From Aequorivita viscosa (GTDB taxonomy: Bacteria > Bacteroidota > Bacteroidia > Flavobacteriales > Flavobacteriaceae), in contig NZ_FNNS01000012.1 of assembly GCF_900106795.1 (NCBI RefSeq), forward strand, positions 1 through 64,000: a DNA stretch of 64,000 bases, written 5' to 3'. Positions 1 to 64,000 of the stretch are shown in pieces. How positions within the stretch are numbered: the first letter of the stretch is position 1; the number at the start of each line of letters is the position of its first letter. Position numbers and translations under genes: made by a program. Under the pieces are notes generated by a model. That model was not told where the DNA came from, did not search any database, and worked only from the letters and a program-made list of their open reading frames with translations.

Positions 1-345
1 TTCCTGCAGGGCTTTAAAGCTTTTTTTCGATGATCTCCTTGGCCATCTGGTGGTCAAGGGCCAGAGTGGCATACATCTGCTTGAGCTTGCGATTCTCTTC
101 CTCTAGCTCCTTGAGGCGCTTGAGCTCCTTGGAGTTCATTCCAGCATATCCAGAACGCCAATTATAGAAAGTGGCGGGGCTGACCCCATGCTCACGACTG
201 ATCTGGTCGACACTCTTTCCATTGTCGAACTCTTTTAAAATCTTTGCAATCTGTTGTGGTGAAAATTTACTTCGTCTCATAATACTGTTTAAAATTAAGA
301 TAATTATTCTACTTTTAAACAGTTCGGTTTAAAGGGAAGCTTACA
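1..345 (-). mobile_element. IS3-family insertion sequence, 5' end (rest lies outside the window)
   Basis: This is the orfA end of an insertion sequence that continues beyond base 1. Reading the minus strand, the probable terminal inverted repeat starts TGTAAGCTTCCC at base 345, with the TG typical of IS3 ends. It is followed by a short leader and then orfA from base 280. The other end and the target-site duplication are not in the window, so the boundary at 345 is inferred only from the TG...CA rule and the position of orfA. Confidence 0.7.
14..280 (-). CDS. IS3-family transposase OrfA (helix-turn-helix subunit)
   Basis: The 88-residue protein has the usual OrfA layout. An N-terminal helix-turn-helix of the HTH_8/transposase type (roughly residues 5-45, with SREHGVSPATFYNW) would bind the IS ends. 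It is followed by a leucine/glutamate-rich coiled coil (residues 50-85, KRLKELEEENRKLKQMYA). The gene ends in a run of seven A followed by G (bases 27-20 on the minus strand). Slipping back one base there would continue as A-L-K-P-C-R, the usual start of OrfB in this family. OrfA and an OrfAB fusion are therefore probably both made by programmed -1 frameshifting. The catalytic DDE domain lies outside the window. Confidence 0.88.
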   Translation of the reverse strand: MRRSKFSPQQIAKILKEFDNGKSVDQISREHGVSPATFYNWRSGYAGMNSKELKRLKELEEENRKLKQMYATLALDHQMAKEIIEKKL

Positions 346-598
346 AAATGAAAATCACATTTAATAAACGTGTATGTAAAGTGATTTTCAACCTCATTCT
401 TAAAATGACAAATTGTCTTTTATTTAAGTAAACACTGACATTATTTCCTGTTTTTTGGAGTTGTGGCCCTTGATTTTATAGTCTATTAGTTTAATAAGAA
501 TACATATCCATTTTGGTATTTTATTTGAAATATGTAGCGTCGAAATCAATTAAGGTTTCAAAAATTTGAAATAATGTTTAATTTAAAATTTTGAGATT
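281..598. other. Gene-free stretch between the IS end and the hsp20 gene
   Basis: No coding region is supported. Bases 281-345 are the IS terminal region. Further on there is an 8-bp inverted repeat, AAAATCAC at 351-358 and GTGATTTT at 381-388, enclosing a 22-base loop. The rest is AT-rich and presumably holds the hsp20 promoter, but I see no clear TAnnTTTG box. Confidence 0.5.
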
Positions 599-1075
599 AT
601 GAGCAATTTAGTAAATGTTCCTAAAAACCGAAGTTTGTCAAACACTAATTCAAATGCAAACTTCCCTACTTGGTCTAACTGGTTAGATGATATATTTAAT
701 AGAGACCTTTCATCGGTATTTACTTCAAACTTTAACACGGGAATTTCATTACCGAAAGTAAACATTAAGGAAACTGCAGATGCTTTTATGGTAGAAATGG
801 CAGTTCCAGGTCTTAAAAAATCAGATTTCCAAATAGACATAGACAATCAACTGCTATCTATTTCGACAGAGACAAAAGAGGAGAATGAACAAAATGAAGA
901 GAATTATACCCGTCGGGAATTTGGTTATTCTTCGTTCAAACGAACCTTTACTTTGCCGGAAAGCGTGAACGACGAAAAAATCAATGCCAAATATATTGAT
1001 GGTATTTTAAGTATTCTCCTACCTAAAAAAGAAGAGGCGAAAAAAAAGCCGGCAAGAAGCATCAAGATTTCTTAA
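599..1075 (+). CDS. Small heat-shock protein, Hsp20/alpha-crystallin family
   Basis: This 158-residue ATP-independent holdase chaperone binds unfolding proteins in the cytoplasm. The alpha-crystallin domain runs from about residue 50 to 148. It contains the conserved region around FGYSSFKRTFTLPESV and the A-x(4)-G-I-L segment (AKYIDGILSILLPK). The C-terminal tail carries an I-x-I motif (IKI, residues 155-157), used to dock neighbouring dimers into oligomers. Length and order are normal for bacterial class A sHsps. It is the first of three plus-strand genes just inside an IS element. A strong hairpin follows the stop codon, so it may be transcribed separately from the next gene. Confidence 0.95.
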   Translation: MSNLVNVPKNRSLSNTNSNANFPTWSNWLDDIFNRDLSSVFTSNFNTGISLPKVNIKETADAFMVEMAVPGLKKSDFQIDIDNQLLSISTETKEENEQNEENYTRREFGYSSFKRTFTLPESVNDEKINAKYIDGILSILLPKKEEAKKKPARSIKIS

Positions 1076-1106
1076 TATATTTTGCTTAAAACCGTGATTG
1101 ATGTAT

Positions 1107-1137
1107 ATCGTGGAGTTCGACTATCGGACTCCACGAT
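1107..1137 (+). terminator. Strong 14-bp hairpin after hsp20
   Basis: ATCGTGGAGTTCGA and TCGGACTCCACGAT form a 14-bp stem with one T-G pair around a 3-base loop. Only TTTG follows, so it is a weak intrinsic terminator by the T-run criterion. It could instead stabilise the 3' end of the hsp20 mRNA. Confidence 0.5.
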
Positions 1138-1177
1138 TTGCCTAATACTATTCATTAAACTTTAATATCGTACTGTT

Positions 1178-1408
1178 ATGCCTAGAAAATTTAAACCAGG
1201 AGATTGGGTGAAATTGAAAGGAAAACAAGTTTGCCCAAAAATGGAAGTACTCAAATATATTCCTAAGAAGGATGCTATTTTGGGTGTAGTAAATAATGAA
1301 ACCTATTTGCAATGTGTTTGGTATCAAAATGGTAACCGAAATGTAGAAACATTCAACCAAAACAGATTGCTGAAACTAACTAAAACAGGTGGTTTGTATA
1401 AAGTATGA
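1178..1408 (+). CDS. YodC-like (DUF2158) small protein
   Basis: This 76-residue basic protein resembles the YodC/DUF2158 family, whose function is unknown. The N-terminal F-K-P-G-D-W-V-K-L-K segment followed by CPKMEV (residues 5-24) matches the family pattern of F-x-x-G-D-x-V-x-L-K...P-x-M-x-V. The second half has the C-x-W-Y pattern (CVWYQNG, about residues 47-53), like the family C-x-W-F. There is no signal peptide, so it should be cytoplasmic. It lies between hsp20 and a lipoprotein gene, 44 bases before the latter, so those two are probably co-transcribed. The assignment is from pattern memory only. Confidence 0.7.
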   Translation: MPRKFKPGDWVKLKGKQVCPKMEVLKYIPKKDAILGVVNNETYLQCVWYQNGNRNVETFNQNRLLKLTKTGGLYKV

Positions 1409-1452
1409 TTTTTATACAACCATAACGATGTCTAACTTAAAAAATCAAAACA

Positions 1453-1938
1453 ATGAAAACACATTTATTGGTTTTAATGACAGCCTTAATGAGCGTTAGT
1501 TGTAACGGACAAAAAACAGACACAGACAAAACCGAATTTGAATTAAACAACAAAGTACTTGTAGAACAGCCAAAAGGCAGCTGGAAAGTTGAAAAAGAAT
1601 TTGATGAACACGGGAATATGATTCGATACGACAGTATTTATTCTTGGTCATCAAACCGTGAGTTTAACCAGCTTTCAAAACAGGATAGAGATAGTCTTTT
1701 GCAAAGTTTTAAATCAAGATTCTTTACGAACTTCTCTGGTTTCGAAAATCAAGGATTTGAAACTTTGTTCACTGAAGATTCGCTTTTTAGTAATCATTTT
1801 TTTAATGATGATTTTTTTGGAAGTGATTTTGGAAGGGACTTTATGGATATTGACAATATAACCCAACAAATGATAAAGAAACAAAGAGAATTCCTTGAAA
1901 AATACCAGGCCGATTTTATCGAAATTGAAGAAGAATAA
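1453..1938 (+). CDS. Lipoprotein of unknown function, Phe/Asp/Asn-rich C-terminal half
   Basis: I do not recognise the family. The 161-residue product starts with a lipoprotein signal peptide: charged MKTH, a hydrophobic stretch and a lipobox ending SVSC with Cys17. A spacer rich in K, T and D follows. The middle of the protein contains KEFDEHGNMIRYDS, as in proteins that describe a perturbation-response repeat. The C-terminal half is unusually rich in Phe, Asp and Asn (NHFFNDDFFGSDFGRDF), then ends in a helical, acidic tail. It should sit in a membrane facing the periplasm or outside. It closes the hsp20/YodC-like group. Confidence 0.75.
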   Translation: MKTHLLVLMTALMSVSCNGQKTDTDKTEFELNNKVLVEQPKGSWKVEKEFDEHGNMIRYDSIYSWSSNREFNQLSKQDRDSLLQSFKSRFFTNFSGFENQGFETLFTEDSLFSNHFFNDDFFGSDFGRDFMDIDNITQQMIKKQREFLEKYQADFIEIEEE

Positions 1939-1996
1939 AAAGTATTGATTTGCGCTATCGGTAGGTTTTACTATTATTGATAATGTGGCAAAAGGC

Positions 1997-2740
1997 CTAA
2001 ACCGTCGGCTTTAGAAGTTCTTGTAGAATAACTTCTCGGGTGTTGTTTTTCAAAACCTTTCTGTCTTCCAAAGTCATTCCTTGGGTTGGAAACAGATGAT
2101 GGACTTTCACGCGCATCTGGCCTGGTCCACCTTTAAAAAGAGCGTAAGGGAATCGTTTTTTATTGTCGTGAAAAGTCATGGGAGCAATCGGGATTTGATG
2201 TTCAATTGCCAACCGAAAAGCCCCATCTTTAAATCCATCCAAGATTAAATCTAAATCATCTGGAACGCCACCTTCAGGAAAAATGCACACACTTAAACCT
2301 TCGCTAAGCCTTTTCTCAGCTCTTCTAAAAGCTTCCACTCGGCTTTTGGTATTGCTTCTGTCAACCAAGATGCAGGTACGCTTGTAGATGTATCCAAAGA
2401 GTGGAAACTTTGCTAATTCTTTCTTTCCGACAAAAACAAATGGATTTTTGGTAGCATAAAACATTAGCATAATATCTGTCATTGAGGTGTGGTTGGCTAC
2501 AAACATATAGCTTTCGCCTTTTTTGTATTTTATTTCCCTTTTAATAATAGGGTAACAACCTATTCCGAAGATAATCGCTCCAGACCAAATACGGGCAACC
2601 TTAAAGAAAAAAGGATACCATGAGTGTTTTAAAATACTGATAAAAAGAACTGGAAATAAAATAACGGTTACAATAAAAATAACCACATAAAACCAAGCGC
2701 GGTATAACGGAGCAAATATATATCGAAGGAATTTCATCAA
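1997..2740 (-). CDS. plsC: 1-acyl-sn-glycerol-3-phosphate acyltransferase (PlsC family)
   Basis: This enzyme transfers an acyl chain to lysophosphatidic acid to give phosphatidic acid, the second acylation step of phospholipid synthesis, at the inner membrane. The 247-residue protein has two N-terminal hydrophobic segments (about 16-37 and 50-65). The catalytic H-x4-D motif is NHTSMTD, with His84 and Asp89, and the FPEGG motif surrounds Glu156. It is divergent from trpS with about 70 bases between the two starts. Family membership is certain. The exact acyl acceptor is inferred, because related enzymes also acylate other lysolipids. Confidence 0.88.
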   Translation of the reverse strand: MMKFLRYIFAPLYRAWFYVVIFIVTVILFPVLFISILKHSWYPFFFKVARIWSGAIIFGIGCYPIIKREIKYKKGESYMFVANHTSMTDIMLMFYATKNPFVFVGKKELAKFPLFGYIYKRTCILVDRSNTKSRVEAFRRAEKRLSEGLSVCIFPEGGVPDDLDLILDGFKDGAFRLAIEHQIPIAPMTFHDNKKRFPYALFKGGPGQMRVKVHHLFPTQGMTLEDRKVLKNNTREVILQELLKPTV

Positions 2741-2761
2741 CTTTCAAAAGTAACAATTTGA

Positions 2762-2793
2762 TTGATGCAAATAAATCAAATAAAGTACCTTTG
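2762..2793 (+). promoter_or_regulatory. trpS promoter, Bacteroidetes type
   Basis: TTG at 2762-2764 and TACCTTTG at 2786-2793 are 21 bp apart, fitting the Bacteroidetes -33/-7 consensus TTG and TAnnTTTG. The trpS start codon is 18 bases downstream of the -7 box. Confidence 0.6.
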
Positions 2794-2811
2794 CTAAAAT
2801 ATTTTTAAGCA

Positions 2812-3780
2812 ATGGCCAGAATACTTACCGGAATTCAAAGCACAGGAACTCCACATCTCGGAAATATATTGGGCGCACTTATTCCTGCTATTGAAATGGC
2901 GAATGATCCACAAAATGATTCATTCCTTTTCATCGCGAATATGCACTCGTTAACACAAATTAAAAATGCCGAAACCCTTCGCACAAATACCTACAGCACT
3001 GCCGCTACGTGGCTAGCATTAGGGTTAGATACGAGTAGAGTGGTGTTTTATCGCCAAAGTGATGTGCCGCAAACTACGGAGCTTACTTGGTATTTAAGTT
3101 GCTTTTTTCCTTTTCAACGCTTAACATTAGCACATTCGTTTAAGGACAAGGCTGGTCGTTTGGAAGATGTTAATGCTGGGTTATTCACCTACCCTATGTT
3201 AATGGCGGCAGATATTCTTTTGTACGATGCCGAAATTGTTCCCGTTGGAAAAGATCAGATGCAGCATCTTGAAATTACACGTGATGTGGCGTCGCGTTTT
3301 CACACACAAATGGGGGAGACTTTTGTGATGCCTTCAGTAAAAGTAAGGGAAGAAACGATGTATGTTCCAGGGACTGATGGTAGCAAAATGAGTAAATCGA
3401 AAGGAAATATTATCAATATTTTTCTGAATGACAAACAACTTCGGAAGCAGGTGATGAGCATTGAAACTGATAGCACGCCTTTGGAAGAACCGAAAAACCC
3501 TGATACTTGTAACGTTTTCAATATATATAAACTAATAGGTTCGAAAGACCAAGTCGCCGAAATGCGTCAAAAATATGAAGCTGGTAATTTTGGTTACGGA
3601 CACGCCAAACAAGCTTTATTTGAATTGATAGTTGAAAGATTTTCTGAAGAACGTAGTCGTTATAACTATTTTATGGAAAATCTATCTGAGGTTGATGCAG
3701 CCTTAGCTTCTGGTGCAGAAAAAGCGCGTAAAGTGGCAGACGATGTTTTACAAAGAGTGCGTGAAAAATTAGGGTATTAA
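2812..3780 (+). CDS. trpS: Tryptophan--tRNA ligase
   Basis: This class I aminoacyl-tRNA synthetase charges tRNA-Trp in the cytoplasm. The 322-residue length is normal. The HIGH-type signature is HLGN at residues 15-18, the KMSKS loop is at 192-196, and the family motif VPVGKDQMQHLE lies at 143-154. The Rossmann fold is followed by an alpha-helical tRNA-binding C-terminal part. The ATG follows a clear TAnnTTTG promoter by 18 bases. A bidirectional terminator lies between it and the convergent envC-like gene. Confidence 0.97.
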   Translation: MARILTGIQSTGTPHLGNILGALIPAIEMANDPQNDSFLFIANMHSLTQIKNAETLRTNTYSTAATWLALGLDTSRVVFYRQSDVPQTTELTWYLSCFFPFQRLTLAHSFKDKAGRLEDVNAGLFTYPMLMAADILLYDAEIVPVGKDQMQHLEITRDVASRFHTQMGETFVMPSVKVREETMYVPGTDGSKMSKSKGNIINIFLNDKQLRKQVMSIETDSTPLEEPKNPDTCNVFNIYKLIGSKDQVAEMRQKYEAGNFGYGHAKQALFELIVERFSEERSRYNYFMENLSEVDAALASGAEKARKVADDVLQRVREKLGY

Positions 3781-3803
3781 ATTACTGCTATCAATATAAA
3801 TAC

Positions 3804-3842
3804 AAGGATTGAAAGGTTAAATGAGCTTTTCAATCCTTTTTA
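3804..3842. terminator. Bidirectional terminator between trpS and the envC-like gene
   Basis: AAGGATTGAAA and TTTTCAATCCTT pair into a stem of about 11 bp with T-runs on both strands. It lies just after the trpS stop and overlaps the last bases of the convergent gene. Confidence 0.8.
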
Positions 3843-5081
3843 CATTTTATATATCCAATCTGCTGGATTGATTTTAGTTTTGTTCTTGTAGATATAAAAC
3901 TTCAATATTGTTCTGCCTTCAGTTGGGCTTTTTCCAACCGTACCAATTTTCTGCTTGGTAGAAATTCTATCACCTTTTTTTACCGATACGGAATTCAGGT
4001 GGCTATACACCGAAATATAGTCTCCGTGTTGGATAAATAGCACTTTATTTGCTCCTTTAATTACTTGTACCGCCATTACCTGGCCTTCAAAAATAGCGCG
4101 AACTGGGGCATTATCCTCGGTTGCAATTTCAACACCGCTACTATTTGTTGTAACATTTGGAAATTGTGGGTGTTGATGTTTCCCGAAACTTTTAATCACC
4201 ATTCCCTTTTCCACGGGCCACGGCAATTTTCCTTTGTTTTTACTAAAACTGGCTGCAAGCGCCTTATCTTCGGCAGTAAGATCAAATCCGCCAGAGGTCT
4301 CTGCTTTCTTTGTTTTTTTCTTGGCTTCGTTTGCCAATCTATTGGCCTCGGCAATTGCGGCTTTAATTAAGTCGTCAATTTCCTTGTCAATTTTATCGGC
4401 TTCCTTTTGTTTCGCTCTAATTTGAGCCGTGAATTTACTTTCGTCTTTCTTTAGAGTTGCAACAAGATCCTGTTGTGCTTTTCGTTCCTCATTAAGTTGT
4501 TTTTTTGCCACTTCATTTTCGGCGATAAGCTTTTGTTTTGTTTTTTTCTGAGCAATCAGACTTTCGTTCAGCTTTTGAAGTTCCTCTGTTTTTACCCTAA
4601 TGCCTTCACCTTGTTTCTTTCTGAAAGCTGCGTACTGCTTCATATATTGAACTCGCTTATAGGCTTGCAAAAAATTATCGGAAGACAGTAAAAACATAAC
4701 CCTGCTCTGTTGACTTTTACTTTTATAGGATTTCTGGACCATTTCGGCATAGTCATCCTTCATCACTTTTAGTTCTTTTCGAAGTGCGCTGATTTTATTG
4801 ATATTACTGTTGATATTTCTTGTAAGTAGATTTGCTTGTTGGTTTGTAATTCGAATCAGGTTTTCGGTGGCAGAAATACGTTGTTTAACATCTTCCAATT
4901 GTGAAAGCACAGACTTTTCTTCCTTTTTAGTTTTAAAAAGAAGGGAGTTTATCTGTTTTATTTCATTCAAAATAGCCTGACGTTTCTCCTCAAGTTCCTT
5001 TTGCCTATCACTTTGGGCAAACGTTGCTGGAAGGGCGACGAAACAGATTAAAATGGCAAGATATAAACGTATATTCTTCAT
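3840..5081 (-). CDS. EnvC-like murein hydrolase activator with degenerate M23/LytM domain
   Basis: This 413-residue periplasmic protein has a signal peptide (residues 1-23, ending ATFAQ). A long coiled coil with an Ala/Lys-rich stretch follows (about 25-270), then a C-terminal LytM/M23 domain (about 300-413). This is the EnvC layout, in which the coiled coil recruits the protein to the division site and LytM switches on an amidase. The metal-binding H-x3-D of active M23 enzymes is absent: the equivalent segment reads NSSGVEIATE. The domain is therefore probably regulatory rather than hydrolytic. It is the last gene of a minus-strand set, 4 bases after the DUF4292 lipoprotein gene. Confidence 0.88.
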   Translation of the reverse strand: MKNIRLYLAILICFVALPATFAQSDRQKELEEKRQAILNEIKQINSLLFKTKKEEKSVLSQLEDVKQRISATENLIRITNQQANLLTRNINSNINKISALRKELKVMKDDYAEMVQKSYKSKSQQSRVMFLLSSDNFLQAYKRVQYMKQYAAFRKKQGEGIRVKTEELQKLNESLIAQKKTKQKLIAENEVAKKQLNEERKAQQDLVATLKKDESKFTAQIRAKQKEADKIDKEIDDLIKAAIAEANRLANEAKKKTKKAETSGGFDLTAEDKALAASFSKNKGKLPWPVEKGMVIKSFGKHQHPQFPNVTTNSSGVEIATEDNAPVRAIFEGQVMAVQVIKGANKVLFIQHGDYISVYSHLNSVSVKKGDRISTKQKIGTVGKSPTEGRTILKFYIYKNKTKINPADWIYKM

Positions 5082-5085
5082 CTAA

Positions 5086-5928
5086 TTAAAGTTGGATTCT
5101 TTCATAACCCGATGGAATGTCGAATGGAAAACCTATGTCGACATTCAAATCTATTTTTCTGTAATTCATTTCTATTTTCGTCTGTGATTGTCCTTCAGAA
5201 GAAACAATCGAAATATCATTTGGAAAAAATTGCCCTTCTACCATTTGATAATTACCATAACGAATATTCAAAATGCGATCTTGTTCTGGTTGCGCAAGTG
5301 TTTCTAAAGCTACTTTAAAATTTTCAGGATAGAAAAAGAGCGAATGTATAAAATTTTGTGGTTGCCGCTTGGGCAAGATCTTAAATTTGTCCTGAAATAT
5401 CCCTGAGGAATATTTGGAAGTCTCCAGATCAAAAATAGACTGTCCGAGTAATAAATTCTGTGCTTGTTGAAAGTTTAATGGAGTGCCTAACCATTCGCCT
5501 AACAATGCAAAATCACCTTCAAAATATGTTTTATTAATAGTTTCGTAATAACTAACGCTGTCTGGAGTTATCAAAACTTTGGCCAAGGTAATTCCTAATA
5601 TTGAAGCCTTGACCCAGATAGTTTTGTCTTTTTCCATTCGTAGGCTTACTGTAATACTTTGCGATTTTTCCTCAGTTTCGTAAGCAACCTGAATTCTACC
5701 TGCCATTGTTTTAAACTTGGGCATTGCAGCTATATGGGAAGTGATAATTGCGTTTGCCGAGGTTTCTTCAATTTCGGAAATAGGTTTTTTAGTGGTTCCA
5801 CAAGACGAAAGTAAAAGCGCAATTATAAAACCAAAGAAAAGAGATGTTATCTGTCTTTTACCTGACTGTTTCAAGAGGATTGACAAACTCTTTCTGTTAG
5901 ATTCAAAAATAAATTGAGGATGTTTCAT
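5086..5928 (-). CDS. DUF4292 lipoprotein
   Basis: This 280-residue protein belongs to a Bacteroidetes family (DUF4292) with a LolB/LolA-like look: mostly beta strands, no enzyme motifs. The lipobox is LLLSSC with Cys43, placed after an unusually long N-terminal region. The true start may lie inside the annotated one, but no better ATG precedes the hydrophobic segment at residues 28-42. It sits between the TPR gene (2-base gap) and the envC-like gene (4-base gap), so the three are one transcription unit. An envelope role, perhaps carrying lipid or lipoprotein, is inferred from fold resemblance and context only. Confidence 0.82.
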   Translation of the reverse strand: MKHPQFIFESNRKSLSILLKQSGKRQITSLFFGFIIALLLSSCGTTKKPISEIEETSANAIITSHIAAMPKFKTMAGRIQVAYETEEKSQSITVSLRMEKDKTIWVKASILGITLAKVLITPDSVSYYETINKTYFEGDFALLGEWLGTPLNFQQAQNLLLGQSIFDLETSKYSSGIFQDKFKILPKRQPQNFIHSLFFYPENFKVALETLAQPEQDRILNIRYGNYQMVEGQFFPNDISIVSSEGQSQTKIEMNYRKIDLNVDIGFPFDIPSGYERIQL

Positions 5929-5930
5929 TT

Positions 5931-7334
5931 TTAATTTGCCAATTTTAGTTGGGCTGCTTTTTCAGAATAGGTTTTAGCTCTTTTTATATCGCCTTTGTTG
6001 GTGTACGCAATGTTTAGTTGAATGTAAAAGTCAAGCTGCATTTGTGGATCGTCCAGAATAAAATCTTGACCGGTTTCTAAACTTTCAATTGCTTTTTCAG
6101 AATTCTCGAGGCCATTATTCGCAACTCCGTTTAACAAATAAATCAAGGGTTGCGCCGGGAAAATTTCTAATCCTTTTGAGCTCAGCGTTGCCGCTTCCGA
6201 ATATTTTTCGAATTCTACTTGAAAGAGCAGCGTGTTTTTTAGCAATTTATAATTGTCTATAGATTGCGCAACTCCTTTTTCGTAAAAATGTAGCGCCTGT
6301 TCTTTATTTGATTTTGCTGAAAAATAATCTCCTAGTTTTTCATAAACCTTAGTCCCGTTTTCTTCTGAAAAAAGAGTCGCAGCTGCTTCTAAATCGGCTT
6401 CATATTGGGGGTTTAGGTTTACGAACTGAATAAAATCGCCCAAAACTCGATATTTACTTTCCGTATCAATTTGGTCTGAAGCAAAAACAATTTTCATAGA
6501 CTTTAAGGCTTCCGAAGTATTTCCAGAATCTAAATAGAATTTGTAAAGAGCCAAATGTACCAATTGTGATTTTGGATTCGTCTTCAACAAGTTTTTTGCG
6601 GCTTCAAAAGCTTTTTCGGTATTCCCTTGTTCGCTATAAAGAAAGATAAGGCTAAGGTGTTCTTTTTCGTTTTTAGGATTGTTATCGATTTTCTGTTCTA
6701 GATTTTCGATAGCGCCTTCCGTATTGCCAGTAGCTCTATAAATTTGGGCGCGTAGGGCATTACGGATATCGCTTTCACCCCAAATCCCATCCAGTTCGTC
6801 CAATTGCTCCAACGCCAAATCATATTGTTTTGCCCGAGTTAATAGGTTGGCGAGGTCTTCTTTGTAATCTTCATCATAAGGAATTAACTTGCGAACTAGC
6901 GGAATAGCCTTGTCGTAGTCCTTTTGCTGATAATACAAATCGTATAAGTGCTCGAGAACGTCTAACCTGTCTCCCAAATCGGCAAGTACTTTTTTGTAAT
7001 TTTCTTCTGCTTTATCGTACACTTTAAGTGCCGTATAATTTTTAGCCATTTCAAAATAGACGACTGCTTTATTTTCTGGTGTAGTGGCTGCAGCTTCCGC
7101 TTTATTTAATGCAATTAAAGCCAATTCGTGATTTTCTATTCCTTTCTGTTTTAAGGCTTCGAAAAAGTTTTCCTGAAAAGCATCATCTACAACACCTAGT
7201 TGATCCATTGGGTTTTGAATGGAATCATTCTCGCCTGCCGGATGAACGGGATTTGTTTCTTGGGAATAGGAGTGTGGGGACAAGTATAAACTTCCCAACA
7301 AAATAAGCGATATGTATTTAATGGACACTTTCAA
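5931..7334 (-). CDS. Secreted tetratricopeptide-repeat protein
   Basis: The 467-residue product has a signal peptide (about residues 1-25, ending HSYSQ). The rest is almost entirely TPR repeats from about residue 55 to the C terminus, for example KAVVYFEMAKNYTALKVYDK and LGDYFSAKSNKEQALHFYEK. No catalytic domain is visible. It is probably a periplasmic or outer-membrane-attached scaffold. It precedes the DUF4292 and envC-like genes in the same operon and follows the nucleotidyltransferase gene by 31 bases. That suggests a role in cell-envelope assembly, but partners cannot be read from the sequence. Confidence 0.85.
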   Translation of the reverse strand: MKVSIKYISLILLGSLYLSPHSYSQETNPVHPAGENDSIQNPMDQLGVVDDAFQENFFEALKQKGIENHELALIALNKAEAAATTPENKAVVYFEMAKNYTALKVYDKAEENYKKVLADLGDRLDVLEHLYDLYYQQKDYDKAIPLVRKLIPYDEDYKEDLANLLTRAKQYDLALEQLDELDGIWGESDIRNALRAQIYRATGNTEGAIENLEQKIDNNPKNEKEHLSLIFLYSEQGNTEKAFEAAKNLLKTNPKSQLVHLALYKFYLDSGNTSEALKSMKIVFASDQIDTESKYRVLGDFIQFVNLNPQYEADLEAAATLFSEENGTKVYEKLGDYFSAKSNKEQALHFYEKGVAQSIDNYKLLKNTLLFQVEFEKYSEAATLSSKGLEIFPAQPLIYLLNGVANNGLENSEKAIESLETGQDFILDDPQMQLDFYIQLNIAYTNKGDIKRAKTYSEKAAQLKLAN

Positions 7335-7365
7335 ATTCTGTTTATTCCTATTAAAAAAAGACTTA

Positions 7366-8382
7366 TTATTTCAACTGCGAATAATCGCCAATACTAACAT
7401 TTGTGAACTTCCCATCAAAAATAGCGTGATTGCCAATCATTGCATTGTCTAAATTTGCATTCTTGATGGTAGAATTCGTTTGAATAATGCTATTCTTAAC
7501 CGTGCTATCTTCAATTTTTGTGCCTTTTCCGATAGAAGCAAATGGCCCAACAGTACTATTCTTTAAAACCACACCTTCTGCGATAAAAGAAGGTTCAATG
7601 ATTTTTGAATTTTCATTCGTGATATTTTCCGAAACCAGTTTTTCATTGGCTTCTGCAAGAAAACCTAGCATTCGCTGGTTGGTCTCTACCGTTACTTCTT
7701 TATTACCACAATCCATCCATTCGTCTACAGTTCCTGTTTTGAATATCTTTCCTTGTGCCATCATTCTTTTAATGCCATCGTTTATTTGATATTCCCCACC
7801 GTTAATGATGTTATTATCTAAAACGTATTGTAATTCATTCTTGAGTTGGGCTACATCTTTAAAGTAGTAAATACCTATAACGGCTTGATTGCTTACATAT
7901 TCTTCTGGTTTTTCAACTAACTCTATTATTTCATTCTTCTCGTTGAGGTTTACAACGCCATACGCTTCTGGATTATCTACAATTTTTGTCCAAATAACGG
8001 CATCTGCTTCTTTGTCTAAATCGAAATCGGCTCTAATTAACGTGTCTGCATAAGCAACTACAGCTGGTCCAGAAAGTGAGTCTTTGGCACACATAATAGC
8101 GTGACCTGTTCCTTTTGGATCGAGTTGGCGGTAAATGGAAGGTTTTGCTCCTAATCCAGTTGCCAATTCTTTTAAACTTTCAACAACCTCCTCTCCAAAA
8201 AAAGCTGGGTCGCCAAGAATAAAAGCTATTTCGTCGATTTCTTCATTTAAAACACCAACGATATCTTCAACCAATCGATGTACAATCGGTTTTCCTGCAA
8301 CAGGAATTAATGGTTTTGGAACTGTTAGTGAATGTGGTCTTAATCTTGAGCCTCTCCCGGCCATTGGTACTATTATTTTCAT
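7366..8382 (-). CDS. Sugar-1-phosphate nucleotidyltransferase with left-handed beta-helix tail
   Basis: The enzyme joins a sugar 1-phosphate to a nucleotide, giving an activated sugar for surface glycans. The nucleotidyltransferase domain (about 1-240) begins MKIIVPMAGRGSRLRPHS, with the G-x-G-S-R-L-x-P signature and the PKPLIPVAGKP motif. Hexapeptide repeats forming a left-handed beta helix fill residues 260-338. The substrate is not decidable; glucose-1-phosphate thymidylyl- and mannose-1-phosphate guanylyltransferases share this layout. I chose the ATG at 8382 because the earlier ATG at 8388 directly touches a palindromic hairpin and adds only two residues before the conserved MKII. Genes for dUTPase and a flippase lie upstream. 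Confidence 0.88.
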   Translation of the reverse strand: MKIIVPMAGRGSRLRPHSLTVPKPLIPVAGKPIVHRLVEDIVGVLNEEIDEIAFILGDPAFFGEEVVESLKELATGLGAKPSIYRQLDPKGTGHAIMCAKDSLSGPAVVAYADTLIRADFDLDKEADAVIWTKIVDNPEAYGVVNLNEKNEIIELVEKPEEYVSNQAVIGIYYFKDVAQLKNELQYVLDNNIINGGEYQINDGIKRMMAQGKIFKTGTVDEWMDCGNKEVTVETNQRMLGFLAEANEKLVSENITNENSKIIEPSFIAEGVVLKNSTVGPFASIGKGTKIEDSTVKNSIIQTNSTIKNANLDNAMIGNHAIFDGKFTNVSIGDYSQLK

Positions 8383-8388
8383 ACACAT

Positions 8389-8406
8389 CCCCTGCGAAGG
8401 CAGGGG
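8389..8406. repeat. Palindrome abutting the nucleotidyltransferase start
   Basis: CCCCTGC, a 4-base loop and GCAGGGG form a perfect 7-bp hairpin. On the minus strand its last base directly precedes the ATG at 8388 and lies 6 bases before the ATG at 8382. The GAAGGCAGG core resembles the arms of the larger palindrome at 18477-18531, suggesting one dispersed family. Confidence 0.7.
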
Positions 8407-8530
8407 TCTCTTTTTTGTTCCTGTAGTTCAATCAAATTGAATTTGAACTAATTCAGGATTATTGGTTAAACTTATTTTCTTAATTTATTGGTCATTATAT
8501 AACCATAGCTTTATTTTTAAATGGATCAGG

Positions 8531-8583
8531 GATTCCTGTCTTGCGCCACCGCTATAGCTTCAGCGCACGCGGTCGCAGGAATT
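8531..8583. repeat. Imperfect palindrome downstream of dut
   Basis: ATTCCTG near 8532 and CAGGAAT near 8576 bound a GC-rich imperfect inverted repeat (GCGCCACCGC ... GCGGTCGC) just after the dut stop codon. The local GC content is far above the flanks. There is no T-run on the minus strand side, so it looks like a dispersed repeat rather than a standard terminator. Confidence 0.45.
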
Positions 8584-8584
8584 T

Positions 8585-9019
8585 TTATTTAGTCCCAGTA
8601 GAACCAAACCCTCCGGTGCCACGTGAAGTTTCGCCAAGTTCCTCAGCCTCTTCCCAAACAGCACGTTCGTGTTTAGCAATTACTAATTGTGCTATACGCT
8701 CACCGCTTTCGATAGTAAAATCTTCATTGGAAAGGTTCACCAAAATAACACCAATTTCGCCACGATAGTCTGCATCGATGGTTCCTGGGGCATTTAGCAC
8801 CGTAATTCCTTTTTTGGCAGCCAAACCACTTCTTGGTCTAACCTGTGCTTCGTATCCAATTGGTAACTCAATAAAAAGTCCAGTTTTAACAATAGCACGT
8901 TGCAACGGTTTTAAGGTTGCAGGCGCATCTATACAAGCCCGCAAATCCATTCCAGCAGAAGCTATAGTTTCGTAGGATGGCAACTGAAATCCAGAATTGT
9001 TTATAATTTTTATTTTCAA
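8585..9019 (-). CDS. dut: dUTP diphosphatase (dUTPase)
   Basis: It hydrolyses dUTP to dUMP and pyrophosphate, keeping uracil out of DNA and feeding dTMP synthesis. The 144-residue trimeric-type enzyme has all five family motifs in order: AGMDLRA (1), [11 protein letters not shown] (2), [17 protein letters not shown] (3), ERIAQLVI (4) and the C-terminal [10 protein letters not shown] arm (5). Motif 3 carries the catalytic Asp and the motif 5 arm closes over the nucleotide. It begins 5 bases after the flippase stop, so it is co-transcribed with an envelope gene, an order I recall from other Flavobacteriaceae. Confidence 0.97.
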
Positions 9020-9024
9020 AGTAA

Positions 9025-10479
9025 TTATTTTTTAAGAATTTTTTGGAATTCCTTTTTTTCGGTCAATATCATAATCGAAATGAAAATCAACAACAATAAG
9101 GTTCCAACCCAAATATTTCCAGGAAGTCCGTAAAACGAAATTGCTGAAAAAGTAATGGCGAGCGTTAAATATCCGCCTATTTTTTTCAAATCGTATGGAA
9201 CGCTGTAATATTTTCGTCCGTAAAGGTACGAAAGCACCATCATACTACCATAGGCTGCCAGTGTGGCAATAGCAGAACCAATATACCCAATATATGGAAT
9301 TAAAAGATAGTTGAGTACCAAGGTTACAACAGCCGAGAAAACCGAAATATACGCTCCGTATTTTGTACGATCAGTGACCTTATACCAAACGGAAAGGTTG
9401 TGATAAATGCCAAGAAATAAATTGGCTAAAAGTATAAGCGGAACAATTTTTAAAGCTTCCCAATATTGGCTATTCGGAATTAATATCAACTTAAAAATGT
9501 CGATATAAACGATTACTCCAAGCAAAATGATACATCCAAAAAGCGTGAAATACTTGGTAATCGTGGCATAGGTTTCTTTTGCATTGCTTTCTGCAGAATA
9601 ATTGAAAAAGAACGGTTCTATTCCCAAACGAAAGGCCATTACAAAAAGTGTCATAAACATTCCGAGTTTATAGCAGGCAGAATATAAACCTACTTGTACT
9701 TCGGCAATGTTTTCTGGTAACAGGTATTTTAAAAGAATTCTGTCAAACGCTTCATTTACGCTAAAAGCGATTCCTGCTATAAGCACAGGAATGGCGTATT
9801 TCATCATCTGTTTCCAAATTGTGCTGTTAAAACCAAAACCCATTTTCACATACAACGGTAACACCATTATCAAGGTTGCAGCACTCGCTATTAAATTGGA
9901 AATAAAGATATAAGCTACTTTATTTTCCGAACTCCACAGCGAGTTCCAGAATTCACTATTAATTGCCAGCTTCGGAAGTGCAAGAAAGAAGAATAAATTA
10001 AGCCCTAGATTAATACACACATTTAGGATTTTTATGATTGCATACCGCATGGGCTTTTCATTGACCCGAAACCACACAAACGGAAGCACAATGAGTGCGT
10101 CTAAAGCCAATATCCATAGTCCGTAGGTTACGTATTCCACCTTAAAATCGGCTATTTCAGCTAGTTGATTTCGGAATAACAAGGTAACTCCTAAGAAAAT
10201 AACTGTAGAAACCGTAAGCGAGGTAAGCGTCGTTGATTGTACTTCTTTTTGATTTGTACTTCCTTTGGTAACGAAGCGAAAAAAGGCAGTTTCCATTCCA
10301 TAGGAAAGTAGTACGTTCCCGAGGATAAGGAATGCCATTAAACTTGAATAAATCCCGTACTCTTCTGGCAACAAAAACTCCACATAAAGTGGGACAAGGA
10401 TAACGGATAAAATTCTGGGCAAAACGGTGGCTAGCCCATAAATAAAAGTCTGTTTAAAGAGTTTTTTAAAAAGTGCCAA
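9025..10479 (-). CDS. Polysaccharide/oligosaccharide flippase, Wzx/MATE-like
   Basis: This 484-residue polytopic membrane protein has about 12-14 hydrophobic segments spread along its whole length and no soluble domain. The N terminus ([20 protein letters not shown]) and the segment [19 protein letters not shown] are typical of the polysaccharide biosynthesis/Wzx group of the MOP superfamily. That group flips lipid-linked glycans across the inner membrane. The substrate cannot be read from the sequence. The downstream dut and sugar nucleotidyltransferase genes fit a surface-glycan role. A TACTTTTG box lies about 55 bases upstream of the start. Confidence 0.88.
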
Positions 10480-10817
10480 ATTCGAGTTTCAATTTATTTG
10501 AATCCACAAGATTGGGGACGCTTGTAATAGTGGCAAAAGTATTGAAAAGATTGATTTTTAAGGTGAAAATAAAATTTGGTTTTACCTACCAAATGCTAAA
10601 AGAATATTTCGAAGCTTCGATGCTAAAAGGTGTTATTTTCAAATAGCTATTCGTAAACGGAAATAGGTCTTTTTTAAGACGATTTGTTTTTTGACAATGT
10701 ATTTAATTGAAGGAAATTGCTGTATTTTTCAGTTATGACTAATTAGTTTAGCTTATTGCATTGTTTTTCTTAATTATTTTTTTGAAATTGCGGTTATTAA
10801 TAAATAAACTTAAAATC
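10480..10817. other. Divergent intergenic stretch, no gene seen
   Basis: It separates the minus-strand flippase gene from a plus-strand secreted-protein gene. I see a probable -7 box for the flippase (TACTTTTG on the minus strand, 10541-10534). There is no convincing open frame, and the rest is AT-rich. Confidence 0.5.
10534..10541 (-). promoter_or_regulatory. Candidate -7 box for the flippase-dut transcript
   Basis: TACTTTTG on the minus strand matches TAnnTTTG and lies 55 bases upstream of the flippase ATG. No clear TTG sits at the expected distance, so only the -7 half is supported. Confidence 0.4.
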
Positions 10818-11588
10818 ATGAAACTAAAACTCTTAACACTTCTATTTTTATCGGTTTGCGGAATTGCTTCTGCGCAAAAAAAAGTTAAGTATAACGACAA
10901 AGAACGCGATATGCTTAAAACATACTTTTTTAATGAAGGTTTTAACTCTCCGGCGACTAAAAAAGTTTCCACTCTTATTATGAAAGATGGAACCGTTCAC
11001 AAAGGATATTGTAACTCAGTAAGAACAAAAAAAGGACAAATAAATGAAATTACCTTTAAAGACAGTATTTCAGGAAACAAGGAAACTTATGAAGCAACTA
11101 AAATAGCTGAAGCATATCTGTTTGCTAGTGGCATGGAAAAATTCGGAAAAGTATCTGAAAAATTCAGTAACTACGGCATGGGCAAACGAAATAGCGTGAA
11201 GAAATTGACTTCTAGTGATGAGGTTTACTTTGAGAACAAAACCGTTGCTTTAAAGAATAAGAAAAGTGAAAGAGAGTTTTTAATGCAATTGATAAATCCT
11301 GATTTTAGTTCGATTATAGCTGTTTATCACGATCCTTTTGCTAGCGAATCTGGAGGTTTTTCTGTTGGTGGAAGCCCTACATTTGGTGGCGGTGTTGTGA
11401 AATCGTATTATGTTGAAAAAGACGGCAAAATATTTTGGTTGCCAAAAAAAGACTTTAAAGAGAGATACGAACAGCTTTTTGGTGATAATGCCCAATTTAT
11501 GGCCAAGTACCCGTACAACTCTATTAATTGGGATTGGTTAAGTGCTTTAATTTTAGAATACACACGAATGTCTGTAGAAAACGAATAA
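10818..11588 (+). CDS. Secreted protein of unknown function
   Basis: I do not recognise the family. The 256-residue product begins with a clear signal peptide (MKLKLLTLLFLSVCGIASAQ, cleavage after residue 20). I chose this ATG rather than an in-frame one 57 bases upstream because it puts the signal peptide at the N terminus. The mature part is lysine-rich and has a Gly/Ser-rich stretch (SESGGFSVGGSPTFGGGVV, about residues 176-194) before an aromatic-rich tail. No enzyme motif, repeat or membrane segment is visible. It is a single gene closed by a strong bidirectional terminator. Confidence 0.72.
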   Translation: MKLKLLTLLFLSVCGIASAQKKVKYNDKERDMLKTYFFNEGFNSPATKKVSTLIMKDGTVHKGYCNSVRTKKGQINEITFKDSISGNKETYEATKIAEAYLFASGMEKFGKVSEKFSNYGMGKRNSVKKLTSSDEVYFENKTVALKNKKSEREFLMQLINPDFSSIIAVYHDPFASESGGFSVGGSPTFGGGVVKSYYVEKDGKIFWLPKKDFKERYEQLFGDNAQFMAKYPYNSINWDWLSALILEYTRMSVENE

Positions 11589-11609
11589 GGAGTTTTTAAT
11601 TTTAAATGC

Positions 11610-11645
11610 AAAGCCCCAAGGTTGTAGAACGTTGGGGCTTTGTTA
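11610..11645. terminator. Bidirectional terminator between the secreted-protein gene and serS
   Basis: AAAGCCCCAA (11610-11619) and TTGGGGCTTT (11632-11641) form a perfect 10-bp stem with A/T runs outside, serving both convergent genes. Confidence 0.88.
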
Positions 11646-11665
11646 TATATTGAAGTTTTGAAAAT

Positions 11666-12934
11666 TTATATAAAATCGAATCCGCAATACGGGACTAAAA
11701 CTTCTGGGATTTTAATTCCATCTTTGGTTTGGTAGTTTTCAAGGATTCCTGCCAGAACACGTGGTAATGCTAAGGCACTTCCGTTTAGGGTGTGTGCAAG
11801 TTTGTTTTTTCCGTCGGTATCTTTAAATCGCAGTTTCAAACGATTGGCTTGGAAGGTTTCAAAATTTGATACAGATGAAATCTCCAACCATCGGTCTTGT
11901 GCGGTTGAAAACACTTCAAAATCATAGGTCATTGTTGCAGTAAACCCAAGGTCGCCACCACATAGGCGAAGAATTCTGTAAGGCAATTTCAATTCACGAA
12001 GAATATCCTTTACGTGCTCTACCATACCGTCTAAAGCGGCATAGGAATTATCGGGATGTTCAATTCGTACAATTTCTACCTTATCAAATTGATGCAAACG
12101 GTTTAGTCCGCGAACATGGGCGCCGTAACTCCCTGCTTCTCTTCGGAAACAAGGTGTGTATCCGGTACACATTATCGGGAAATCAGAATTATTCAATAAA
12201 TCTCCGCGAAACATATTTGTAACGGGAACTTCGGCTGTTGGAATTAAGTACAAATCATCAACGCCCACGTGATACATCTGTCCTTCTTTATCGGGTAATT
12301 GACCCGTTCCGTAGCCTGAAGCTTCATTAATCATTAGCGGCATTTGATACTCGGTATACCCGGCCGAAATGTTTTTATCTAAAAAATAGGCAATCATTGC
12401 CCTTTGTAACCGTGCGCCTTTCCCTTTATAAACAGGAAATCCAGCACCCGTAACTTTAACGCCTAGTTCAAAATCGATTAAATCGTATTTTTTGGCAAGT
12501 TCCCAATGCGGTAACGCGCCGTCAATAAGTTTTGGGATTTCGCCTTCTTTAAAAACCTCGAGATTATCGTTTTCATCAGTTCCTGCTGGTACCAAATCGT
12601 GAGGAATGTTTGGAACGGTGTAAAGCAGTTGTTGCAAACGATCAGAAGCAGCGAGCATTTTGTCGTTTAGCTGTTTTGAAGTTTCTTTTAAATCGACTGT
12701 TTTTTTCTTTAGTTCGTTCGCTTTTTCAATATCACCACTTTTAAAGAGTTTTCCTATTTCTTTTGAGTAGTTGTTGCTTTGCGCTAAAACCTCATCTAAT
12801 TGTGCTTGCGAACTTCTACGCTCTTCATCTGCCGACAAAATCTCATCGAATACAGATTCAACATTTAGCCCTCTTTTTGTGAGTGCTTTTACATATTTTT
12901 CCTTGTTTTCGCGAATTTCGTTTACTTGTAGCAT
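11666..12934 (-). CDS. serS: Serine--tRNA ligase
   Basis: This class II aminoacyl-tRNA synthetase charges tRNA-Ser (and tRNA-Sec where present). The N-terminal two-helix coiled arm that grips the long variable arm of tRNA-Ser spans about residues 25-105. Class II motif 2 is FRREAGSYGAHVRGLNRLHQF and motif 3 is NGSALALPRVLAGILENYQ. At 422 residues it is of normal length. I placed the start at the ATG giving MLQVNEIRENK, the conserved beginning. A longer in-frame start 42 bases upstream would add residues that lie partly in a palindromic repeat. Confidence 0.97.
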   Translation of the reverse strand: MLQVNEIRENKEKYVKALTKRGLNVESVFDEILSADEERRSSQAQLDEVLAQSNNYSKEIGKLFKSGDIEKANELKKKTVDLKETSKQLNDKMLAASDRLQQLLYTVPNIPHDLVPAGTDENDNLEVFKEGEIPKLIDGALPHWELAKKYDLIDFELGVKVTGAGFPVYKGKGARLQRAMIAYFLDKNISAGYTEYQMPLMINEASGYGTGQLPDKEGQMYHVGVDDLYLIPTAEVPVTNMFRGDLLNNSDFPIMCTGYTPCFRREAGSYGAHVRGLNRLHQFDKVEIVRIEHPDNSYAALDGMVEHVKDILRELKLPYRILRLCGGDLGFTATMTYDFEVFSTAQDRWLEISSVSNFETFQANRLKLRFKDTDGKNKLAHTLNGSALALPRVLAGILENYQTKDGIKIPEVLVPYCGFDFI

Positions 12935-12965
12935 AAGGTTATTTTTAAGGCAGCTAAGGTACAAT

Positions 12966-12998
12966 AGACCTCTCAAGTTTTCAAGAGCTACGAGGTCT
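12966..12998. repeat. Dispersed palindrome upstream of serS
   Basis: AGACCTC at one end and GAGGTCT at the other bound an imperfect inverted repeat with TTTTCAA in the middle. It resembles the palindromes at 46798-46843 and 50549-50578 (core GGTTTTCAAAACC). It lies 32 bases upstream of the serS ATG, within the probable leader. Confidence 0.55.
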
Positions 12999-13074
12999 TA
13001 TTTTTATGATAACATTATTTCATATAATTTTTTGACGAACTGAAGTAATGGCGTTCGCTATTCGGATAGGAAAA

Positions 13075-14412
13075 TTATTTTTTTATTGGTTTTGCTTTAT
13101 AATCTTCAGGCGAAGGCAAAATCCATTCACTATGTTTAAAAGGGTGCCATTTTTGTGAAGCGATATCGATATTTGTGTCGGTAAAAGGATGATACGGCCC
13201 TCCGTTTATGCTTACCCAAGATTCCATATACACAGCAACATCGCTACCTTTTTCAGCTTCTATTTCTTTTATTTTCTGAGCCAATTGCCACATTAAGTCA
13301 GGTTTGGATTTTACGGAAGCCTTTTGTTTTCGACCTAGGATTTTCGTGTAATCATAAAATTTTCGTTCTCCGTTTTCTTTATCGGCAACATAGACGTTTA
13401 GCGTGCCACTTTTGGAACGCAGCATCATTCGCCAGCTCAATCTGTGGCCTTCTTCTGTCCAAAGTACATCATCTGTAAAAAACCAGTGGCGCAAAGGCAA
13501 TCCTATTTGAAATATAAAATACACCGAAAGCAATGCGACCAGAATAGTATTATATTTCGGAACGACTATAGCATTGCCAGCATATAATTCCTTCTTCGGA
13601 AGAAAACGTTTTCTAAGAATTTCGGGTGAAAAGAAAAACAATGCAAACGCAATTGACATATAGGGGAAAATTCCTATTTGAAAAACAACCGAATTGAAAA
13701 GATGAAAAATTATTGAAAGTATAAAACCAAGAAAACGGGTGCGTTTCCATAACAGCAATGGAACGATTAATAAATCGAACAGGATTCCGGTATAAACCAT
13801 CGTCCAGTGCACGAATTTAAGTTGTAATAAACCGCCTATTAACCAATAGTTTGCTTTGCCTTGCATGAATAGTGCAATTACCGAAGTGTCTAACCAATCT
13901 GGGTAGAATTTGGCAACGGAAGCATACGTGTAAACAATCCATACTTGAAGTATTAAAATCAACAATACCCAACGAGGCATCGACGGTGATTTTATTTCGG
14001 GATTAAACTTAGCGTCCAATGAAAACGATCTGTTTGCGGGTAAAAAAGCCATTATCCAGCAGAGCAACATCATTAAATAATAATGATTGTTATAGCTTGA
14101 TTTTTGCATTAAATAAACACCTGTCCACAGTAAGGCATAGGCAATCATACTAAAGCGATATTTATAACCAAGCATCACGAAAATCCCGAAAATGCCCATC
14201 AACGCAAAATAATAATACATTAAATCGCCTTGTAGGTATTGTAGAAAATCGAATCCGATAAAATTGAATGTAAAGGGTGGTTCAACCAAGTTTCTTCGAA
14301 CCCAGCCAGTGGCAAGAGCGCCAAAAGCTTCGATGGTGATAAGAAGACCAAAAACGGCCCTAAACAGGACAAGACCAATATTGTCGATCTGCCTGAAAAG
14401 AAATTTATCCAC
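13075..14412 (-). CDS. HTTM-domain membrane protein
   Basis: The 445-residue protein has an N-terminal membrane domain of about eight helices (residues 10-300) followed by a soluble C-terminal part of about 140 residues. The opening (DNIGLVLFRAVFGLLITIEA) and the later HHYYLMMLL-type segments (NNHYYLMMLLCWIMAFLPANRSFSLDA) are typical of the HTTM family, related to vitamin K-dependent gamma-carboxylase. Whether bacterial members carboxylate glutamate is generally unknown, and I make no such claim. Its start overlaps the end of ribF by 8 bases, so the two genes are co-transcribed. Confidence 0.82.
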   Translation of the reverse strand: MDKFLFRQIDNIGLVLFRAVFGLLITIEAFGALATGWVRRNLVEPPFTFNFIGFDFLQYLQGDLMYYYFALMGIFGIFVMLGYKYRFSMIAYALLWTGVYLMQKSSYNNHYYLMMLLCWIMAFLPANRSFSLDAKFNPEIKSPSMPRWVLLILILQVWIVYTYASVAKFYPDWLDTSVIALFMQGKANYWLIGGLLQLKFVHWTMVYTGILFDLLIVPLLLWKRTRFLGFILSIIFHLFNSVVFQIGIFPYMSIAFALFFFSPEILRKRFLPKKELYAGNAIVVPKYNTILVALLSVYFIFQIGLPLRHWFFTDDVLWTEEGHRLSWRMMLRSKSGTLNVYVADKENGERKFYDYTKILGRKQKASVKSKPDLMWQLAQKIKEIEAEKGSDVAVYMESWVSINGGPYHPFTDTNIDIASQKWHPFKHSEWILPSPEDYKAKPIKK

Positions 14413-15337
14413 GGTCTTTTAAGTATTGAATGGCAAACTTTTCATCCTTGGCAATTTCTTGGCGCAAGGTTTCAATAGAGTCGAACGTTTCTTCTGCTCG
14501 AATAAATTTTAAAAATTCGATAGTGATTTCTTCTCCATACAAATCTTTAGTAAACTCGAGAAAATGAGTTTCGATGGTTTTTTCGACGCCTCCCACCGTG
14601 GGGTTTGTCCCAATACTCGTAATTCCGAAAACCTTTTCATTGTTCAAAACTGATTGTACAATGTAAACGCCATTTTTTGGAACGAGCTTGTATGTTTCTT
14701 TTAATTTTAAATTGGCAGTTGGATAATTTATTGTTCTTCCAATTGCTTTTCCACGCACTACGTTGCCAGTGACCATAAAATTGTATCCTAAATAGCTGTT
14801 GGCTGTTTCAATATCGCCGGCATCCAATGCTTTTCGTATTTTGGTAGAGCTTATTGCTACATCATCAATTTCCTTGGCTGAAATTTCTTCAATTTCAAAT
14901 CCGTAAGTGCGTCCAAATTCTTTTAGGTTTTCAATATTGGCAGTTCTATTTCTTCCAAAACGATGGTCGTAACCAATGATAATTTTCTTCGCATTTAAGC
15001 TGTTTACGAGAATATCGCGTACATATTCTAAGGCAGTTAAACGAGAAAAAGCGTGCGTAAAAGGATGAATAACCAATTGATCTAGGCCGGTTTCTTGAAG
15101 TAATTGGGTGCGTTCCTCAATCGTGTTTATAAGCTTTAAGTCCATGTCCTGCTGTAGCACCATTCTAGGATGTGGAAAAAAAGTGAGTACTACGGAATCT
15201 AAATCTTCCTTTTTTGCAGTTTCTACCAATCGTTTTAAAATAGATTTATGCCCAATGTGAACTCCATCAAAAGTGCCAATGGTAACAACGCTTTTACGGT
15301 TGTTTTTATATGCGGAGGCAGAGGAATATTTCTTCAA
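14405..15337 (-). CDS. ribF: Bifunctional riboflavin kinase / FMN adenylyltransferase
   Basis: It makes FMN from riboflavin and then FAD from FMN. The N-terminal nucleotidylyltransferase domain (about 14-180) has the GTFDGVHIGH motif at the start and a conserved GYDHRFGRNR segment. The C-terminal riboflavin kinase domain (about 185-310) has GNVVRGKAIGRTINYPTANL, including the PTAN motif. At 310 residues it is of normal length. It lies 2 bases after pth and overlaps the HTTM gene, so the order pth-ribF-HTTM looks like one operon. Confidence 0.96.
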   Translation of the reverse strand: MKKYSSASAYKNNRKSVVTIGTFDGVHIGHKSILKRLVETAKKEDLDSVVLTFFPHPRMVLQQDMDLKLINTIEERTQLLQETGLDQLVIHPFTHAFSRLTALEYVRDILVNSLNAKKIIIGYDHRFGRNRTANIENLKEFGRTYGFEIEEISAKEIDDVAISSTKIRKALDAGDIETANSYLGYNFMVTGNVVRGKAIGRTINYPTANLKLKETYKLVPKNGVYIVQSVLNNEKVFGITSIGTNPTVGGVEKTIETHFLEFTKDLYGEEITIEFLKFIRAEETFDSIETLRQEIAKDEKFAIQYLKDRG

Positions 15338-15339
15338 AA

Positions 15340-15972
15340 TTATTTTCCGTTAAAAGTATTCATTGTAATATTTATTCCTGCAAGCGCAAAAGATTCTATT
15401 AGCTCACAGCTTTTTTCCAAACGTTCTGGCAGGGCGTTCTCTTCTTCTGCTTCCCATTCGCCCAACACATAATCTACTTGTCGCCCTTTACTAAAAGCAT
15501 CGCTTATTCCGAAGCGAAAACGATTGTAATTGGTGGTCTGAAGCGTATTTTGAATGTCTTTTAGTCCGTTATGACCGCCATCACTTCCTTTGGTTTTAAC
15601 ACGAATAGTTCCAAACGCTAAATTTAGATCGTCGGTAATAACCAAGATGTTCTCTAACGGTATTTTCTCTTTCTCCATCCAGTATTTCAGCGCCTTTCCG
15701 CTCAGGTTCATAAAGGTACTTGGTTTTAGAAAGATAAGCGTTCTTCCTTTAACTTTATGTGTAGATATATCGCCCAATTTTGCTGTTTCCCAAGAAAGAG
15801 AGTTTTTGCTCGCATAAAAATCGACCACTTTAAAACCGATGTTGTGCCTAGTGTTTTCATATTTAGGGCCAATATTACCCAAACCTACGATAAGAAATTT
15901 TTTCATTGGATCTTCTTCTGTACTAATTTGTTCAGCTTTTGCAAAAAACAATTTCTTTAAAAATGATAGCAT
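15340..15972 (-). CDS. pth: Peptidyl-tRNA hydrolase
   Basis: It frees tRNAs from peptidyl-tRNA that has dropped off the ribosome. The conserved GLGNIGPKYENTRHNIGF holds the catalytic His43 (longer start). FMNLSG and TDDLNLAFG supply the other active-site Asn and Asp, and GGHNGL follows. The annotated start gives 210 residues with a basic, Phe-rich N-terminal extension of 22 residues. The ATG at 15906 would give the standard-length enzyme beginning MKKFLIVGLGN. I keep the longer form because I recall similar extensions in Flavobacteriaceae, but the choice is uncertain. ribF starts 2 bases after its stop. Confidence 0.95.
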   Translation of the reverse strand: MLSFLKKLFFAKAEQISTEEDPMKKFLIVGLGNIGPKYENTRHNIGFKVVDFYASKNSLSWETAKLGDISTHKVKGRTLIFLKPSTFMNLSGKALKYWMEKEKIPLENILVITDDLNLAFGTIRVKTKGSDGGHNGLKDIQNTLQTTNYNRFRFGISDAFSKGRQVDYVLGEWEAEEENALPERLEKSCELIESFALAGINITMNTFNGK

Positions 15973-16040
15973 ATACTTTTTAATCCATAGTTTTTAAACC
16001 TGAGGTTTTGCGCTTAAAACCTGAAACTTAATAAAGTTGT

Positions 16041-16077
16041 AAAAATAAAAAAAGCACCCTGATTTAACAGGATGCCT
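16041..16077 (-). terminator. rplY terminator
   Basis: On the minus strand GCATCCTG, a 6-base loop and CAGGGTGC form an 8-bp stem with one T-G pair, followed by seven T and more T-rich sequence. It lies 25-60 bases after the rplY stop. Confidence 0.8.
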
Positions 16078-16102
16078 TCTACTAATATTTGTATAGATAA
16101 TA

Positions 16103-16723
16103 CTATGCTTCAGCAGCTGCTTCTCCTGCGTCTTCAGTAGCTTCTCCCTCTTCATCTTCGTCATCAACGTCTGCAACAGCGGTACGTGATGTTCTAACTT
16201 GACAGATAACTGTGTTTTCTGGGTGCATGATCTTGTACTTGTCTGTTTCAATTGACTTAGTGTACATTTTAGCACCAATTTTCATTTCGGTAATGTCTGC
16301 CTCAATAAAATCTGGAAGGTTTTCTGGTAAAGCTTTTACGCGAAGGTTACGTGTAACAATACGTAAAGTACCGCCATTACGTACACCACGAGAGTTTCCT
16401 GTAGTACGGACTGGAATTTCCATAGTTACTTCTTTATCATCAAAAATTTGGTAAAAGTCGATGTGAAGAATACGATCTGTAACTGGGTGAAATTGTATAT
16501 CCTGAAGAATGGCATTTACTTTAGTGCCACCCAAATCAACCACAACCGTGTGTACGTCTGGAGTGTAAACCAAGTTTTTAAATGCAATTTCTTCTGCTGA
16601 AAAACTAATTGGTTCTTTTCCTCCGTAAACTACGCAAGGAACCATTCCAGCATTACGTAGGGCTTTTGTTGCCTTTTTGCCCACGCTTTCTCTTTTTGAT
16701 CCTTTAATTGTAATCGATTTCAT
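16103..16723 (-). CDS. rplY: 50S ribosomal protein L25/Ctc, long form
   Basis: It binds 5S rRNA in the large subunit. The 206-residue protein is the long (CTC) type. An N-terminal L25 beta-barrel (about 1-95) carries [29 protein letters not shown]-type residues, and a C-terminal TL5/CTC beta domain covers 96-185. The tail is highly acidic ([19 protein letters not shown]), as is common in Bacteroidetes. It stands between prs and pth in the order prs-rplY-pth, a frequent bacterial arrangement. A terminator follows, so pth is probably transcribed from its own promoter or by read-through. Confidence 0.96.
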
Positions 16724-16992
16724 TTGTAAAAGTTATTAATTATTAAGTTGTTGAGTTAATTAAAACCCAATTTTTTAAGGTTGGCAAAGATATGGTTTAT
16801 TTTGAATTTACGATTTAGAATTTAAAATTATTTGCTATGAATCGAAAATGATAACCAACTAATCTCCATAAAATAGTTTTCGCTATTTATATTAGAAATA
16901 CATTCAATGAGGGTCCGTTATTTAACGAATAAAAGGCAACTGAGTGATTCCGACAAAATGAATTAGTGCGTTTTATCGGAATCGTTCCGAAG

Positions 16993-17931
16993 CTACATTA
17001 AAAATTTACCGCTAATAGATTTGTTTGCGTTTACACTCAACATAACATCTGCAAAAAGCTTAGCACAAGTTATTACTCTAATTTTATCATTCGGCTTTGT
17101 TGGGATAGAATCTGAAACAATCAATTCTAATAACTGCGATTTTTCTATTCGCTCGTAAGCATTTCCTGAAAGTAATGGGTGCGTACAAACTGCACGAACA
17201 CTTAAGGCTCCGCGCTCCATCATTAAGTCGGCTGCGGTAGTAAGCGTTCCAGCAGTATCTACCATATCATCAACTAGTACTACATTTTTTCCTTTTACAT
17301 CTCCAATTAGTTCCATATGCGAGATAACATTCGCTTTTTCACGCTGCTTATAACATATAACCACATCGCTATTCAAGAATTTGGAATAGGCATACGCACG
17401 TTTTGAACCTCCCATATCTGGTGATGCAATGGTGAGGTTTTCAAGATTTAGACTCCGTAGGTATGGCAGGAAAATGGTTGATGCGAAAAGGTGATCTACT
17501 GGTTTTTCGAAGAATCCTTGAATTTGATCTGCGTGCAAATCCATAGTAATAATTCGAGTAGCACCTGCGGCTTCAAGCATTTTTGCAACTAGTTTTGCCG
17601 CAATCGGTACTCTTGGTTTGTCTTTTCTGTCTTGGCGTGCCCAGCCAAAATAGGGTAGCACGGCAGTGATATGTCTAGCTGAAGATCTTTTCGCAGCATC
17701 AATCATAAGCAAAAGCTCCATTAGGTGGTCGCTGTTTGGGAAAGTAGATCCTATCAGAAATACGCGGCTTCCACGCACCGACTCTTCAAAAGACGGCTGG
17801 AATTCGCCATCGGAGTAGTGAGAAGTTATGACTTTTCCTAATGGAATTCCAAAGGCTTCGGCGATATCTTTTCCAAGGGCTTCACTTTGTTTACAGGCAA
17901 AAATCTTAGGTTCGGGGGCAAGAGTTGGCAT
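16993..17931 (-). CDS. prs: Ribose-phosphate pyrophosphokinase (PRPP synthetase)
   Basis: It makes PRPP from ribose 5-phosphate and ATP for purine, pyrimidine, His and Trp synthesis. The 312-residue sequence has the N-terminal SDGEFQPSFEESVRG region, the ATP-binding PYFGWARQDRK segment and DLHADQIQGFF. The PRPP loop is VVLVDDMVDTAGTLTTAADL near residues 214-233. Length and motif order are normal for class I enzymes. It stands upstream of rplY with a 269-base gap. A minus-strand TACCTTTG box 26 bases before the ATG is a good promoter. Confidence 0.96.
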   Translation of the reverse strand: MPTLAPEPKIFACKQSEALGKDIAEAFGIPLGKVITSHYSDGEFQPSFEESVRGSRVFLIGSTFPNSDHLMELLLMIDAAKRSSARHITAVLPYFGWARQDRKDKPRVPIAAKLVAKMLEAAGATRIITMDLHADQIQGFFEKPVDHLFASTIFLPYLRSLNLENLTIASPDMGGSKRAYAYSKFLNSDVVICYKQREKANVISHMELIGDVKGKNVVLVDDMVDTAGTLTTAADLMMERGALSVRAVCTHPLLSGNAYERIEKSQLLELIVSDSIPTKPNDKIRVITCAKLFADVMLSVNANKSISGKFLM

Positions 17932-17957
17932 AATTGTAGGTTTTGATGGATACGTCG

Positions 17958-17965
17958 CAAAGGTA
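17958..17965 (-). promoter_or_regulatory. prs -7 promoter box
   Basis: TACCTTTG on the minus strand is a perfect TAnnTTTG match, 26 bases before the prs ATG. No exact TTG is seen at the usual distance. Confidence 0.5.
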
Positions 17966-18035
17966 AAGATTAATGGTTAGTCATCTTAAAAAAAATACGC
18001 AACAAAATTTTTCGAGATATTCTAAAATATTTACT

Positions 18036-18043
18036 TATTTTTG
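18036..18043 (+). promoter_or_regulatory. tRNA-Leu -7 promoter box
   Basis: TATTTTTG matches TAnnTTTG and lies 11 bases before the first base of the mature tRNA-Leu. Confidence 0.6.
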
Positions 18044-18054
18044 CAACCCCAATT

Positions 18055-18136
18055 GCTCGAGTGGCGGAATTGGTAGACGCGTTGGATTCAAAATCCAATG
18101 TCGCAAGACGTGCGGGTTCGATTCCCGCCTCGAGTA
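18055..18136 (+). tRNA. tRNA-Leu (anticodon CAA)
   Basis: This 82-base tRNA has acceptor arms GCTCGAG and CTCGAGT (one G-T pair) with discriminator A. The anticodon arm is TTGGA-TTCAAAA-TCCAA, giving anticodon CAA. The variable arm is long (TGTCGCAAGACGT), as expected for leucine, and the T-arm is GCGGG-TTCGATT-CCCGC. No CCA is encoded. It is closed by an intrinsic terminator and followed by a GIY-YIG gene and a broken second copy of its 3' half. Confidence 0.95.
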
Positions 18137-18138
18137 CG

Positions 18139-18177
18139 AAATCCCTTTACGACTTATCTCGTTCAGGGATTTTTTTT
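18139..18177 (+). terminator. tRNA-Leu terminator
   Basis: AAATCCCT (18139-18146) and AGGGATTT (18165-18172) form an 8-bp stem followed by a T-run, 2 bases after the tRNA. The end of its T-run overlaps a TATATTTA sequence (18177-18184) that could act as the -7 box of the next gene. Confidence 0.8.
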
Positions 18178-18187
18178 ATATTTAATT

Positions 18188-18439
18188 ATGTTTTTTGTTT
18201 ATGCCATTTCAAGTTTGTCCAAAAACTATATTTATGTCGGAATGACCGATGATATTGACCGTCGTTTGAAACAGCATAACGGAGGCTATGAAAGAACTAC
18301 AAAGCCGTATTGCCCATATATATTACTTTATTCCGAAGTTGCGGGCAATAGGGTTGATGCAAGATTGCGCGAGAAGTATTGGAAATCAGGAACTGGGAAA
18401 AGACAACTTCGAAAAATGAGGGATTCCTTAAATAAGTAG
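18188..18439 (+). CDS. Small GIY-YIG endonuclease-domain protein
   Basis: The 83-residue protein is a stand-alone GIY-YIG (URI-type) nuclease domain with nothing added. VYAI at residues 4-7 and YIYVG at 14-18 form the GIY-YIG core. DDIDRRLKQHN supplies the conserved arginines (25/26), and RLREKYWKSG supplies the metal-binding Glu62. Such domains cut DNA with one divalent metal ion. I chose the ATG at 18188; a longer open frame runs back into the tRNA gene and is an artefact of tRNA translation. Its TAG stop ends on the first base of a second tRNA-Leu 3' fragment. This suggests a tRNA-targeted mobile unit of 360 bp. Confidence 0.82.
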   Translation: MFFVYAISSLSKNYIYVGMTDDIDRRLKQHNGGYERTTKPYCPYILLYSEVAGNRVDARLREKYWKSGTGKRQLRKMRDSLNK

Positions 18440-18552
18440 CGTTGGGTTCAAGATCCAATGTCGCAAGACGTGCGGGCCTGCCTGTCGTGCCTTCGGCAGG
18501 CAGGCCTGCCTGCCGAAGGCACGCAGGCAGGTTCGATTCCCGCCTCGAGTAC
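18439..18552 (+). pseudogene. Broken second copy of the tRNA-Leu 3' part
   Basis: Bases 18439-18476 repeat 18079-18116 of the tRNA-Leu with two A-to-G changes, exactly 360 bp downstream. Bases 18532-18552 repeat the remainder, from the T-loop to one base past the discriminator. A 55-bp palindrome interrupts the T-arm between the two parts. The 5' half (acceptor and D arm) is missing, so it cannot be a functional tRNA. Confidence 0.88.
18477..18531. repeat. 55-bp near-perfect palindrome inside the tRNA-Leu remnant
   Basis: The left arm of 28 bases and right arm of 27 bases are exact reverse complements except for one extra T in the left arm (position 18484 or so). The sequence is built from CCTGCC and GGCAGG blocks around GAAGGCA and is far more GC-rich than its flanks. 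It splits the T-stem GCGGG from TTCGATT. The GAAGGCA core recalls the hairpin at 8389-8406. Confidence 0.85.
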
Positions 18553-18558
18553 TGATAA

Positions 18559-18600
18559 AAAAACGCATTTATTTGATTCACAAATAGATGCGTTTTTATT
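18559..18600 (+). terminator. Long terminator after the tRNA-Leu remnant
   Basis: AAAAACGCATTTATTTG (18559-18575) and CAAATAGATGCGTTTTT (18581-18597) form a 17-bp stem with one T-G pair and a 5-base loop. It is probably the original terminator of the ancestral tRNA-Leu gene. Confidence 0.82.
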
Positions 18601-18872
18601 TTGGTAAATTGTACCTACATAGTACCGACTTTAGATTAATTTCAATTGTTTTCCTAGTTCAAAAGAGGTTTTTTAACCATAAATATTCAATCTGTCTCCA
18701 ACTAATAAACCTCATAAACTCATTTAGCAATAAGTTAGTAAGGTTTTTTTGGTAGTGGCGTAAGTTCACATTAATTTCGCTTTCTAGTTTATAGCTGGAA
18801 ATACCTGTTAACTATTTGTAACTCAATAGAGGTAAATTTGGATTCCGTGCTACTATTTTTGAATATTTACAG
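18601..18872. other. Intergenic stretch before the deaminase gene
   Basis: No gene is seen. Two TAnnTTTG matches lie near its end: TAAATTTG at 18833-18840 and TATTTTTG at 18854-18861, the latter 11 bases before the deaminase ATG. Either could be its promoter. Confidence 0.45.
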
Positions 18873-19307
18873 ATGAAACATAGTAAACAACACACCTACG
18901 ACATAGCCTACTTACGAATGGCAAAGGAATGGAGCAAACTTTCCTATTGCAAACGCAGACAGGTTGGCGCGCTTATTGTTAAGGACAAAATGATTATAAG
19001 CGATGGCTATAACGGCACTCCCACTGGCTTTGAAAATATTTGTGAAGATGATGAAGGGTTTACAAAATGGTATGTATTACACGCAGAGGCCAATGCTATT
19101 TTAAAAGTAGCCTCCTCTACCCAAGCTTGTCGAGGTGCTACGCTTTATATTACCATGTCGCCTTGTAAAGAATGCAGTAAATTGATTCATCAAGCGGGAA
19201 TTACAAGACTAGTTTATAAAGATGAATATAAAGATAATGCCGGTATCGCATTTTTAGAAAAAGCAGGGGTGAAAATTGAACACATTCCTGATTTGGATTC
19301 AGAATAA
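18873..19307 (+). CDS. CMP/dCMP deaminase family protein
   Basis: This zinc-dependent deaminase most likely converts dCMP to dUMP for thymidylate synthesis. The HAE motif (His70, Glu72) and the PCKEC motif (Cys98, Cys101) supply the zinc ligands and catalytic glutamate. The N-terminal SKLSYCKRRQVGALIVKD region and the GYNGTPTGFENICED segment are typical of the ComEB/dCMP group rather than free cytidine deaminases. The 144-residue length fits. Its stop overlaps the ATG of the S41 protease gene by one base (TAATG), so the two are translationally coupled. Confidence 0.92.
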   Translation: MKHSKQHTYDIAYLRMAKEWSKLSYCKRRQVGALIVKDKMIISDGYNGTPTGFENICEDDEGFTKWYVLHAEANAILKVASSTQACRGATLYITMSPCKECSKLIHQAGITRLVYKDEYKDNAGIAFLEKAGVKIEHIPDLDSE

Positions 19308-20932
19308 TGAAAGAAAACACCTCAAAATCACGTAACAACCTTAAAAAGTACTTGCCTTTATGGGTTGGACTGGCGCTCGCCTCTGGTGTTTTAATCGGTT
19401 CTAAACTGAATTTTAACGATACTACTAAAAAAATATTCGCAACCAATTCAAAAAAGGACAAGCTCAATAGGCTTATCGATTATATCGATTATGAATACGT
19501 TGATGAGGTTAACACAGACAGTATTGTTGATGTTACCGTAAACGCAATTCTCGAGAACCTCGATCCGCATTCGGTTTACATTCCGAAAAAGGAATATGCT
19601 CATAGCGCCGACGATATGCGTGGGGCTTTTATTGGTATTGGGGTTAGCTTTTATATTTATAAAGATAGTATTGCTGTAATTCGACCAATAACTGGCGGAC
19701 CTGCTTATAATGCAGGAATTAAAGCCGGCGACCGAATTATCTATGCCGATGGTAAAAAGCTATTCGGAGAATTGATAGAACGCGACAGCATTACTAATTA
19801 TTTAAAGGGTTCTATAAATAGTAAAGTTGCTTTAGAAATTTACAGGCCTAGCCAAAACGAAAAATTGAATATAAGCCTGCGAAGAAAAGAAGTGCCGTTA
19901 ATAAGTGTAGATGCTTCGTATAAACTAACCGACGACTTAGGCTATATTAAGTTAAACCGATTTTCCGAAACTACTTTCAACGAATTCAAAATAGCCTTGG
20001 ATAAATTGAAAGATGAAGGTATTACCAAATTGGTATTAGATCTTCGCAATAATCCAGGAGGCTACATTTCAACGGCCGAAAGGGTGGTAGATGAGTTTTT
20101 GGGGAATAAAAAACTGGTGTTAATCACTAAGAATAAAAGTGGCGAAATAAACAAAACTTACGCCACTCGCCGTGGAGATTTTGAACACGGAAAACTATAT
20201 GTCCTTATCAACGAAAATTCGGCTTCGGCTAGTGAAATTGTCGCGGGTGCACTTCAGGATAACGACAAAGGAACCATTATTGGCAGAAGGTCTTTCGGAA
20301 AAGGTTTGGTGCAGCGGGAAATGTCGCTAGGCGATGGAAGTGCCGTTAGATTAACCATCGCCCGATACTACACGCCTACCGGTAGATCTATTCAAAAACC
20401 TTACGGACAAGGGAACGAATCGTATTATAGCGATTATGAAAAACGGTACCGAAATGGAGAACTGCTCCATGCCGACAGTATTAAGGTAGCAGATTCTTTA
20501 CGCTATGTTACTCCAAAAGGAAAAGTAGTGTACGGTGGTGGTGGTATTATTCCGGATGTGTTTATTCCAAAGGATACGAGCATGGAAAATGAAACCATCC
20601 AATACGTTTCAAGAAGTGGGTTTTTAAGCTATTTTATTTTTGAATATCTCGAAAAAAATCGAACTATTTTTAGCGGAATGAATTTTGAGGATTTCAGAAC
20701 CAAGTTTGAAGTAGATGATAAATTATCGAATGAATTTCTTGAATATGCCAAATTTGATCAAGCTCATATAGATCTTTCAGGGTATACCGAAGAGTTGAAA
20801 AGAACCATAAAAGCAAATATAGCCCAACAGCTTTATGGCCCTAACGAATATGAAATTATTCTAAACGAGAAAGACCCTATGATCTTAAAAGTTCTAGAGT
20901 TAGAAGGTAAAGGGCATTTGGATGAAAAATAG
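19307..20932 (+). CDS. S41-family C-terminal processing peptidase (CtpA/Prc-like)
   Basis: This envelope protease trims or degrades proteins from their C termini. The 541-residue protein has one N-terminal transmembrane anchor (about 16-31) and a PDZ domain (about 95-190, with GIGVSFYIYKDSIAVI and GGPAYNAGIKAGDRI). The S41 domain contains LVLDLRNNPGG, the SASASE segment with the catalytic Ser near 309, and SFGKGLVQ with Lys332. The C-terminal region of about 150 residues is usual in Bacteroidetes members. It is coupled to the deaminase gene through a one-base overlap. Confidence 0.94.
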   Translation: MKENTSKSRNNLKKYLPLWVGLALASGVLIGSKLNFNDTTKKIFATNSKKDKLNRLIDYIDYEYVDEVNTDSIVDVTVNAILENLDPHSVYIPKKEYAHSADDMRGAFIGIGVSFYIYKDSIAVIRPITGGPAYNAGIKAGDRIIYADGKKLFGELIERDSITNYLKGSINSKVALEIYRPSQNEKLNISLRRKEVPLISVDASYKLTDDLGYIKLNRFSETTFNEFKIALDKLKDEGITKLVLDLRNNPGGYISTAERVVDEFLGNKKLVLITKNKSGEINKTYATRRGDFEHGKLYVLINENSASASEIVAGALQDNDKGTIIGRRSFGKGLVQREMSLGDGSAVRLTIARYYTPTGRSIQKPYGQGNESYYSDYEKRYRNGELLHADSIKVADSLRYVTPKGKVVYGGGGIIPDVFIPKDTSMENETIQYVSRSGFLSYFIFEYLEKNRTIFSGMNFEDFRTKFEVDDKLSNEFLEYAKFDQAHIDLSGYTEELKRTIKANIAQQLYGPNEYEIILNEKDPMILKVLELEGKGHLDEK

Positions 20933-20937
20933 AGCTT

Positions 20938-21135
20938 CTATTTTTTCAATTTTGCAGCTATCTTTTGTGAAATCAAAAAAATAGAGAGTACCAAAATTGC
21001 ACACAAGCCAGAAAGAACCCCGAAAAGCGCAATAGAGCTATCTCCTACAAATAAGTTGCCAAAATCCAGTTTGGTGGCATTATAAACAATTATACCTACT
21101 GAGGCAGCAATCAAAAAGTAAATAAAAATCTTCAT
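20938..21135 (-). CDS. Small two-helix membrane protein
   Basis: I do not recognise the family. The 65-residue product has two hydrophobic helices (about 2-20 and 34-56), with a short hydrophilic loop between them and a Lys-rich end (KIAAKLKK). It is convergent with the S41 protease gene, stop to stop 5 bases apart, and lies 97 bases downstream of the marC-like gene. No other function can be read from the sequence. Confidence 0.6.
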   Translation of the reverse strand: MKIFIYFLIAASVGIIVYNATKLDFGNLFVGDSSIALFGVLSGLCAILVLSIFLISQKIAAKLKK

Positions 21136-21231
21136 GGTATTATTTTTTATTTCGATGATTTTGAAAGTATATAGGCGAAGTTGAAAAATTACAGCACCAC
21201 CTATATACTTTTAAGATTCAAATATTTAAAA

Positions 21232-21813
21232 CTAATTAAAAAGTCCTTGAATATTTGAAGTAAATAGCTTTACAGCAATCGCCAACAAAATTACACCAAA
21301 TATTTTCTTTATTATAGCAATTCCATTTGTTCCCAAAAATCTTTGTAGTCTTCCAGAGGTTTTCAGTACCGCATAAATTATTATAATGTTCACTACAATA
21401 GCAACAATGATGTTTTCAAGAGCGTATTCTGCTCTAAGCGATATTAAGGTTGTTAAGCTTCCAGGGCCGGCTAAAAGAGGGAAAACCAACGGAAAGTAAG
21501 ATGCCATATTTGGGTTTTCGTCGCCTTCTTTAAAAAGGGTAACTCCTAAAATCATTTCCAACGCGATAAAAAACAGGATTAACGCACCTGCTACAGCAAA
21601 TTCGCTTACATCAATACCAATTAATTTCAAGATTTTTTCTCCAAGAATTAAGAAAACAATCATTACAATCATGGCAATAATAGAAGCTTTTCCAGAATGT
21701 ATTTTTCCAGCTTTTTCACGAAGACCTATAATGATGGGAATTCCGCCAATAATATCAATTACTGCAAAAAGTACCATTGTGGCTGTGGCTATTTCTTTAA
21801 AATTAAAATTCAT
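21232..21813 (-). CDS. MarC-family integral membrane protein
   Basis: This 193-residue, six-helix membrane protein belongs to the UPF0056/MarC family, whose transported substrate is not established. FAVIDIIGGIPIIIGL near the N terminus and FPLVFPLLAGPGSLTTLISL in the middle (about 107-126) are family signatures; both lie in paired half-repeats with conserved prolines. It appears to be a single gene with its own upstream region of about 120 bases shared with the divergent DUF3109 gene. Confidence 0.9.
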   Translation of the reverse strand: MNFNFKEIATATMVLFAVIDIIGGIPIIIGLREKAGKIHSGKASIIAMIVMIVFLILGEKILKLIGIDVSEFAVAGALILFFIALEMILGVTLFKEGDENPNMASYFPLVFPLLAGPGSLTTLISLRAEYALENIIVAIVVNIIIIYAVLKTSGRLQRFLGTNGIAIIKKIFGVILLAIAVKLFTSNIQGLFN

Positions 21814-21923
21814 CTCGATTTTTTTTTTGAGGGCGCAAAAGTAGAAATTATTATCTGAACTAATTGATTTATTAGTAGTTAATAAATGTATAATTTTCCA
21901 TTAGCTAGATTCAGGAAACAATT

Positions 21924-21931
21924 TATCTTTG
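21924..21931 (+). promoter_or_regulatory. -7 box four bases before the DUF3109 start codon
   Basis: TATCTTTG is a perfect TAnnTTTG match ending 4 bases before the ATG at 21936. If it is the real promoter, transcription starts at or next to the start codon and the mRNA is leaderless. Confidence 0.55.
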
Positions 21932-21935
21932 CGGC

Positions 21936-22499
21936 ATGTTTCAGCTTGGAAAAACAATAGTATCAGAAGATATAATCGAAAAGGATTTTGTGTGCAATCT
22001 CAGCGCATGCAAAGGTGCCTGTTGTATCGAAGGAGAAGCGGGAGCACCTGTTACTCCTGAAGAAATAGATATTTTAAAAGAAATCTATCCAAAAGTAAAA
22101 CCCTTTCTTCGCCCCGAGGGTGTCGCTTCAATTGAAAAACAAGGCACACATATAGAATCTGACCTTGGCGAATTTGAAACACCGTTGGTAGAAGGCAAGG
22201 AGTGTGCTTATGTTACTTTTTCTGAAAACGGAACAGCCGGTTGTGGAATAGAAGATGCCTATAATGCAGGCAAAATCGATTTTCAAAAACCTGTCTCGTG
22301 TCATTTATATCCTGTTCGCGTTCAGGAATATAGTGAGTTTGCAGCAGTAAACTATCATCGCTGGCCTATTTGCGACGATGCTTGTACTTTAGGAAAAGAA
22401 CTACAAGTTCCTGTTTACAAATTTGTAAAAACTGCCCTTATTAGAAAATTTGGCGAAAACTGGTATGCCGAGTTGGAGAAAGTAGCTTCTCAAATGTAA
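21936..22499 (+). CDS. DUF3109 cysteine-cluster protein
   Basis: This 187-residue protein of the DUF3109 family has unknown function and is related to the YkgJ-type Cys-cluster proteins thought to bind a metal or Fe-S cluster. The cysteine pattern is clear: CNLSACKGACC near the N terminus (about 24-34), then ECAYV, AGCGIE, VSCHLYPVR and ICDDAC. No signal peptide or membrane segment is seen, so it should be cytoplasmic. The ATG chosen gives the family's usual opening (MFQLGKTIVSEDIIEKDFVC). Confidence 0.9.
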   Translation: MFQLGKTIVSEDIIEKDFVCNLSACKGACCIEGEAGAPVTPEEIDILKEIYPKVKPFLRPEGVASIEKQGTHIESDLGEFETPLVEGKECAYVTFSENGTAGCGIEDAYNAGKIDFQKPVSCHLYPVRVQEYSEFAAVNYHRWPICDDACTLGKELQVPVYKFVKTALIRKFGENWYAELEKVASQM

Positions 22500-22594
22500 T
22501 TTTCCATAATCACTTTTATAACTTATATTTAGTTAACCTGATTTTGAGTATATTAGTATTCAAAATTAAATCAACGAACTAAAATTTTAAGATT

Positions 22595-23197
22595 ATGAAA
22601 AAGTATTTATTCTTATTACTTTTCTGCGCTTCATTGGTAGCCTGTAAAGACAATCCAGTGAGTAAAAAAATTCAGGAAACACAAGAAACGGTTTCCAACA
22701 CCTCCAATGCCGTTAATGAAATAAATAAAATGCAGGACGACATCAAGGATTTAGCTGAAGTAACACCACTTACCAATGCAGAATTAAAAGAGTGGTTGCC
22801 AGATGAAGTTGAAGGTATGAAACGTATAAGCTATAAGGCAGGCGAAGTGGGAATGATGGGCATTTCTTCAATTGAAGCTACCTATGCCAACGAAGACAAA
22901 TCAAAAAAGTTTCATGTAAAACTAATTGATGGTGCAGGCCAAATGGGAGCTACCTTAACCGCGTCTATGCGAATGATGCTGAGTCAGGATTTTGAAGAGG
23001 AAGATGAATATGAAATTCGAAAAACCGAAACCAAAAATGGCAAAAAGGTAATTTTAGAATACCGCAAAGACAATAGTGAAAGCAAAATTCAATTTATGGA
23101 AAAAAACCGTTTTTATATCGAAACGGAAGGAGAAAATATGAGTCTCGACGATACTTGGGACGTTATAGACGATTTAAATTTGGACAATTTGGGCTAA
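22595..23197 (+). CDS. Lipoprotein of unknown function
   Basis: The 200-residue product carries a lipoprotein signal peptide (KKYLFLLLFCASLVAC, Cys17). A helical stretch (about 25-60) follows, then a soluble domain that starts LTNAELKEWLPDEVEGMKRI and looks like a mixed alpha/beta fold. I recall transposon-free Bacteroidetes lipoproteins with this opening but cannot name a family. It is a single gene followed by a weak hairpin with a T-run (about 23231-23264). Confidence 0.72.
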   Translation: MKKYLFLLLFCASLVACKDNPVSKKIQETQETVSNTSNAVNEINKMQDDIKDLAEVTPLTNAELKEWLPDEVEGMKRISYKAGEVGMMGISSIEATYANEDKSKKFHVKLIDGAGQMGATLTASMRMMLSQDFEEEDEYEIRKTETKNGKKVILEYRKDNSESKIQFMEKNRFYIETEGENMSLDDTWDVIDDLNLDNLG

Positions 23198-23230
23198 CCC
23201 CAATATTGTTTTACTTTGCAAGTTTTAATA

Positions 23231-23266
23231 TAAAAGGGATTGGCTTTATGCTGGCCCTTTTTTTGA
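23231..23266 (+). terminator. Probable terminator after the lipoprotein gene
   Basis: AAAAGGG and CCCTTTT bound a 14-16 base loop and are followed by a run of T. The stem is short, so support is moderate. Confidence 0.5.
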
Positions 23267-23335
23267 TAAGGTTCGATTTTTGATAAATAATTCCAGAACC
23301 CCATAGCAATCGGGGCATTTCCTTATATTTACACC

Positions 23336-25117
23336 ATGCGCATTTTTTGTACTATATTCTTACTGTTAACCTTTGTTTCTGGATTTTCCCAGAGCAGTGC
23401 TTTAGCAAAAAATTATTTTGAACAAGGCGAGTTTGAAAAAGCACTTCTTGTTTACGAAAAGCTTAGTGTACAGCAACCAAACCGAATCGATTATTTCATA
23501 GGCTTAGTTAAAAGTCACCAACAGCTCGAAAATTTTTCAGAAGCAGAACAGTTACTGAAACAAAAATTAAGCAATGCACGCAACTACCCGCAACTTTTCG
23601 TAGAGCTAGGTTATAACTATTCGCTTCAGAACAAAACTGAATTAGCTGTCGAGAGTTATAACAAAGCAATTGAGGCGGTCGAAAGCAATCCAAACTTTGG
23701 CTACACTATTGGAAACACATTCGAAAAATACAGTTTGCTAGATGAAGCAATCGCTGCTTATAAAAAAGCAATGGAACTTAATGAAAGAGTGGATTACAGT
23801 ATGCAGTTGGCACAAATTTATGGCGAACAGGGCAATCTGGAAAAAATGTTCGAGAGTTACCTGGATATCATAGAAAAGAACAAAGGTTTTAGAAGTACAG
23901 CCCAACGTTATTTCAGTCTTTATATTACAGAAGATCCATTAAACGAGGCTAATTCGGTGCTTAGAAGAACGCTTTTAAAGCGCTCCCAACAAAATCCAGA
24001 AACGCTATATAACGAATTACTTAGCTGGCTTTTTATTCAGCAAAAAGAATATAAAAAAGCATTTACGCAAGAAAAAGCAATTTATAAACGAGTAGACGAA
24101 GATCTTAGCAGTATTGTCGATTTAGCCTACATAGCCATCGGCGACAAGGATTACGAAAACGGAAGGGAAATAATAAATTTCGTAATCGAAAATTCGTTTA
24201 CCCCACAAAACAGGTTGCAGGCATATCAAATTCTAATGAAAATGGAAGTCGAAACTGCAACTCCCGAAAAATACGCTGCAGTAGAAAACAAATTTGAAGC
24301 ACTGTTAGATGAATTTGGAAGGGGTAAAGACACCTATTTGCTTCAAATAGATTACAACCATTTTTTGGCGTTTAAAAACAATAAGAAAGAAGTTGCAATC
24401 GAAAATTTAAAGGCGTTGACAAAACAGGCATTAACCAGCTATCAAGAGGCTCGGGTAAAAATGGAACTCGCCGATATTTTGGTTTTTGACGAAAAATTTA
24501 ATGCTGCTTTAATCTATTATTCACAAATTCAAAACAAGGTGCAAAACGATGTGCTTGCGCAAGAAGCACGATTTAAAGTGGCTCGAACCAGCTATTTTAA
24601 AGGAGATTTTGAATGGACACAAGTTCAACTCGATGTCTTGAAAAAATCAACTTCACAGTTAATAGCCAACGACGCTATGGAATTGAGTTTAATGATCAGG
24701 GATAACTCGTTGGAAGATTCTACTCAAACGGCTTTAAAAAAATATGCACGTGCCGATTTATTGGCGTTTCAAGAACGAAATACAGAAGCAATCGCGGTGC
24801 TCGATGAAGTGTTGGTAGATCATAAAGGTGAATCTATCGAAGATGAAGCATTGTTAAAACAAGGAGAACTTTTTGAAAAGACAGGTGCTTATATAAAGGC
24901 GATCGAAAACTATCTAAAAATCATAGAATTTTACAAAGACGATATCTTGGCAGACGACGCCCACTACCGATTGGCTCAAATTTATGAAACTAAATTAGAT
25001 GAGCCAGACAAAGCTAAATATCAATACGAACAAATAATATTTAATCACGCCGATAGTATTTATTTTGTCGAAGCCCGCAAAAGGTTTAGAATGCTACGAG
25101 GCGATGCCATAAATTAA
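23336..25117 (+). CDS. Secreted TPR-repeat protein
   Basis: This 593-residue protein has a signal peptide (about 1-19, ending SGFSQ) and TPR-type helical repeats along nearly its whole length. Examples are the opening SSALAKNYFEQGEFEKALLVYEKL and, late in the protein, LKQGELFEKTGAYIKAIENYLKI. The last repeat includes DDAHYRLAQIYETKLDEPDKAKYQYEQI, as in YbgF/outer-membrane assembly TPR proteins. No enzyme domain is present. It heads a tight operon with a DUF4286 gene (5-base gap), rsmA, mgtE and a thioesterase. A TATATTTA sequence ends 4 bases before the ATG. Confidence 0.85.
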   Translation: MRIFCTIFLLLTFVSGFSQSSALAKNYFEQGEFEKALLVYEKLSVQQPNRIDYFIGLVKSHQQLENFSEAEQLLKQKLSNARNYPQLFVELGYNYSLQNKTELAVESYNKAIEAVESNPNFGYTIGNTFEKYSLLDEAIAAYKKAMELNERVDYSMQLAQIYGEQGNLEKMFESYLDIIEKNKGFRSTAQRYFSLYITEDPLNEANSVLRRTLLKRSQQNPETLYNELLSWLFIQQKEYKKAFTQEKAIYKRVDEDLSSIVDLAYIAIGDKDYENGREIINFVIENSFTPQNRLQAYQILMKMEVETATPEKYAAVENKFEALLDEFGRGKDTYLLQIDYNHFLAFKNNKKEVAIENLKALTKQALTSYQEARVKMELADILVFDEKFNAALIYYSQIQNKVQNDVLAQEARFKVARTSYFKGDFEWTQVQLDVLKKSTSQLIANDAMELSLMIRDNSLEDSTQTALKKYARADLLAFQERNTEAIAVLDEVLVDHKGESIEDEALLKQGELFEKTGAYIKAIENYLKIIEFYKDDILADDAHYRLAQIYETKLDEPDKAKYQYEQIIFNHADSIYFVEARKRFRMLRGDAIN

Positions 25118-25122
25118 AAAAT

Positions 25123-25464
25123 ATGTACATATACAACGTAACAATAAACGTAGAACAGGTAATTCACGACCGCTGGTTACAGTGGATGATTTCTGAACAC
25201 ATTCCCGCCATGCTCGCTACTGGAAAATTCAGTAAAGCGCTCATGACACGTGTGGTTGTAGAAGAAGAAATGGGCGGTACAACATATTCCGTTCAATATA
25301 CGACCGATAGTAAAGAAACGCTTCAGAAATATTATGACGAAAATGCGGAAGAACTTCGTGGCCATAGCAAGGCTTTTGAAGGAAAATTTATAGCTTTTAG
25401 AACAGAACTAGAAGTTATAGGGGAAGCTCATAATGAACTTTTCAAAAACAACCAAAAATCATAA
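25123..25464 (+). CDS. DUF4286 protein
   Basis: This 113-residue cytoplasmic protein belongs to DUF4286, a small ferredoxin-like-fold family common in Bacteroidetes with unknown function. The opening [31 protein letters not shown] is characteristic. It includes the H-x-x-W-x-x-W-M spacing and the later [21 protein letters not shown] segment. It sits between the TPR gene and rsmA, an association I recall from other Bacteroidetes genomes. No catalytic residues can be argued for. Confidence 0.9.
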
Positions 25465-25487
25465 AGTTTGTAGCGCTTAAAAGAAAC

Positions 25488-26327
25488 ATGGCAAAAAACA
25501 TCCAAAAGAGTAATAAAACATATTCCAAACCAAATCAAGGAGAAGTGCGCGCCAAAAAACACCTTGGCCAACATTTCCTTAAAGATGAGGTGATTGCTGA
25601 AAGAATTGGCGATACCCTAACGCTCGAAGGATATAAAAACGTATTGGAAATAGGTCCCGGAATGGGCGTGCTGACCAAATATCTAATTGAAAAGGATGTT
25701 GCTGTAATTGCCATGGATCTCGATTCAGAATCTATTGACTACTTAAAAGAAAACTATCCCAACAAAAACCTGGAAATTCTTGAAGGTGATTTTTTGAAGT
25801 TTGATATCACACAACTTTTTGGTGACGAACAATTCGCAATAACCGGTAACTTTCCGTACAATATTTCCACTCAAATCGTTTTCAAAATGTTGGAATGGAA
25901 AGATCGAATTCCGGAGTTTACCGGGATGTTTCAAAAAGAAGTGGCGCAGCGAATCTGTGAAAAGGAGGGAAGTAAAGCCTATGGAATTCTTTCGGTGCTG
26001 ACTCAAGCGTTTTATGATGCCGAATACCTGTTCACGGTTCCGCCCTCAGTTTTTAATCCGCCACCAAAAGTAGATAGTGGCGTGTTGCGGTTAACAAGAA
26101 AGAAAGATTATTCAATCCCGTGTGATGAAAAATTCTTTTATAGAGTGGTAAAAACCGCTTTTCAACAACGCAGAAAAACACTTCGGAACAGTCTAAAATC
26201 CTTTGATCTTTCCGATAGAATAAAAGAAGATATTATCTTTGGCCAACGTCCTGAACAACTTTCGGTTTCAGAATTTATTGCGCTCACCCAAAAACTAGAA
26301 AACGATGCGATTTCAACTGACAGATGA
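25488..26327 (+). CDS. rsmA: 16S rRNA (adenine1518-N6/adenine1519-N6)-dimethyltransferase
   Basis: RsmA/KsgA dimethylates two adjacent adenines in the 3' hairpin of 16S rRNA late in 30S assembly. Motif X GQHFLKD is near residue 28, the SAM-binding EIGPGMG is at 54-60, and the adenine-binding NFPYN is at 121-125. [10 protein letters not shown] near residue 227 is the conserved C-terminal motif. An N-terminal extension of about 22 residues (lysine-rich) precedes the catalytic domain. mgtE starts inside its last 23 bases. Confidence 0.96.
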
Positions 26328-27657
26328 ATTTATAGAGAAGGTTGAAAAACTTATTGCAGATGATAATGGCGAGGCTTTAGAGGCGCTTTTAAAAGAATAT
26401 CACTTTGCCGATATCGCCGAGCTCCTAGAAGAACTCGACACTGATGAGGCTACATATATCGTAAAACTTCTCGATAGTGAAGTAACCAGCGAAATTCTTA
26501 TCGAACTCGATGACGATCTGCGGGAAAGTATTTTAGACAACCTTACACCATCCGAAATTGCCGATGAGCTTGATGAAATGGATACCGATGACGCGGCCGA
26601 TATTATCGCCGAACTCGATGACGATATCCAGAAACAAGTTATCGGACATATTGAGGACACCACCCACGCCGCCGATATTGTTGATCTTTTGCGCTATGAC
26701 GAAGATACTGCAGGTGGATTAATGGCGAAGGAGCTGGTGAGCGTAAAAGAATCGTGGACTGTGGCAGGTTGTGTTCGGGAAATGCGTAGACAAGCCGAAA
26801 ACGTTACGCGCGTTCACTCCATTTATGTTACCGATAAAGAGGGAAGATTAAAGGGAAGGCTATCATTAAAAGATTTACTTACTGCCCACCAAAGAGCCCA
26901 TATTAGCGAGGTGTATATTCCAAAAGTAGATTATGTAACTGTTCATACAGAAGCCAACGAAGTGGCTCGTATTATGCAGAAATATGATCTTGAAGCAATT
27001 CCCGTAGTCGATGACGAAGGCATTTTAGTAGGGAGAATTACCATTGATGATATTCTAGATTACGTAAAAGAAGAAGCTGAACGTGATTATCAAATGGCAG
27101 CAGGTATTAGCCAAGACGTTGAAGCAAGTGATGGCCTTTTTAAACAAACCAAAGCACGTTTGCCTTGGTTAATGATTGGAATGATGGGCGGCCTGGGTGC
27201 AGCAACAATTATATCCAACTTTGAGGTTATTCTCAGCACCTATCCCAAACTACTTATTTTTGTGCCTTTAATTCAGGCAACGGCTGGAAACGTCGGGGTT
27301 CAATCTAGCGCCATAATTGTTCAAGGATTGGCAAACGATTCGTTGAAAGGGCATTTATTTGCACGAATAGTACGAGAAACTACGGTTGCATTGGTCAACG
27401 GAATTTCAATCGCTATTATCGTGCTGTTTATTAGTCATTTTATTTTCTATACAAGTTACCTGGAGTCATTAAGTATCGGGGTGGCATTGATTACAGTTAT
27501 TATACTTGCTGCAATTGTTGGAAACCTTATTCCTATTTTTCTACATAGAAGAGGAATTGATCCGGCTGTAGCAACGGGTCCGTTTATTACTACAAGTAAT
27601 GATGTTTTTGGAATTTTCACCTACTTCCTCATCGCTAAACTAATTTTAGGATTTTGA
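26305..27657 (+). CDS. mgtE: Magnesium transporter MgtE
   Basis: This Mg2+-gated channel sits in the inner membrane. The 450-residue protein has the N-terminal superhelical MgtE_N domain (about 15-125), rich in Asp/Glu ([19 protein letters not shown]). Two CBS domains (about 130-255) and a five-helix membrane domain from about residue 283 follow. The pore motif region reads [23 protein letters not shown]. Cytoplasmic Mg2+ binding to the acidic N and CBS domains is the known gating mechanism. Its ATG lies within rsmA, overlapping by 23 bases, and the thioesterase gene overlaps its stop. Confidence 0.95.
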
Positions 27658-28049
27658 ATTCGAAAGTATTTACTCACCGATTTACAGTTCCTACTTCCGC
27701 AATAGATGTGCTAAACCACGTTAATAACGTTATCTATTTGCAATGGTGTCTTGAAGCTGCCGAAGCCCACTGGAAATTTAAAACCGATGCCAAGTTGCGC
27801 GAGAAATACGTTTGGGTCGTGCTCAATCACAATATTTCATATAAAAACGCTTCTTTTTTGGGTGAAGAACTCGAAGTGCAAACCTGGATCGACTCGCATA
27901 AAGGTGTCCGAAGTGAGCGACACTATCGCATAGTTCGAATTTCAGATGGCAAAACAATTATTGAAGCACAAACGCTATGGTGTTTATTAGACGGAGAAAC
28001 ACGCCGCCCAGTTATAATCCCAGAGCATGTCGCCAATCTTTTCCTTTAA
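27654..28049 (+). CDS. Hot-dog fold acyl-CoA thioesterase (4HBT family), TTG start
   Basis: This 131-residue single hot-dog domain protein is likely to hydrolyse acyl-CoA thioesters. The segment IDVLNHVNNVIYLQW holds Asp18 and HVNN (22-25), the pattern of the YbgC/FcbC-type 4HBT family. The start is TTG, overlapping the mgtE stop in TTGA. No ATG or GTG lies upstream of the conserved residues in this frame, so the rare start codon is well supported. The substrate is unknown. It ends the TPR-DUF4286-rsmA-mgtE operon. Confidence 0.87.
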   Translation: MNSKVFTHRFTVPTSAIDVLNHVNNVIYLQWCLEAAEAHWKFKTDAKLREKYVWVVLNHNISYKNASFLGEELEVQTWIDSHKGVRSERHYRIVRISDGKTIIEAQTLWCLLDGETRRPVIIPEHVANLFL

Positions 28050-28150
28050 AAACATCACTTTATATTAGTGCTTTCCATCGTTAGCGAACTACCTCATGGC
28101 TTCGTAAGTGGGGTTTGCACGAAACTTGACAACTACCAAACTTCAAAAGA

Positions 28151-28185
28151 AAAAGCTAGAAATACCGAAGTAAATCTAGCTTTAA
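28151..28185. terminator. Bidirectional hairpin between the thioesterase and phosphate transporter genes
   Basis: AAAGCTAGA and TCTAGCTTT form a 9-bp perfect stem with A-rich sequence on the left and TAACTT on the right. It serves best as the terminator of the minus-strand transporter gene. Confidence 0.65.
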
Positions 28186-28238
28186 CTTAATTTGAGACTA
28201 ACGAAGTTTCCAAGTTGTCTACTCAGTCTCTCAACTGA

Positions 28239-30482
28239 TTAAGCTTTTTTGTAGCTTGAATAATATTCTTGCATCAAGTTCATTAATGCCGAAACCAAAT
28301 CTTTTGTTTCTAACAACAAACTGAAATACAAAGTTGTGTTCTTAGGACTTGATTCTTCTGTACGTGTGCGCGCTACTTGCTTTTCGATTTTTAGCGAAAG
28401 GCTATTGAATATTTCATCTTTATTATCCAATATTTTACCTATTCTTTCAAATTCATTCTTGTTAAAGATGTCTTCAATTTCATTTAAAAGCTCTTCTAAG
28501 TGTCGATCTATTTCTTGTAAATCTTTTATTTGATTAAATCGGAGTGCCTTATGATTATTATTAACGTGCTTGTAACTCGTCTTCGATATAAACTCTAATG
28601 ATTGAACCACATCTGTTAAGTATCCTAAAATAATAATATAAAAGTTACTTCCCCGAACACTGGTTTCATCAAGGTTTTTAATGAAATAGAAAATATTATC
28701 TCGCAATTCTTCTACTTCATCATTCAACTTCTTCACACCTTTCTTGCTTTTCTTAAGCTTTTTAGTGTCTTGTTTTGCAAGTCCGCGAAGCATATCGGTA
28801 TAAATCTTGTTCGAGCGGGAAACCACGTTGCCAATATTCTCGGCACTCTCATGAATAATACCTTGAACGGTTTTGCTTTCCGTTTTCTTAAGGCCTCCAC
28901 TATTTAATTTAAGCTTCACTTTATTTTTATGCGAAATGTAATTTCTAACTAATAAAAGAACAGCTAGTAATAACAATACAGCAATCATTGCTCCTCTTCC
29001 AATATAGATTAAATAAGTAAGTGTTCCGGCGGCAGTAAATGCGACAAATGCAGTAAAAAACCAGCCTCCTATTACTTTAAGCACTCCCGCAACGCGATAA
29101 ACAGCACTTTCCCGTCCCCAAGCTCTGTCGGCCAGAGATGTACCCATTGCCACCATAAAGGTTACGTAAGTAGTAGAAAGCGGCAGTTTCATAGATGTTG
29201 CTGTAGCAATTAATATTCCCGCTACCACAAGGTTTATCGAAGCTCGAATCATATCAAAAGCTGGTAGCTCGTATGCCTTGTGCTTCGGAAGATCGATAAC
29301 CGGTTTTTCAAAACGACTGTCTATTTTCTTCTGAAGCGATGCCGGTACAATTTTGTTTAAACCTAGTGCCATTTGAGTACTAGCTTTAACCAAAGCTCTA
29401 GAGAAAACATTCGGATTAAATTTTTCGTGACCTTCGCCTTGACGCGCTAAATCAATTTCAGTATCGGAAACAGTTCGTGCTTTTTTAGAAAACCACAGTG
29501 TAAGCACCATAATTGCTCCTGCAGCAAATAGTAAAAAAGGTTCTGCCGGCACAGCGTTTTCAAGACTCGACATGCTGTATTCTGAAGCAGCAACTCCAGA
29601 GGCAGTCCAATCTATATAACTGTGGTAGGCCGCCATTGGCACCCCAATAAAGTTTACTAAATCGTTTCCAGCAAATGCTAGAGCAAGACTAAAACTACCC
29701 ACGGCAATAACGATAATCAAAATGCTCTTTTTGAAAATCATCATGAATAACTGCGAGAAAATTGTCCAGATTATAAAACTAATTGAAATAATTACTACGG
29801 TATTAGTTTCGACTAGACCTTTAAAACTTCCGTAAAAAGGAGTTCCTTTTAAACCTTTCATGAAGATGAAATAGCTAATTGCCGTCAATGCCAGACCTCC
29901 AAAAATGGCACCGAAATACTTCATCTTTTTTTCAATGTGAAAAGTGAAAATAAGGCGCGAAATATATTGTACTATGGCTCCGATGGTAAAGGCGATGACA
30001 ATGGACAAGACAATTCCCACTATAATTTCAACCGCTTTTTCTGTGTTAATGTATTTAGTAAGCGATGAGATTGTTTCGGCGTCATTATTTCCAATTTTTA
30101 TAAGTGCCATAATTACGGCTGCACCTAAAAGTTCAAAAACAATAGAAACCGTAGTAGATGTAGGCAGTCCGATGGTATTGAAAAAATCTAACAGCAAGAT
30201 ATCGGTTATCATTACTGCCATAAATATGATCATGATTTCGTCGAAATAGAATTCGCTTGGAACAAAAATTCCTTTTCGGGCTACTTCCATCATACCGCTT
30301 GAAAAGACAGCCCCGATGAAAATCCCTAAACTTGCTATGATCAAAATTCCTTTAAACGGAATTGCTTTCGACCCAATTGCGGAGTTAAGAAAATTAACTG
30401 CATCGTTGCTAACTCCAACAACTAAATCTGCAATTGCAAGCCCAACAAGGGCAACTATCATTAATAAGTATATGTTCTCCAT
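28239..30482 (-). CDS. PiT-family inorganic phosphate transporter with PhoU-like C-terminal domain
   Basis: This low-affinity phosphate/cation symporter lies in the inner membrane. The 747-residue protein has two PiT signature repeats: GVSNDAVNFLNSAIGSKA near the N terminus and FAGNDLVNFIGVPMAAYHSY in the middle. About ten to twelve helices surround them. A long hydrophilic, helical C-terminal region (about 530-747) resembles PhoU and is usual in Bacteroidetes PiT proteins. I placed the start at MENIYLL because 11 residues upstream are hydrophilic and unconserved. The downstream minus-strand order and a shared phosphate theme link it to the porin gene just upstream. Confidence 0.93.
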   Translation of the reverse strand: MENIYLLMIVALVGLAIADLVVGVSNDAVNFLNSAIGSKAIPFKGILIIASLGIFIGAVFSSGMMEVARKGIFVPSEFYFDEIMIIFMAVMITDILLLDFFNTIGLPTSTTVSIVFELLGAAVIMALIKIGNNDAETISSLTKYINTEKAVEIIVGIVLSIVIAFTIGAIVQYISRLIFTFHIEKKMKYFGAIFGGLALTAISYFIFMKGLKGTPFYGSFKGLVETNTVVIISISFIIWTIFSQLFMMIFKKSILIIVIAVGSFSLALAFAGNDLVNFIGVPMAAYHSYIDWTASGVAASEYSMSSLENAVPAEPFLLFAAGAIMVLTLWFSKKARTVSDTEIDLARQGEGHEKFNPNVFSRALVKASTQMALGLNKIVPASLQKKIDSRFEKPVIDLPKHKAYELPAFDMIRASINLVVAGILIATATSMKLPLSTTYVTFMVAMGTSLADRAWGRESAVYRVAGVLKVIGGWFFTAFVAFTAAGTLTYLIYIGRGAMIAVLLLLAVLLLVRNYISHKNKVKLKLNSGGLKKTESKTVQGIIHESAENIGNVVSRSNKIYTDMLRGLAKQDTKKLKKSKKGVKKLNDEVEELRDNIFYFIKNLDETSVRGSNFYIIILGYLTDVVQSLEFISKTSYKHVNNNHKALRFNQIKDLQEIDRHLEELLNEIEDIFNKNEFERIGKILDNKDEIFNSLSLKIEKQVARTRTEESSPKNTTLYFSLLLETKDLVSALMNLMQEYYSSYKKA

Positions 30483-30555
30483 TTTGATTGAACGATTATC
30501 CGGCAAAAGTGCCAATTAATTTAGAACGGTATGTTATCTAAACATTAAGTATTCA

Positions 30556-31770
30556 CTAAAAATCTATTTGAAATCTAGCTTGTATGCCGTCTAGATTTCC
30601 TTTGTTTTCAATATCTGTTCTTGTATAATTTAACATCAAGCGCGTTACTGGGTTGAGGTACCAATTAATTCCTAACGCAAATTCCGATTGAGCTTCAACA
30701 ATAAATAGTTCATCGCCCAAATCTGTTTTAGAATATCTTAAAGCCAGTTCTAGTGCTCCAGGGCCTTTTTGTGCGCCTCCAAAATTATTTTTCGGTTTAA
30801 TTCGTCCAAAACCGTCGTACGAACTGCGATAATTTCTGCTTTCTCCCGTTATAAAATAACTCAGTTCGCCATAATAACTTGAAAAGTTGTACTGATAATC
30901 AACAGCGTTTACCGAAGCTGTTAAATACTCTGCTTGAATCGAAAAAGGTCCGTAGATATAGGCTGTTTCAAAGTTTGCTAAACTTATGTCATTTACAAAC
31001 TCAATTGTTCCAGTGGTTAGATATTTTTCCGCCAAATTAGAATTTGGTTTAACAGATACTTTATATTCCTTACTATCTGGTTTTCTAAAGCTATAGGCAG
31101 CTCCAATATGTAACAGTTGTTTTGTAGCGTTATCTCTAATTGGAATTCCCGTTACTCTTCCTGTAAGTACGTATCCGTCGTTTGCCAAAGCATCATTGCT
31201 ATTGTTGTTTGCATTTCGAAAAGCACCCATTTGAAAAGAAAGTTGCTTATCTAAAAAATCATTAAGCACCATGGCGCCATTATTTCTGGACTGAGTAAAA
31301 TAACTGTTTGGGCCTCGTTCCATGAACGTTACGTATTTACCGCTGGTAAGCACCGAAAGACGAAATGGTTCTTTAAAATGACCTAGTTGAATATTTCCAA
31401 TCACCGGAATATCGCTAATGCCAATGAAAGCATCTTTAAGCGAAACCTCATCTCCTGCAAAATCAACTTGAAATTTAAAATATGTGTTGTGATAAATATC
31501 TCCAGAAAAAAACAAACGAGCCCTTCTAATCTCAGTGCCACTCTTGCTTACCAAAGGTCCAAAATTTTCGGTAAGTTCAGTGTCTTGCTGAAAATAACCG
31601 TGATCTATAATTAAAGAACCTCCAAATTTTAACGAAAAAATTGAATCTCGACTTTCAAGCTTAAAGCCGTTGTCCCACTTAAAATTGAAAGGATTGGCAG
31701 CATCTTCTTGCGAATAAACACTTGTACTAAAAATAACAGTAATGAAGAAAAGCAGTTTCCATCGGGTCAT
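30556..31770 (-). CDS. Phosphate-selective porin O/P family outer-membrane protein
   Basis: This 404-residue beta-barrel protein has a signal peptide (about 1-20, ending SVYSQ). The rest is alternating beta strands ending in an aromatic residue (FQIDF), as required for outer-membrane insertion. The family resemblance is to the OprO/OprP porins, with the segments SLKFGGSLIIDHGYFQ and RIRRARLFFSGDIYHNTYFKFQVDF-like motif (RRARLFFSGDI). It precedes the PiT transporter by 73 bases on the same strand. Phosphate would cross the outer membrane here and the inner membrane through PiT. Selectivity itself is inferred from context. Confidence 0.88.
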   Translation of the reverse strand: MTRWKLLFFITVIFSTSVYSQEDAANPFNFKWDNGFKLESRDSIFSLKFGGSLIIDHGYFQQDTELTENFGPLVSKSGTEIRRARLFFSGDIYHNTYFKFQVDFAGDEVSLKDAFIGISDIPVIGNIQLGHFKEPFRLSVLTSGKYVTFMERGPNSYFTQSRNNGAMVLNDFLDKQLSFQMGAFRNANNNSNDALANDGYVLTGRVTGIPIRDNATKQLLHIGAAYSFRKPDSKEYKVSVKPNSNLAEKYLTTGTIEFVNDISLANFETAYIYGPFSIQAEYLTASVNAVDYQYNFSSYYGELSYFITGESRNYRSSYDGFGRIKPKNNFGGAQKGPGALELALRYSKTDLGDELFIVEAQSEFALGINWYLNPVTRLMLNYTRTDIENKGNLDGIQARFQIDF

Positions 31771-32008
31771 AACAATACTTAATATTGATTATTGTGATGC
31801 AAATAACTGAAAATTTTGCGATTACAGAGGTGCTCTGATAGAAAAATTGAAGACAAAATCTATAAATAAGCCTATTAATCGAACCTTATTTTCAACGTGG
31901 ATATAATGCTCAAAAATGAATTTAAGTTATTGTAAATAAAATCCGAAAGCAATATAATTCGTGAAATTACAGCAAGCAATCGGCAAGAAACTATTTATAT
32001 GAAACGAT

Positions 32009-33016
32009 TTACTTAGCATTCCGCATAAATTCCTCTGCTTTTTCTACCATAGATGTATTTCCGCAGAAAAATGGAACCCGTTGGTGAAGTGTAGTAGGCT
32101 GTATTTCCATAACTCGTTCAAAACCGTTACTAGCCTTACCGCCCGCTTGTTCAGCAATCATTGCTATCGGGTTGCATTCGTATAAAAGGCGTAGTTTACC
32201 TTCAGGACTTTTAGAAGTGCTTGGATAGATATAAATCCCGCCTTTTATCATGTTTCTATGAAAATCGGAAACTAATGAGCCAATATAGCGCGAAGTATAT
32301 GGGCGATCCTCAGCTTCTTCTTGGCAGTATTTTATATAGTCCTTCACTCCTTGTGGAAAACGTACATAATTACCTTCGTTTACTGAATATATGCAACCAT
32401 TTTCGGGAAAACACATATTTGGATGTGATAGATAATAGGTTCCAATGGCTGGATTTAATGTAAACCCATTAACGCCGTGCCCAGTTGTATAAACGATCAT
32501 TGTTGAGGTTCCGTAAACAATATATCCCGCAGCTACTTGATTTACGCCGGGTTGTAAAAAATCTTCAATTGTAACGGGCGATCCCGATGGCGTAATTCTT
32601 CTATAAACAGAAAAAATAGTACCTACAGAAACATTCACATCAATATTTGAAGACCCATCTAGAGGGTCAATCAAGACCACATATTTGTTGTCATTCTTTT
32701 CGTTTCTGCCTTTTATAGTAATAAAATCATCTTCCTCCTCACTGGCAATTCCACAAACTATTTCGCGATTGGTAAGTGTATTAATAAACACTTCATTTGC
32801 AAAAACATCGAGCTTTTGTTGGTCTTCTCCCTGAATATTCTGGTCGCCTGCAGCACCTATTATGTCTACTAACCCGGCCTTGTTTACTTTGTGATTCACA
32901 ACTTTTGCTGCAAGTCGAATGGAGTTAATAAGTCTAGAAAGTTCGCCAGAGGAATATTTGAATTCACTTTGGTTTTCAATGATGAACTCGCCGAGAGATT
33001 GATTAATTTTTGCCAT
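32009..33016 (-). CDS. fbp: Fructose-1,6-bisphosphatase, class 1
   Basis: The enzyme removes the 1-phosphate from fructose 1,6-bisphosphate in gluconeogenesis. The 335-residue protein has the metal-binding [26 protein letters not shown] segment (DPLDGSSN). The lower-region motifs are CIYSVNEGN and [25 protein letters not shown], the latter with the active-site lysine region. Length and order are normal. The gene stands alone. A near-match to the -7 box (GATATTTG, 33049-33042 on the minus strand) lies 26 bases before the ATG. Confidence 0.95.
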
Positions 33017-33349
33017 AATAGAAGGTGTCCTGAATTTTTCGCAAATATCGTGAATTTTAAGAAATTGAACCGATATTTGTAACCAATTGTTGAAATGAAA
33101 TGAAATCGAAATCGAAGATGAAGATGAAAATGAAACAATTGGTTAAAATCAAAGCCGCCAAGAAAATCCCTTTGCGCCTTTGCGACTTTGCGAGAGGAAA
33201 ACAATAAAACTTGAAATCGAATCCGTGGGGTTTCACGCAAAGTCGCAAATCCGTCAAGAAGACCCCTTTGCGATTTTGCGCCTTTGCGAGAGAAAAACCC
33301 CTTTGCGAGAGAAAAAATTTATAAAATCGAAAACCAATCATATATTAAA
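33017..33349. repeat. Simple-repeat region upstream of fbp and the GNAT gene
   Basis: This gene-free stretch holds two repeat systems. At 33081-33144, 11-bp arms AACCAATTGTT and AACAATTGGTT are perfect reverse complements. They enclose seven purine-rich hexamers (42 bases, variants of GAAATC and GAAGAT). At about 33168-33310, the heptamer CTTTGCG and close variants occur at least six times in two clusters ending in CGAGAGAAAAA. The start of the GNAT gene follows directly. Confidence 0.72.
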
Positions 33350-33829
33350 ATGCTGATTAGAGAAGCTAATAATGAAGACATGCCACAGGTTTTGGAGCTG
33401 ATAAAAGAGCTTGCTGTTTTTGAAAACGAACCTCATGCAGTTGAAATAACTGTGGAAACTTTAGAAAAAGAAGGTTTTGGTGAAACTCCGCTTTTTACTT
33501 GTTTTGTCGCACAAATACAGGACGAAATTGTTGGCGCAGCATTGGTCTATTTTCGTTTTTCTACTTGGAAAGGCCGAATGTTGCATTTAGAAGATTTAAT
33601 AGTAAAAGAATCGGAGCGAGGTAAAGGAATAGGCGAAGCTCTTTATAATAAAGTAATGCAATACGCCTATGATAGAGGCCTAAAACGAGTAGCTTGGGAT
33701 GTATTGGATTGGAATCAAGGAGCAATTAGGTTTTATGAACGCAGTGGTGCAAAACTAATGACAGATTGGCGCGTGGTGCATATGGACGAAAGTGGATTGC
33801 AGAATTATATTAAGCGGAAAGATAGTTGA
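33350..33829 (+). CDS. GNAT-family N-acetyltransferase
   Basis: This 159-residue single-domain GNAT protein transfers an acetyl group from acetyl-CoA to an amine whose identity is unknown. The opening MLIREANNEDMPQVLELIKELA and the segment EDLIVKESERGKGIGEALYNKVM (about 82-104, with the R-G-x-G-I-G acetyl-CoA loop) are clear. VLDWNQGAIRFYERSGAK is the C-terminal GNAT motif. The layout is that of the spermidine/spermine acetyltransferase-like group. I use the ATG at 33350; a longer frame would run back into simple repeats. Confidence 0.9.
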   Translation: MLIREANNEDMPQVLELIKELAVFENEPHAVEITVETLEKEGFGETPLFTCFVAQIQDEIVGAALVYFRFSTWKGRMLHLEDLIVKESERGKGIGEALYNKVMQYAYDRGLKRVAWDVLDWNQGAIRFYERSGAKLMTDWRVVHMDESGLQNYIKRKDS

Positions 33830-33976
33830 GCAAAAACATTGCAATAAGTTCGTTTTTGTATTGAAGAAAAAGAATTTAAGCTTTTTTCTGTATTTTAATT
33901 AGTCACTTACATTTAACAAAAACACATTGATTTGTGAATTAGTGATGAAAAATCAATCCGCGGTAAATATTTAAGA

Positions 33977-35230
33977 ATGAAGATTTTCAAATTTGGTGGG
34001 GCATCTACAAGAGATGCCAAGAATATAAAAAATGTGCTTTCTGTTATCAATCAGACTGCAGAAAAGGATTTAGTGATTGTTATTTCGGCAATGGGAAAAA
34101 TGACCAATGCGCTGGAAATAGTAGTAAATTATTATTTTGAGTCAGGTAAAGTCGACACTTCCTTAACTTCTGTTTACGACTTTCACCTTAACATTGTAAA
34201 AGAACTTTTTCCCGATAATTCGCATTCAATTTATTCAGAATTGGAAGCTATTTTCGATAAGATACGTAGTTTTTTAAATAGCAACAAATCACGGAATCAT
34301 GCCTTTGTTTACGATCAAGTAGTTTCTTATGGCGAAATGATTTCTTCCAAAATTCTTTCTAATTATTTTTCAGATTGTAACCTTCAAAATACTTGGCTCG
34401 ATGCCCGACAATGTATTAAAACGGACGATAATTTTCGCGATGCAAAAGTAGATTGGGAAATAACACAACAGAAAATTTCAGAAAAAGTAAGTACAACGGG
34501 TATCACTATTACGCAAGGTTTTTTAGGAGCAGATACCACGAATAATTTTACAACAACGCTGGGTCGGGAAGGAAGTGACTATACTGCTGCAATTTTCGCA
34601 TATTGCCTAAACGCCGAAAGCGTTACTATTTGGAAGGATGTGCCAGGGGTTCTAAATGCCGATCCGAGATATTTTGCACAAACACAATTACTTTCCAAAA
34701 TTTCGTATCGGGAAGCAATAGAATTGGCATTTTACGGAGCCTCGGTCATTCACCCAAAAACATTGCAACCGTTGCAAAGAAAAGAGATTCCGTTATATGT
34801 AAAATCGTTTCTCTCACCATTAGATAGCGGTACTTGCGTGGGGAAAGGCGTAACATTGGAACCTCAAGTTTCGTGTTTTATCCTAAAAAAAGACTTGGTC
34901 TTGATTTCCCTTTCGTCCTTAGATTTCAGTTTTATGATGGAAGATAACATTGGCGACGCTTTTAAATGGCTTCATGAGTATAAAATGAAAGTAGAACTCA
35001 TTCAAAACTCAGCCATCAGTTTTTCAGTCTGTGTGAGCGATAAATTCGGTAATTTGAATGCTTTGTTAGAAAAACTTCGAGAAAAATTTAGCGTAAAATG
35101 GAATGAAAATGTTGCTCTTTATACCATTCGCCATTTTAATCCAACTGAAATAAAGACACTTCGGGAAGATAAACAAGTACTCCTAAAGCAAGAAACTCAA
35201 GAAACGGTACAGCTAGTAATTAAGGAATAG
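33977..35230 (+). CDS. Aspartate kinase
   Basis: This cytoplasmic kinase phosphorylates aspartate, the first step toward lysine, threonine and methionine. The N-terminal amino-acid kinase domain starts MKIFKFGGAST, where the usual KFGGTS has Ala at residue 9, a variation I recall from Flavobacteriaceae. The substrate/ATP region TTLGREGSDYTAAIFAYCLNA and WKDVPGVLNADPRYF follow at about 194-235. The C-terminal part (about 300-417) has the place of the ACT regulatory domains but weak similarity. It is a single-domain-type kinase, not fused to homoserine dehydrogenase, and no pathway genes are adjacent. Confidence 0.88.
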   Translation: MKIFKFGGASTRDAKNIKNVLSVINQTAEKDLVIVISAMGKMTNALEIVVNYYFESGKVDTSLTSVYDFHLNIVKELFPDNSHSIYSELEAIFDKIRSFLNSNKSRNHAFVYDQVVSYGEMISSKILSNYFSDCNLQNTWLDARQCIKTDDNFRDAKVDWEITQQKISEKVSTTGITITQGFLGADTTNNFTTTLGREGSDYTAAIFAYCLNAESVTIWKDVPGVLNADPRYFAQTQLLSKISYREAIELAFYGASVIHPKTLQPLQRKEIPLYVKSFLSPLDSGTCVGKGVTLEPQVSCFILKKDLVLISLSSLDFSFMMEDNIGDAFKWLHEYKMKVELIQNSAISFSVCVSDKFGNLNALLEKLREKFSVKWNENVALYTIRHFNPTEIKTLREDKQVLLKQETQETVQLVIKE

Positions 35231-35278
35231 AGTCGAATGGTTTCCTTATATTTGTTGAAATAAACAACCTCCAATTTT

Positions 35279-37117
35279 ATGGGATTAGTCAATGCAAAAG
35301 AAGTTGCAAAAGCTATTAGTTTAGACAAATTTGGCTTTATGGGCACGTTCGTTGGCTGGTCTTTGATGCAGGTACTAAACATTAGTGCCCTCAACAAAAT
35401 CTACGATAAACATAAGCATTTAACCAATCTAGACTTTATAAATGCACTTCTGGATGAATTTGAAATTAACTTTGAAATTCCCGAAGAAGATTTACGTCGG
35501 ATTCCAAAAAACGGAGCATTTGTTACCATTTCAAATCACCCATTAGGTGGTATTGATGGTATTTTACTACTGAAACTTCTGCTAGAACAGCGTTCTGATT
35601 ATAAAATAATAGCAAATTTTTTACTGCATCGCATCGAACCATTGAAACCTTATGTAATGCCTGTAAATCCTTTCGAGGATAGAAAAGATGTAAAATCAAG
35701 CACAGTTGGTATTAAATCTGCATTAAAGCATTTACAAGACGGACACCCTTTGGGAATTTTCCCTGCTGGCGAAGTTTCTACACATCGCGAAGGTAGACTT
35801 CTGGTAGATCGCCCGTGGGAAGAAGGTGCAATGAAACTTGTTAAAAAAGCGCAAGTGCCTATTGTTCCAATATATTTTCATGCTAAAAACAGTAAAATGT
35901 TTTATCGCATGGCGAGTGTAAGCGATACGATGCGTACAGCCAAACTCCCGTCTGAACTTTTGACGCAAAAAGATAGATTGATAAAAGTGCGTATTGGCAA
36001 TCCTATTTCGGTTGAAGACCAAAACGAACACAAATCCCTCCTTGGTTTCACCCAATTTATTCGTAGGAAAACATATATGCTTTCTAACGCTTTCGAGCGA
36101 AAAAAGTTGCTTGATAATATTCCTAAAACACTAAAATTTCCGAAGCCGCCAAAGAAAATTGCTGGACCGATTTCAGTCGATAAGATGATGGCCGAAGTTG
36201 AAAAGCTACGACAAGAGGATAAGCGACTTCTTACTAGTAAAAATTATGAGGTGTTTTTAGCCAAGGCGCAATCTATACCTTATGTGTTACAAGAAATAGG
36301 GAGATTGCGGGAAATCACCTTTCGCGAAGTGGGCGAAGGAACCAACAATAGCACCGATTTAGATAAATTTGATAGTTACTATCACCACATGTTTTTATGG
36401 GACAATGAGGCGCAGAAAATAGCCGGGGCTTATAGAATGGGGCTAGGTTCTGAGATTTTCCCCAGATATGGCATAAACGGGTTCTATTTACAAGATCTAT
36501 TTCGTTTTGAGCCTGAATTATATGAAATGATGAGCGAATCCATTGAAATGGGAAGGGCGTTTATCATTAAAGAATATCAACAACGCCCAATGCCATTGTT
36601 TTTACTTTGGAAGGGAATTGTGCATACCACACTTAGGTTTCCCGAACATCGCTATTTGATTGGAGGGGTGAGCATAAGCAACAAGTTTTCGGAGTTTTCT
36701 AAAGGCTTGATGATAGAATTCATGAAGTCGAATTATTACGATCCGTATGTGGCACAATTTATCAAGCCTAAAAAGGAATATAAAGTCAAACTAAAAGATG
36801 CTGACAAAGACTTTATTTTTGATGCAAGCGAGGCAGATCTGAATAAGTTTGATAAAATAATCGATGAAGTGGAGCCAGGTAGTCTGCGTATTCCTGTGCT
36901 TATTAAAAAGTACATTAAGCAAAATGCGAAAGTGATTGCTTTTAATGTAGATCCACTATTCAATAATGCGATAGATGGGTTAATGTATATTCGTATTGCC
37001 GATTTACCCGAAAGTACGGTAAAACCCGTAATGGAAGAGTTTCAGGCAGAATTGGAAAAGAAATATTCCGACCAGAATATGGAAAATGACTCCATAACAA
37101 CGGAAAAAGAAGATTAA
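35279..37117 (+). CDS. Two-domain acyltransferase, PlsC-type plus GNAT-type (OlsF-like)
   Basis: The 612-residue protein fuses two acyltransferase domains. The N-terminal half (about 60-290) is PlsC-like: ISNHPLGGIDG is the H-x4-D motif and FPAGEVSTHREGR the FPEG-type motif. The C-terminal half (about 310-580) resembles the OlsB-type N-acyltransferase fold (LREITFREVGEGTNNSTDLDKFDSYYHHMFLWD). This architecture is that of OlsF, described as making ornithine lipids in one polypeptide. The C-terminal domain acylates the amino group and the N-terminal one adds the second chain. An aminolipid product is therefore likely, but ornithine versus glycine or another head group is not decidable here. Confidence 0.85.
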   Translation: MGLVNAKEVAKAISLDKFGFMGTFVGWSLMQVLNISALNKIYDKHKHLTNLDFINALLDEFEINFEIPEEDLRRIPKNGAFVTISNHPLGGIDGILLLKLLLEQRSDYKIIANFLLHRIEPLKPYVMPVNPFEDRKDVKSSTVGIKSALKHLQDGHPLGIFPAGEVSTHREGRLLVDRPWEEGAMKLVKKAQVPIVPIYFHAKNSKMFYRMASVSDTMRTAKLPSELLTQKDRLIKVRIGNPISVEDQNEHKSLLGFTQFIRRKTYMLSNAFERKKLLDNIPKTLKFPKPPKKIAGPISVDKMMAEVEKLRQEDKRLLTSKNYEVFLAKAQSIPYVLQEIGRLREITFREVGEGTNNSTDLDKFDSYYHHMFLWDNEAQKIAGAYRMGLGSEIFPRYGINGFYLQDLFRFEPELYEMMSESIEMGRAFIIKEYQQRPMPLFLLWKGIVHTTLRFPEHRYLIGGVSISNKFSEFSKGLMIEFMKSNYYDPYVAQFIKPKKEYKVKLKDADKDFIFDASEADLNKFDKIIDEVEPGSLRIPVLIKKYIKQNAKVIAFNVDPLFNNAIDGLMYIRIADLPESTVKPVMEEFQAELEKKYSDQNMENDSITTEKED

Positions 37118-37291
37118 TATGCGTTTATGAAGCGAATGGTGTAGAAGCCTAAGAGGTTTCTATAAAGGCCTTCTGAATGTCAATTCCAAGTGTAGTCGAA
37201 AATTATCAGATTCTAATATACCATTAAATCACAACTCAGCTTAAAGTAACAAACCCAATTGGTGTTGGTTTCTTATAAAGCGTCAATTAAA

Positions 37292-37588
37292 TTAAAACCA
37301 TCCCTTTTTACCTACCTGATACGTTTGGTAAAACTCTTCGTCGCTTTTTGTTAGATAAATTATTCCTTCAATTAAGCCAATAACACTTCCCATTCCGCAA
37401 GTAACCATTGAAATTATAATTTGAATTACGCCTTCTTTAGTGTAACCAAGAACAAATTTGTGAACTCCTAAACTTCCTAAAACAATGGCCAAAACGCCAG
37501 CCAAAACTTTTTTGTTTTCTTGGTTGTAAGGCATTTGGTTCCACTCTTCTTTAAATTCATTGGTAGGATTATTTCTTTGGTATTCCAT
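37292..37588 (-). CDS. TM2-domain membrane protein
   Basis: This 98-residue protein has two transmembrane helices typical of the TM2 family. KKVLAGVLAIVLGSLGVHKFVLGYTKEGVIQIIISMVTCGMGSVIGLIEGIIYL spans residues 25-80 and includes the G-x-x-G-x-H-x-F motif. The N terminus is hydrophilic and Asn/Glu-rich. The function of the family in bacteria is unknown. The gene is alone on the minus strand, about 90 bases downstream of the dehydrogenase gene. Confidence 0.88.
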   Translation of the reverse strand: MEYQRNNPTNEFKEEWNQMPYNQENKKVLAGVLAIVLGSLGVHKFVLGYTKEGVIQIIISMVTCGMGSVIGLIEGIIYLTKSDEEFYQTYQVGKKGWF

Positions 37589-37681
37589 GTTTTAGTTGAT
37601 TTTTTTTGTTTGACTAAAGTAAAAAAAAGTGAAATAAACTTTATCATAAAGCTGTTAAAGTAGTTTGTAAAAATTTGGGTG

Positions 37682-38620
37682 CTAGTTAAAGTTATGGATA
37701 ATCTTTTCAGCAATTGTGCGAGCCAAACCAATTTTGCTCTCCACCGTCCATCCTGCAACATGGGGGCTTAGAAGCACATTGTCCATTTCAAAAAGTTCTT
37801 TTAGAGCTTGTGGAAAATTGTCTGAATCGAATAATGTTTCGAATGAAGATTTTTCGTATTCCAAAACATCTAGGCCTGCTCCAAGGATTTTTCCAGACTT
37901 CAATGCTTCAACTAAATCTGAAGTTACTACGCTTTTGCCGCGCGCAGTATTAATTAACCAAAATGGTTTTGAGAATGAATTGATAAAGTCAGTGTTTATC
38001 ATTTTGTCTGTCAATGGCGTCCAAGGGGTGTGTAGGCTGAGGACATCGGCTTGTTGTTGTAGTTCTTTTAATGATACTTGTTTGGCGTTTTCATTGCCTA
38101 CATTGTCTTTAAGGTCGTAACAAAGCACATTGCAATCGAAACCTCGTAGCTTTTTTGCGAAAGCATTTCCCATGTTTCCATACCCTATTATACCGACAGT
38201 TTTTCCGTCGAGCTCGGTTCCGCGGTTGGCTTCCCGATTCCATTGTCCTTGTTTTACTTCACGATCGGCTTTGTTTAGCTTGTTAAACAAGGATAGTAAC
38301 ATGCCTAAAGTTTGTTCTCCTACGGCATTTCTATTGCCTTCAGGCGCAGCGATTAACGCTATTCCAAGTTCTTCGGCATATTCGGTGTCAATACTTTCAA
38401 GTCCTGCACCAACTCTCGCTATAAACTTTAAATTTTTACCTGCATCCAAAAATTGGCGATCTATATTAAATCGACTTCGGATTACAATTCCGTCATATTC
38501 AGAAATTATTTCTTCAATTTCAGCTTTGGACGCTTTGTAATTTTCTTCATTCTTGAATCCTGCTTCCCGAAGCATTTGGATCAATAGTGGATGATTGCTG
38601 TCTAAGTGAAGGACTTTCAT
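37682..38620 (-). CDS. D-2-hydroxyacid dehydrogenase (phosphoglycerate dehydrogenase-like)
   Basis: This NAD-dependent enzyme of the D-isomer-specific 2-hydroxyacid dehydrogenase family has 312 residues. The Rossmann motif VGIIGYGNMGNAFA lies near residue 143. The catalytic triad segments are NTARG (Arg), GLDVLEYE (Glu) and SPHVAG (His). It lacks the C-terminal ACT domain of SerA. SerA, glyoxylate or other hydroxyacid dehydrogenase activities are all possible. The lipoprotein gene upstream is 11 bases away, so the two are probably co-transcribed. Confidence 0.9.
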   Translation of the reverse strand: MKVLHLDSNHPLLIQMLREAGFKNEENYKASKAEIEEIISEYDGIVIRSRFNIDRQFLDAGKNLKFIARVGAGLESIDTEYAEELGIALIAAPEGNRNAVGEQTLGMLLSLFNKLNKADREVKQGQWNREANRGTELDGKTVGIIGYGNMGNAFAKKLRGFDCNVLCYDLKDNVGNENAKQVSLKELQQQADVLSLHTPWTPLTDKMINTDFINSFSKPFWLINTARGKSVVTSDLVEALKSGKILGAGLDVLEYEKSSFETLFDSDNFPQALKELFEMDNVLLSPHVAGWTVESKIGLARTIAEKIIHNFN

Positions 38621-38631
38621 AATCAGAAAAA

Positions 38632-39153
38632 TTAATTCCGAAGGTTTGGATTGGACTGTGGATAGGCGATTCGCTCTTTTTCGGAAAGGTTTATTATTTT
38701 AAAATAATTTGTCTTGTCGTTAAACAAATAGCTTACAACGGCTTCGTTTTCTTGTAATTCAAACGGAAAATTTTGAGAGGGTGTGTTCTGTGCTTCTTTC
38801 ATTGGGTCGATATCCATAATGATATTACTTCTAGTATTACTATCGAACTCGGCGAAATAGTCATAGCCGCTGTTTGAAGCTTTTTGTACTTTTTGAATTT
38901 GATTTTGAAAATAAATTTCCTTTAAAGCCACTTCAGGTCCAATCGATTTAAAAACAAGATGCACCTTAGTGCCAGCGCCACCTTCTTTAGTGCCAGCTAC
39001 CCATTTTTGAAAATAGGCTTCTTTAATTGTAAAGGGAGGGTTTGCTTCAAACATAATATTATTGGAAATTTGAGTACTACCACAACTTTCTGCTATCAAA
39101 GAAAGGCTAAAGAGGCATAACAATAATAGTGTACTTTTAAAGTAATTTATCAT
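38632..39153 (-). CDS. Lipoprotein of unknown function
   Basis: The 173-residue protein has a lipoprotein signal peptide ending IAESC, with Cys24. The mature part has a beta-rich look, with the segment FTIKEAYFQKWVAGTKEGGAGTKVHLVFKS, which I recall as a conserved opening in Flavobacteriaceae lipoproteins. I cannot name a domain. It stands 11 bases upstream of the dehydrogenase gene and 55 bases downstream of the desaturase gene on the same strand. Confidence 0.75.
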   Translation of the reverse strand: MINYFKSTLLLLCLFSLSLIAESCGSTQISNNIMFEANPPFTIKEAYFQKWVAGTKEGGAGTKVHLVFKSIGPEVALKEIYFQNQIQKVQKASNSGYDYFAEFDSNTRSNIIMDIDPMKEAQNTPSQNFPFELQENEAVVSYLFNDKTNYFKIINLSEKERIAYPQSNPNLRN

Positions 39154-39207
39154 TATTGAAACTTATTTTGGACTACTAACTGAATTACCAAACTACAAAA
39201 GCTTGTT

Positions 39208-40197
39208 TTAAATCATTCCGTTAGGCTCTACCCATTTAAAATAATTAGTGTCTTGTGGAATTTTTACGCGTTCGGCAATTCGATGCATTCTAGAAGGTAA
39301 TTTCACCAAATAATCCCTTGCTTTTTCAGCGTCGTCGGTAAGATTATTCATTTTGGCTATTTCCCAATGCGCATTTAGTTTTTCTAAAATGTCGATATAA
39401 TCATAAGTTGTATAAACGCCTAATCGTTGTGCGGCATTACTAAAATCATCAAAAGCAGATGCCATTTTCCCACCACTTTGTCGCAGGTTTTGTGCTGGCA
39501 TAATAATTTTTTTCTGCATCATATCTGCAAAGGCAAGCATCATTTCGCTTGCATCGTATTCAAAAATAGTTTTTACAAATTGACGATAAGCCAAATGGTG
39601 TCGCATTTCGTCACCAGCAATAATTGCACACATTTTTGAAAGCATTTTATTGCCTTTTTGCTTGGCGATTTTAGCTACTCGCTTGTGTGAAATATTGGTC
39701 GCTAATTCCTGAAAACTGGTATATACAAAGTTTCGGTATGGATCTCGGCCCGTTCCAACTTCAAAGCCGTCGTTTATAAGGTGTTGGGTAGTTATTTCTA
39801 CTTCTCTCATATTTACCCTTCCAGATAAATACAAGTATTTGTTTAACGTGTCTCCGTGGCGATTTTCCTCACCAGTCCAATGGCGTATCCATTTGCTCCA
39901 ACCGTTTCTACCGTGTTGATCAACGCCTTCCATATCCATTAACCAGCTTTCGTAGGTTGGTAGAGCTTCTTCTGTAACCATGTCTCCCACGAGTACAATC
40001 CAAAAGTCGTAACCTAATTCTTTGGCTTCTTCGCGAAGTTGAGTAACTTCATCCATATAATTTTCTTTTTGAAAATCGGGAAGCATATCGGTAGGTTGCC
40101 AAATTTCTTCTACTGGAATAAGAAATTTATCGATATAATCATCGATTTCCTTTTCCACTGTCTGCATTACTTCCAATCGTATATTCTTAAGAGCCAT
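39208..40197 (-). CDS. Acyl-ACP desaturase
   Basis: This soluble di-iron enzyme introduces a cis double bond into acyl-ACP (the stearoyl-ACP delta-9 type in plants). The 329-residue protein carries the two iron-binding motifs EENRHG and DEMRHH, separated by about 80 residues, on a four-helix bundle. A Glu-rich helix near the N terminus supplies further ligands. Regiospecificity cannot be read from sequence. It would supply unsaturated chains for membrane lipids. A well-formed promoter with TTG and TATATTTG lies upstream. Confidence 0.95.
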   Translation of the reverse strand: MALKNIRLEVMQTVEKEIDDYIDKFLIPVEEIWQPTDMLPDFQKENYMDEVTQLREEAKELGYDFWIVLVGDMVTEEALPTYESWLMDMEGVDQHGRNGWSKWIRHWTGEENRHGDTLNKYLYLSGRVNMREVEITTQHLINDGFEVGTGRDPYRNFVYTSFQELATNISHKRVAKIAKQKGNKMLSKMCAIIAGDEMRHHLAYRQFVKTIFEYDASEMMLAFADMMQKKIIMPAQNLRQSGGKMASAFDDFSNAAQRLGVYTTYDYIDILEKLNAHWEIAKMNNLTDDAEKARDYLVKLPSRMHRIAERVKIPQDTNYFKWVEPNGMI

Positions 40198-40216
40198 AAT
40201 TGTCTTTTGTTAACTA

Positions 40217-40248
40217 CAAATATAGGAAGGTGAAAATTGATTTTGCAA
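40217..40248 (-). promoter_or_regulatory. Acyl-ACP desaturase promoter
   Basis: On the minus strand TTG (40248-40246), 21 bases and TATATTTG (40224-40217) match the Bacteroidetes -33/-7 pattern exactly. The ATG is 19 bases downstream. Confidence 0.65.
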
Positions 40249-40258
40249 TAAAGAACTC

Positions 40259-40984
40259 TTAATTCCGTCCTTTTTCGTCGGGATAGAGTAAATGAACGGG
40301 GTTACTTTGCCATATTTCCTTAGAATCTATGTCAAGCATTGAGATTGGCCCTTTAAATGCTGCTCCAGTATCGATGTTCCAAACATTGGCAAAATTGGTT
40401 GGTTTATCAAATCCGATGCGAGTTACTGGGGTATGCCCTATATAAATTTCGTTAAACAATTTTAAACGCTTAGGGTACCTGTCGTCATCTTCTGGAATGG
40501 AAGGGTTCATTGCGCAAACCATTTCCCAAAGCGTACGATCCCAATACACCAAATTTGGGTAATACTCGTTTTGAGGGCCGTGGAGGTTCATAAAACCAGC
40601 GTGTAGAAAGAGTCGGTTTTCAGAATCTATGTGATAATTGGTAAGGCGTTCTAAAAATCGAATATGGATTTCTTTTTTTGTTTTTGATAGATTTAAATAC
40701 CCATCAACGCTACTTTGTCCACCCTGGCTGAGCCACATAGGATTACTTGTACCTGTTTTAAGATAGTTGCAAAGCAGTTCATCGTGATTTCCGCGAATAA
40801 AAACACAGTCGTTTTCCTGAGAAAAATTGATTAGATACGAAATTACTTCGGCAGACTGACTCCATCCATCTACATAATCTCCTAAGAATATATATTTTGT
40901 GTTTTTGGGAAGGTTTGCGTGTTCTATTAATTGCTCTAAGGCTTTGAGCCCGCCGTGAACATCTCCTATTACTACTGTTTTCAT
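40259..40984 (-). CDS. Calcineurin-like metallophosphoesterase (PPP family)
   Basis: This 241-residue protein resembles bacterial serine/threonine-type phosphatases and diadenosine tetraphosphatase-like enzymes. The metal-ligand motifs are GDVHGG (7-12), GDYVDGW (about 36-42) and RGNHDE (about 69-74), with a C-terminal GHTPV. These bind two metal ions around the scissile phosphate. The physiological substrate (phosphoprotein or nucleotide) is unknown. The AlbA_2 gene upstream ends 57 bases before it. Confidence 0.9.
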   Translation of the reverse strand: MKTVVIGDVHGGLKALEQLIEHANLPKNTKYIFLGDYVDGWSQSAEVISYLINFSQENDCVFIRGNHDELLCNYLKTGTSNPMWLSQGGQSSVDGYLNLSKTKKEIHIRFLERLTNYHIDSENRLFLHAGFMNLHGPQNEYYPNLVYWDRTLWEMVCAMNPSIPEDDDRYPKRLKLFNEIYIGHTPVTRIGFDKPTNFANVWNIDTGAAFKGPISMLDIDSKEIWQSNPVHLLYPDEKGRN

Positions 40985-41041
40985 GTTGGGAATATAATCA
41001 ATTTGAGAATTTCAAGAGTTAAGAATTTTATAATTGAAGAT

Positions 41042-42178
41042 TTAATTATAATTCACTTTTCTTAAAATTCGAAGCGCTTCTTTCGCTAATTGATACACTG
41101 TAGAATCAAAATCTTTTAAGAGTTCTCGGGCTTCTTGTAATTTATCTTTGGCTTCTTCAAAATTGTTCAAATAACAAATTAGATACGTCGAAGGTAAATT
41201 GTAAAGATCCTTTTTTTCTGAACTGCTCAAAGAGGTTTGCTTTTTTAGTTTTTCAAGAATTGAATTATTGGCGTTATAAATATGATAGAGCGTTTTTTTG
41301 TTGAATTGAGGCGGCTCAAAAAGCAGTTTGGTGTCGATTTTATACGAACCATTTTCATTGAAGTAAATAGTTACCTCTTCTAGCGGATAATACTTAAACT
41401 GCTCATTAAGACCTAAATGTACATACTCTACCGTCCTAAAATAATCTGCTGTATAACTGATGGTTATTTCATCCAAGGCAGAATAAAAAAGTCGCACTTG
41501 TTCATTTATTAGCTCAATATCTACACGCGAATAATAAATTTCGTTCTTCACCTTTTTTGGGATTCCAGCCCAACATAAAACGAATTGCTCCTTAAAAACC
41601 TTGTAGTGACTTTCAAAATCTTTGTGGCGGTTGTTTATAAAATCTATGACGCCGTCCAACGTCATTTCTATATTGTTTTTGGCAGCATTTTCAATAGATT
41701 TCACGATTTCGGAATTTACATCCTTTATTTCGATGTCAAAGTCTTTAGGCATCGAGATACTTCCATCGCGAAGGAATATGGTGCCTCCCCAATATTTCCA
41801 AATATTTTTCCGAAGTGAGGTTATCTTCCCATTGGGCCGAATGGTTACCAAACCAACCACTTTATCAGGCGGTAAATTTGGAAAAGCAACATTTTCATAA
41901 GCAATTAACGGCGCGTTAGTCAAATAGGCGTTTATAAGATTTTGTATTTTGCTATCGTCAAAAAAATCGGTTCCTGTTATTTCATTAGTTTCATCCTCAA
42001 CCCCAATTACTATAAATGAATTATTTGCCGGATTGCTATTGCTTAGCGCACAAATATGTTTTAGGAATTTTGCCTTACCTTCTTTAGTACCAAGATCAAT
42101 TTTTCGCTTTTTATCATAGAAACTACTCTCGTCGTTATGCGCGAGTAGTTTTTTAATAAGAAGCCGTTTGTTAATCAT
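41042..42178 (-). CDS. AlbA_2/Schlafen-like domain protein
   Basis: The 378-residue protein has an AlbA_2 (Schlafen AAA_4) domain at about 10-150. It is recognisable by the E/D-x-F-like opening SSFYDKKRKIDLGTKEGKAKFLKHICALSNS. FIVIGVEDETNEITGTD follows, the core G-V-E/D-D motif. The remainder is mostly helical and I do not recognise it. AlbA_2 proteins occur as putative nucleic-acid-binding regulators and in some defence systems. No partner gene of a known system is adjacent. It lies next to a broken four-helix-bundle gene in an AT-rich, gene-poor patch, consistent with an accessory origin. Confidence 0.78.
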   Translation of the reverse strand: MINKRLLIKKLLAHNDESSFYDKKRKIDLGTKEGKAKFLKHICALSNSNPANNSFIVIGVEDETNEITGTDFFDDSKIQNLINAYLTNAPLIAYENVAFPNLPPDKVVGLVTIRPNGKITSLRKNIWKYWGGTIFLRDGSISMPKDFDIEIKDVNSEIVKSIENAAKNNIEMTLDGVIDFINNRHKDFESHYKVFKEQFVLCWAGIPKKVKNEIYYSRVDIELINEQVRLFYSALDEITISYTADYFRTVEYVHLGLNEQFKYYPLEEVTIYFNENGSYKIDTKLLFEPPQFNKKTLYHIYNANNSILEKLKKQTSLSSSEKKDLYNLPSTYLICYLNNFEEAKDKLQEARELLKDFDSTVYQLAKEALRILRKVNYN

Positions 42179-42214
42179 TATAGTTATTTTCTATTCCTAT
42201 TTTTTATTCAAGGA

Positions 42215-42604
42215 TTAATCGAATTTTGGTCCCTTACGATCTGAGTTTTTTAGATAATTCATAAACTTTGATATTTGATCTATCTCATTTTGTGTTTTAA
42301 TGATGAGTAAATCATATTCCTCTTGAGAAATATGTTTTCGATCCAAAGCTCTAATTAATTGTGATTCAGTTTCACAACAAGAACCTCTGGAATAACTCAA
42401 AAAGTTTATAAACTCTTTATTCCCTCTTCGTCCAAATCCTTCAGCTATATTGTCCATAATTGAACCAGAAGCACCATTTATTTGATCTTTAAGTTTGAAA
42501 TCACTGCCAAGCGGCGTTGAAATTATTAAGCCCCAAACATCTTTACAAATTTCTCTAGCCAGTTTCTATATTTCCAGTTCCTGATATGAGTTATAGTGTG
42601 CCAT
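42215..42604 (-). pseudogene. Four-helix-bundle (23S rRNA IVP-type) protein gene with an in-frame amber codon
   Basis: Read from the ATG at 42604, the minus strand encodes MAHYNSYQELEI, then TAG (42568-42566), then KLAREICKDVWGL and onward through MDNIAEGFGRRGNKEF to KGPKFD. The frame is intact apart from this one stop, in a position where the family usually has Trp (TGG) in the pattern LEVWKLARE. A single G-to-A change would explain it. An internal ATG at 42457 leaves only the last 80 residues. The family is common in Bacteroidetes and its function outside rRNA intervening sequences is unknown. Confidence 0.85.
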
Positions 42605-42964
42605 ATTTTTATTCTTTATTGCTATTATTCTTTTTCACTGTTGTCCGATTAAAATTTAGATATTCCTATTAAAGTCAGACCAACAAAGATTTTAGGCTAT
42701 TTAGCTTAATGATGACCTTCCTTTTTATCTTATTTATAAACAAAACCAAAATATTAAAATGCAATCTGATTTAAAATCTTTAAGTACTCATTCACAACAG
42801 GTTACGTTTCTAGTCTTGGCTCTAGGTTCTTGTAGCGCAGCGGTCTTGTTTCTTTCCTCGGACAATACTGATTCTTTTTACTCTTTTTTACTGTTATCTA
42901 TTATTATTTCTTTACACTGTTAATTTATAAGGTGTAATAATTAATAATAATAGGGAATAAATAA
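42605..42964. other. AT-rich gene-free stretch, possible mobile-element remnant
   Basis: No open frame is convincing. TTGTCCG at 42641-42647 and CGGACAA at 42859-42865 form a 7-bp inverted pair about 220 bp apart, and similar CTATTATT...CACTGTT phrases flank both ends (about 42622 and 42899). This could be the remnant of a small IS or MITE, but the evidence is thin. Confidence 0.3.
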
Positions 42965-43720
42965 TTATCTCTTATTCACAATCGTAGAAGACGCCTGATC
43001 CAAACACATTACCGTTAAATCTGCAATGTTTACGTGTGGCGGACGGGTAACGGCAAACCAAATAATGTCGGCAATATCCTCTGCTTTTAAGGGCGTAAAA
43101 CCTTGATAAACTTTTCCTGCTCGTTCAGAGTCTCCTTTAAAACGGACTTCGCTAAATTCAGTTTCGACCATGCCGGGGTTTATTGCACCTACCTTAATTC
43201 CTTTTCCGTTTAGGTCTATGCGCATTCCCTGGTTTAAGGCATCAACAGCGTGTTTGCTAGCGCAATACACATTTCCTTTAGGGTAGACTTCTTTTCCTGC
43301 AGTACTTCCAATATTGATAATGTGTCCGCTTTCTCTGTCAATCATTTTAGGAAGAATAGCGTTGGTAACGTACAACAATCCTTTCACATTAATATCCAAC
43401 ATTGCATCCCAATCGTCTGTGTTTCCCTCATCAAAAGCGTCCAATCCATGTGCATTACCTGCATTGTTTATCAAAATGTCGATTTCTGAAAAGGGTTTCG
43501 GAAGTGAATTTATTGCGGTTTTGACATCTTCTTTACTTCGAACGTCAAATTTTAAAGTATAAACATCAGTAAGTTCAGCAAGTTCTTCGGAAAGAGTTTT
43601 TAAGCGTTCCGCACGTCTTCCACAGAGCACTAATTTCATTTTGTTTTTGGCAAATAGTTTTGCGGTTGCCATTCCTATCCCAGAAGTCGCTCCAGTTATG
43701 AGGGCTATTTTATTTTTCAT
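42965..43720 (-). CDS. Short-chain dehydrogenase/reductase (YdfG-like)
   Basis: This 251-residue classical SDR has the TGATSGIG NADP-binding motif (9-16) and NNAG at 85-88. The catalytic Ser139, Tyr152 and Lys156 sit in YCASK. The segment CASKHAVDALNQGMRIDLNGKGIKVGAINPGMVETEFSEVRF resembles the YdfG (3-hydroxy acid/serine dehydrogenase) group. The substrate is not decidable with certainty. The gene is monocistronic on the minus strand, divergent from the DUF4382 lipoprotein gene. Confidence 0.92.
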   Translation of the reverse strand: MKNKIALITGATSGIGMATAKLFAKNKMKLVLCGRRAERLKTLSEELAELTDVYTLKFDVRSKEDVKTAINSLPKPFSEIDILINNAGNAHGLDAFDEGNTDDWDAMLDINVKGLLYVTNAILPKMIDRESGHIINIGSTAGKEVYPKGNVYCASKHAVDALNQGMRIDLNGKGIKVGAINPGMVETEFSEVRFKGDSERAGKVYQGFTPLKAEDIADIIWFAVTRPPHVNIADLTVMCLDQASSTIVNKR

Positions 43721-43805
43721 TTTACGATTTTTTAAATTTTCATTTTCACGAAAGCTATGATGGGTTAAATTTTGTTAACTCATAAGTTAATTGTTCTTAA
43801 CTCAT

Positions 43806-43836
43806 TTGTAGTAGAAACTTTCACTCGGTAGGTTTA
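43806..43836 (+). promoter_or_regulatory. Candidate promoter of the DUF4382 lipoprotein gene
   Basis: TTG at 43806-43808 and TAGGTTTA at 43829-43836 are 20 bp apart. The -7 box differs from TAnnTTTG only in its last base. The ATG follows 26 bases downstream. Confidence 0.45.
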
Positions 43837-43862
43837 CAAATCTAATTCTAAAAATAGCAAAT

Positions 43863-44642
43863 ATGAGAACCCTATTAAAATTAAGTTTGATTGCATTAGT
43901 ATTCGTAGGATTTGCATCCTGTAGCAGTGATGACGATGCTATTAAAAGTGAAGGTAATGCAAAACTAGCATTAAGACTTACCGATGCTCCAGGCGATTAT
44001 GAAGCAGTTTATATCGATGTGAAAGATGTAGTGATCAAATATAATGGCGGACAAGATGATGTTACTTTAGGCATTAACGCCGGTATTTACAATCTATTAG
44101 AGTTAACAGCTGGTGTCAATGTTTTGTTATATGATGATGAAGTTCCTGCTGGAGCTATTAGCCAAATCAGATTAGTTCTGGGAGAGGAAAATACCATCGT
44201 GGTTGATGGAGAAACACTGCCATTGGCTACTCCAAGCGCCCAACAATCAGGTTTAAAAATTCAGGTTAACGAAACACTTCAACCTGGAGTTTTGTATGAA
44301 TTTATGCTCGATTTTGATGTTGACAAATCTATTGTTTCTCAAGGAAATGGAGGCTACAGCCTAAAACCTGTAATTAGAGCAACTACTGTTGCCGAAAGCG
44401 GTGCTATTTCTGGAAAAGTGTTTCCTGCAGAGGTGTTAACCATGGTAACGGCGGTTAATGGATCCCTTGAAATTTCTAGTTATACAAATCTTCAAGGAGA
44501 TTTTCTACTTAGCGGTGTGCCAGACGGAAATTACACCGTAACCATTCAAGCCGATTTAGGCCTAGGAATTCCACCAGTAATCGTTGAAAATGTTACTGTG
44601 GTTCGAGGTGAGGTGACAAGTATGGGCGAGATTAATCTGTAA
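43863..44642 (+). CDS. DUF4382 lipoprotein
   Basis: This 259-residue lipoprotein has a lipobox ending FASC (Cys20) followed by SSDDD. The DUF4382 domain (about 33-165) opens KLALRLTDAPGDYEAVYIDVKDV and is a beta-sandwich family of unknown role. A C-terminal carboxypeptidase-regulatory-like segment (about 178-259, AISGKVFPAEVLTMV ... GDFLLSGVPDGNYTVTI) follows. It is likely to be surface- or periplasm-exposed. It is a single gene closed by a small terminator before the bat operon. Confidence 0.9.
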   Translation: MRTLLKLSLIALVFVGFASCSSDDDAIKSEGNAKLALRLTDAPGDYEAVYIDVKDVVIKYNGGQDDVTLGINAGIYNLLELTAGVNVLLYDDEVPAGAISQIRLVLGEENTIVVDGETLPLATPSAQQSGLKIQVNETLQPGVLYEFMLDFDVDKSIVSQGNGGYSLKPVIRATTVAESGAISGKVFPAEVLTMVTAVNGSLEISSYTNLQGDFLLSGVPDGNYTVTIQADLGLGIPPVIVENVTVVRGEVTSMGEINL

Positions 44643-44671
44643 AATTAAAAATTTAACAATTGTAGATGAAT

Positions 44672-44700
44672 AAGAGGAGAATTTAGGTTTTCCTCTTTTT
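44672..44700 (+). terminator. Terminator between the DUF4382 gene and moxR
   Basis: AAGAGGA (44672-44678) and TCCTCTT (44691-44697) form a 7-bp stem followed by a T-run, 30 bases after the DUF4382 stop. Confidence 0.7.
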
Positions 44701-44791
44701 ATATTTAACCAATTGTTAACAGCTATTTAATCAATTAATTTTCAATTTGCACGGTCTTTTATAAAGAGCATAAATTGAATCTAAATATAGT

Positions 44792-45796
44792 ATGGAAAAT
44801 ACAAATTCGACCCTTGACATTGGAGCATTAAACGAAAAGATTGAGAGAGAAAGTGCCTTTGTGGATATTCTTTCTTTAGAAATGAACAAAGTGATCGTTG
44901 GCCAAAAACATATGGTTGAACGATTGATGATTGGTCTTTTAGGGCAAGGACACATTCTTTTGGAAGGGGTTCCTGGACTTGCAAAAACCCTTGCTATTAA
45001 TACGTTGTCTAAGGCTGTTCACGGTAGTTTCAGTAGGATTCAATTTACGCCAGATTTACTTCCTGCCGATGTTGTGGGAACGATGATCTACAACATGAAA
45101 CAGAATGATTTCAGTATAAAAAAGGGCCCAATTTTCGCCAATTTTGTACTGGCAGATGAGATTAACCGTGCGCCTGCAAAAGTTCAGTCAGCCCTTCTGG
45201 AGGCAATGCAGGAAAAGCAGGTAACTATTGGTGACACTACATTTACCTTAGAAAAACCTTTCTTGGTAATGGCAACCCAAAACCCAGTAGAGCAGGAGGG
45301 TACTTATCCATTGCCAGAAGCTCAGGTTGACCGTTTTATGTTGAAAACCGTAATTAAATACCCACAAATTTCTGAAGAACAATTGATTATTCGCCAGAAT
45401 TTGAAAGGGGAGTATGCGCAGGTAAATCCAGTAGTTAGTTTAGATCAGATTAAAAGAGCCCAAGCCGCCGTTCGTGAAGTTTATATGGATGAAAAAATTG
45501 AAAAATATATCCTCGATATCATCTTCGCAACAAGAACTCCAGAAAATTTTGGTCTAGCCGACTTAAAACCTCTTATCAATTTCGGCGCTTCCCCTCGTGG
45601 AAGTATCAACCTTGCTATAGCTTCAAAATGCTACGCGTTTATCCGTCGCCGAGGGTATGTAATTCCTGAAGATGTGCGTGCAGTAGTTCACGATGTGCTT
45701 CGTCATAGAATTGGAATCACCTACGAAGCTGAAGCTGAAAACATCACTTCAGAAGATATTATCAATAAAATTGTAAACGTAATTGAAGTACCGTAG
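44792..45796 (+). CDS. MoxR-family AAA+ ATPase of the bat operon
   Basis: This 334-residue chaperone-like ATPase works with VWA-domain proteins. Walker A is GVPGLAKT (59-66), Walker B ends in LADE (120-123), and sensor-type residues follow in MATQNPVEQEGTYPLPEAQVDRF. The C-terminal lid domain has FGASPRGSINLAIASK. It is the first gene of moxR-DUF58-(BatD-like)-batA-batB-batC-batD-batE. In related organisms the complex is tied to aerotolerance or stress survival, though the biochemical role is unresolved. Confidence 0.94.
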   Translation: MENTNSTLDIGALNEKIERESAFVDILSLEMNKVIVGQKHMVERLMIGLLGQGHILLEGVPGLAKTLAINTLSKAVHGSFSRIQFTPDLLPADVVGTMIYNMKQNDFSIKKGPIFANFVLADEINRAPAKVQSALLEAMQEKQVTIGDTTFTLEKPFLVMATQNPVEQEGTYPLPEAQVDRFMLKTVIKYPQISEEQLIIRQNLKGEYAQVNPVVSLDQIKRAQAAVREVYMDEKIEKYILDIIFATRTPENFGLADLKPLINFGASPRGSINLAIASKCYAFIRRRGYVIPEDVRAVVHDVLRHRIGITYEAEAENITSEDIINKIVNVIEVP

Positions 45797-45871
45797 GATT
45801 TTCGATTTTAGAATGTCGATTTACGATTCCAACAATCATAAATCTAAAATCGTATGTCGTAAATAACGAAA

Positions 45872-46735
45872 ATGGATACTAAAGAGCTTCTTAAAAAAGT
45901 ACGGAAAATCGAAATCAAAACGCGACGCTTGAGCGATCACGTGTTTGGTGGTGAGTATCATAGTACCTTTAAAGGTCGTGGAATGACGTTTAGCGAAGTG
46001 CGCGGGTACCAGTTTGGCGACGATGTTCGAAATATCGATTGGAACGTAACCGCCCGCTACAATGAGCCTTTTGTAAAAGTTTTTGAAGAAGAACGCGAAC
46101 TTACTTTAATGCTGGTTGTAGATATAAGTGGTTCGGAGTTTTTTGGAACTCAAGAACAATTTAAAAATGAAATACTTACTGAAATAGCTGCAACCTTGGC
46201 TTTTTCAGCAATGCAAAATAACGACAAGACGGGATTGATCCTGTTTTCAGATGAAATCGAACTTTACATTCCGCCAAAGAAAGGAAAATCTCACGTATTG
46301 CGAATTATACGTGAATTAATCGAATTCAAGCCAAAAAGCAATAAAACCAATGTTGCCCATGCGTTGAAGTTCTTGAGCAATGTAATGAAGAAGAAAGCCA
46401 TCGTTTTTGTGCTTTCAGATTTTATAGACGATAACTACCGCGATACTTTAAAAATAGCGGCCAGTAAACACGATTTAACAGGAATTAGAATATACGATCA
46501 AGCCGAAGAAAACATTCCAAATTTAGGAATGGTGCAGATGGAAGATCAAGAAACGGGTGAGTTAGTGCTTGTAAATACAGGTTCTAAAAGTGTACGCAAT
46601 CAATATTACGCATATCATCGAGAGCGTGCAGACTATTTTTCTGAAGCTTTTAAAAAAAGTGGAGCTGGGGCTTTAAGCTGCAGGGTCGACGAAAGTTATG
46701 TGAAAAAATTATTAGGATATTTTAAAAGACGTTAA
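45872..46735 (+). CDS. DUF58 protein of the bat operon
   Basis: This 287-residue cytoplasmic protein belongs to the DUF58 family, a VWA-like fold found beside MoxR ATPases. RGMTFSEVRGYQFGDDVRNIDWNVTARYNEPFVKVFEEERE (about 37-77) is the family signature. The MIDAS-like DISGSEFFG (about 91-99) follows. It lies 75 bases after moxR and 22 bases before the next gene. It probably links the ATPase to the membrane VWA proteins. Confidence 0.93.
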   Translation: MDTKELLKKVRKIEIKTRRLSDHVFGGEYHSTFKGRGMTFSEVRGYQFGDDVRNIDWNVTARYNEPFVKVFEEERELTLMLVVDISGSEFFGTQEQFKNEILTEIAATLAFSAMQNNDKTGLILFSDEIELYIPPKKGKSHVLRIIRELIEFKPKSNKTNVAHALKFLSNVMKKKAIVFVLSDFIDDNYRDTLKIAASKHDLTGIRIYDQAEENIPNLGMVQMEDQETGELVLVNTGSKSVRNQYYAYHRERADYFSEAFKKSGAGALSCRVDESYVKKLLGYFKRR

Positions 46736-46757
46736 TAAAAAAGACGGTAGATTTTAG

Positions 46758-48464
46758 ATGCTTGATTTTAGACAAATACCGATTGGATTTTCAATCTCTG
46801 CAAGGTCTTCAAGACTTCCTGCAAGGTCTTCAAGACCTTGTAGGTATAATAATTATATCCCAGTCCTGTTTTCTGTTTTCTTTATTCTTTTCTCTTTCTT
46901 CGCAACCGCCCAGGTTACCTCCACCGTTGATTCCACTCAAATAAAAATCGGTGAGGAAATACTATACATCATCAGCGTAGAAGCAGATTCTACCGATACT
47001 GTTGTTTTTTCTGAAGAGCAAACATTTGCGCCTTTAGAAATGATTGAATCGTATAAAGTCGACACTACTTTTGAAGCTTCAAAATACCGAATAATTAAAA
47101 AATATGGCCTCACACAGTTTGACAGCGGCCATTACACCATTCCGCAACAACGTGTCACCATCACCAACAAAACATTTTTAACAGACTCTATAAATGTAAG
47201 GGTTAACGATGTAGTTGTAGACACGACGCAGCAGAAAATGTTCGACATTAAACCTGCAATGCAAGTTAAAGCTCCTCCTTTTAACTGGATTGAACCACTA
47301 ACTTGGATACTACCGCTTATTTTAATTGTTGCTATCGCCTTATTTCTCTTCAGAAGAAAAAAACGAAGAGAGGCTGCCGAAAAGAAATTACCTCCTTATG
47401 AAGAAGCAATTGTAGCCTTAAAGCAGTTAGACAACACCCAGCTTCTAAAAGAAAATAAAAGTAAGGAATACTACAGTAGCTTAACTGAAATTGTAAAACG
47501 ATACTTAGATCGCGAAGTCGATGAAGCAGCTATGGAAAGCACCAGTGACGAGCTTATTTCACGCTTAATGATGCACAAAGATGCGGGAAATTTCGATTTT
47601 GATACTGAAACAATCCGGAAATTAGATTCAATTTTTAAACGAGCAGATTTGGTGAAGTTTGCCAAAATGAACCAACAAGCTGGACAGGCTGAGGTGGATC
47701 GTAAAACTATTGAAGAAATTATCAATGAAACCCACGAAGTTATTCCTGAACCTACCGAGGAAGAGCTTTTGAAAAATCAAGAATACCTCGAAAAACTGAA
47801 AAAACGTCGCCAACGTAGAAAATGGATATTAGGAATTTCAGGTGTACTCGCCGCAGTTGTTTTAGCAGCCGTTATATATGGAGGAGTAACTGGATTCGAC
47901 AATTTAAAAGATAAAATTTTTGGCAATGATCTTCGCGAACTTGCTGAAGGCCGTTGGATAAAAAGTGAATACGGAAACCCAGCAGTTATTCTGGAAACCC
48001 CTGAAGTATTGATAAGAGCTGAAGTCTCTGTCACAAATGCCAATGAAAGTATCATTAAAGGACAAGATATTTTCACTTATGGTGAAATGAAGGATCCATT
48101 CTACATTCAAGTTTCAACCATTCAATTTCAGCAAAAACAAGATATCGACCTAAACTTAGCTTTAGATTCTGTATTAGACGATTTAGAACAAAGTGGCGCT
48201 AAAAACATGATAGTTAAACGTGACGATTTTGAAACCGATAAAGGAATTAACGGATTAAAGGCTTATGGCGATTTCAACGTTCAAGTTTCAGATAACAAGG
48301 TTTTAAATGAAAAAAGCACGTATCAGTTAATGCTCTTTGCGCAAGAAAACGGTTTGCAAAAAGTTTTAATTGTTTATCAAGATGATGATAAATACGCCAA
48401 GGAAATAATTAAGCGAATGGAAGCTTCCATAGAACTCGAAATAAAACAGAAAGATGGGAAGTAA
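46758..48464 (+). CDS. BatD-like membrane protein with repeat-derived N-terminus
   Basis: The 568-residue product has a signal peptide core (YIPVLFSVFFILFSFFATAQ, ending at about residue 51). A BatD-type beta-sandwich follows (about 52-170), with transmembrane helices at about 182-199 and 353-377. A cytoplasmic helical part between them recalls DUF4381 (YYSSLTEIVKRYLDREVDEAAMESTSDELISRL). The C-terminal domain is soluble. The 30 residues before the signal-peptide core are encoded by a dispersed palindromic repeat (46798-46843). No ATG exists between the repeat and the hydrophobic core. The start is therefore either 46758 or a non-ATG codon further in. batA begins in its last 11 bases. Confidence 0.82.
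   Translation: MLDFRQIPIGFSISARSSRLPARSSRPCRYNNYIPVLFSVFFILFSFFATAQVTSTVDSTQIKIGEEILYIISVEADSTDTVVFSEEQTFAPLEMIESYKVDTTFEASKYRIIKKYGLTQFDSGHYTIPQQRVTITNKTFLTDSINVRVNDVVVDTTQQKMFDIKPAMQVKAPPFNWIEPLTWILPLILIVAIALFLFRRKKRREAAEKKLPPYEEAIVALKQLDNTQLLKENKSKEYYSSLTEIVKRYLDREVDEAAMESTSDELISRLMMHKDAGNFDFDTETIRKLDSIFKRADLVKFAKMNQQAGQAEVDRKTIEEIINETHEVIPEPTEEELLKNQEYLEKLKKRRQRRKWILGISGVLAAVVLAAVIYGGVTGFDNLKDKIFGNDLRELAEGRWIKSEYGNPAVILETPEVLIRAEVSVTNANESIIKGQDIFTYGEMKDPFYIQVSTIQFQQKQDIDLNLALDSVLDDLEQSGAKNMIVKRDDFETDKGINGLKAYGDFNVQVSDNKVLNEKSTYQLMLFAQENGLQKVLIVYQDDDKYAKEIIKRMEASIELEIKQKDGK
46798..46843. repeat. Palindromic repeat inside the 5' end of the BatD-like gene
   Basis: Two copies of TGCAAGGTCTTCAAGAC stand in tandem, followed by CTTGTAGG. 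The second copy forms the palindrome CCTGCAAGGTCTTCAAGACC...TTGTAGG. It belongs to the same family as the repeats at 12966-12998 and 50549-50578 and is translated in frame. Confidence 0.75.
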
Positions 48465-49458
48465 TTTCGAATTTGTAAATCCGCAATTATTCTGGTTGTT
48501 CCTACTACTTCCAGTGCTTGTGCTGTGGTATTTATGGAAGCGGAAACAACAAACAGCTACCTTGAGAATATCGAGTATTCAAGGCTTTAAAACCGGAAAA
48601 AACTGGTTGGCTCAGTTAAAACCGATATTGTTTGCACTTCGGCTTTTGGCACTTTCGGCAATTATCGTGGCCATGGCGAGACCTAGAACGGTAGACGAAA
48701 CAACTAAAACCAAAACTACTCGTGGTATAGACATCGTTATGGCGATGGACCTTTCGGCCAGTATGTTGGCGCGTGATTTAAAGCCTAATCGTTTGGAAGC
48801 CTTAAAAACGACCGTGGCTAAATTTATTCAAGGCAGGCCAAATGACCGTATTGGCTTGGTAGAATATGCCGGGGAAAGTTACACAAGAACGCCACTTACA
48901 AGCGATAAAAACCTTTTGCTGTCCTCGATTAAAAGTATGGAATACAATACTACAATCGAAGGAGGAACAGCTATTGGTTCGGGTTTAGCCACTGCCGTAA
49001 ACCGATTAAAAGACAGTCGTGCGAAAAGCAAGGTTATTATTTTATTGACAGATGGAGTGAATAATTCAGGTTTTATAGATCCAAAAATCGCAAGTGAATT
49101 GGCTGTGGAATTTGGAATTAAAGTCTACACCATCGGTATTGGAAGCAACGGGATGGCAATGTCGCCCATTGCAATACGCCCAGATGGCGGATTCCAATAT
49201 GGAAATGTACAGGTTGAAATTGATGAACAGTTAATGAAAGATATAGCCGATAGAACCGGAGGTCAATATTTTAGAGCAACCGATAATGAAAAGCTTGAAA
49301 AGATTTATGAAGAAATAAATAAACTGGAAAAAACCGATATCGAAGAATTCAAATACACAAACTATAACGAAATGTTCCGCTTTTGGGTCATTTTGGGTTT
49401 GATCTTGATTGGATTGGAATTCATACTTCGAATAACACTATTTAAAGGCTTTTTATAA
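48454..49458 (+). CDS. batA: BatA, VWA-domain membrane protein
   Basis: This 334-residue protein has an N-terminal membrane helix (about 11-28), a second one (about 57-76), a von Willebrand A domain (about 90-290) and a C-terminal helix (about 310-328). The metal-ion-dependent adhesion site is complete: DLSAS at 99-103, the TPLTSD threonine and the LTDGVNNSG aspartate. Its start overlaps the preceding gene by 11 bases. Together with BatB it forms the VWA core of the complex. Confidence 0.94.
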   Translation: MGSNFEFVNPQLFWLFLLLPVLVLWYLWKRKQQTATLRISSIQGFKTGKNWLAQLKPILFALRLLALSAIIVAMARPRTVDETTKTKTTRGIDIVMAMDLSASMLARDLKPNRLEALKTTVAKFIQGRPNDRIGLVEYAGESYTRTPLTSDKNLLLSSIKSMEYNTTIEGGTAIGSGLATAVNRLKDSRAKSKVIILLTDGVNNSGFIDPKIASELAVEFGIKVYTIGIGSNGMAMSPIAIRPDGGFQYGNVQVEIDEQLMKDIADRTGGQYFRATDNEKLEKIYEEINKLEKTDIEEFKYTNYNEMFRFWVILGLILIGLEFILRITLFKGFL

Positions 49459-49494
49459 ATTCAGAAAATCCAATAACCATTAACTAAATATAAA

Positions 49495-50541
49495 GTGTAC
49501 CAACTAGAGCAACCCATATATTTCTACATTCTCTTCGCCATTCCGGTGGTGGTGATTCTGTTTTCAATGGTTATGGTTTGGAAAAGATCGGTGCAAAAAC
49601 GATTTATAGATAAAGAGCTGCTTAAAAAACTGAGTCCCAATCGGTCTACGTTTAAATCTATACTAAAGATTTTTGTTCTTTGCCTCGCCATCGCTTGCCT
49701 TAGTTTTGCATTGGTCAATCCAAAAATAGGAACCAAGCTCGAAACGGTAAAACGGCAAGGAGTAGACATTGTTTTTGCTTTGGATGTTTCAAAAAGTATG
49801 TTGGTAGAAGATATCGCGCCAAATCGTATCGATAAATCAAAACAGCTCATCACCCAAATAATAAATAACCTAGCGGGCGATAGAATTGGAATTATCGGAT
49901 ATGCCGGAAGTGCATTCCCGCAAGTTCCAATTACCACCGATTTTGCAGCGGCAAAGTTATTTTTGAGTAGCATGAATACCGATATGGTTTCTTCGCAAGG
50001 AACTGCTATCACCGAAGCTATCGAACTTGCCCAAACTTTTTATAACGATGAAGGACAAACAAACCGGGTGTTATTCCTGATTTCAGATGGAGAAGACCAC
50101 GGCGGAAACATCGCTAAAATCGCAGAAGAGGCAGCCGAAGTGGGAATTCGCATCTATCCAATTGGTGTAGGAACTGTGGAAGGCGGACCTATTCCTATAA
50201 AACGGAATGGTGTTCTTCAGCATTACCTCCGTGACAATAACAACGAGCAAGTTATCAGCCGATTAGGTGAAGAAACTCTTAAAGAGATTGCAAAAATCAC
50301 CAATGGGGAGTATCTTGACGGCTCAAATACCAAAGATGTGGTGGATCGTGTAAAAACAATCCTGAATGCAATGGATAAACAGGAATTCGAAGCAAAACAA
50401 TTTACCGATTTTAAAGATCAATTTCAGTGGTTTTTGGCTGGGGCATTATTTTTGCTGGTATTAGATATATTCTTTTTAGAACGAAAAACAGCGTGGCTAG
50501 AACGATTGAATTTGTTTAACGAAAAGAAGAAATCAACTTAA
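49495..50541 (+). CDS. batB: BatB, VWA-domain membrane protein, GTG start
   Basis: This 348-residue paralogue of BatA has membrane helices at about 8-27, 56-75 and near the C terminus (about 311-329). It has a complete MIDAS: DVSKS at 97-101, then TTDFAA and ISDGEDHGG. The start is GTG; the family's usual opening MYQLE(E/Q)P matches it directly, so no other start is needed. A 36-base gap follows batA and about 107 bases precede batC, the latter holding a palindromic repeat. Confidence 0.94.
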   Translation: MYQLEQPIYFYILFAIPVVVILFSMVMVWKRSVQKRFIDKELLKKLSPNRSTFKSILKIFVLCLAIACLSFALVNPKIGTKLETVKRQGVDIVFALDVSKSMLVEDIAPNRIDKSKQLITQIINNLAGDRIGIIGYAGSAFPQVPITTDFAAAKLFLSSMNTDMVSSQGTAITEAIELAQTFYNDEGQTNRVLFLISDGEDHGGNIAKIAEEAAEVGIRIYPIGVGTVEGGPIPIKRNGVLQHYLRDNNNEQVISRLGEETLKEIAKITNGEYLDGSNTKDVVDRVKTILNAMDKQEFEAKQFTDFKDQFQWFLAGALFLLVLDIFFLERKTAWLERLNLFNEKKKST

Positions 50542-50548
50542 TTAATAT

Positions 50549-50622
50549 TTCCTGCAAGATTTTCAAAACCTTGTAGGTCTGAAAAAGTTGTTTCCTGCTT
50601 GGACTCAAAAATCTTTTAGGTC
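50549..50622. repeat. Dispersed palindromes between batB and batC
   Basis: CCTGCAAGATTTTCAAAACC followed by TTGTAGGTCT forms a near-perfect hairpin. A second degenerate copy (CCTGCTTGGACTCAAAAATC and TTTTAGGTCT) follows at 50594-50622. Both resemble the repeats at 46798 and 12966. Confidence 0.7.
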
Positions 50623-50648
50623 TTAAAAAAACTGGATAATTTGAAAAA

Positions 50649-51509
50649 ATGAACATTTCACTAAAGAAAATATCAAAGTTTGATTTTGGCAAAACCGCAC
50701 TGTTGGTTTTGTTGCTCATTCCTTTTTTCTCATTTTCTCAACAAACGAAAGAACAAGAAAAAGAAATAAAAGCCTCGCAGAATTACCTTAGTGAAGCACA
50801 GCAGTCACTTCAAAAGGAAAAATTTGCCGAAGCCGAAGCAGATTACCGAAAAGCCATTTCCTTAAATCCTAAAAGTGAAGTTGCAAAATACAACTTGGGA
50901 ACGGCTTATTATGGAAAAGAAAAAAATGCAGAAGCAATGTTGCGTTTTAAACAAGCGGCAACAACAGCGACAACAAAGGCACAGAAACACCAAGCCTTCC
51001 ATAATTTGGGAAACACTTTTATGAACGAAAAGAAATATCAGGAAGCGGTAGAATCGTATAAAAATGCACTCAGAAACAATCCTAACGACGACCAAACCCG
51101 ATATAATCTAGCTTTAGCGAAAGACATGCTCGAAAAAAATCCACCGCCACCAGAAGACAAGGACGATAAAAAAGAGGATAACAAAGACAATAAAGAGCAA
51201 GAAAAAGATCGAGACCAAAAGGATCAAGATAAAAAAGAAGGCGACGAAGGAGAAGAGAAAGAAGATAAAGATAAAGGAGACGAAAAAGAAGATAAGCAGC
51301 AGGGAGATAAAGAAAAAGGCGAGCCAAATAAGCCAAAAGAAGAAGAGGGCGATAAGCCCCAACAACAGCAACAGGTTCCAGGGCAACTTTCGCCGCAACA
51401 AGTGAAAAGTCTCTTGGAAGCAATGAATAACGAAGAGAAAAAAGTACAGGATAAAATAAACGCCGAAATGCAAAAAGGCGTAAAAGTGAAGTCAGATAAA
51501 GATTGGTAG
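50649..51509 (+). CDS. batC: BatC, TPR protein with charged linker
   Basis: This 286-residue protein has an N-terminal signal/anchor segment (about 15-30, ending FSFSQQ). Three TPR repeats follow (about 45-155, with FAEAEADYRKAISLNPKSEVAKYNLGTAY). A very hydrophilic Lys/Glu/Asp-rich linker covers about 165-245, with no hydrophobic residues to speak of. A Gln-rich turn and a conserved C-terminal helix (LSPQQVKSLLEAMNNEEKKVQDKI) close it. The TPR part presumably binds other Bat proteins. batD begins 3 bases after its stop. Confidence 0.92.
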   Translation: MNISLKKISKFDFGKTALLVLLLIPFFSFSQQTKEQEKEIKASQNYLSEAQQSLQKEKFAEAEADYRKAISLNPKSEVAKYNLGTAYYGKEKNAEAMLRFKQAATTATTKAQKHQAFHNLGNTFMNEKKYQEAVESYKNALRNNPNDDQTRYNLALAKDMLEKNPPPPEDKDDKKEDNKDNKEQEKDRDQKDQDKKEGDEGEEKEDKDKGDEKEDKQQGDKEKGEPNKPKEEEGDKPQQQQQVPGQLSPQQVKSLLEAMNNEEKKVQDKINAEMQKGVKVKSDKDW

Positions 51510-51512
51510 ATT

Positions 51513-53285
51513 ATGAAGATGAAGATATTTTTATTCCTAATTGGTTTTATGCTATATGGCGTAAATGCTTCAGCGCAAGTTCAGTTCGATGCCAAGGTGA
51601 GTAAAAACCGACTTGGGATTAATGAACGACTACGTGTAGATTTTGAAATGAATCAAGATGGCGATAACTTTAGGCCGCCTAGTTTTGAAGACTTTAGAGT
51701 AGTAGGTGGTCCAAATCAGTCCATCAGCAACTCCTGGATAAATGGGAAACGAAGCTTTTCAAAAACATATTCCTATTTTTTAGCACCGCAAAAAACAGGT
51801 AAATTAACGATTGGCCAAGCTACTATAGATGTAAAAGGCGAAGTCTATAAAACCTCTCCCGTAGAGGTGGTGGTTACTGCGGCTGTAGATGTCCCAAAAG
51901 ATGGAAATAATGCCGATTATGTTGCGAGTGAAAACGTGCATTTAATAGCCGAAGTGTCCAAAGCCAATCCGTATTTAAATGAAGCAATAACAGTTACTTA
52001 TAAGCTATATGTTTCACACGATGTGAGCATTACCAGTCAGTGGCGTGAAATAGACACCCCGAAATATGCCGATTTCTGGAGCCAAAACATCGATAATCGA
52101 AATAATTATAAGGTGTATGAAGGAAAATACAATGGTGAAGATTATCGCTATGTAATTCTGAGAACTACTGTCCTTTATCCCCAAAAAACAGGCGAACTTG
52201 AAATTGAACCTCTCACTCTAGATATTCCTATCGACGTACAGGGCAATCGTCGTGATATTTTTGGTCGACGTGTAATGGAGCGTGTTAATAAAACTATATC
52301 AGCCGGAAAAAGAACCATTGATGTAAAACCGCTGCCGTTAACTGGAAAACCTGACGGATTTAATGGAGCGGTAGGAGATTTTCAATTTGCAGTTACCACC
52401 AATAAAACCACGCTGAATGCAAATGAATCCTTAGAAATGAATGTAAAAATTTCAGGAAAAGGAAATTTAAAATTGTTCACGCCACCTTCAGTAAAGTTAC
52501 CAAGTTCATTGGAGGTTTATGAGCCAGAACACAGCGAAAATGTAACAACCAATATTAACGGGATGCAGGGTTCAATAGCAAATACATACACCATAGTTCC
52601 TCAGTTTAAAGGAAGTTACCCTATTCAACCTTTAACTTTTTCTTTTTTCGATCCTAAAACAGAAAAGTATAGAACAATTACATCCAAAGAATTTACTATT
52701 GAAGTTGAAAACGGTCCAGTAACGGCGAGTAGTAGCCAAACAACTCCAAATAATCACAAACAAAAGGTGGTACTCTCTCAGGATAATTTTAAATACATTA
52801 AACTCGAAGCTAACTTAGAGCCTATTGGGCAAGAGCCATTTTTTAAATCTACCCTTTTTTGGTCGTTATTAGGTGGTCCAATGTTATTGATCCCACTATT
52901 TATAATGGCAGGAAAAAAGCGCAAGGAGCGATTATCTGATGTAGAAGGAAATAAATTGCGAAGAGCGAACAAGCTCGCGAAAAAATACCTTTCTGAAGCT
53001 AAAAGAAATATTTCAAACCCAGTTGCCTTTTACGAAGCTTTGGAACTTGCGCTTCACAATTACTTAAAAGCAAAACTGAACATTGAAACTTCAGAAATGG
53101 AAAAAGGTTTAATTTCTGAAATGTTGCTCGAAAGAAATGTTGAAACTGAAACTGTTCACGAGTTTATCAAATTGTTGAAGAGCTGTGAGTTTGCTAGATA
53201 TGCGTCAACTTCGCCTACTTCGGTTGAAAAGGATTACGCTAAATCGGTTGAGGTAATTTCAAATATTGACAAACAAATACAGTAA
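51513..53285 (+). CDS. batD: BatD, periplasmic oxygen-tolerance protein
   Basis: This 590-residue protein has a signal peptide (about 1-21, ending ASAQ), a series of immunoglobulin-like beta domains (about 22-430) and a single membrane helix (about 445-466). Its cytoplasmic helical tail has about 120 residues. The segment QFDAKVSKNRLGINERLRVDFEMN opens the BatD domain. FKGSYPIQPLTFSFFDPKTEKYRTI closes the periplasmic part. The layout matches the family. It is the fifth bat gene, with gaps of 3 and 2 bases to its neighbours. Confidence 0.93.
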   Translation: MKMKIFLFLIGFMLYGVNASAQVQFDAKVSKNRLGINERLRVDFEMNQDGDNFRPPSFEDFRVVGGPNQSISNSWINGKRSFSKTYSYFLAPQKTGKLTIGQATIDVKGEVYKTSPVEVVVTAAVDVPKDGNNADYVASENVHLIAEVSKANPYLNEAITVTYKLYVSHDVSITSQWREIDTPKYADFWSQNIDNRNNYKVYEGKYNGEDYRYVILRTTVLYPQKTGELEIEPLTLDIPIDVQGNRRDIFGRRVMERVNKTISAGKRTIDVKPLPLTGKPDGFNGAVGDFQFAVTTNKTTLNANESLEMNVKISGKGNLKLFTPPSVKLPSSLEVYEPEHSENVTTNINGMQGSIANTYTIVPQFKGSYPIQPLTFSFFDPKTEKYRTITSKEFTIEVENGPVTASSSQTTPNNHKQKVVLSQDNFKYIKLEANLEPIGQEPFFKSTLFWSLLGGPMLLIPLFIMAGKKRKERLSDVEGNKLRRANKLAKKYLSEAKRNISNPVAFYEALELALHNYLKAKLNIETSEMEKGLISEMLLERNVETETVHEFIKLLKSCEFARYASTSPTSVEKDYAKSVEVISNIDKQIQ

Positions 53286-53287
53286 AA

Positions 53288-54046
53288 ATGAAGATGATGA
53301 AAAAGCTGCTGTACTTATCGATTTTACTTTTTTCAATTTTAAGTTTTGGTCAAAATGACAAACTTTTTGACCAAGGAAAAGAGTTGTATAAAAATGGAAA
53401 ATACCAACAGGCTATTAATTCCTGGATGCAAATTCTGGAAAACGGTCAGACTTCCTCCGAACTTTATTTTAATATAGCGAATGCACAATATAAATTGAAT
53501 CAAATTGGGCCAAGTATTTATTATTATGAAAAGGCTTTACAACTTTCGCCAAACGATTCTGATATTAAAACCAATCTCGCTTTTGCCGAAAACGCACGTA
53601 TTGACGCAATCGAACCTTTACCACAATCGGTATTTACAAAATGGTATAAAAATATCGCCGACACATTTACTTATGATGGATGGGCAATTCTTGCAGTTGG
53701 GTTCTCTATAGTTTTTGTAATCTTATTTTTATTGTATTACTTCTCACATATTGAAAAGCGAAAGCGATTGTTGTTTGCCACTTCAATGCTTTCAATAGTA
53801 TTGCTTTTAGGAGCCGTAACTATGGCGTTTTTAACGTACGGAGATTATTCTAAAAACCAACCTGCAATTATCTTTGCCAATCAAATTGAAGTCAAATCAG
53901 AACCTTCTATGGGCAGCAATTCCGCTTTTGTGCTTCACGAAGGAACCAAAGTTCAAATTATGGCGCAAGACGGTAATTGGTTCAGAATTTCTCTAGCCGA
54001 CGGAAAAGATGGATGGATTCCTGCATCCGATTTAAAACAATTATAA
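53288..54046 (+). CDS. batE: BatE, TPR and SH3 domain protein
   Basis: This 252-residue protein has a signal peptide (about 1-18), two to three TPR repeats (about 22-95) and two membrane helices (about 135-155 and 162-182). The C-terminal bacterial SH3 domain covers about 190-252 (IEVKSEPSMGSNSAFVLHEGTKVQIMAQDGNWFRISLADGKDGWIPASDL). The start could be Met1, Met3 or Met4; the spacing of 2 bases from batD favours the first. It ends the operon. Confidence 0.92.
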   Translation: MKMMKKLLYLSILLFSILSFGQNDKLFDQGKELYKNGKYQQAINSWMQILENGQTSSELYFNIANAQYKLNQIGPSIYYYEKALQLSPNDSDIKTNLAFAENARIDAIEPLPQSVFTKWYKNIADTFTYDGWAILAVGFSIVFVILFLLYYFSHIEKRKRLLFATSMLSIVLLLGAVTMAFLTYGDYSKNQPAIIFANQIEVKSEPSMGSNSAFVLHEGTKVQIMAQDGNWFRISLADGKDGWIPASDLKQL

Positions 54047-54159
54047 GGGTAGAGTTGAGGTATCTTATCTATTGTATTTTAATTAAAGGTTTTTTAGCGT
54101 GTTCTTAGGTTAAAATTCCCCAAGCATTAACCCACCGTTTGGTTTGCATTTTCTAAATC

Positions 54160-54191
54160 TTGTTCTATTTGAGAAATAAAGGTTAAATTTG
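54160..54191 (+). promoter_or_regulatory. kbl promoter
   Basis: TTG at 54160-54162 and TAAATTTG at 54184-54191 are 21 bp apart, a good match to the Bacteroidetes pattern. The kbl ATG follows 32 bases later. Confidence 0.6.
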
Positions 54192-54223
54192 ATTTTTATA
54201 TACACATTTTAAAACTCCAAAAA

Positions 54224-55423
54224 ATGTACGGAAAAATCAAGGAACACTTACAGAAAGAACTACAAGAAATAGAGGAAAATGGACTCTTTAAAAAAGAACG
54301 CATTATTACTTCACCCCAAGATGCGGTTATAAAAATATCGACAGGTCAGGAGGTAATTAATTTTTGTGCAAACAACTACTTAGGGCTTTCTTCCCATCCA
54401 GAAGTAGTTCAAGCAGCCAAAGATGTTATGGATACGCATGGCTTCGGAATGTCTTCTGTCCGATTTATTTGTGGAACTCAAGATATCCATAAGGAATTGG
54501 AAAAGAAGATAGCCGATTTTTATGGTTATGAAGATACCATTCTATATGCTGCTTGTTTCGATGCTAATGGTGGTGTTTTTGAACCGCTGTTAGGCCCAGA
54601 GGATGCAATAATTTCAGATTCATTAAACCATGCTTCCATAATTGATGGTGTAAGACTATGTAAAGCCTCTAGGTATCGCTATGAAAATAGTAATATGGAA
54701 GAGTTGGAAAAACAGCTCATCGCTTCAACTGAAAATGGAGATCGTTTCAAACTTATCGTTACAGATGGAGTTTTCTCAATGGACGGCCTTGTTGCCCCAT
54801 TAGATAAAATTTGTGACCTAGCAGACAAATACAACGCTTTGGTTATGGTTGATGATTGCCACGCAACTGGATTTATCGGAAAAACAGGACGTGGAACCGG
54901 TGAGGAAAAAGGGGTAATGGACAGAGTAGATATCGTTACCGGAACACTTGGTAAAGCGCTAGGAGGTGCAATGGGCGGTTATACAACTGGTAAAAAAGAG
55001 ATAATCGAAATGCTGCGTCAGCGTTCTCGTCCTTATTTGTTTTCTAATTCTCTTGCTCCTGCAATTGTTGGTGCTTCCTTAAAAGTTTTTGAAATGCTTG
55101 AAAAAGATAATTCGCTTATCGATAAACTTACCGAAAACACAGCGTATTTTAAAGCAGGAATGAAAAAAGCCGGATTTGATATTATCGATGGGGACTCAGC
55201 AATTGTACCGGTAATGCTTTATGATGCGAAGCTTTCTCAACAAATGGCAGATATGCTACTTGAAGAGGGTATATATGTAATTGGATTCTTCTTCCCTGTG
55301 GTGCCGAAAGATATGGCACGAATTCGAGTGCAATTATCTGCTGCTCACACTCGCGAGCATTTAGATAAAGCTATAAATGCATTTATAACTGTAGGTAAAA
55401 AATTGAGAATAATCAACTCTTAA
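54224..55423 (+). CDS. kbl: Glycine C-acetyltransferase (2-amino-3-ketobutyrate CoA ligase)
   Basis: This PLP enzyme splits 2-amino-3-ketobutyrate with CoA to glycine and acetyl-CoA, the second step of threonine breakdown. The 399-residue protein belongs to the alpha-oxoamine synthase group. [19 protein letters not shown] (Asp210, His213) and [10 protein letters not shown] with the PLP-binding Lys244 are clear. The N-terminal [13 protein letters not shown] is typical. Serine palmitoyltransferase or AONS are alternative members, but length and [22 protein letters not shown] favour Kbl. threonine dehydrogenase is not in the window. Confidence 0.95.
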
Positions 55424-55480
55424 ACCCAACAATTTCGCATTAATCGTGTCTGTTTTAGGAAAACTTTATCAAATTTGCTT

Positions 55481-55510
55481 TTGTAGATACACTTTAACAA
55501 CCTACTTTTG
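55481..55510 (+). promoter_or_regulatory. Promoter of the ompA-like gene
   Basis: TTG at 55481-55483, a 19-bp spacer and TACTTTTG at 55503-55510 match the Bacteroidetes promoter closely. The ATG lies 35 bases downstream, leaving room for a short leader. Confidence 0.72.
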
Positions 55511-55545
55511 CCTTTAATTAACACTTAAAAATTAAACAATCGAAT

Positions 55546-56928
55546 ATGAAACATCTATTCAAATTATTAGTTGCTGCCATCCTATTTATGGGGATTGGCG
55601 TAGCGAACGCACAAGACGAGAATCATCCTTGGGCCCTAGAGGTTGGAGTTAACGCTGTTGACTTTTACCCAGTAGGCACAAGCGATAAAGGTCGTATTGA
55701 CCCAAGCATGAGAGGGGAAATGTTTGACGAATTCTTTAATGCTAACGATCACTGGAACATCCTCCCTTCTGTTTCAAGAATTGCGCTTAGCCGCTATATC
55801 GCCAACGGTATTGTATTTACTGCGGGTGGTTCTGTCAACAAAATCACCAAAATTGGTGATAGCTCTGCTGATGACCTAAACTACTACTCAGCTGATGGTG
55901 AAATCAAGTACAGCTTTAAAAATGCAATTGGAAGCACTTGGTTCGATCCTTCTATAGGTATTGGAGGTGGTTACACTTGGGTTGATGATATCGGATTTGG
56001 AACTGGAAATGCCCTTGCAGGCGTTAAGTTTTGGTTCAACGAAAACATCGCTCTTAACCTACAATCTACTTATAAGCATGCTTTTGAGGACGATTACGGT
56101 ATCAGTCATTTCCAACACTCAGCAGGAGTTGTATTCCAGTTTGGTGGTGTAGACACTGACGGAGACGGAATCTATGATAAGGACGATGAGTGCCCTGAAA
56201 CTCCAGGTTTAGCTGAATTTAACGGCTGTCCTGATACTGATGGTGACGGAATCCCAGATCACCTTGATGAGTGTCCAGATACTCCAGGTTTAGCTGAATT
56301 TAACGGTTGCCCTGATACTGATGGAGATAAAATTCCAGATCACCTTGACGAATGTCCTACTGTAGCTGGATTGGCTAAATTTAACGGCTGTCCTGATACT
56401 GATGGTGACGGAATCCCTGATCACTTAGATAAGTGTCCAAACGAAGCTGGACCTGCTGCAAACGATGGTTGCCCTTGGCCAGACAGAGATGGTGATGGTG
56501 TTCTTGATAAAGACGACCAGTGCCCAGATGTTCCTGGAACTGTAGCAAACAACGGTTGCCCAGAAGTAACAGTTGAAATCATTAAGCAATTGAATGAGTT
56601 CTCTAAAACTATTTTGTTCGACCTAGGTAAAGCAAGTATCCGTAAAGACTCTTACCCAGTTCTTCAGAATATCGTTGATATTATGAAAGAATACCCAACT
56701 GCTAAATTTGAGATCGAAGGACATACTGATAGCTCTGGTAGCTTGAAATTGAACGAAAAACTTTCTAAAGAAAGAGCTGCTTCAGTAAAAGATTACTTAA
56801 TCTCTATTGGAATGGACAGAGACAGATTAACTTCTGAAGGATACGGTCCATCTAGACCAATCGCAACAAACAATACTGCGGCTGGAAGACAACAAAACCG
56901 TCGAGTTGAAATTTCTTTAAAGAAGTAA
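55546..56928 (+). CDS. OmpA-family outer-membrane protein with thrombospondin-3 repeats
   Basis: This 460-residue protein has a signal peptide (about 1-22, ending VANAQ) and an N-terminal beta barrel (about 25-200). About five calcium-binding TSP type-3 repeats follow (about 203-345, unit [15 protein letters not shown]...FNGCP of 27 residues). The C-terminal OmpA domain (about 350-460) binds peptidoglycan, with [11 protein letters not shown] and the N-x-x-L-S-x-x-R-A-x-x-V segment. It anchors the outer membrane to the cell wall. A consensus promoter and a strong terminator suggest an abundant monocistronic mRNA. The repeats are near-identical 81-bp DNA units. Confidence 0.94.
56152..56560 (+). 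repeat. 81-bp tandem repeats within the ompA-like gene
   Basis: About five in-frame units of roughly 81 bp encode the TSP type-3 repeats. Units 1 to 4 share long identical stretches such as CCAGGTTTAGCTGAATTTAA and GATGGTGACGGAATCCC, while the last is more diverged. Such repeats can gain or lose copies. Confidence 0.8.
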
Positions 56929-56958
56929 TTTCTTTAAACACACTTAATAAATAGTTTA

Positions 56959-56988
56959 GAAACGCCTCCAATATTGGGGGCGTTTCTT
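56959..56988 (+). terminator. Terminator of the ompA-like gene
   Basis: GAAACGCCTCCAA (56959-56971) and TTGGGGGCGTTTC (56974-56986) form a 13-bp stem with one T-G pair and a 2-3 base loop, followed by TTATTTTT. It lies 31 bases after the stop. Confidence 0.85.
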
Positions 56989-56999
56989 ATTTTTAGCCT

Positions 57000-59729
57000 A
57001 TGGTAACATTTCTACAAGAATCATTGGCTGCTTTGCGAAATTCTCGTGCAGATATTTCTGAAAGCATTATTATCTTACCGAGTAAAAGAGCGGGCGGTTT
57101 TTTAATGAATGAACTTAAAAAACAAGCCTCAGTAACTCACTTCGCACCTCAAATCTTAAGTATTGAGGAGTTTATTGAGGAAATAGCCAACTTATCGATA
57201 ATCGATCCTACCGAACTAATATTTAAAAGCTACAAAGCTTATTTAAATACTGCCTCAATTCGTGAAAAAGAGACATTCGAAAATTATGCAACTTGGGCGC
57301 TAACCTTATTAAATGATTTTAATGAAGTAGATCGTTATCTTATAGAACCCAAACCTTTTTTTGAATATCTGGCAAATATCAAAACTCTTGAAAGGTGGGG
57401 AGTAGAAAAACAAGAATCAAAATTAGTATCAAGCTATCTTCAATTTTGGGAAGGGCTTCCAAGTTTATACAACGAACTATGGAATCTTCTAAAAAGTGAA
57501 AATTTGGGATACCAAGGAATGGTATATCGAGAAGCCGCTAACAATATTTCGGCCTACATTGCGGAACACGGTAAAAAACATCACGTATTTATTGGTTTTA
57601 ACGCACTTAACGCGGCTGAACAGAAAATAATTCAGCAACTATTAAAAACAGGAAATTCAGAAACCTTTTGGGATACCGACCAACATTTTTATGAAGATTC
57701 CAAGCACAGTGCATCTTACTTTATCCGGAAATATATTCGGGAATGGAGCTATTATGAAGGGAAAGAAAAGCCACAATTTCCAGCTAATTTTACCAGTGAG
57801 AAAGATTTTAAAATAGTTGAGGTTCAGAAAAATGTAGGACAAGCTAAATATGTTGGCGAACTACTGACTAATTTTTCGGATGACAAACTCAATAAAACCG
57901 CAATTGTTCTAGGAGATGAAAATTTATTGGTTCCTGTATTGAATTCATTGCCTTCAAATGTTAACGGTATAAACGTGACGATGGGCGTGCCTTTAAAGAA
58001 CTTTCCCGCAACCGTATTTTTTGAGTTATTATTCAATTTACAACTGCGCTCCAAAGGATCAATCTACTACAAAGATGTTTTGTCGTTGCTAAGTCACCCT
58101 ATTGGTAGCATTCTGGTAGAAAAAGCGAAGGATATATCGAACAAATTAACTTCCGAAAATATCACGCACCCTACTCCCGAGATTCTTTTTTCATTTTCCA
58201 AAACAAATGAAAACGACCCTGTCAAACTTCTTTTTGAAAACTGGAATGATGACGGTATTAAAGCAATGGATAATTGCTTGAAAATTCTTAAGCAACTCAA
58301 TATCAGGATCAAAACAGATAAAATAGAACACTTAGTTATTCAAAAACTAATGGAGGTTTTTGGAAACATAAGTGCATTGGCTGAAAAATACCCTTATTTA
58401 AATTCTGTAAAAACAGTTTTAAACTTGTTTTCTGAATTGGCCAACACAAGCACCTTAGATTTTGAAGGAAATGCCTACAACGGCCCCCAAATAATGGGAG
58501 TGCTAGAAACTCGTGTTCTCGATTTTGAACACCTGGTTATTACATCAGTTAATGAAGGGGTTTTTCCTTCAGGTAAATCGAATACATCATTCATTACATA
58601 CGATTTAAAACAAGAGTTCCAGCTGCCGCTTTATACTGAAAAGGACGCAATATACACCTATCACTTCTATCGTATGTTACAGCGCGCAAAAACCGTAACC
58701 CTGTTGTATAATGCTCATTCCGATGGTATAAATTCTGGAGAAAAAAGCCGATTTGTCAGACAATTGGAATTTGAAAATAACCCAAATCACAATTATGAAA
58801 AAATAATTCTTTCACCTTCCGTCACGATTAAGTCGACTGCTCTGAAAGAAATCCAAAAAACAGAACAGGTTTTAACCCGACTAAAAGAAATCGCTAAAAA
58901 AGGATTTTCCCCTTCTGCGCTCACGTCCTATATACGAAACCCGATAGACTTCTATTTTCAGAAGATTTTAAAACTTAGCGAGTATGAGGAAGTTGAAGAA
59001 AATATTGCAGCAAATACCTTAGGAACCATTGTTCACGACACTTTAGAAGCGTTTTACAAGCCTTTGGAAGGGCAGCTCCTCAGTATTGCCCACTTAGAAG
59101 AAATGAAGGGCAATATTCCGCTAGAAGTAACCAAGCAGTTTCAAAAAACGTTTCGGGGTGGTACATTTTCAAAGGGTAAAAACCTTATAGTTTTTGAAGT
59201 TGCTAAACGCTACATCCTAAATTTTATTACTCTTGAAATAGCTGATGTAAAAGCTGGCAATCAAATAAAAATTGAACAAATTGAAACTAAACTTACGCTT
59301 AATATTCCCATCCCTGAATTGGATTTTGAGGTAAATATTGGTGGAATAGTAGACCGGGTAGATCGATATAATGGAAAACTCAGAATAATTGATTATAAAA
59401 CAGGAAGCGTGCAACAAACAGACTTAGAGATAATCGAATGGGAATCGTTAACTCAAGATTATAAGTATAGTAAAGCTTTCCAAGTTCTTGCATATGCTGC
59501 CATGATTTCTAAGGAGGTTCCGCTTGATACTGCTGAGGGAGGAATAATTTCGTTTAAAAACTTAAATAATGGGTTTTTGAAGTTTGCCACAAAAGCTTCG
59601 TCGAGAGGTGCAAAGGATACTAATATTTCGCAAGAAGTGCTTTCAACTTTTTTTATTGAATTGAAAAGACTTATTTTGGAAATCTGTGATCAAAACACGC
59701 CATTTATTGAAAAAGAAATAGAAAGATGA
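57000..59729 (+). CDS. AddB-like protein with C-terminal PD-(D/E)XK nuclease domain
   Basis: The 909-residue protein resembles AddB, the inactivated-helicase/nuclease partner in AddAB double-strand break repair. The N-terminal half has the helicase-like shape with KRAGGFLMNELKKQA early on but no Walker A P-loop. The C-terminal PD-(D/E)XK domain (about 635-909) holds SPSALTSYIRNPIDFYFQKIL, LGTIVHDTLEAFY, GGIVDRVDRYNGKLRIIDYKTG (Asp and Lys of the active site) and a Gln/Tyr motif QVLAYAAM. No AddA/UvrD helicase gene is in the window; a distant partner is likely. The next gene overlaps its stop by 4 bases. Confidence 0.88.
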   Translation: MVTFLQESLAALRNSRADISESIIILPSKRAGGFLMNELKKQASVTHFAPQILSIEEFIEEIANLSIIDPTELIFKSYKAYLNTASIREKETFENYATWALTLLNDFNEVDRYLIEPKPFFEYLANIKTLERWGVEKQESKLVSSYLQFWEGLPSLYNELWNLLKSENLGYQGMVYREAANNISAYIAEHGKKHHVFIGFNALNAAEQKIIQQLLKTGNSETFWDTDQHFYEDSKHSASYFIRKYIREWSYYEGKEKPQFPANFTSEKDFKIVEVQKNVGQAKYVGELLTNFSDDKLNKTAIVLGDENLLVPVLNSLPSNVNGINVTMGVPLKNFPATVFFELLFNLQLRSKGSIYYKDVLSLLSHPIGSILVEKAKDISNKLTSENITHPTPEILFSFSKTNENDPVKLLFENWNDDGIKAMDNCLKILKQLNIRIKTDKIEHLVIQKLMEVFGNISALAEKYPYLNSVKTVLNLFSELANTSTLDFEGNAYNGPQIMGVLETRVLDFEHLVITSVNEGVFPSGKSNTSFITYDLKQEFQLPLYTEKDAIYTYHFYRMLQRAKTVTLLYNAHSDGINSGEKSRFVRQLEFENNPNHNYEKIILSPSVTIKSTALKEIQKTEQVLTRLKEIAKKGFSPSALTSYIRNPIDFYFQKILKLSEYEEVEENIAANTLGTIVHDTLEAFYKPLEGQLLSIAHLEEMKGNIPLEVTKQFQKTFRGGTFSKGKNLIVFEVAKRYILNFITLEIADVKAGNQIKIEQIETKLTLNIPIPELDFEVNIGGIVDRVDRYNGKLRIIDYKTGSVQQTDLEIIEWESLTQDYKYSKAFQVLAYAAMISKEVPLDTAEGGIISFKNLNNGFLKFATKASSRGAKDTNISQEVLSTFFIELKRLILEICDQNTPFIEKEIER

Positions 59730-60565
59730 TTATAAAGAAAAACGTAATCTTAGAAGCCGAAAGTAAAAAACCAATTTTATACGATCTCTATTATAAAAAA
59801 TTTGGGTCGCCAATTCCGTTAGTTGTTTTTTGTCACGGTTACAAAGGGTTTAAAGATTGGGGTGCTTGGCATTTAGTTGCAAAGGCCTTTGCAGAAGCTG
59901 GGTTTTGTTTCTTGAAATTCAATTTTTCACATAACGGCGGAACTGTCGATCAGCCAATTGATTTTCCAGATTTAGAAGCTTTTGCCGAAAACAATTTCAG
60001 TTTAGAACTCGATGATTTAAATCGGGTTTTGAATAGCATTGAAGCAGGAAATGAAAATCTGAATCAACAAATTTCAACAATTTCCTTGATTGGGCATAGC
60101 CGAGGTGGCGGAACTGTTTTAATAAAAGCGGAAGAAGATTTACGCGTAAAAAAGGTGGTAACTTGGGCTGGCGTTTGCGATTTTAAAGCAAGGTTTCAAG
60201 AAAACACGAGTGAATTTGAAGAGTGGAAGAAAAGCGGTGTAATTTATATTGAAAACGCCCGAACCAAACAGCAACTTCCTCATAATTTTCAGTTTTATGA
60301 AGATTTTAAAGCTAATGAAACACGGTTTACTATTAGCCGTGCGACGAAAAATCTAAATGTTCCATTATTAATAATTCACGGCGATAATGATCCAACAGTC
60401 GATATTAAAGAAGCAAAGGCGCTACATTCGTGGAATCCTAAAAGCAAATTGGTAATTATTCCAAATGGAGACCACGTATTTGGAGCAAGTCATCCTTGGT
60501 TGGAAGATTCGCTTCCCGATAGTTTAGCTGATGTTGTAGCAATAACAATAGATTTTTTAAAATAG
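59726..60565 (+). CDS. Alpha/beta hydrolase
   Basis: This 279-residue cytoplasmic alpha/beta-hydrolase has the nucleophile elbow GHSRGG with Ser125, Asp222 in HGDNDPTV and His250 in NGDHVFG, completing the triad. The oxyanion region is VVFCHGYKGFKDWG. It resembles dienelactone hydrolase/BAAT-type family members that act on ester bonds. The substrate is unknown. It overlaps the AddB-like gene by 4 bases (ATGA), so the two are co-translated, an association I cannot explain functionally. Confidence 0.9.
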   Translation: MIIKKNVILEAESKKPILYDLYYKKFGSPIPLVVFCHGYKGFKDWGAWHLVAKAFAEAGFCFLKFNFSHNGGTVDQPIDFPDLEAFAENNFSLELDDLNRVLNSIEAGNENLNQQISTISLIGHSRGGGTVLIKAEEDLRVKKVVTWAGVCDFKARFQENTSEFEEWKKSGVIYIENARTKQQLPHNFQFYEDFKANETRFTISRATKNLNVPLLIIHGDNDPTVDIKEAKALHSWNPKSKLVIIPNGDHVFGASHPWLEDSLPDSLADVVAITIDFLK

Positions 60566-60587
60566 ACCGTGGTATCTAAAAATTTAT

Positions 60588-60595
60588 TATTTTTG
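60588..60595 (+). promoter_or_regulatory. tRNA-Ala -7 promoter box
   Basis: TATTTTTG matches TAnnTTTG, 52 bases before the mature tRNA-Ala. No exact TTG at the usual distance is visible. Confidence 0.45.
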
Positions 60596-60647
60596 CCGTC
60601 CTAATCTTTAGGGTTTCAACTGAAACTTCGAGAAAAGGATTAATTCT

Positions 60648-60721
60648 GGGGGATTAGCTCAGCTGGCTAGAGCGCCTGCCTTGCACGCAGGAGGTCATCG
60701 GTTCGACTCCGATATTCTCCA
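60648..60721 (+). tRNA. tRNA-Ala (anticodon TGC)
   Basis: This 74-base tRNA has acceptor arms GGGGGAT and ATTCTCC (with two G-T pairs) and discriminator A. The anticodon arm is CCTGC-CTTGCAC-GCAGG, giving anticodon TGC. The D arm is GCTC...GAGC and the T arm ATCGG-TTCGACT-CCGAT. No CCA is encoded. It is a single gene, not part of an rRNA operon in this window, and is closed by a terminator. Confidence 0.96.
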
Positions 60722-60727
60722 CATCCC

Positions 60728-60755
60728 AAACCACCGAAAACTCGGTGGTTTTTTT
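60728..60755 (+). terminator. tRNA-Ala terminator
   Basis: AAACCACCGA (60728-60737) and TCGGTGGTTT (60742-60751) form a perfect 10-bp stem with a 4-base loop followed by T-run. Confidence 0.9.
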
Positions 60756-60976
60756 ATGCTCAATAATTGAACCTGAATTAAGAATAAATCACTCGAAAAT
60801 AAGGATCAAGAACAATTATTGCGTTTATGCAGAAAAATCCTAAATTTTTCAAATTCACTTGATTTCACCTTCTAAATGTTGTATATTAGAACTCTGTTAT
60901 AGACTAACAATAAGAGTGTTAAGGTTAAGCTAGTTGCTCAAATACCTTAAGTAAAACACTCCTTTATTTCTTCTCA

Positions 60977-61075
60977 AAGCCGACCTAAAGCCGACTCAAT
61001 GCCGACTCAATGCCGACTCAATGCCGACTCAATGCCGACTCAATGCCGACTCAATGCCGACTCAATGCCGACTAT
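60977..61075. repeat. 11-bp tandem repeat, nine units
   Basis: Two leading variants (AAGCCGACCTA, AAGCCGACTCA) are followed by six identical ATGCCGACTCA units and a final ATGCCGACTAT. The GC-richer unit contrasts with its AT-rich surroundings. Because 11 is not a multiple of 3, reading frames cycle every 33 bases, which explains the spurious small frame. Confidence 0.88.
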
Positions 61076-61453
61076 ACTCCATAGATACTTCTACGTTACA
61101 CCATTGGTAACCTATTATTCCGCTGTAATATTACCGATTCTCTCCTTCACTTTAAAGTTCAATAATCGATTGAAGTCAAGTTGCTAATATCTGGTGCGCA
61201 CAACTTTTGGACGCTTCTAGATTGCTGTTGGGATTAAAGTTGATTAAACCATTGCTAATGGAGGGCTTAGAACGTCAAAATCATTGTTTCAAGGTTTTCT
61301 CATTTTTAAATAATCCATTGTTTTTAAGAACGTTCCGAAATAGGGCTGAAACTAAAACATTGTGTTTGTCCTAGCGCAGCCTAAAGGCTAACCCTAATAA
61401 TTTGTAAGTTTAAATTCATAGCCTAAAAATGGTTCTGAGTAGAATTCTTAGCA

Positions 61454-61484
61454 ATAAAAAAAACCAAAGCTTTCGCTTCGGTTT
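61454..61484 (-). terminator. Terminator of the EEP-family gene
   Basis: On the minus strand AAACCGAAGC, loop GAAA and GCTTTGGTTT pair over 10 bp with one G-T, followed by a run of T. It lies about 40 bases after the minus-strand stop. Confidence 0.82.
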
Positions 61485-61522
61485 TTTAATACTACAAAAA
61501 TGTTGATACGATTATTTGTCTT

Positions 61523-62563
61523 CTACTTTTCCTTAATTAGATAGACATATACTGGAAAGTGATCGCTATAACCACCTGTATACCCATTGGCAAACATTCT
61601 AAACGGATAGCCTTTGTATTGTCCTCTTGGATTTTGCAGGTAACTTTTGTTGAAAATCCCCGCTTTATATAAGCGATATGAAGAATAGTCTTTTTTTGCT
61701 AGTTCTGAGGAAATAATAATTTGATCGAATAAATTCCAAGCATCACGATAGGCTAAAGTCCCCATTCCTTTTTTGTGCATTTCTTCCATAGGATTGAAAA
61801 GCTCCTTCATTTTCATGTTTTCTCGACTTTTTTTAGTCTGTAAAACATCTTTTATGCTTGGGCTTGATGGGTCATCGTTAAAGTCGCCCATAGTCAAGAT
61901 TTTTGCGTACGGATCTTCACTAAACAACGAATCCATTATTTTTTTATTTAGCTCAGCAGCCTTCATACGGTTTGGTCTGCTTCGTTCTTCCCCACCATAA
62001 CGAGATGGCCAATGGTTTACTATTATATGAATTTTTTCTCCATCAAGCATACCGCTAACCAACAATTGATCACGGGTATAAATTCGCTTAGTTCTGTCTT
62101 GGCTGTCGTATAGAATTAACTCATAATTCTTATAGCTTGTAGGTGTAAAGAGTTTCTTTTTATATAGTAAAGCTACGTCAATACCACGACGATCAGGACT
62201 ATCAACCTGTACAATACCGTAATCGTGATTTACTAATTGCTTTTCGTTTACTAGGTCTTCCAATACGCGACGGTTTTCAACTTCACAAACTCCAATTATA
62301 GCTGGAGAAGTGCCTGCCATGTCTGATCCTATTTCTGACATTACGCGGGCTAGTTTAGAGAGTTTATCTTCATAAAACTCTTTTGTCCAGCCGTTTTTGC
62401 CTTCAGGAGTCCAATCCTCGTCAAAAGTAATTGGGTCTTTTTCGTAGTCGAATAGATTTTCCACGTTGTAGAAAGCAATTGTGTTTATTTTGTATTGCTT
62501 TTGTGCAACAACAATTGAGCTTGAAAATATAATAAAGAATAATGACAGTCTTGTAAATCTCAT
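61523..62563 (-). CDS. Secreted endonuclease/exonuclease/phosphatase-family protein
   Basis: This 346-residue protein has a signal peptide (about 1-20, ending VVAQ). An EEP-fold catalytic domain follows with FYNVENLFD near the N terminus (metal Asn/Glu), GVCEVENRRVLEDL, the catalytic NHWPSRYGGEE, GDFNDDPSS, and the final SDHFPVYV. These residues bind Mg2+ around a phosphodiester or phosphomonoester. Substrate could be nucleic acid or phospholipid-like; the signal peptide puts it outside the cytoplasm. The gene is divergent from the TonB-dependent receptor gene. Confidence 0.92.
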   Translation of the reverse strand: MRFTRLSLFFIIFSSSIVVAQKQYKINTIAFYNVENLFDYEKDPITFDEDWTPEGKNGWTKEFYEDKLSKLARVMSEIGSDMAGTSPAIIGVCEVENRRVLEDLVNEKQLVNHDYGIVQVDSPDRRGIDVALLYKKKLFTPTSYKNYELILYDSQDRTKRIYTRDQLLVSGMLDGEKIHIIVNHWPSRYGGEERSRPNRMKAAELNKKIMDSLFSEDPYAKILTMGDFNDDPSSPSIKDVLQTKKSRENMKMKELFNPMEEMHKKGMGTLAYRDAWNLFDQIIISSELAKKDYSSYRLYKAGIFNKSYLQNPRGQYKGYPFRMFANGYTGGYSDHFPVYVYLIKEK

Positions 62564-62604
62564 TTCGGAGGGAATAATTGGGTTACGTTTAACAAATTCT
62601 TGTT

Positions 62605-62612
62605 CAAAAGTA
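62605..62612 (-). promoter_or_regulatory. -7 box of the EEP-family gene
   Basis: TACTTTTG on the minus strand, 41 bases before the ATG. The -33 element is not clear. Confidence 0.45.
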
Positions 62613-62632
62613 CTTCTTTCATTTAAAACATG

Positions 62633-62640
62633 TAGTTTTG
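62633..62640 (+). promoter_or_regulatory. -7 box of the TonB-dependent receptor gene
   Basis: TAGTTTTG matches TAnnTTTG, 46 bases before the receptor ATG, giving a leader of about 40 bases. The -33 element is not clear. Confidence 0.4.
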
Positions 62641-62686
62641 CCCTGCAATTTTAAACAATTTTATCATATAAATTTTTAAGAAGAGA

Positions 62687-64000
62687 ATGAACAAATTCAT
62701 TTTAGTGATTTTCACAGTGTTTTTGGCTGGTTTTACGACTGTTGCTCAAAATACTGCTGTAAAAGGAAAGGTACTCGATACTTATTCCAGCGAACCCATT
62801 CCCGGAGTTGAGGTTAATCTTCAGGGAAGTAAATTTAATGCCTTAACAGGCGGTGATGGTGTTTTTACTATTTCTGGTAATAAACTACCTGAAGGAGACC
62901 AAATTCTGATTTTTTCGAAAACAGGATATGTTACGCAAAGAATTCCAGTAACTATTCAAAACGGTGAGCATACTGAAGTAGCTCCTGTGCTTTTTAAAGT
63001 GGATGTTGCCGATATGGAATCTCAAATTGGTGTAATTAGTCTGTCCGACGATCAATTGGATGAAGATGAAGGTACTTCCGACAACGTTTCTGGTTTGCTT
63101 CAAGCTTCCAAAGATGTTTTTCTGAATGCTGCTTCATACGACTTTAGCGCGACGTTTTTCAGGCCAAGAGGTTACGACTCCGAAGATGGAAAAGTGTTGA
63201 TTAACGGCTTGGAAATGAACAAGCTTTACAACGGTAGACCACAATGGAGTAACTGGGGAGGTTTAAATGATGTAATGCGTAACCAAATGTTCTCTATGGG
63301 AATTTCGGCAAACGAATACAACTTTGGAGATCTTGCAGGTACAACTAACATTATTATGAGAGCTTCTAAATACCGTAAAGGTGGTAGAGTGTCATACGCG
63401 AGTAGTAACCGGAGCTACCGAGGAAGAGTTATGGGATCTTATAACAGTGGACTTTTAGCCAGTGGCTGGGCATATTCTGTTTTAGTATCTAGACGTTTTG
63501 CCGACGAAGGATTTAATGAAGGAACGTTATACGATGCCAATTCATTCTTTGCTTCTGTAGAAAAACGATTGAACGAAAAGCACAGTCTTAACCTTACTGC
63601 TTTCTACACTCCTAATAGAAGAGGTAAATCTTCTGCTAATACGCAAGAAGTGTACGACCTAAAAGGAACTCGTTATAATTCATATTGGGGAGACCAAGAT
63701 GGCGAAATGCGTAACTCGCGTATTAAAGAAGTGGAAGAACCAGTAATTATGCTGAACCACTATTGGGACATTTCTCAAAATTTAGAATTGAATACTAACG
63801 TAGGGTACCAGTTTGGAAAAGTAGGAAACAGCCGTTTAGGGTACGATAATGCTCCAAACCCTGACCCATCTTATTACCAAAAACTACCTAGCTTCTTTTT
63901 GTCTGATCCAAATGGACCAGACTACGCAGGCGCATACAAAGCATACTCATCTTTTGTAAACGACGGTCAGATTAACTGGCAAGATATTTATGAAACGAAT
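62687..64000 (+). CDS. TonB-dependent receptor, 5' part (cut by the window end)
   Basis: An open frame from the ATG at 62687 runs without a stop to base 64000 (438 codons). It starts with a signal peptide (MNKFILVIFTVFLAGFTTVAQ). A CarboxypepD_reg-like beta-sandwich follows (about 25-105, GKVLDTYSSEPIPGVEVNLQG). A plug-domain region comes next (SYDFSATFFRPRGYDSEDGKVLINGLEMNKLYNGRPQWSNWGG), then barrel strands. This is the layout of Bacteroidetes TonB-dependent receptors that import siderophores, glycans or peptides. The plug is shorter and less canonical than in SusC. The ligand is unknown and the C-terminal barrel is outside the window. Confidence 0.9.
   Translation, partial: MNKFILVIFTVFLAGFTTVAQNTAVKGKVLDTYSSEPIPGVEVNLQGSKFNALTGGDGVFTISGNKLPEGDQILIFSKTGYVTQRIPVTIQNGEHTEVAPVLFKVDVADMESQIGVISLSDDQLDEDEGTSDNVSGLLQASKDVFLNAASYDFSATFFRPRGYDSEDGKVLINGLEMNKLYNGRPQWSNWGGLNDVMRNQMFSMGISANEYNFGDLAGTTNIIMRASKYRKGGRVSYASSNRSYRGRVMGSYNSGLLASGWAYSVLVSRRFADEGFNEGTLYDANSFFASVEKRLNEKHSLNLTAFYTPNRRGKSSANTQEVYDLKGTRYNSYWGDQDGEMRNSRIKEVEEPVIMLNHYWDISQNLELNTNVGYQFGKVGNSRLGYDNAPNPDPSYYQKLPSFFLSDPNGPDYAGAYKAYSSFVNDGQINWQDIYETN

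Follow-up and report, generated by a model that had tools for sequence, protein, structure and literature searches.

A GIY-YIG nuclease gene seated between tRNA-Leu and a hairpinned tRNA-Leu half in Aequorivita viscosa, a member of a family of candidate minimal mobile elements in Bacteroidota

In this work, a short GIY-YIG nuclease unit was analysed in the window, that is, the whole 64,000-nucleotide stretch of Aequorivita viscosa DNA (NCBI RefSeq assembly GCF_900106795.1, contig NZ_FNNS01000012.1, positions 1 to 64,000, forward strand), and it is one member of a large family that is widespread in Bacteroidota. Members of this family lie next to a tRNA gene, mostly with a half of the same tRNA on the other side of the nuclease gene, and these orphan halves mostly carry a palindrome whose class goes with the clade of the nuclease and not with the tRNA. 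This recurrent arrangement with clade-matched hairpins suggests a minimal mobile element of an undescribed kind. On balance, we infer that an Slx1-type nuclease works with cognate palindromes, cleaving and moving with tRNA genes as its home.

The anatomy of the window's unit is given in Table 1. ARAGORN, Rfam and alignment bore out the order of intact tRNA-Leu, GIY-YIG gene and broken 3' half that an earlier note, made from the letters of this DNA, had described, and the coordinates agree with it that the nuclease stop codon (TAG, after 83 amino acids) ends on the first base of the repeat. The repeat had been called exact; its spacing is indeed exactly 360 bp, but two bases differ, and the two remnant pieces together (nt 25-83) match the intact tRNA-Leu at 57 of 59 positions. 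The remnant has a score of 97.3, and the highest among 30 shuffles was 17.2. When the genome was searched with tRNA-Leu(CAA), the other matches were the remnant pieces and a tRNA-Leu(TAA). A terminator had been placed after each copy; the one after the second copy was also listed by the terminator scan, whereas the one after the first (arms at about 18139-18146 and about 18165-18172) was seen by eye alone. The palindrome is a clean insert that splits the remnant. Under a strict pattern, four units of this palindrome type occur in the 3.5-Mb genome, two in the window's remnant and two at places elsewhere; by a looser pattern, the places elsewhere number three. No tRNA was called at either of the two other strict-pattern loci, nor was one found in the loci extracted for the three other GIY-YIG matches of the protein search in this genome. 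A group I or group II intron at the unit was rejected, since the tRNA is complete and, over positions 17900-18700, nothing but tRNA reaches its Rfam gathering score.

Table 1. Features of the nuclease unit, in window coordinates.
Feature	Position	Strand	Evidence
Intact tRNA-Leu(CAA), host tRNA of the unit	18055..18137	+	ARAGORN; Rfam RF00005, 61.3 bits
Terminator-like inverted repeat after the intact tRNA	18139..18172	+	Read by eye; absent from terminator scan list
GIY-YIG nuclease gene, 83 aa, Slx1/UPF0213 type by comparison	18188..18439	+	PF01541; sequence and structure comparison
tRNA-Leu remnant, nt 25-62	18439..18476	+	95% of 38 identical
55-bp CCTG-class palindrome in T arm of remnant, nt 62/63	18477..18531	+	Alignment; pattern search
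tRNA-Leu remnant, nt 63-83	18532..18552	+	Alignment
Terminator after the remnant	18559..18597	+	Listed by terminator scan

By sequence comparison and a predicted model, the nuclease is of the Slx1/UPF0213 type. The window protein matches PF01541 with 53.6 bits against a cut-off of 22.6 (E 2.8e-14), and the Y, R and E columns are conserved in A1, a profile built from 19 proteins. The best PDB sequence matches were 1ywl, 1zg2 and SLX1. Among fold matches, 7wme, 1zg2 and SLX1 came ahead of I-TevI, none of them at E <= 0.001. The model, with a mean pLDDT of 95.1, has AtHIGLE, UPF0213 and SLX1 as its nearest structures and I-TevI at rank 12. The term "homing-endonuclease type", used in the earlier note, is not supported, as UPF0213 and SLX1 are the nearest solved structures and I-TevI is far weaker. 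In the section consulted of a study of the superfamily (PMC1564403), the Slx1 cluster is without the C-terminal Asn and the homing nucleases fall in the other lineage; the A1 alignment has no invariant or nearly invariant Asn after E62. Slx1 is described, in the excerpts available, as cutting branched DNA, and these excerpts describe no mobile or tRNA-seated role for the Slx1/UPF0213 nucleases, which are closest here in both fold and sequence. Values of dN/dS were 0.06-0.26 in 13 of 15 pairs and 1.23 in one near-identical pair, with one pair not computable, and 0.14 for the window gene against locus L035; the gene is thus under purifying selection in most of the pairs.

The association with tRNA genes was first seen in a scan of genome contigs with the window protein, which was blind to tRNAs and gave 26 loci. 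An intact tRNA lies within 1.5 kb in 21 of the 22 loci L005-L026, the exception (L016) having tRNA-like remnants, and L027-L030 are short partial matches, among which L029 adjoins a tRNA-Leu. Searches with the A1 profile detected members in 129 of 397 genomes of the host's family (E <= 1e-12) and, across the phylum, in 91 of 296 (E <= 1e-13), and 80 further stretches were extracted from the family search; L036 and L039 were dropped as copies of L008 and L010, and L002-L004 were set apart as controls. A tRNA on the same strand lies within 200 bp in 123 of 130 units, and one on the opposite strand in none. Relatives lying away from tRNA genes had been named beforehand as evidence against a tRNA-targeted unit, and they are few: six of the 130 units have no intact tRNA near, and on reading, four of these (L016, L078, L133 and L141) show tRNA-like remnants and two (L130 and L134) do not. 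L134 (G349:C4:41596-44820) lies between short inverted repeats and seemingly interrupts a coding gene, not a tRNA.

A half of the same tRNA lies across the gene, above all 30 shuffles, in 111 of the 124 units with an intact tRNA within 700 bp, or in 110 of 123 without L035, a copy of L006 that stands in the main remnant, tree, tRNA-distance and class counts. Relatives thus do lie between a tRNA and its own fragment, as had been expected, and the geometry with a 3' half holds for the window, which is type A (intact tRNA, gene, 3' half); among relatives, however, the 3' half is found in just 21 of the 111, and the other 90 are type B (5' half, gene, intact tRNA). No remnant above the shuffles was found in 13 of the 124 units, including five of the six tRNA-Asn units. 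In the tRNA-Asn(GTT) subgroup (L128, L138, L139, L142, L143 and L144), a distance of about 120-155 bp separates the tRNA from the gene that follows it. Of the 45 units in the phylum set, 11 lack an intact tRNA within 700 bp, and a remnant above the shuffles is present in 31 of the 34 others; this set holds fewer than 45 independent units owing to the duplicates L199/L220, L217/L230 and L198/L225, and L224 was excluded from it for want of an open-frame match of 60 bits. It adds Arg(CCT), Arg(CCG), Leu(CAG), Ser(GCT), Ser(GGA), Cys and Val to the host tRNAs. Moreover, three relatives adjoin tRNAs in Patescibacteria-type records. Three relatives on contigs listed as viral in IMG/VR were read as adjoining tRNA-Arg (L271), following a hairpinned tRNA 5' half (L272) and preceding a hairpinned 3' half (L270).

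As a control, 30 loci were picked by PF01541 score from 25 relatives. Among those with an A1 score below 59 or no match, one of 27 (L252) was near a tRNA, as against two of three beside a tRNA among those scoring at least 59. This control understates the reach of the habit, since in G679, of the same genus, arrays in tRNA-Val, tRNA-Met and Arg(TCT) are made up of nucleases with scores of about 30, so that the habit extends beyond A1-like proteins. One such locus (L276, G679:C1:1927000-1930900) has five GIY-YIG genes of another subfamily arrayed in tRNA-Val, and its remnants have a TCCCGA..TCGGGA hairpin in place of the anticodon arm; two of them are called tRNA-Gln by ARAGORN.

The palindrome of the window's remnant is not incidental, a point that the earlier note had missed: among the 111 remnants, 96 have a clean insert of at least 12 nt, the class of which goes with the nuclease clade. 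Of these 96 inserts, 84 match or surpass the best 5 of 100 shuffles in folding (83 of 95 without L035). The insert position is within 1 nt of a named stem boundary for 96 of 128 inserts, with boundaries chosen after inspection of the data. At its lowest threshold, a scan for perfect stems gave hairpins in 41 of the 99 windows of type B and in 21 of the 495 that served as controls; it missed mismatched hairpins, and the alignment-based insert test was therefore used instead. Uninterrupted tRNA 3' halves served as a control for hairpins (L151, L273 and L274); L273 and L274 had been selected for being ungapped, and the unbiased hairpin-free control is L151 alone. A role of the hairpins in RNA structure received no support from the strand-asymmetry test, in which stability showed no bias for the transcribed strand (34 vs 47). 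Solo palindromes were also seen in tRNA-matching stretches (L174, L177, L190 and L191), with no nuclease noticed in 620-732 bp.

The matching of palindrome to nuclease was examined on a tree of 116 nucleases, 115 of them different, with many forks unresolved and rows below 60 aa left out. Hairpin class was taken from the outer bases of the longest insert in each row, was set by inspection for 13 rows (12 counted), and was too unclear in 8 rows, which were left out. Over 96 rows, the class changes 6 times on the tree, compared with a mean of 18.1 when permuted within tRNA isotype, and none of 500 permutations was as low; for the 29 Arg rows, there are 3 changes against 12.2, again with none of 500 as low. 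The tRNA isotype labels also track the tree, with 22 changes vs 68.9 when shuffled. Furthermore, in some cases related nucleases in different tRNAs have a remnant of their own tRNA and the hairpin class of their clade. Within the single genome G226, the hairpins of the Leu, Met and Arg elements differ in sequence and are all of the CCTG class, and that of the Ala element is of the CCCG class.

At the level of whole genomes, the comparison covered the CCTG and CCCG classes, the others being too few, and its counts include shared ancestry. The clade sets consist of extracted loci only, so that other nuclease-bearing genomes are counted among the others; G124, G085 and G076, which the tree lacks, do not enter the final counts for either class, and G253, a mixed-clade row, is in the CCCG count and out of the CCTG count. 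Of 25 CCCG-clade genomes, 20 have CCCG palindromes, vs 15 of 372 others (p 6e-20). As the CCCG pattern was drawn from element hairpins, those outside located units were counted separately, and they occur in 11 of 25 vs 14 of 372 (p 1.5e-8). No link to CCTG-only genomes was found for CCCG palindromes (3 of 35 vs 32 of 362). On the other hand, 15 of the 35 genomes with CCCG palindromes fall outside the CCCG set, and G340 and G225, which are rich in them, have no nuclease at E <= 1e-12. At least three CCTG palindromes occur in 31 of 40 CCTG-clade genomes vs 43 of 357 others (p 5e-18), with 5 of 19 vs 69 of 378 for CCCG-only genomes (p 0.37). Any CCTG palindrome is present in 81 of the 129 genomes with a nuclease at E <= 1e-12 vs 57 of the 268 without. 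Within genera, nuclease-bearing genomes have the palindrome excess in 18 comparisons vs 5, with 3 ties, and this excess vanishes after two palindromes are deducted per genome (14 vs 8, p 0.29). Common ancestry by itself may account for the link between hairpin and nuclease.

Alleles without the gene were compared in 15 same-genus comparisons of an occupied tRNA-Leu with a tRNA-Leu lacking the nuclease (L054 being used twice), and the upstream flank is common to both alleles in them. In the two closest (L054/L162 and L056/L169), both flanks align at 88-92%, the left homology stops at tRNA nt 24, where the hairpin begins, and the right homology restarts at the intact tRNA or five bases earlier; from the coordinates, the added DNA is 333 and 318 bp, respectively. 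The tRNA of the occupied alleles shows no visible recoding: it equals that of the compared allele over its full length in 5 of the 15 and over nt 8-44 in 13, so that a target lying there would not be destroyed as in classical homing. In the window's own genus, the same prs-flanked site holds an intact tRNA and no unit in G027 and G254. The earlier note had looked to such strains, and had named conservation of the locus across distant genera without any empty-site allele as counting against it; these alleles, together with relatives that occupy the same tRNA or one of many further tRNAs beside a matching half, support its idea of a minimal tRNA-targeted unit. The gene-free alleles L155 and L159 retain a hairpinned 5' half, and these halves are scars. 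The gene-free alleles could be precise losses by recombination between repeats, and gain and precise loss are indistinguishable from such allele pairs. In G254, a hairpin-free tRNA-Leu 3' half from nt 25 (L151, G254:C1:1227106; L146) lies about 24 kb from the intact tRNA, and its sequence reads as if left by an integrated island.

Tandem arrays repeat the nuclease gene only. L133 (G174:C34:5488-11269) has eight copies following the 3' part of a tRNA, the extracted stretch showing no intact tRNA, and L220 (G618:C1:118600-123700) has five equal-scoring copies 450 bp apart at tRNA-Leu(CAG), the latter likely being a recent tandem amplification. Between species, the gene is less alike than the prs flank in 265 of 382 pairs and clearly the opposite in only 9, so that much of the distribution may be old descent, and this general divergence of gene and flank counts against frequent recent movement. 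Transfer, as judged from element against flank identity, was accordingly rejected as mostly of the opposite sign, and its best candidate (L005/L006) sits in a mosaic of high-identity tracts. Plain decay is disfavoured by the tandem arrays, by purifying selection and by related nucleases in different tRNAs keeping their hairpin class.

We hypothesize that a single-domain Slx1-type GIY-YIG gene would lodge in a tRNA gene with duplication of part of it, such that one full tRNA survives and an orphan half is left on the other side. The orphan halves, 5' in type B and 3' in type A, carry palindromic hairpins mostly at the stem boundaries of the tRNA fold. Both the cognate palindrome and folded tRNA DNA may be recognised by the nuclease as branched substrates; cuts would fall near junctions of single- and double-stranded DNA, and repair of the break could copy gene and palindromes into new tRNA sites. 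The duplication would let the element live inside an essential gene, and solo palindromes elsewhere might be its non-autonomous products, as REPs are to RAYT transposases, with an unrelated enzyme. In RAYT systems, the palindrome sequence is matched to the enzyme lineage. The unit resembles REP/RAYT (TnpA_REP) systems in that one enzyme gene lies next to short palindromes, solo palindromes are scattered elsewhere and the palindromes are matched to the enzyme lineage, the likeness here being one of association between palindrome and enzyme, not of binding; it differs in that the enzyme is a GIY-YIG nuclease, not a Y1 HUH transposase, and is seated in tRNA genes. In its fullest form, held tentatively and as somewhat short of probable, the proposal is a transposition-like Slx1-type system with its own palindromes, parallel but unrelated to REP/RAYT, which would read folded tRNA DNA, restore the tRNA by duplication and be the source of some scattered palindromes of Bacteroidota. 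The proposal gives no account of how the host tRNA escapes cutting.

An alternative to which we give a minor but real chance is a mobile open reading frame (mORF) of the homing type, whose nuclease cleaves a tRNA gene not yet invaded, the element being copied into it along with a replacement tRNA part and the hairpins being secondary insertions kept for disabling the spare half. It accords with the geometry, the gene-free alleles and the tRNA-specific nuclease clades. In the parts consulted, fungal mitochondrial mORFs likewise have a nuclease gene in an essential gene whose duplicated end restores it (PMC3630166), and T4 segB, a free-standing GIY-YIG homing endonuclease gene, lies between tRNA genes and has a tRNA-intergenic target (PMC2988022). 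The duplicated host-gene part beside the nuclease gene is shared with mORFs by 111 of 124 units, but the imported end is not diverged here (57 of 59 in the window, whole tRNA identical in 5 of 15 comparisons), and the present elements have a bacterial tRNA target, 5' halves too, an Slx1 lineage and hairpins. SegB, for its part, is from a phage, and the consulted part of its paper mentions neither tRNA halves nor palindromes (PMC2988022). Homing of this kind is further at odds with a nuclease outside the homing cluster and with nt 8-44 of the tRNA being unchanged in 13 of 15 comparisons, and it leaves unaccounted for both the match of hairpin class to clade within one tRNA type and the matching palindromes elsewhere in the genome. 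It is improbable that unrelated machinery moves the palindromes as common REP-like repeats, which then end up in tRNA fragments that are neutral, even though solo palindromes do occur outside tRNA remnants and REP families are described as widespread in prokaryotes (PMC3733652, consulted in part). Inserts in 96 of 111 remnants, with a class matched to the nuclease clade, argue against it. Moreover, RAYT as the palindrome mover was rejected for seven of nine palindrome-bearing genomes searched, which have no Y1_Tnp (PF01797) match at E <= 1e-5, and none of eight Y1 loci in three genomes has a strict-pattern palindrome; the window's own genome, which is besides these nine, has three Y1_Tnp matches.

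A toxin-antitoxin or other RNA-level system, in which tRNA would be the substrate of the nuclease and the hairpinned half would serve as an RNA decoy or leader, appears quite unlikely. The tracking of tRNA isotype by nuclease clades would fit it, as would a type B gene probably sharing one transcript with an essential tRNA; the absence of a hairpin stability bias for the transcribed strand does not, nor does the keeping of hairpin class by related nucleases in different tRNAs, and the nearest relatives of known structure are structure-specific DNA nucleases. Least credible of all is the scar of an integrase island with the nuclease gene as leftover cargo. The distant 3' half of G254, from nt 25 of the same tRNA, is of the kind that such an island leaves, but that half has no hairpin, 5' halves make up 90 of the 111 remnants, the added DNA is just 333 and 318 bp in the two best comparisons, and arrays repeat the nuclease gene only. 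Unlike a tyrosine-integrase island, the window's unit has no integrase, the nuclease being the sole open reading frame between the two tRNA copies. A further likeness is found in rRNA insertions of CPR bacteria, where, in the sections consulted, GIY-YIG genes lie in non-intron insertions of structural RNA genes, most of them at the top or base of stem-loops (PMC11270868). These differ in having an rRNA host, and their authors put GIY-YIG outside spread by homing (PMC11270868); neither "tRNA gene" nor "palindrom" occurs in the text of that paper. Among the titles and opening lines of abstracts examined in the open-access literature, no GIY-YIG genes seated in tRNAs of cells, and none paired with palindromes, were found.

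If the proposed Slx1-type system with cognate palindromes is true, a large bacterial phylum would harbour a self-contained mobile unit of about 320-360 bp. It would give a role to standalone Slx1-type nucleases and an origin to some scattered palindromes. Annotation is concerned as well, as two hairpinned tRNA-Val remnants in L276 are given the wrong tRNA name. The system would also be a way to inhabit essential tRNA genes without killing them.
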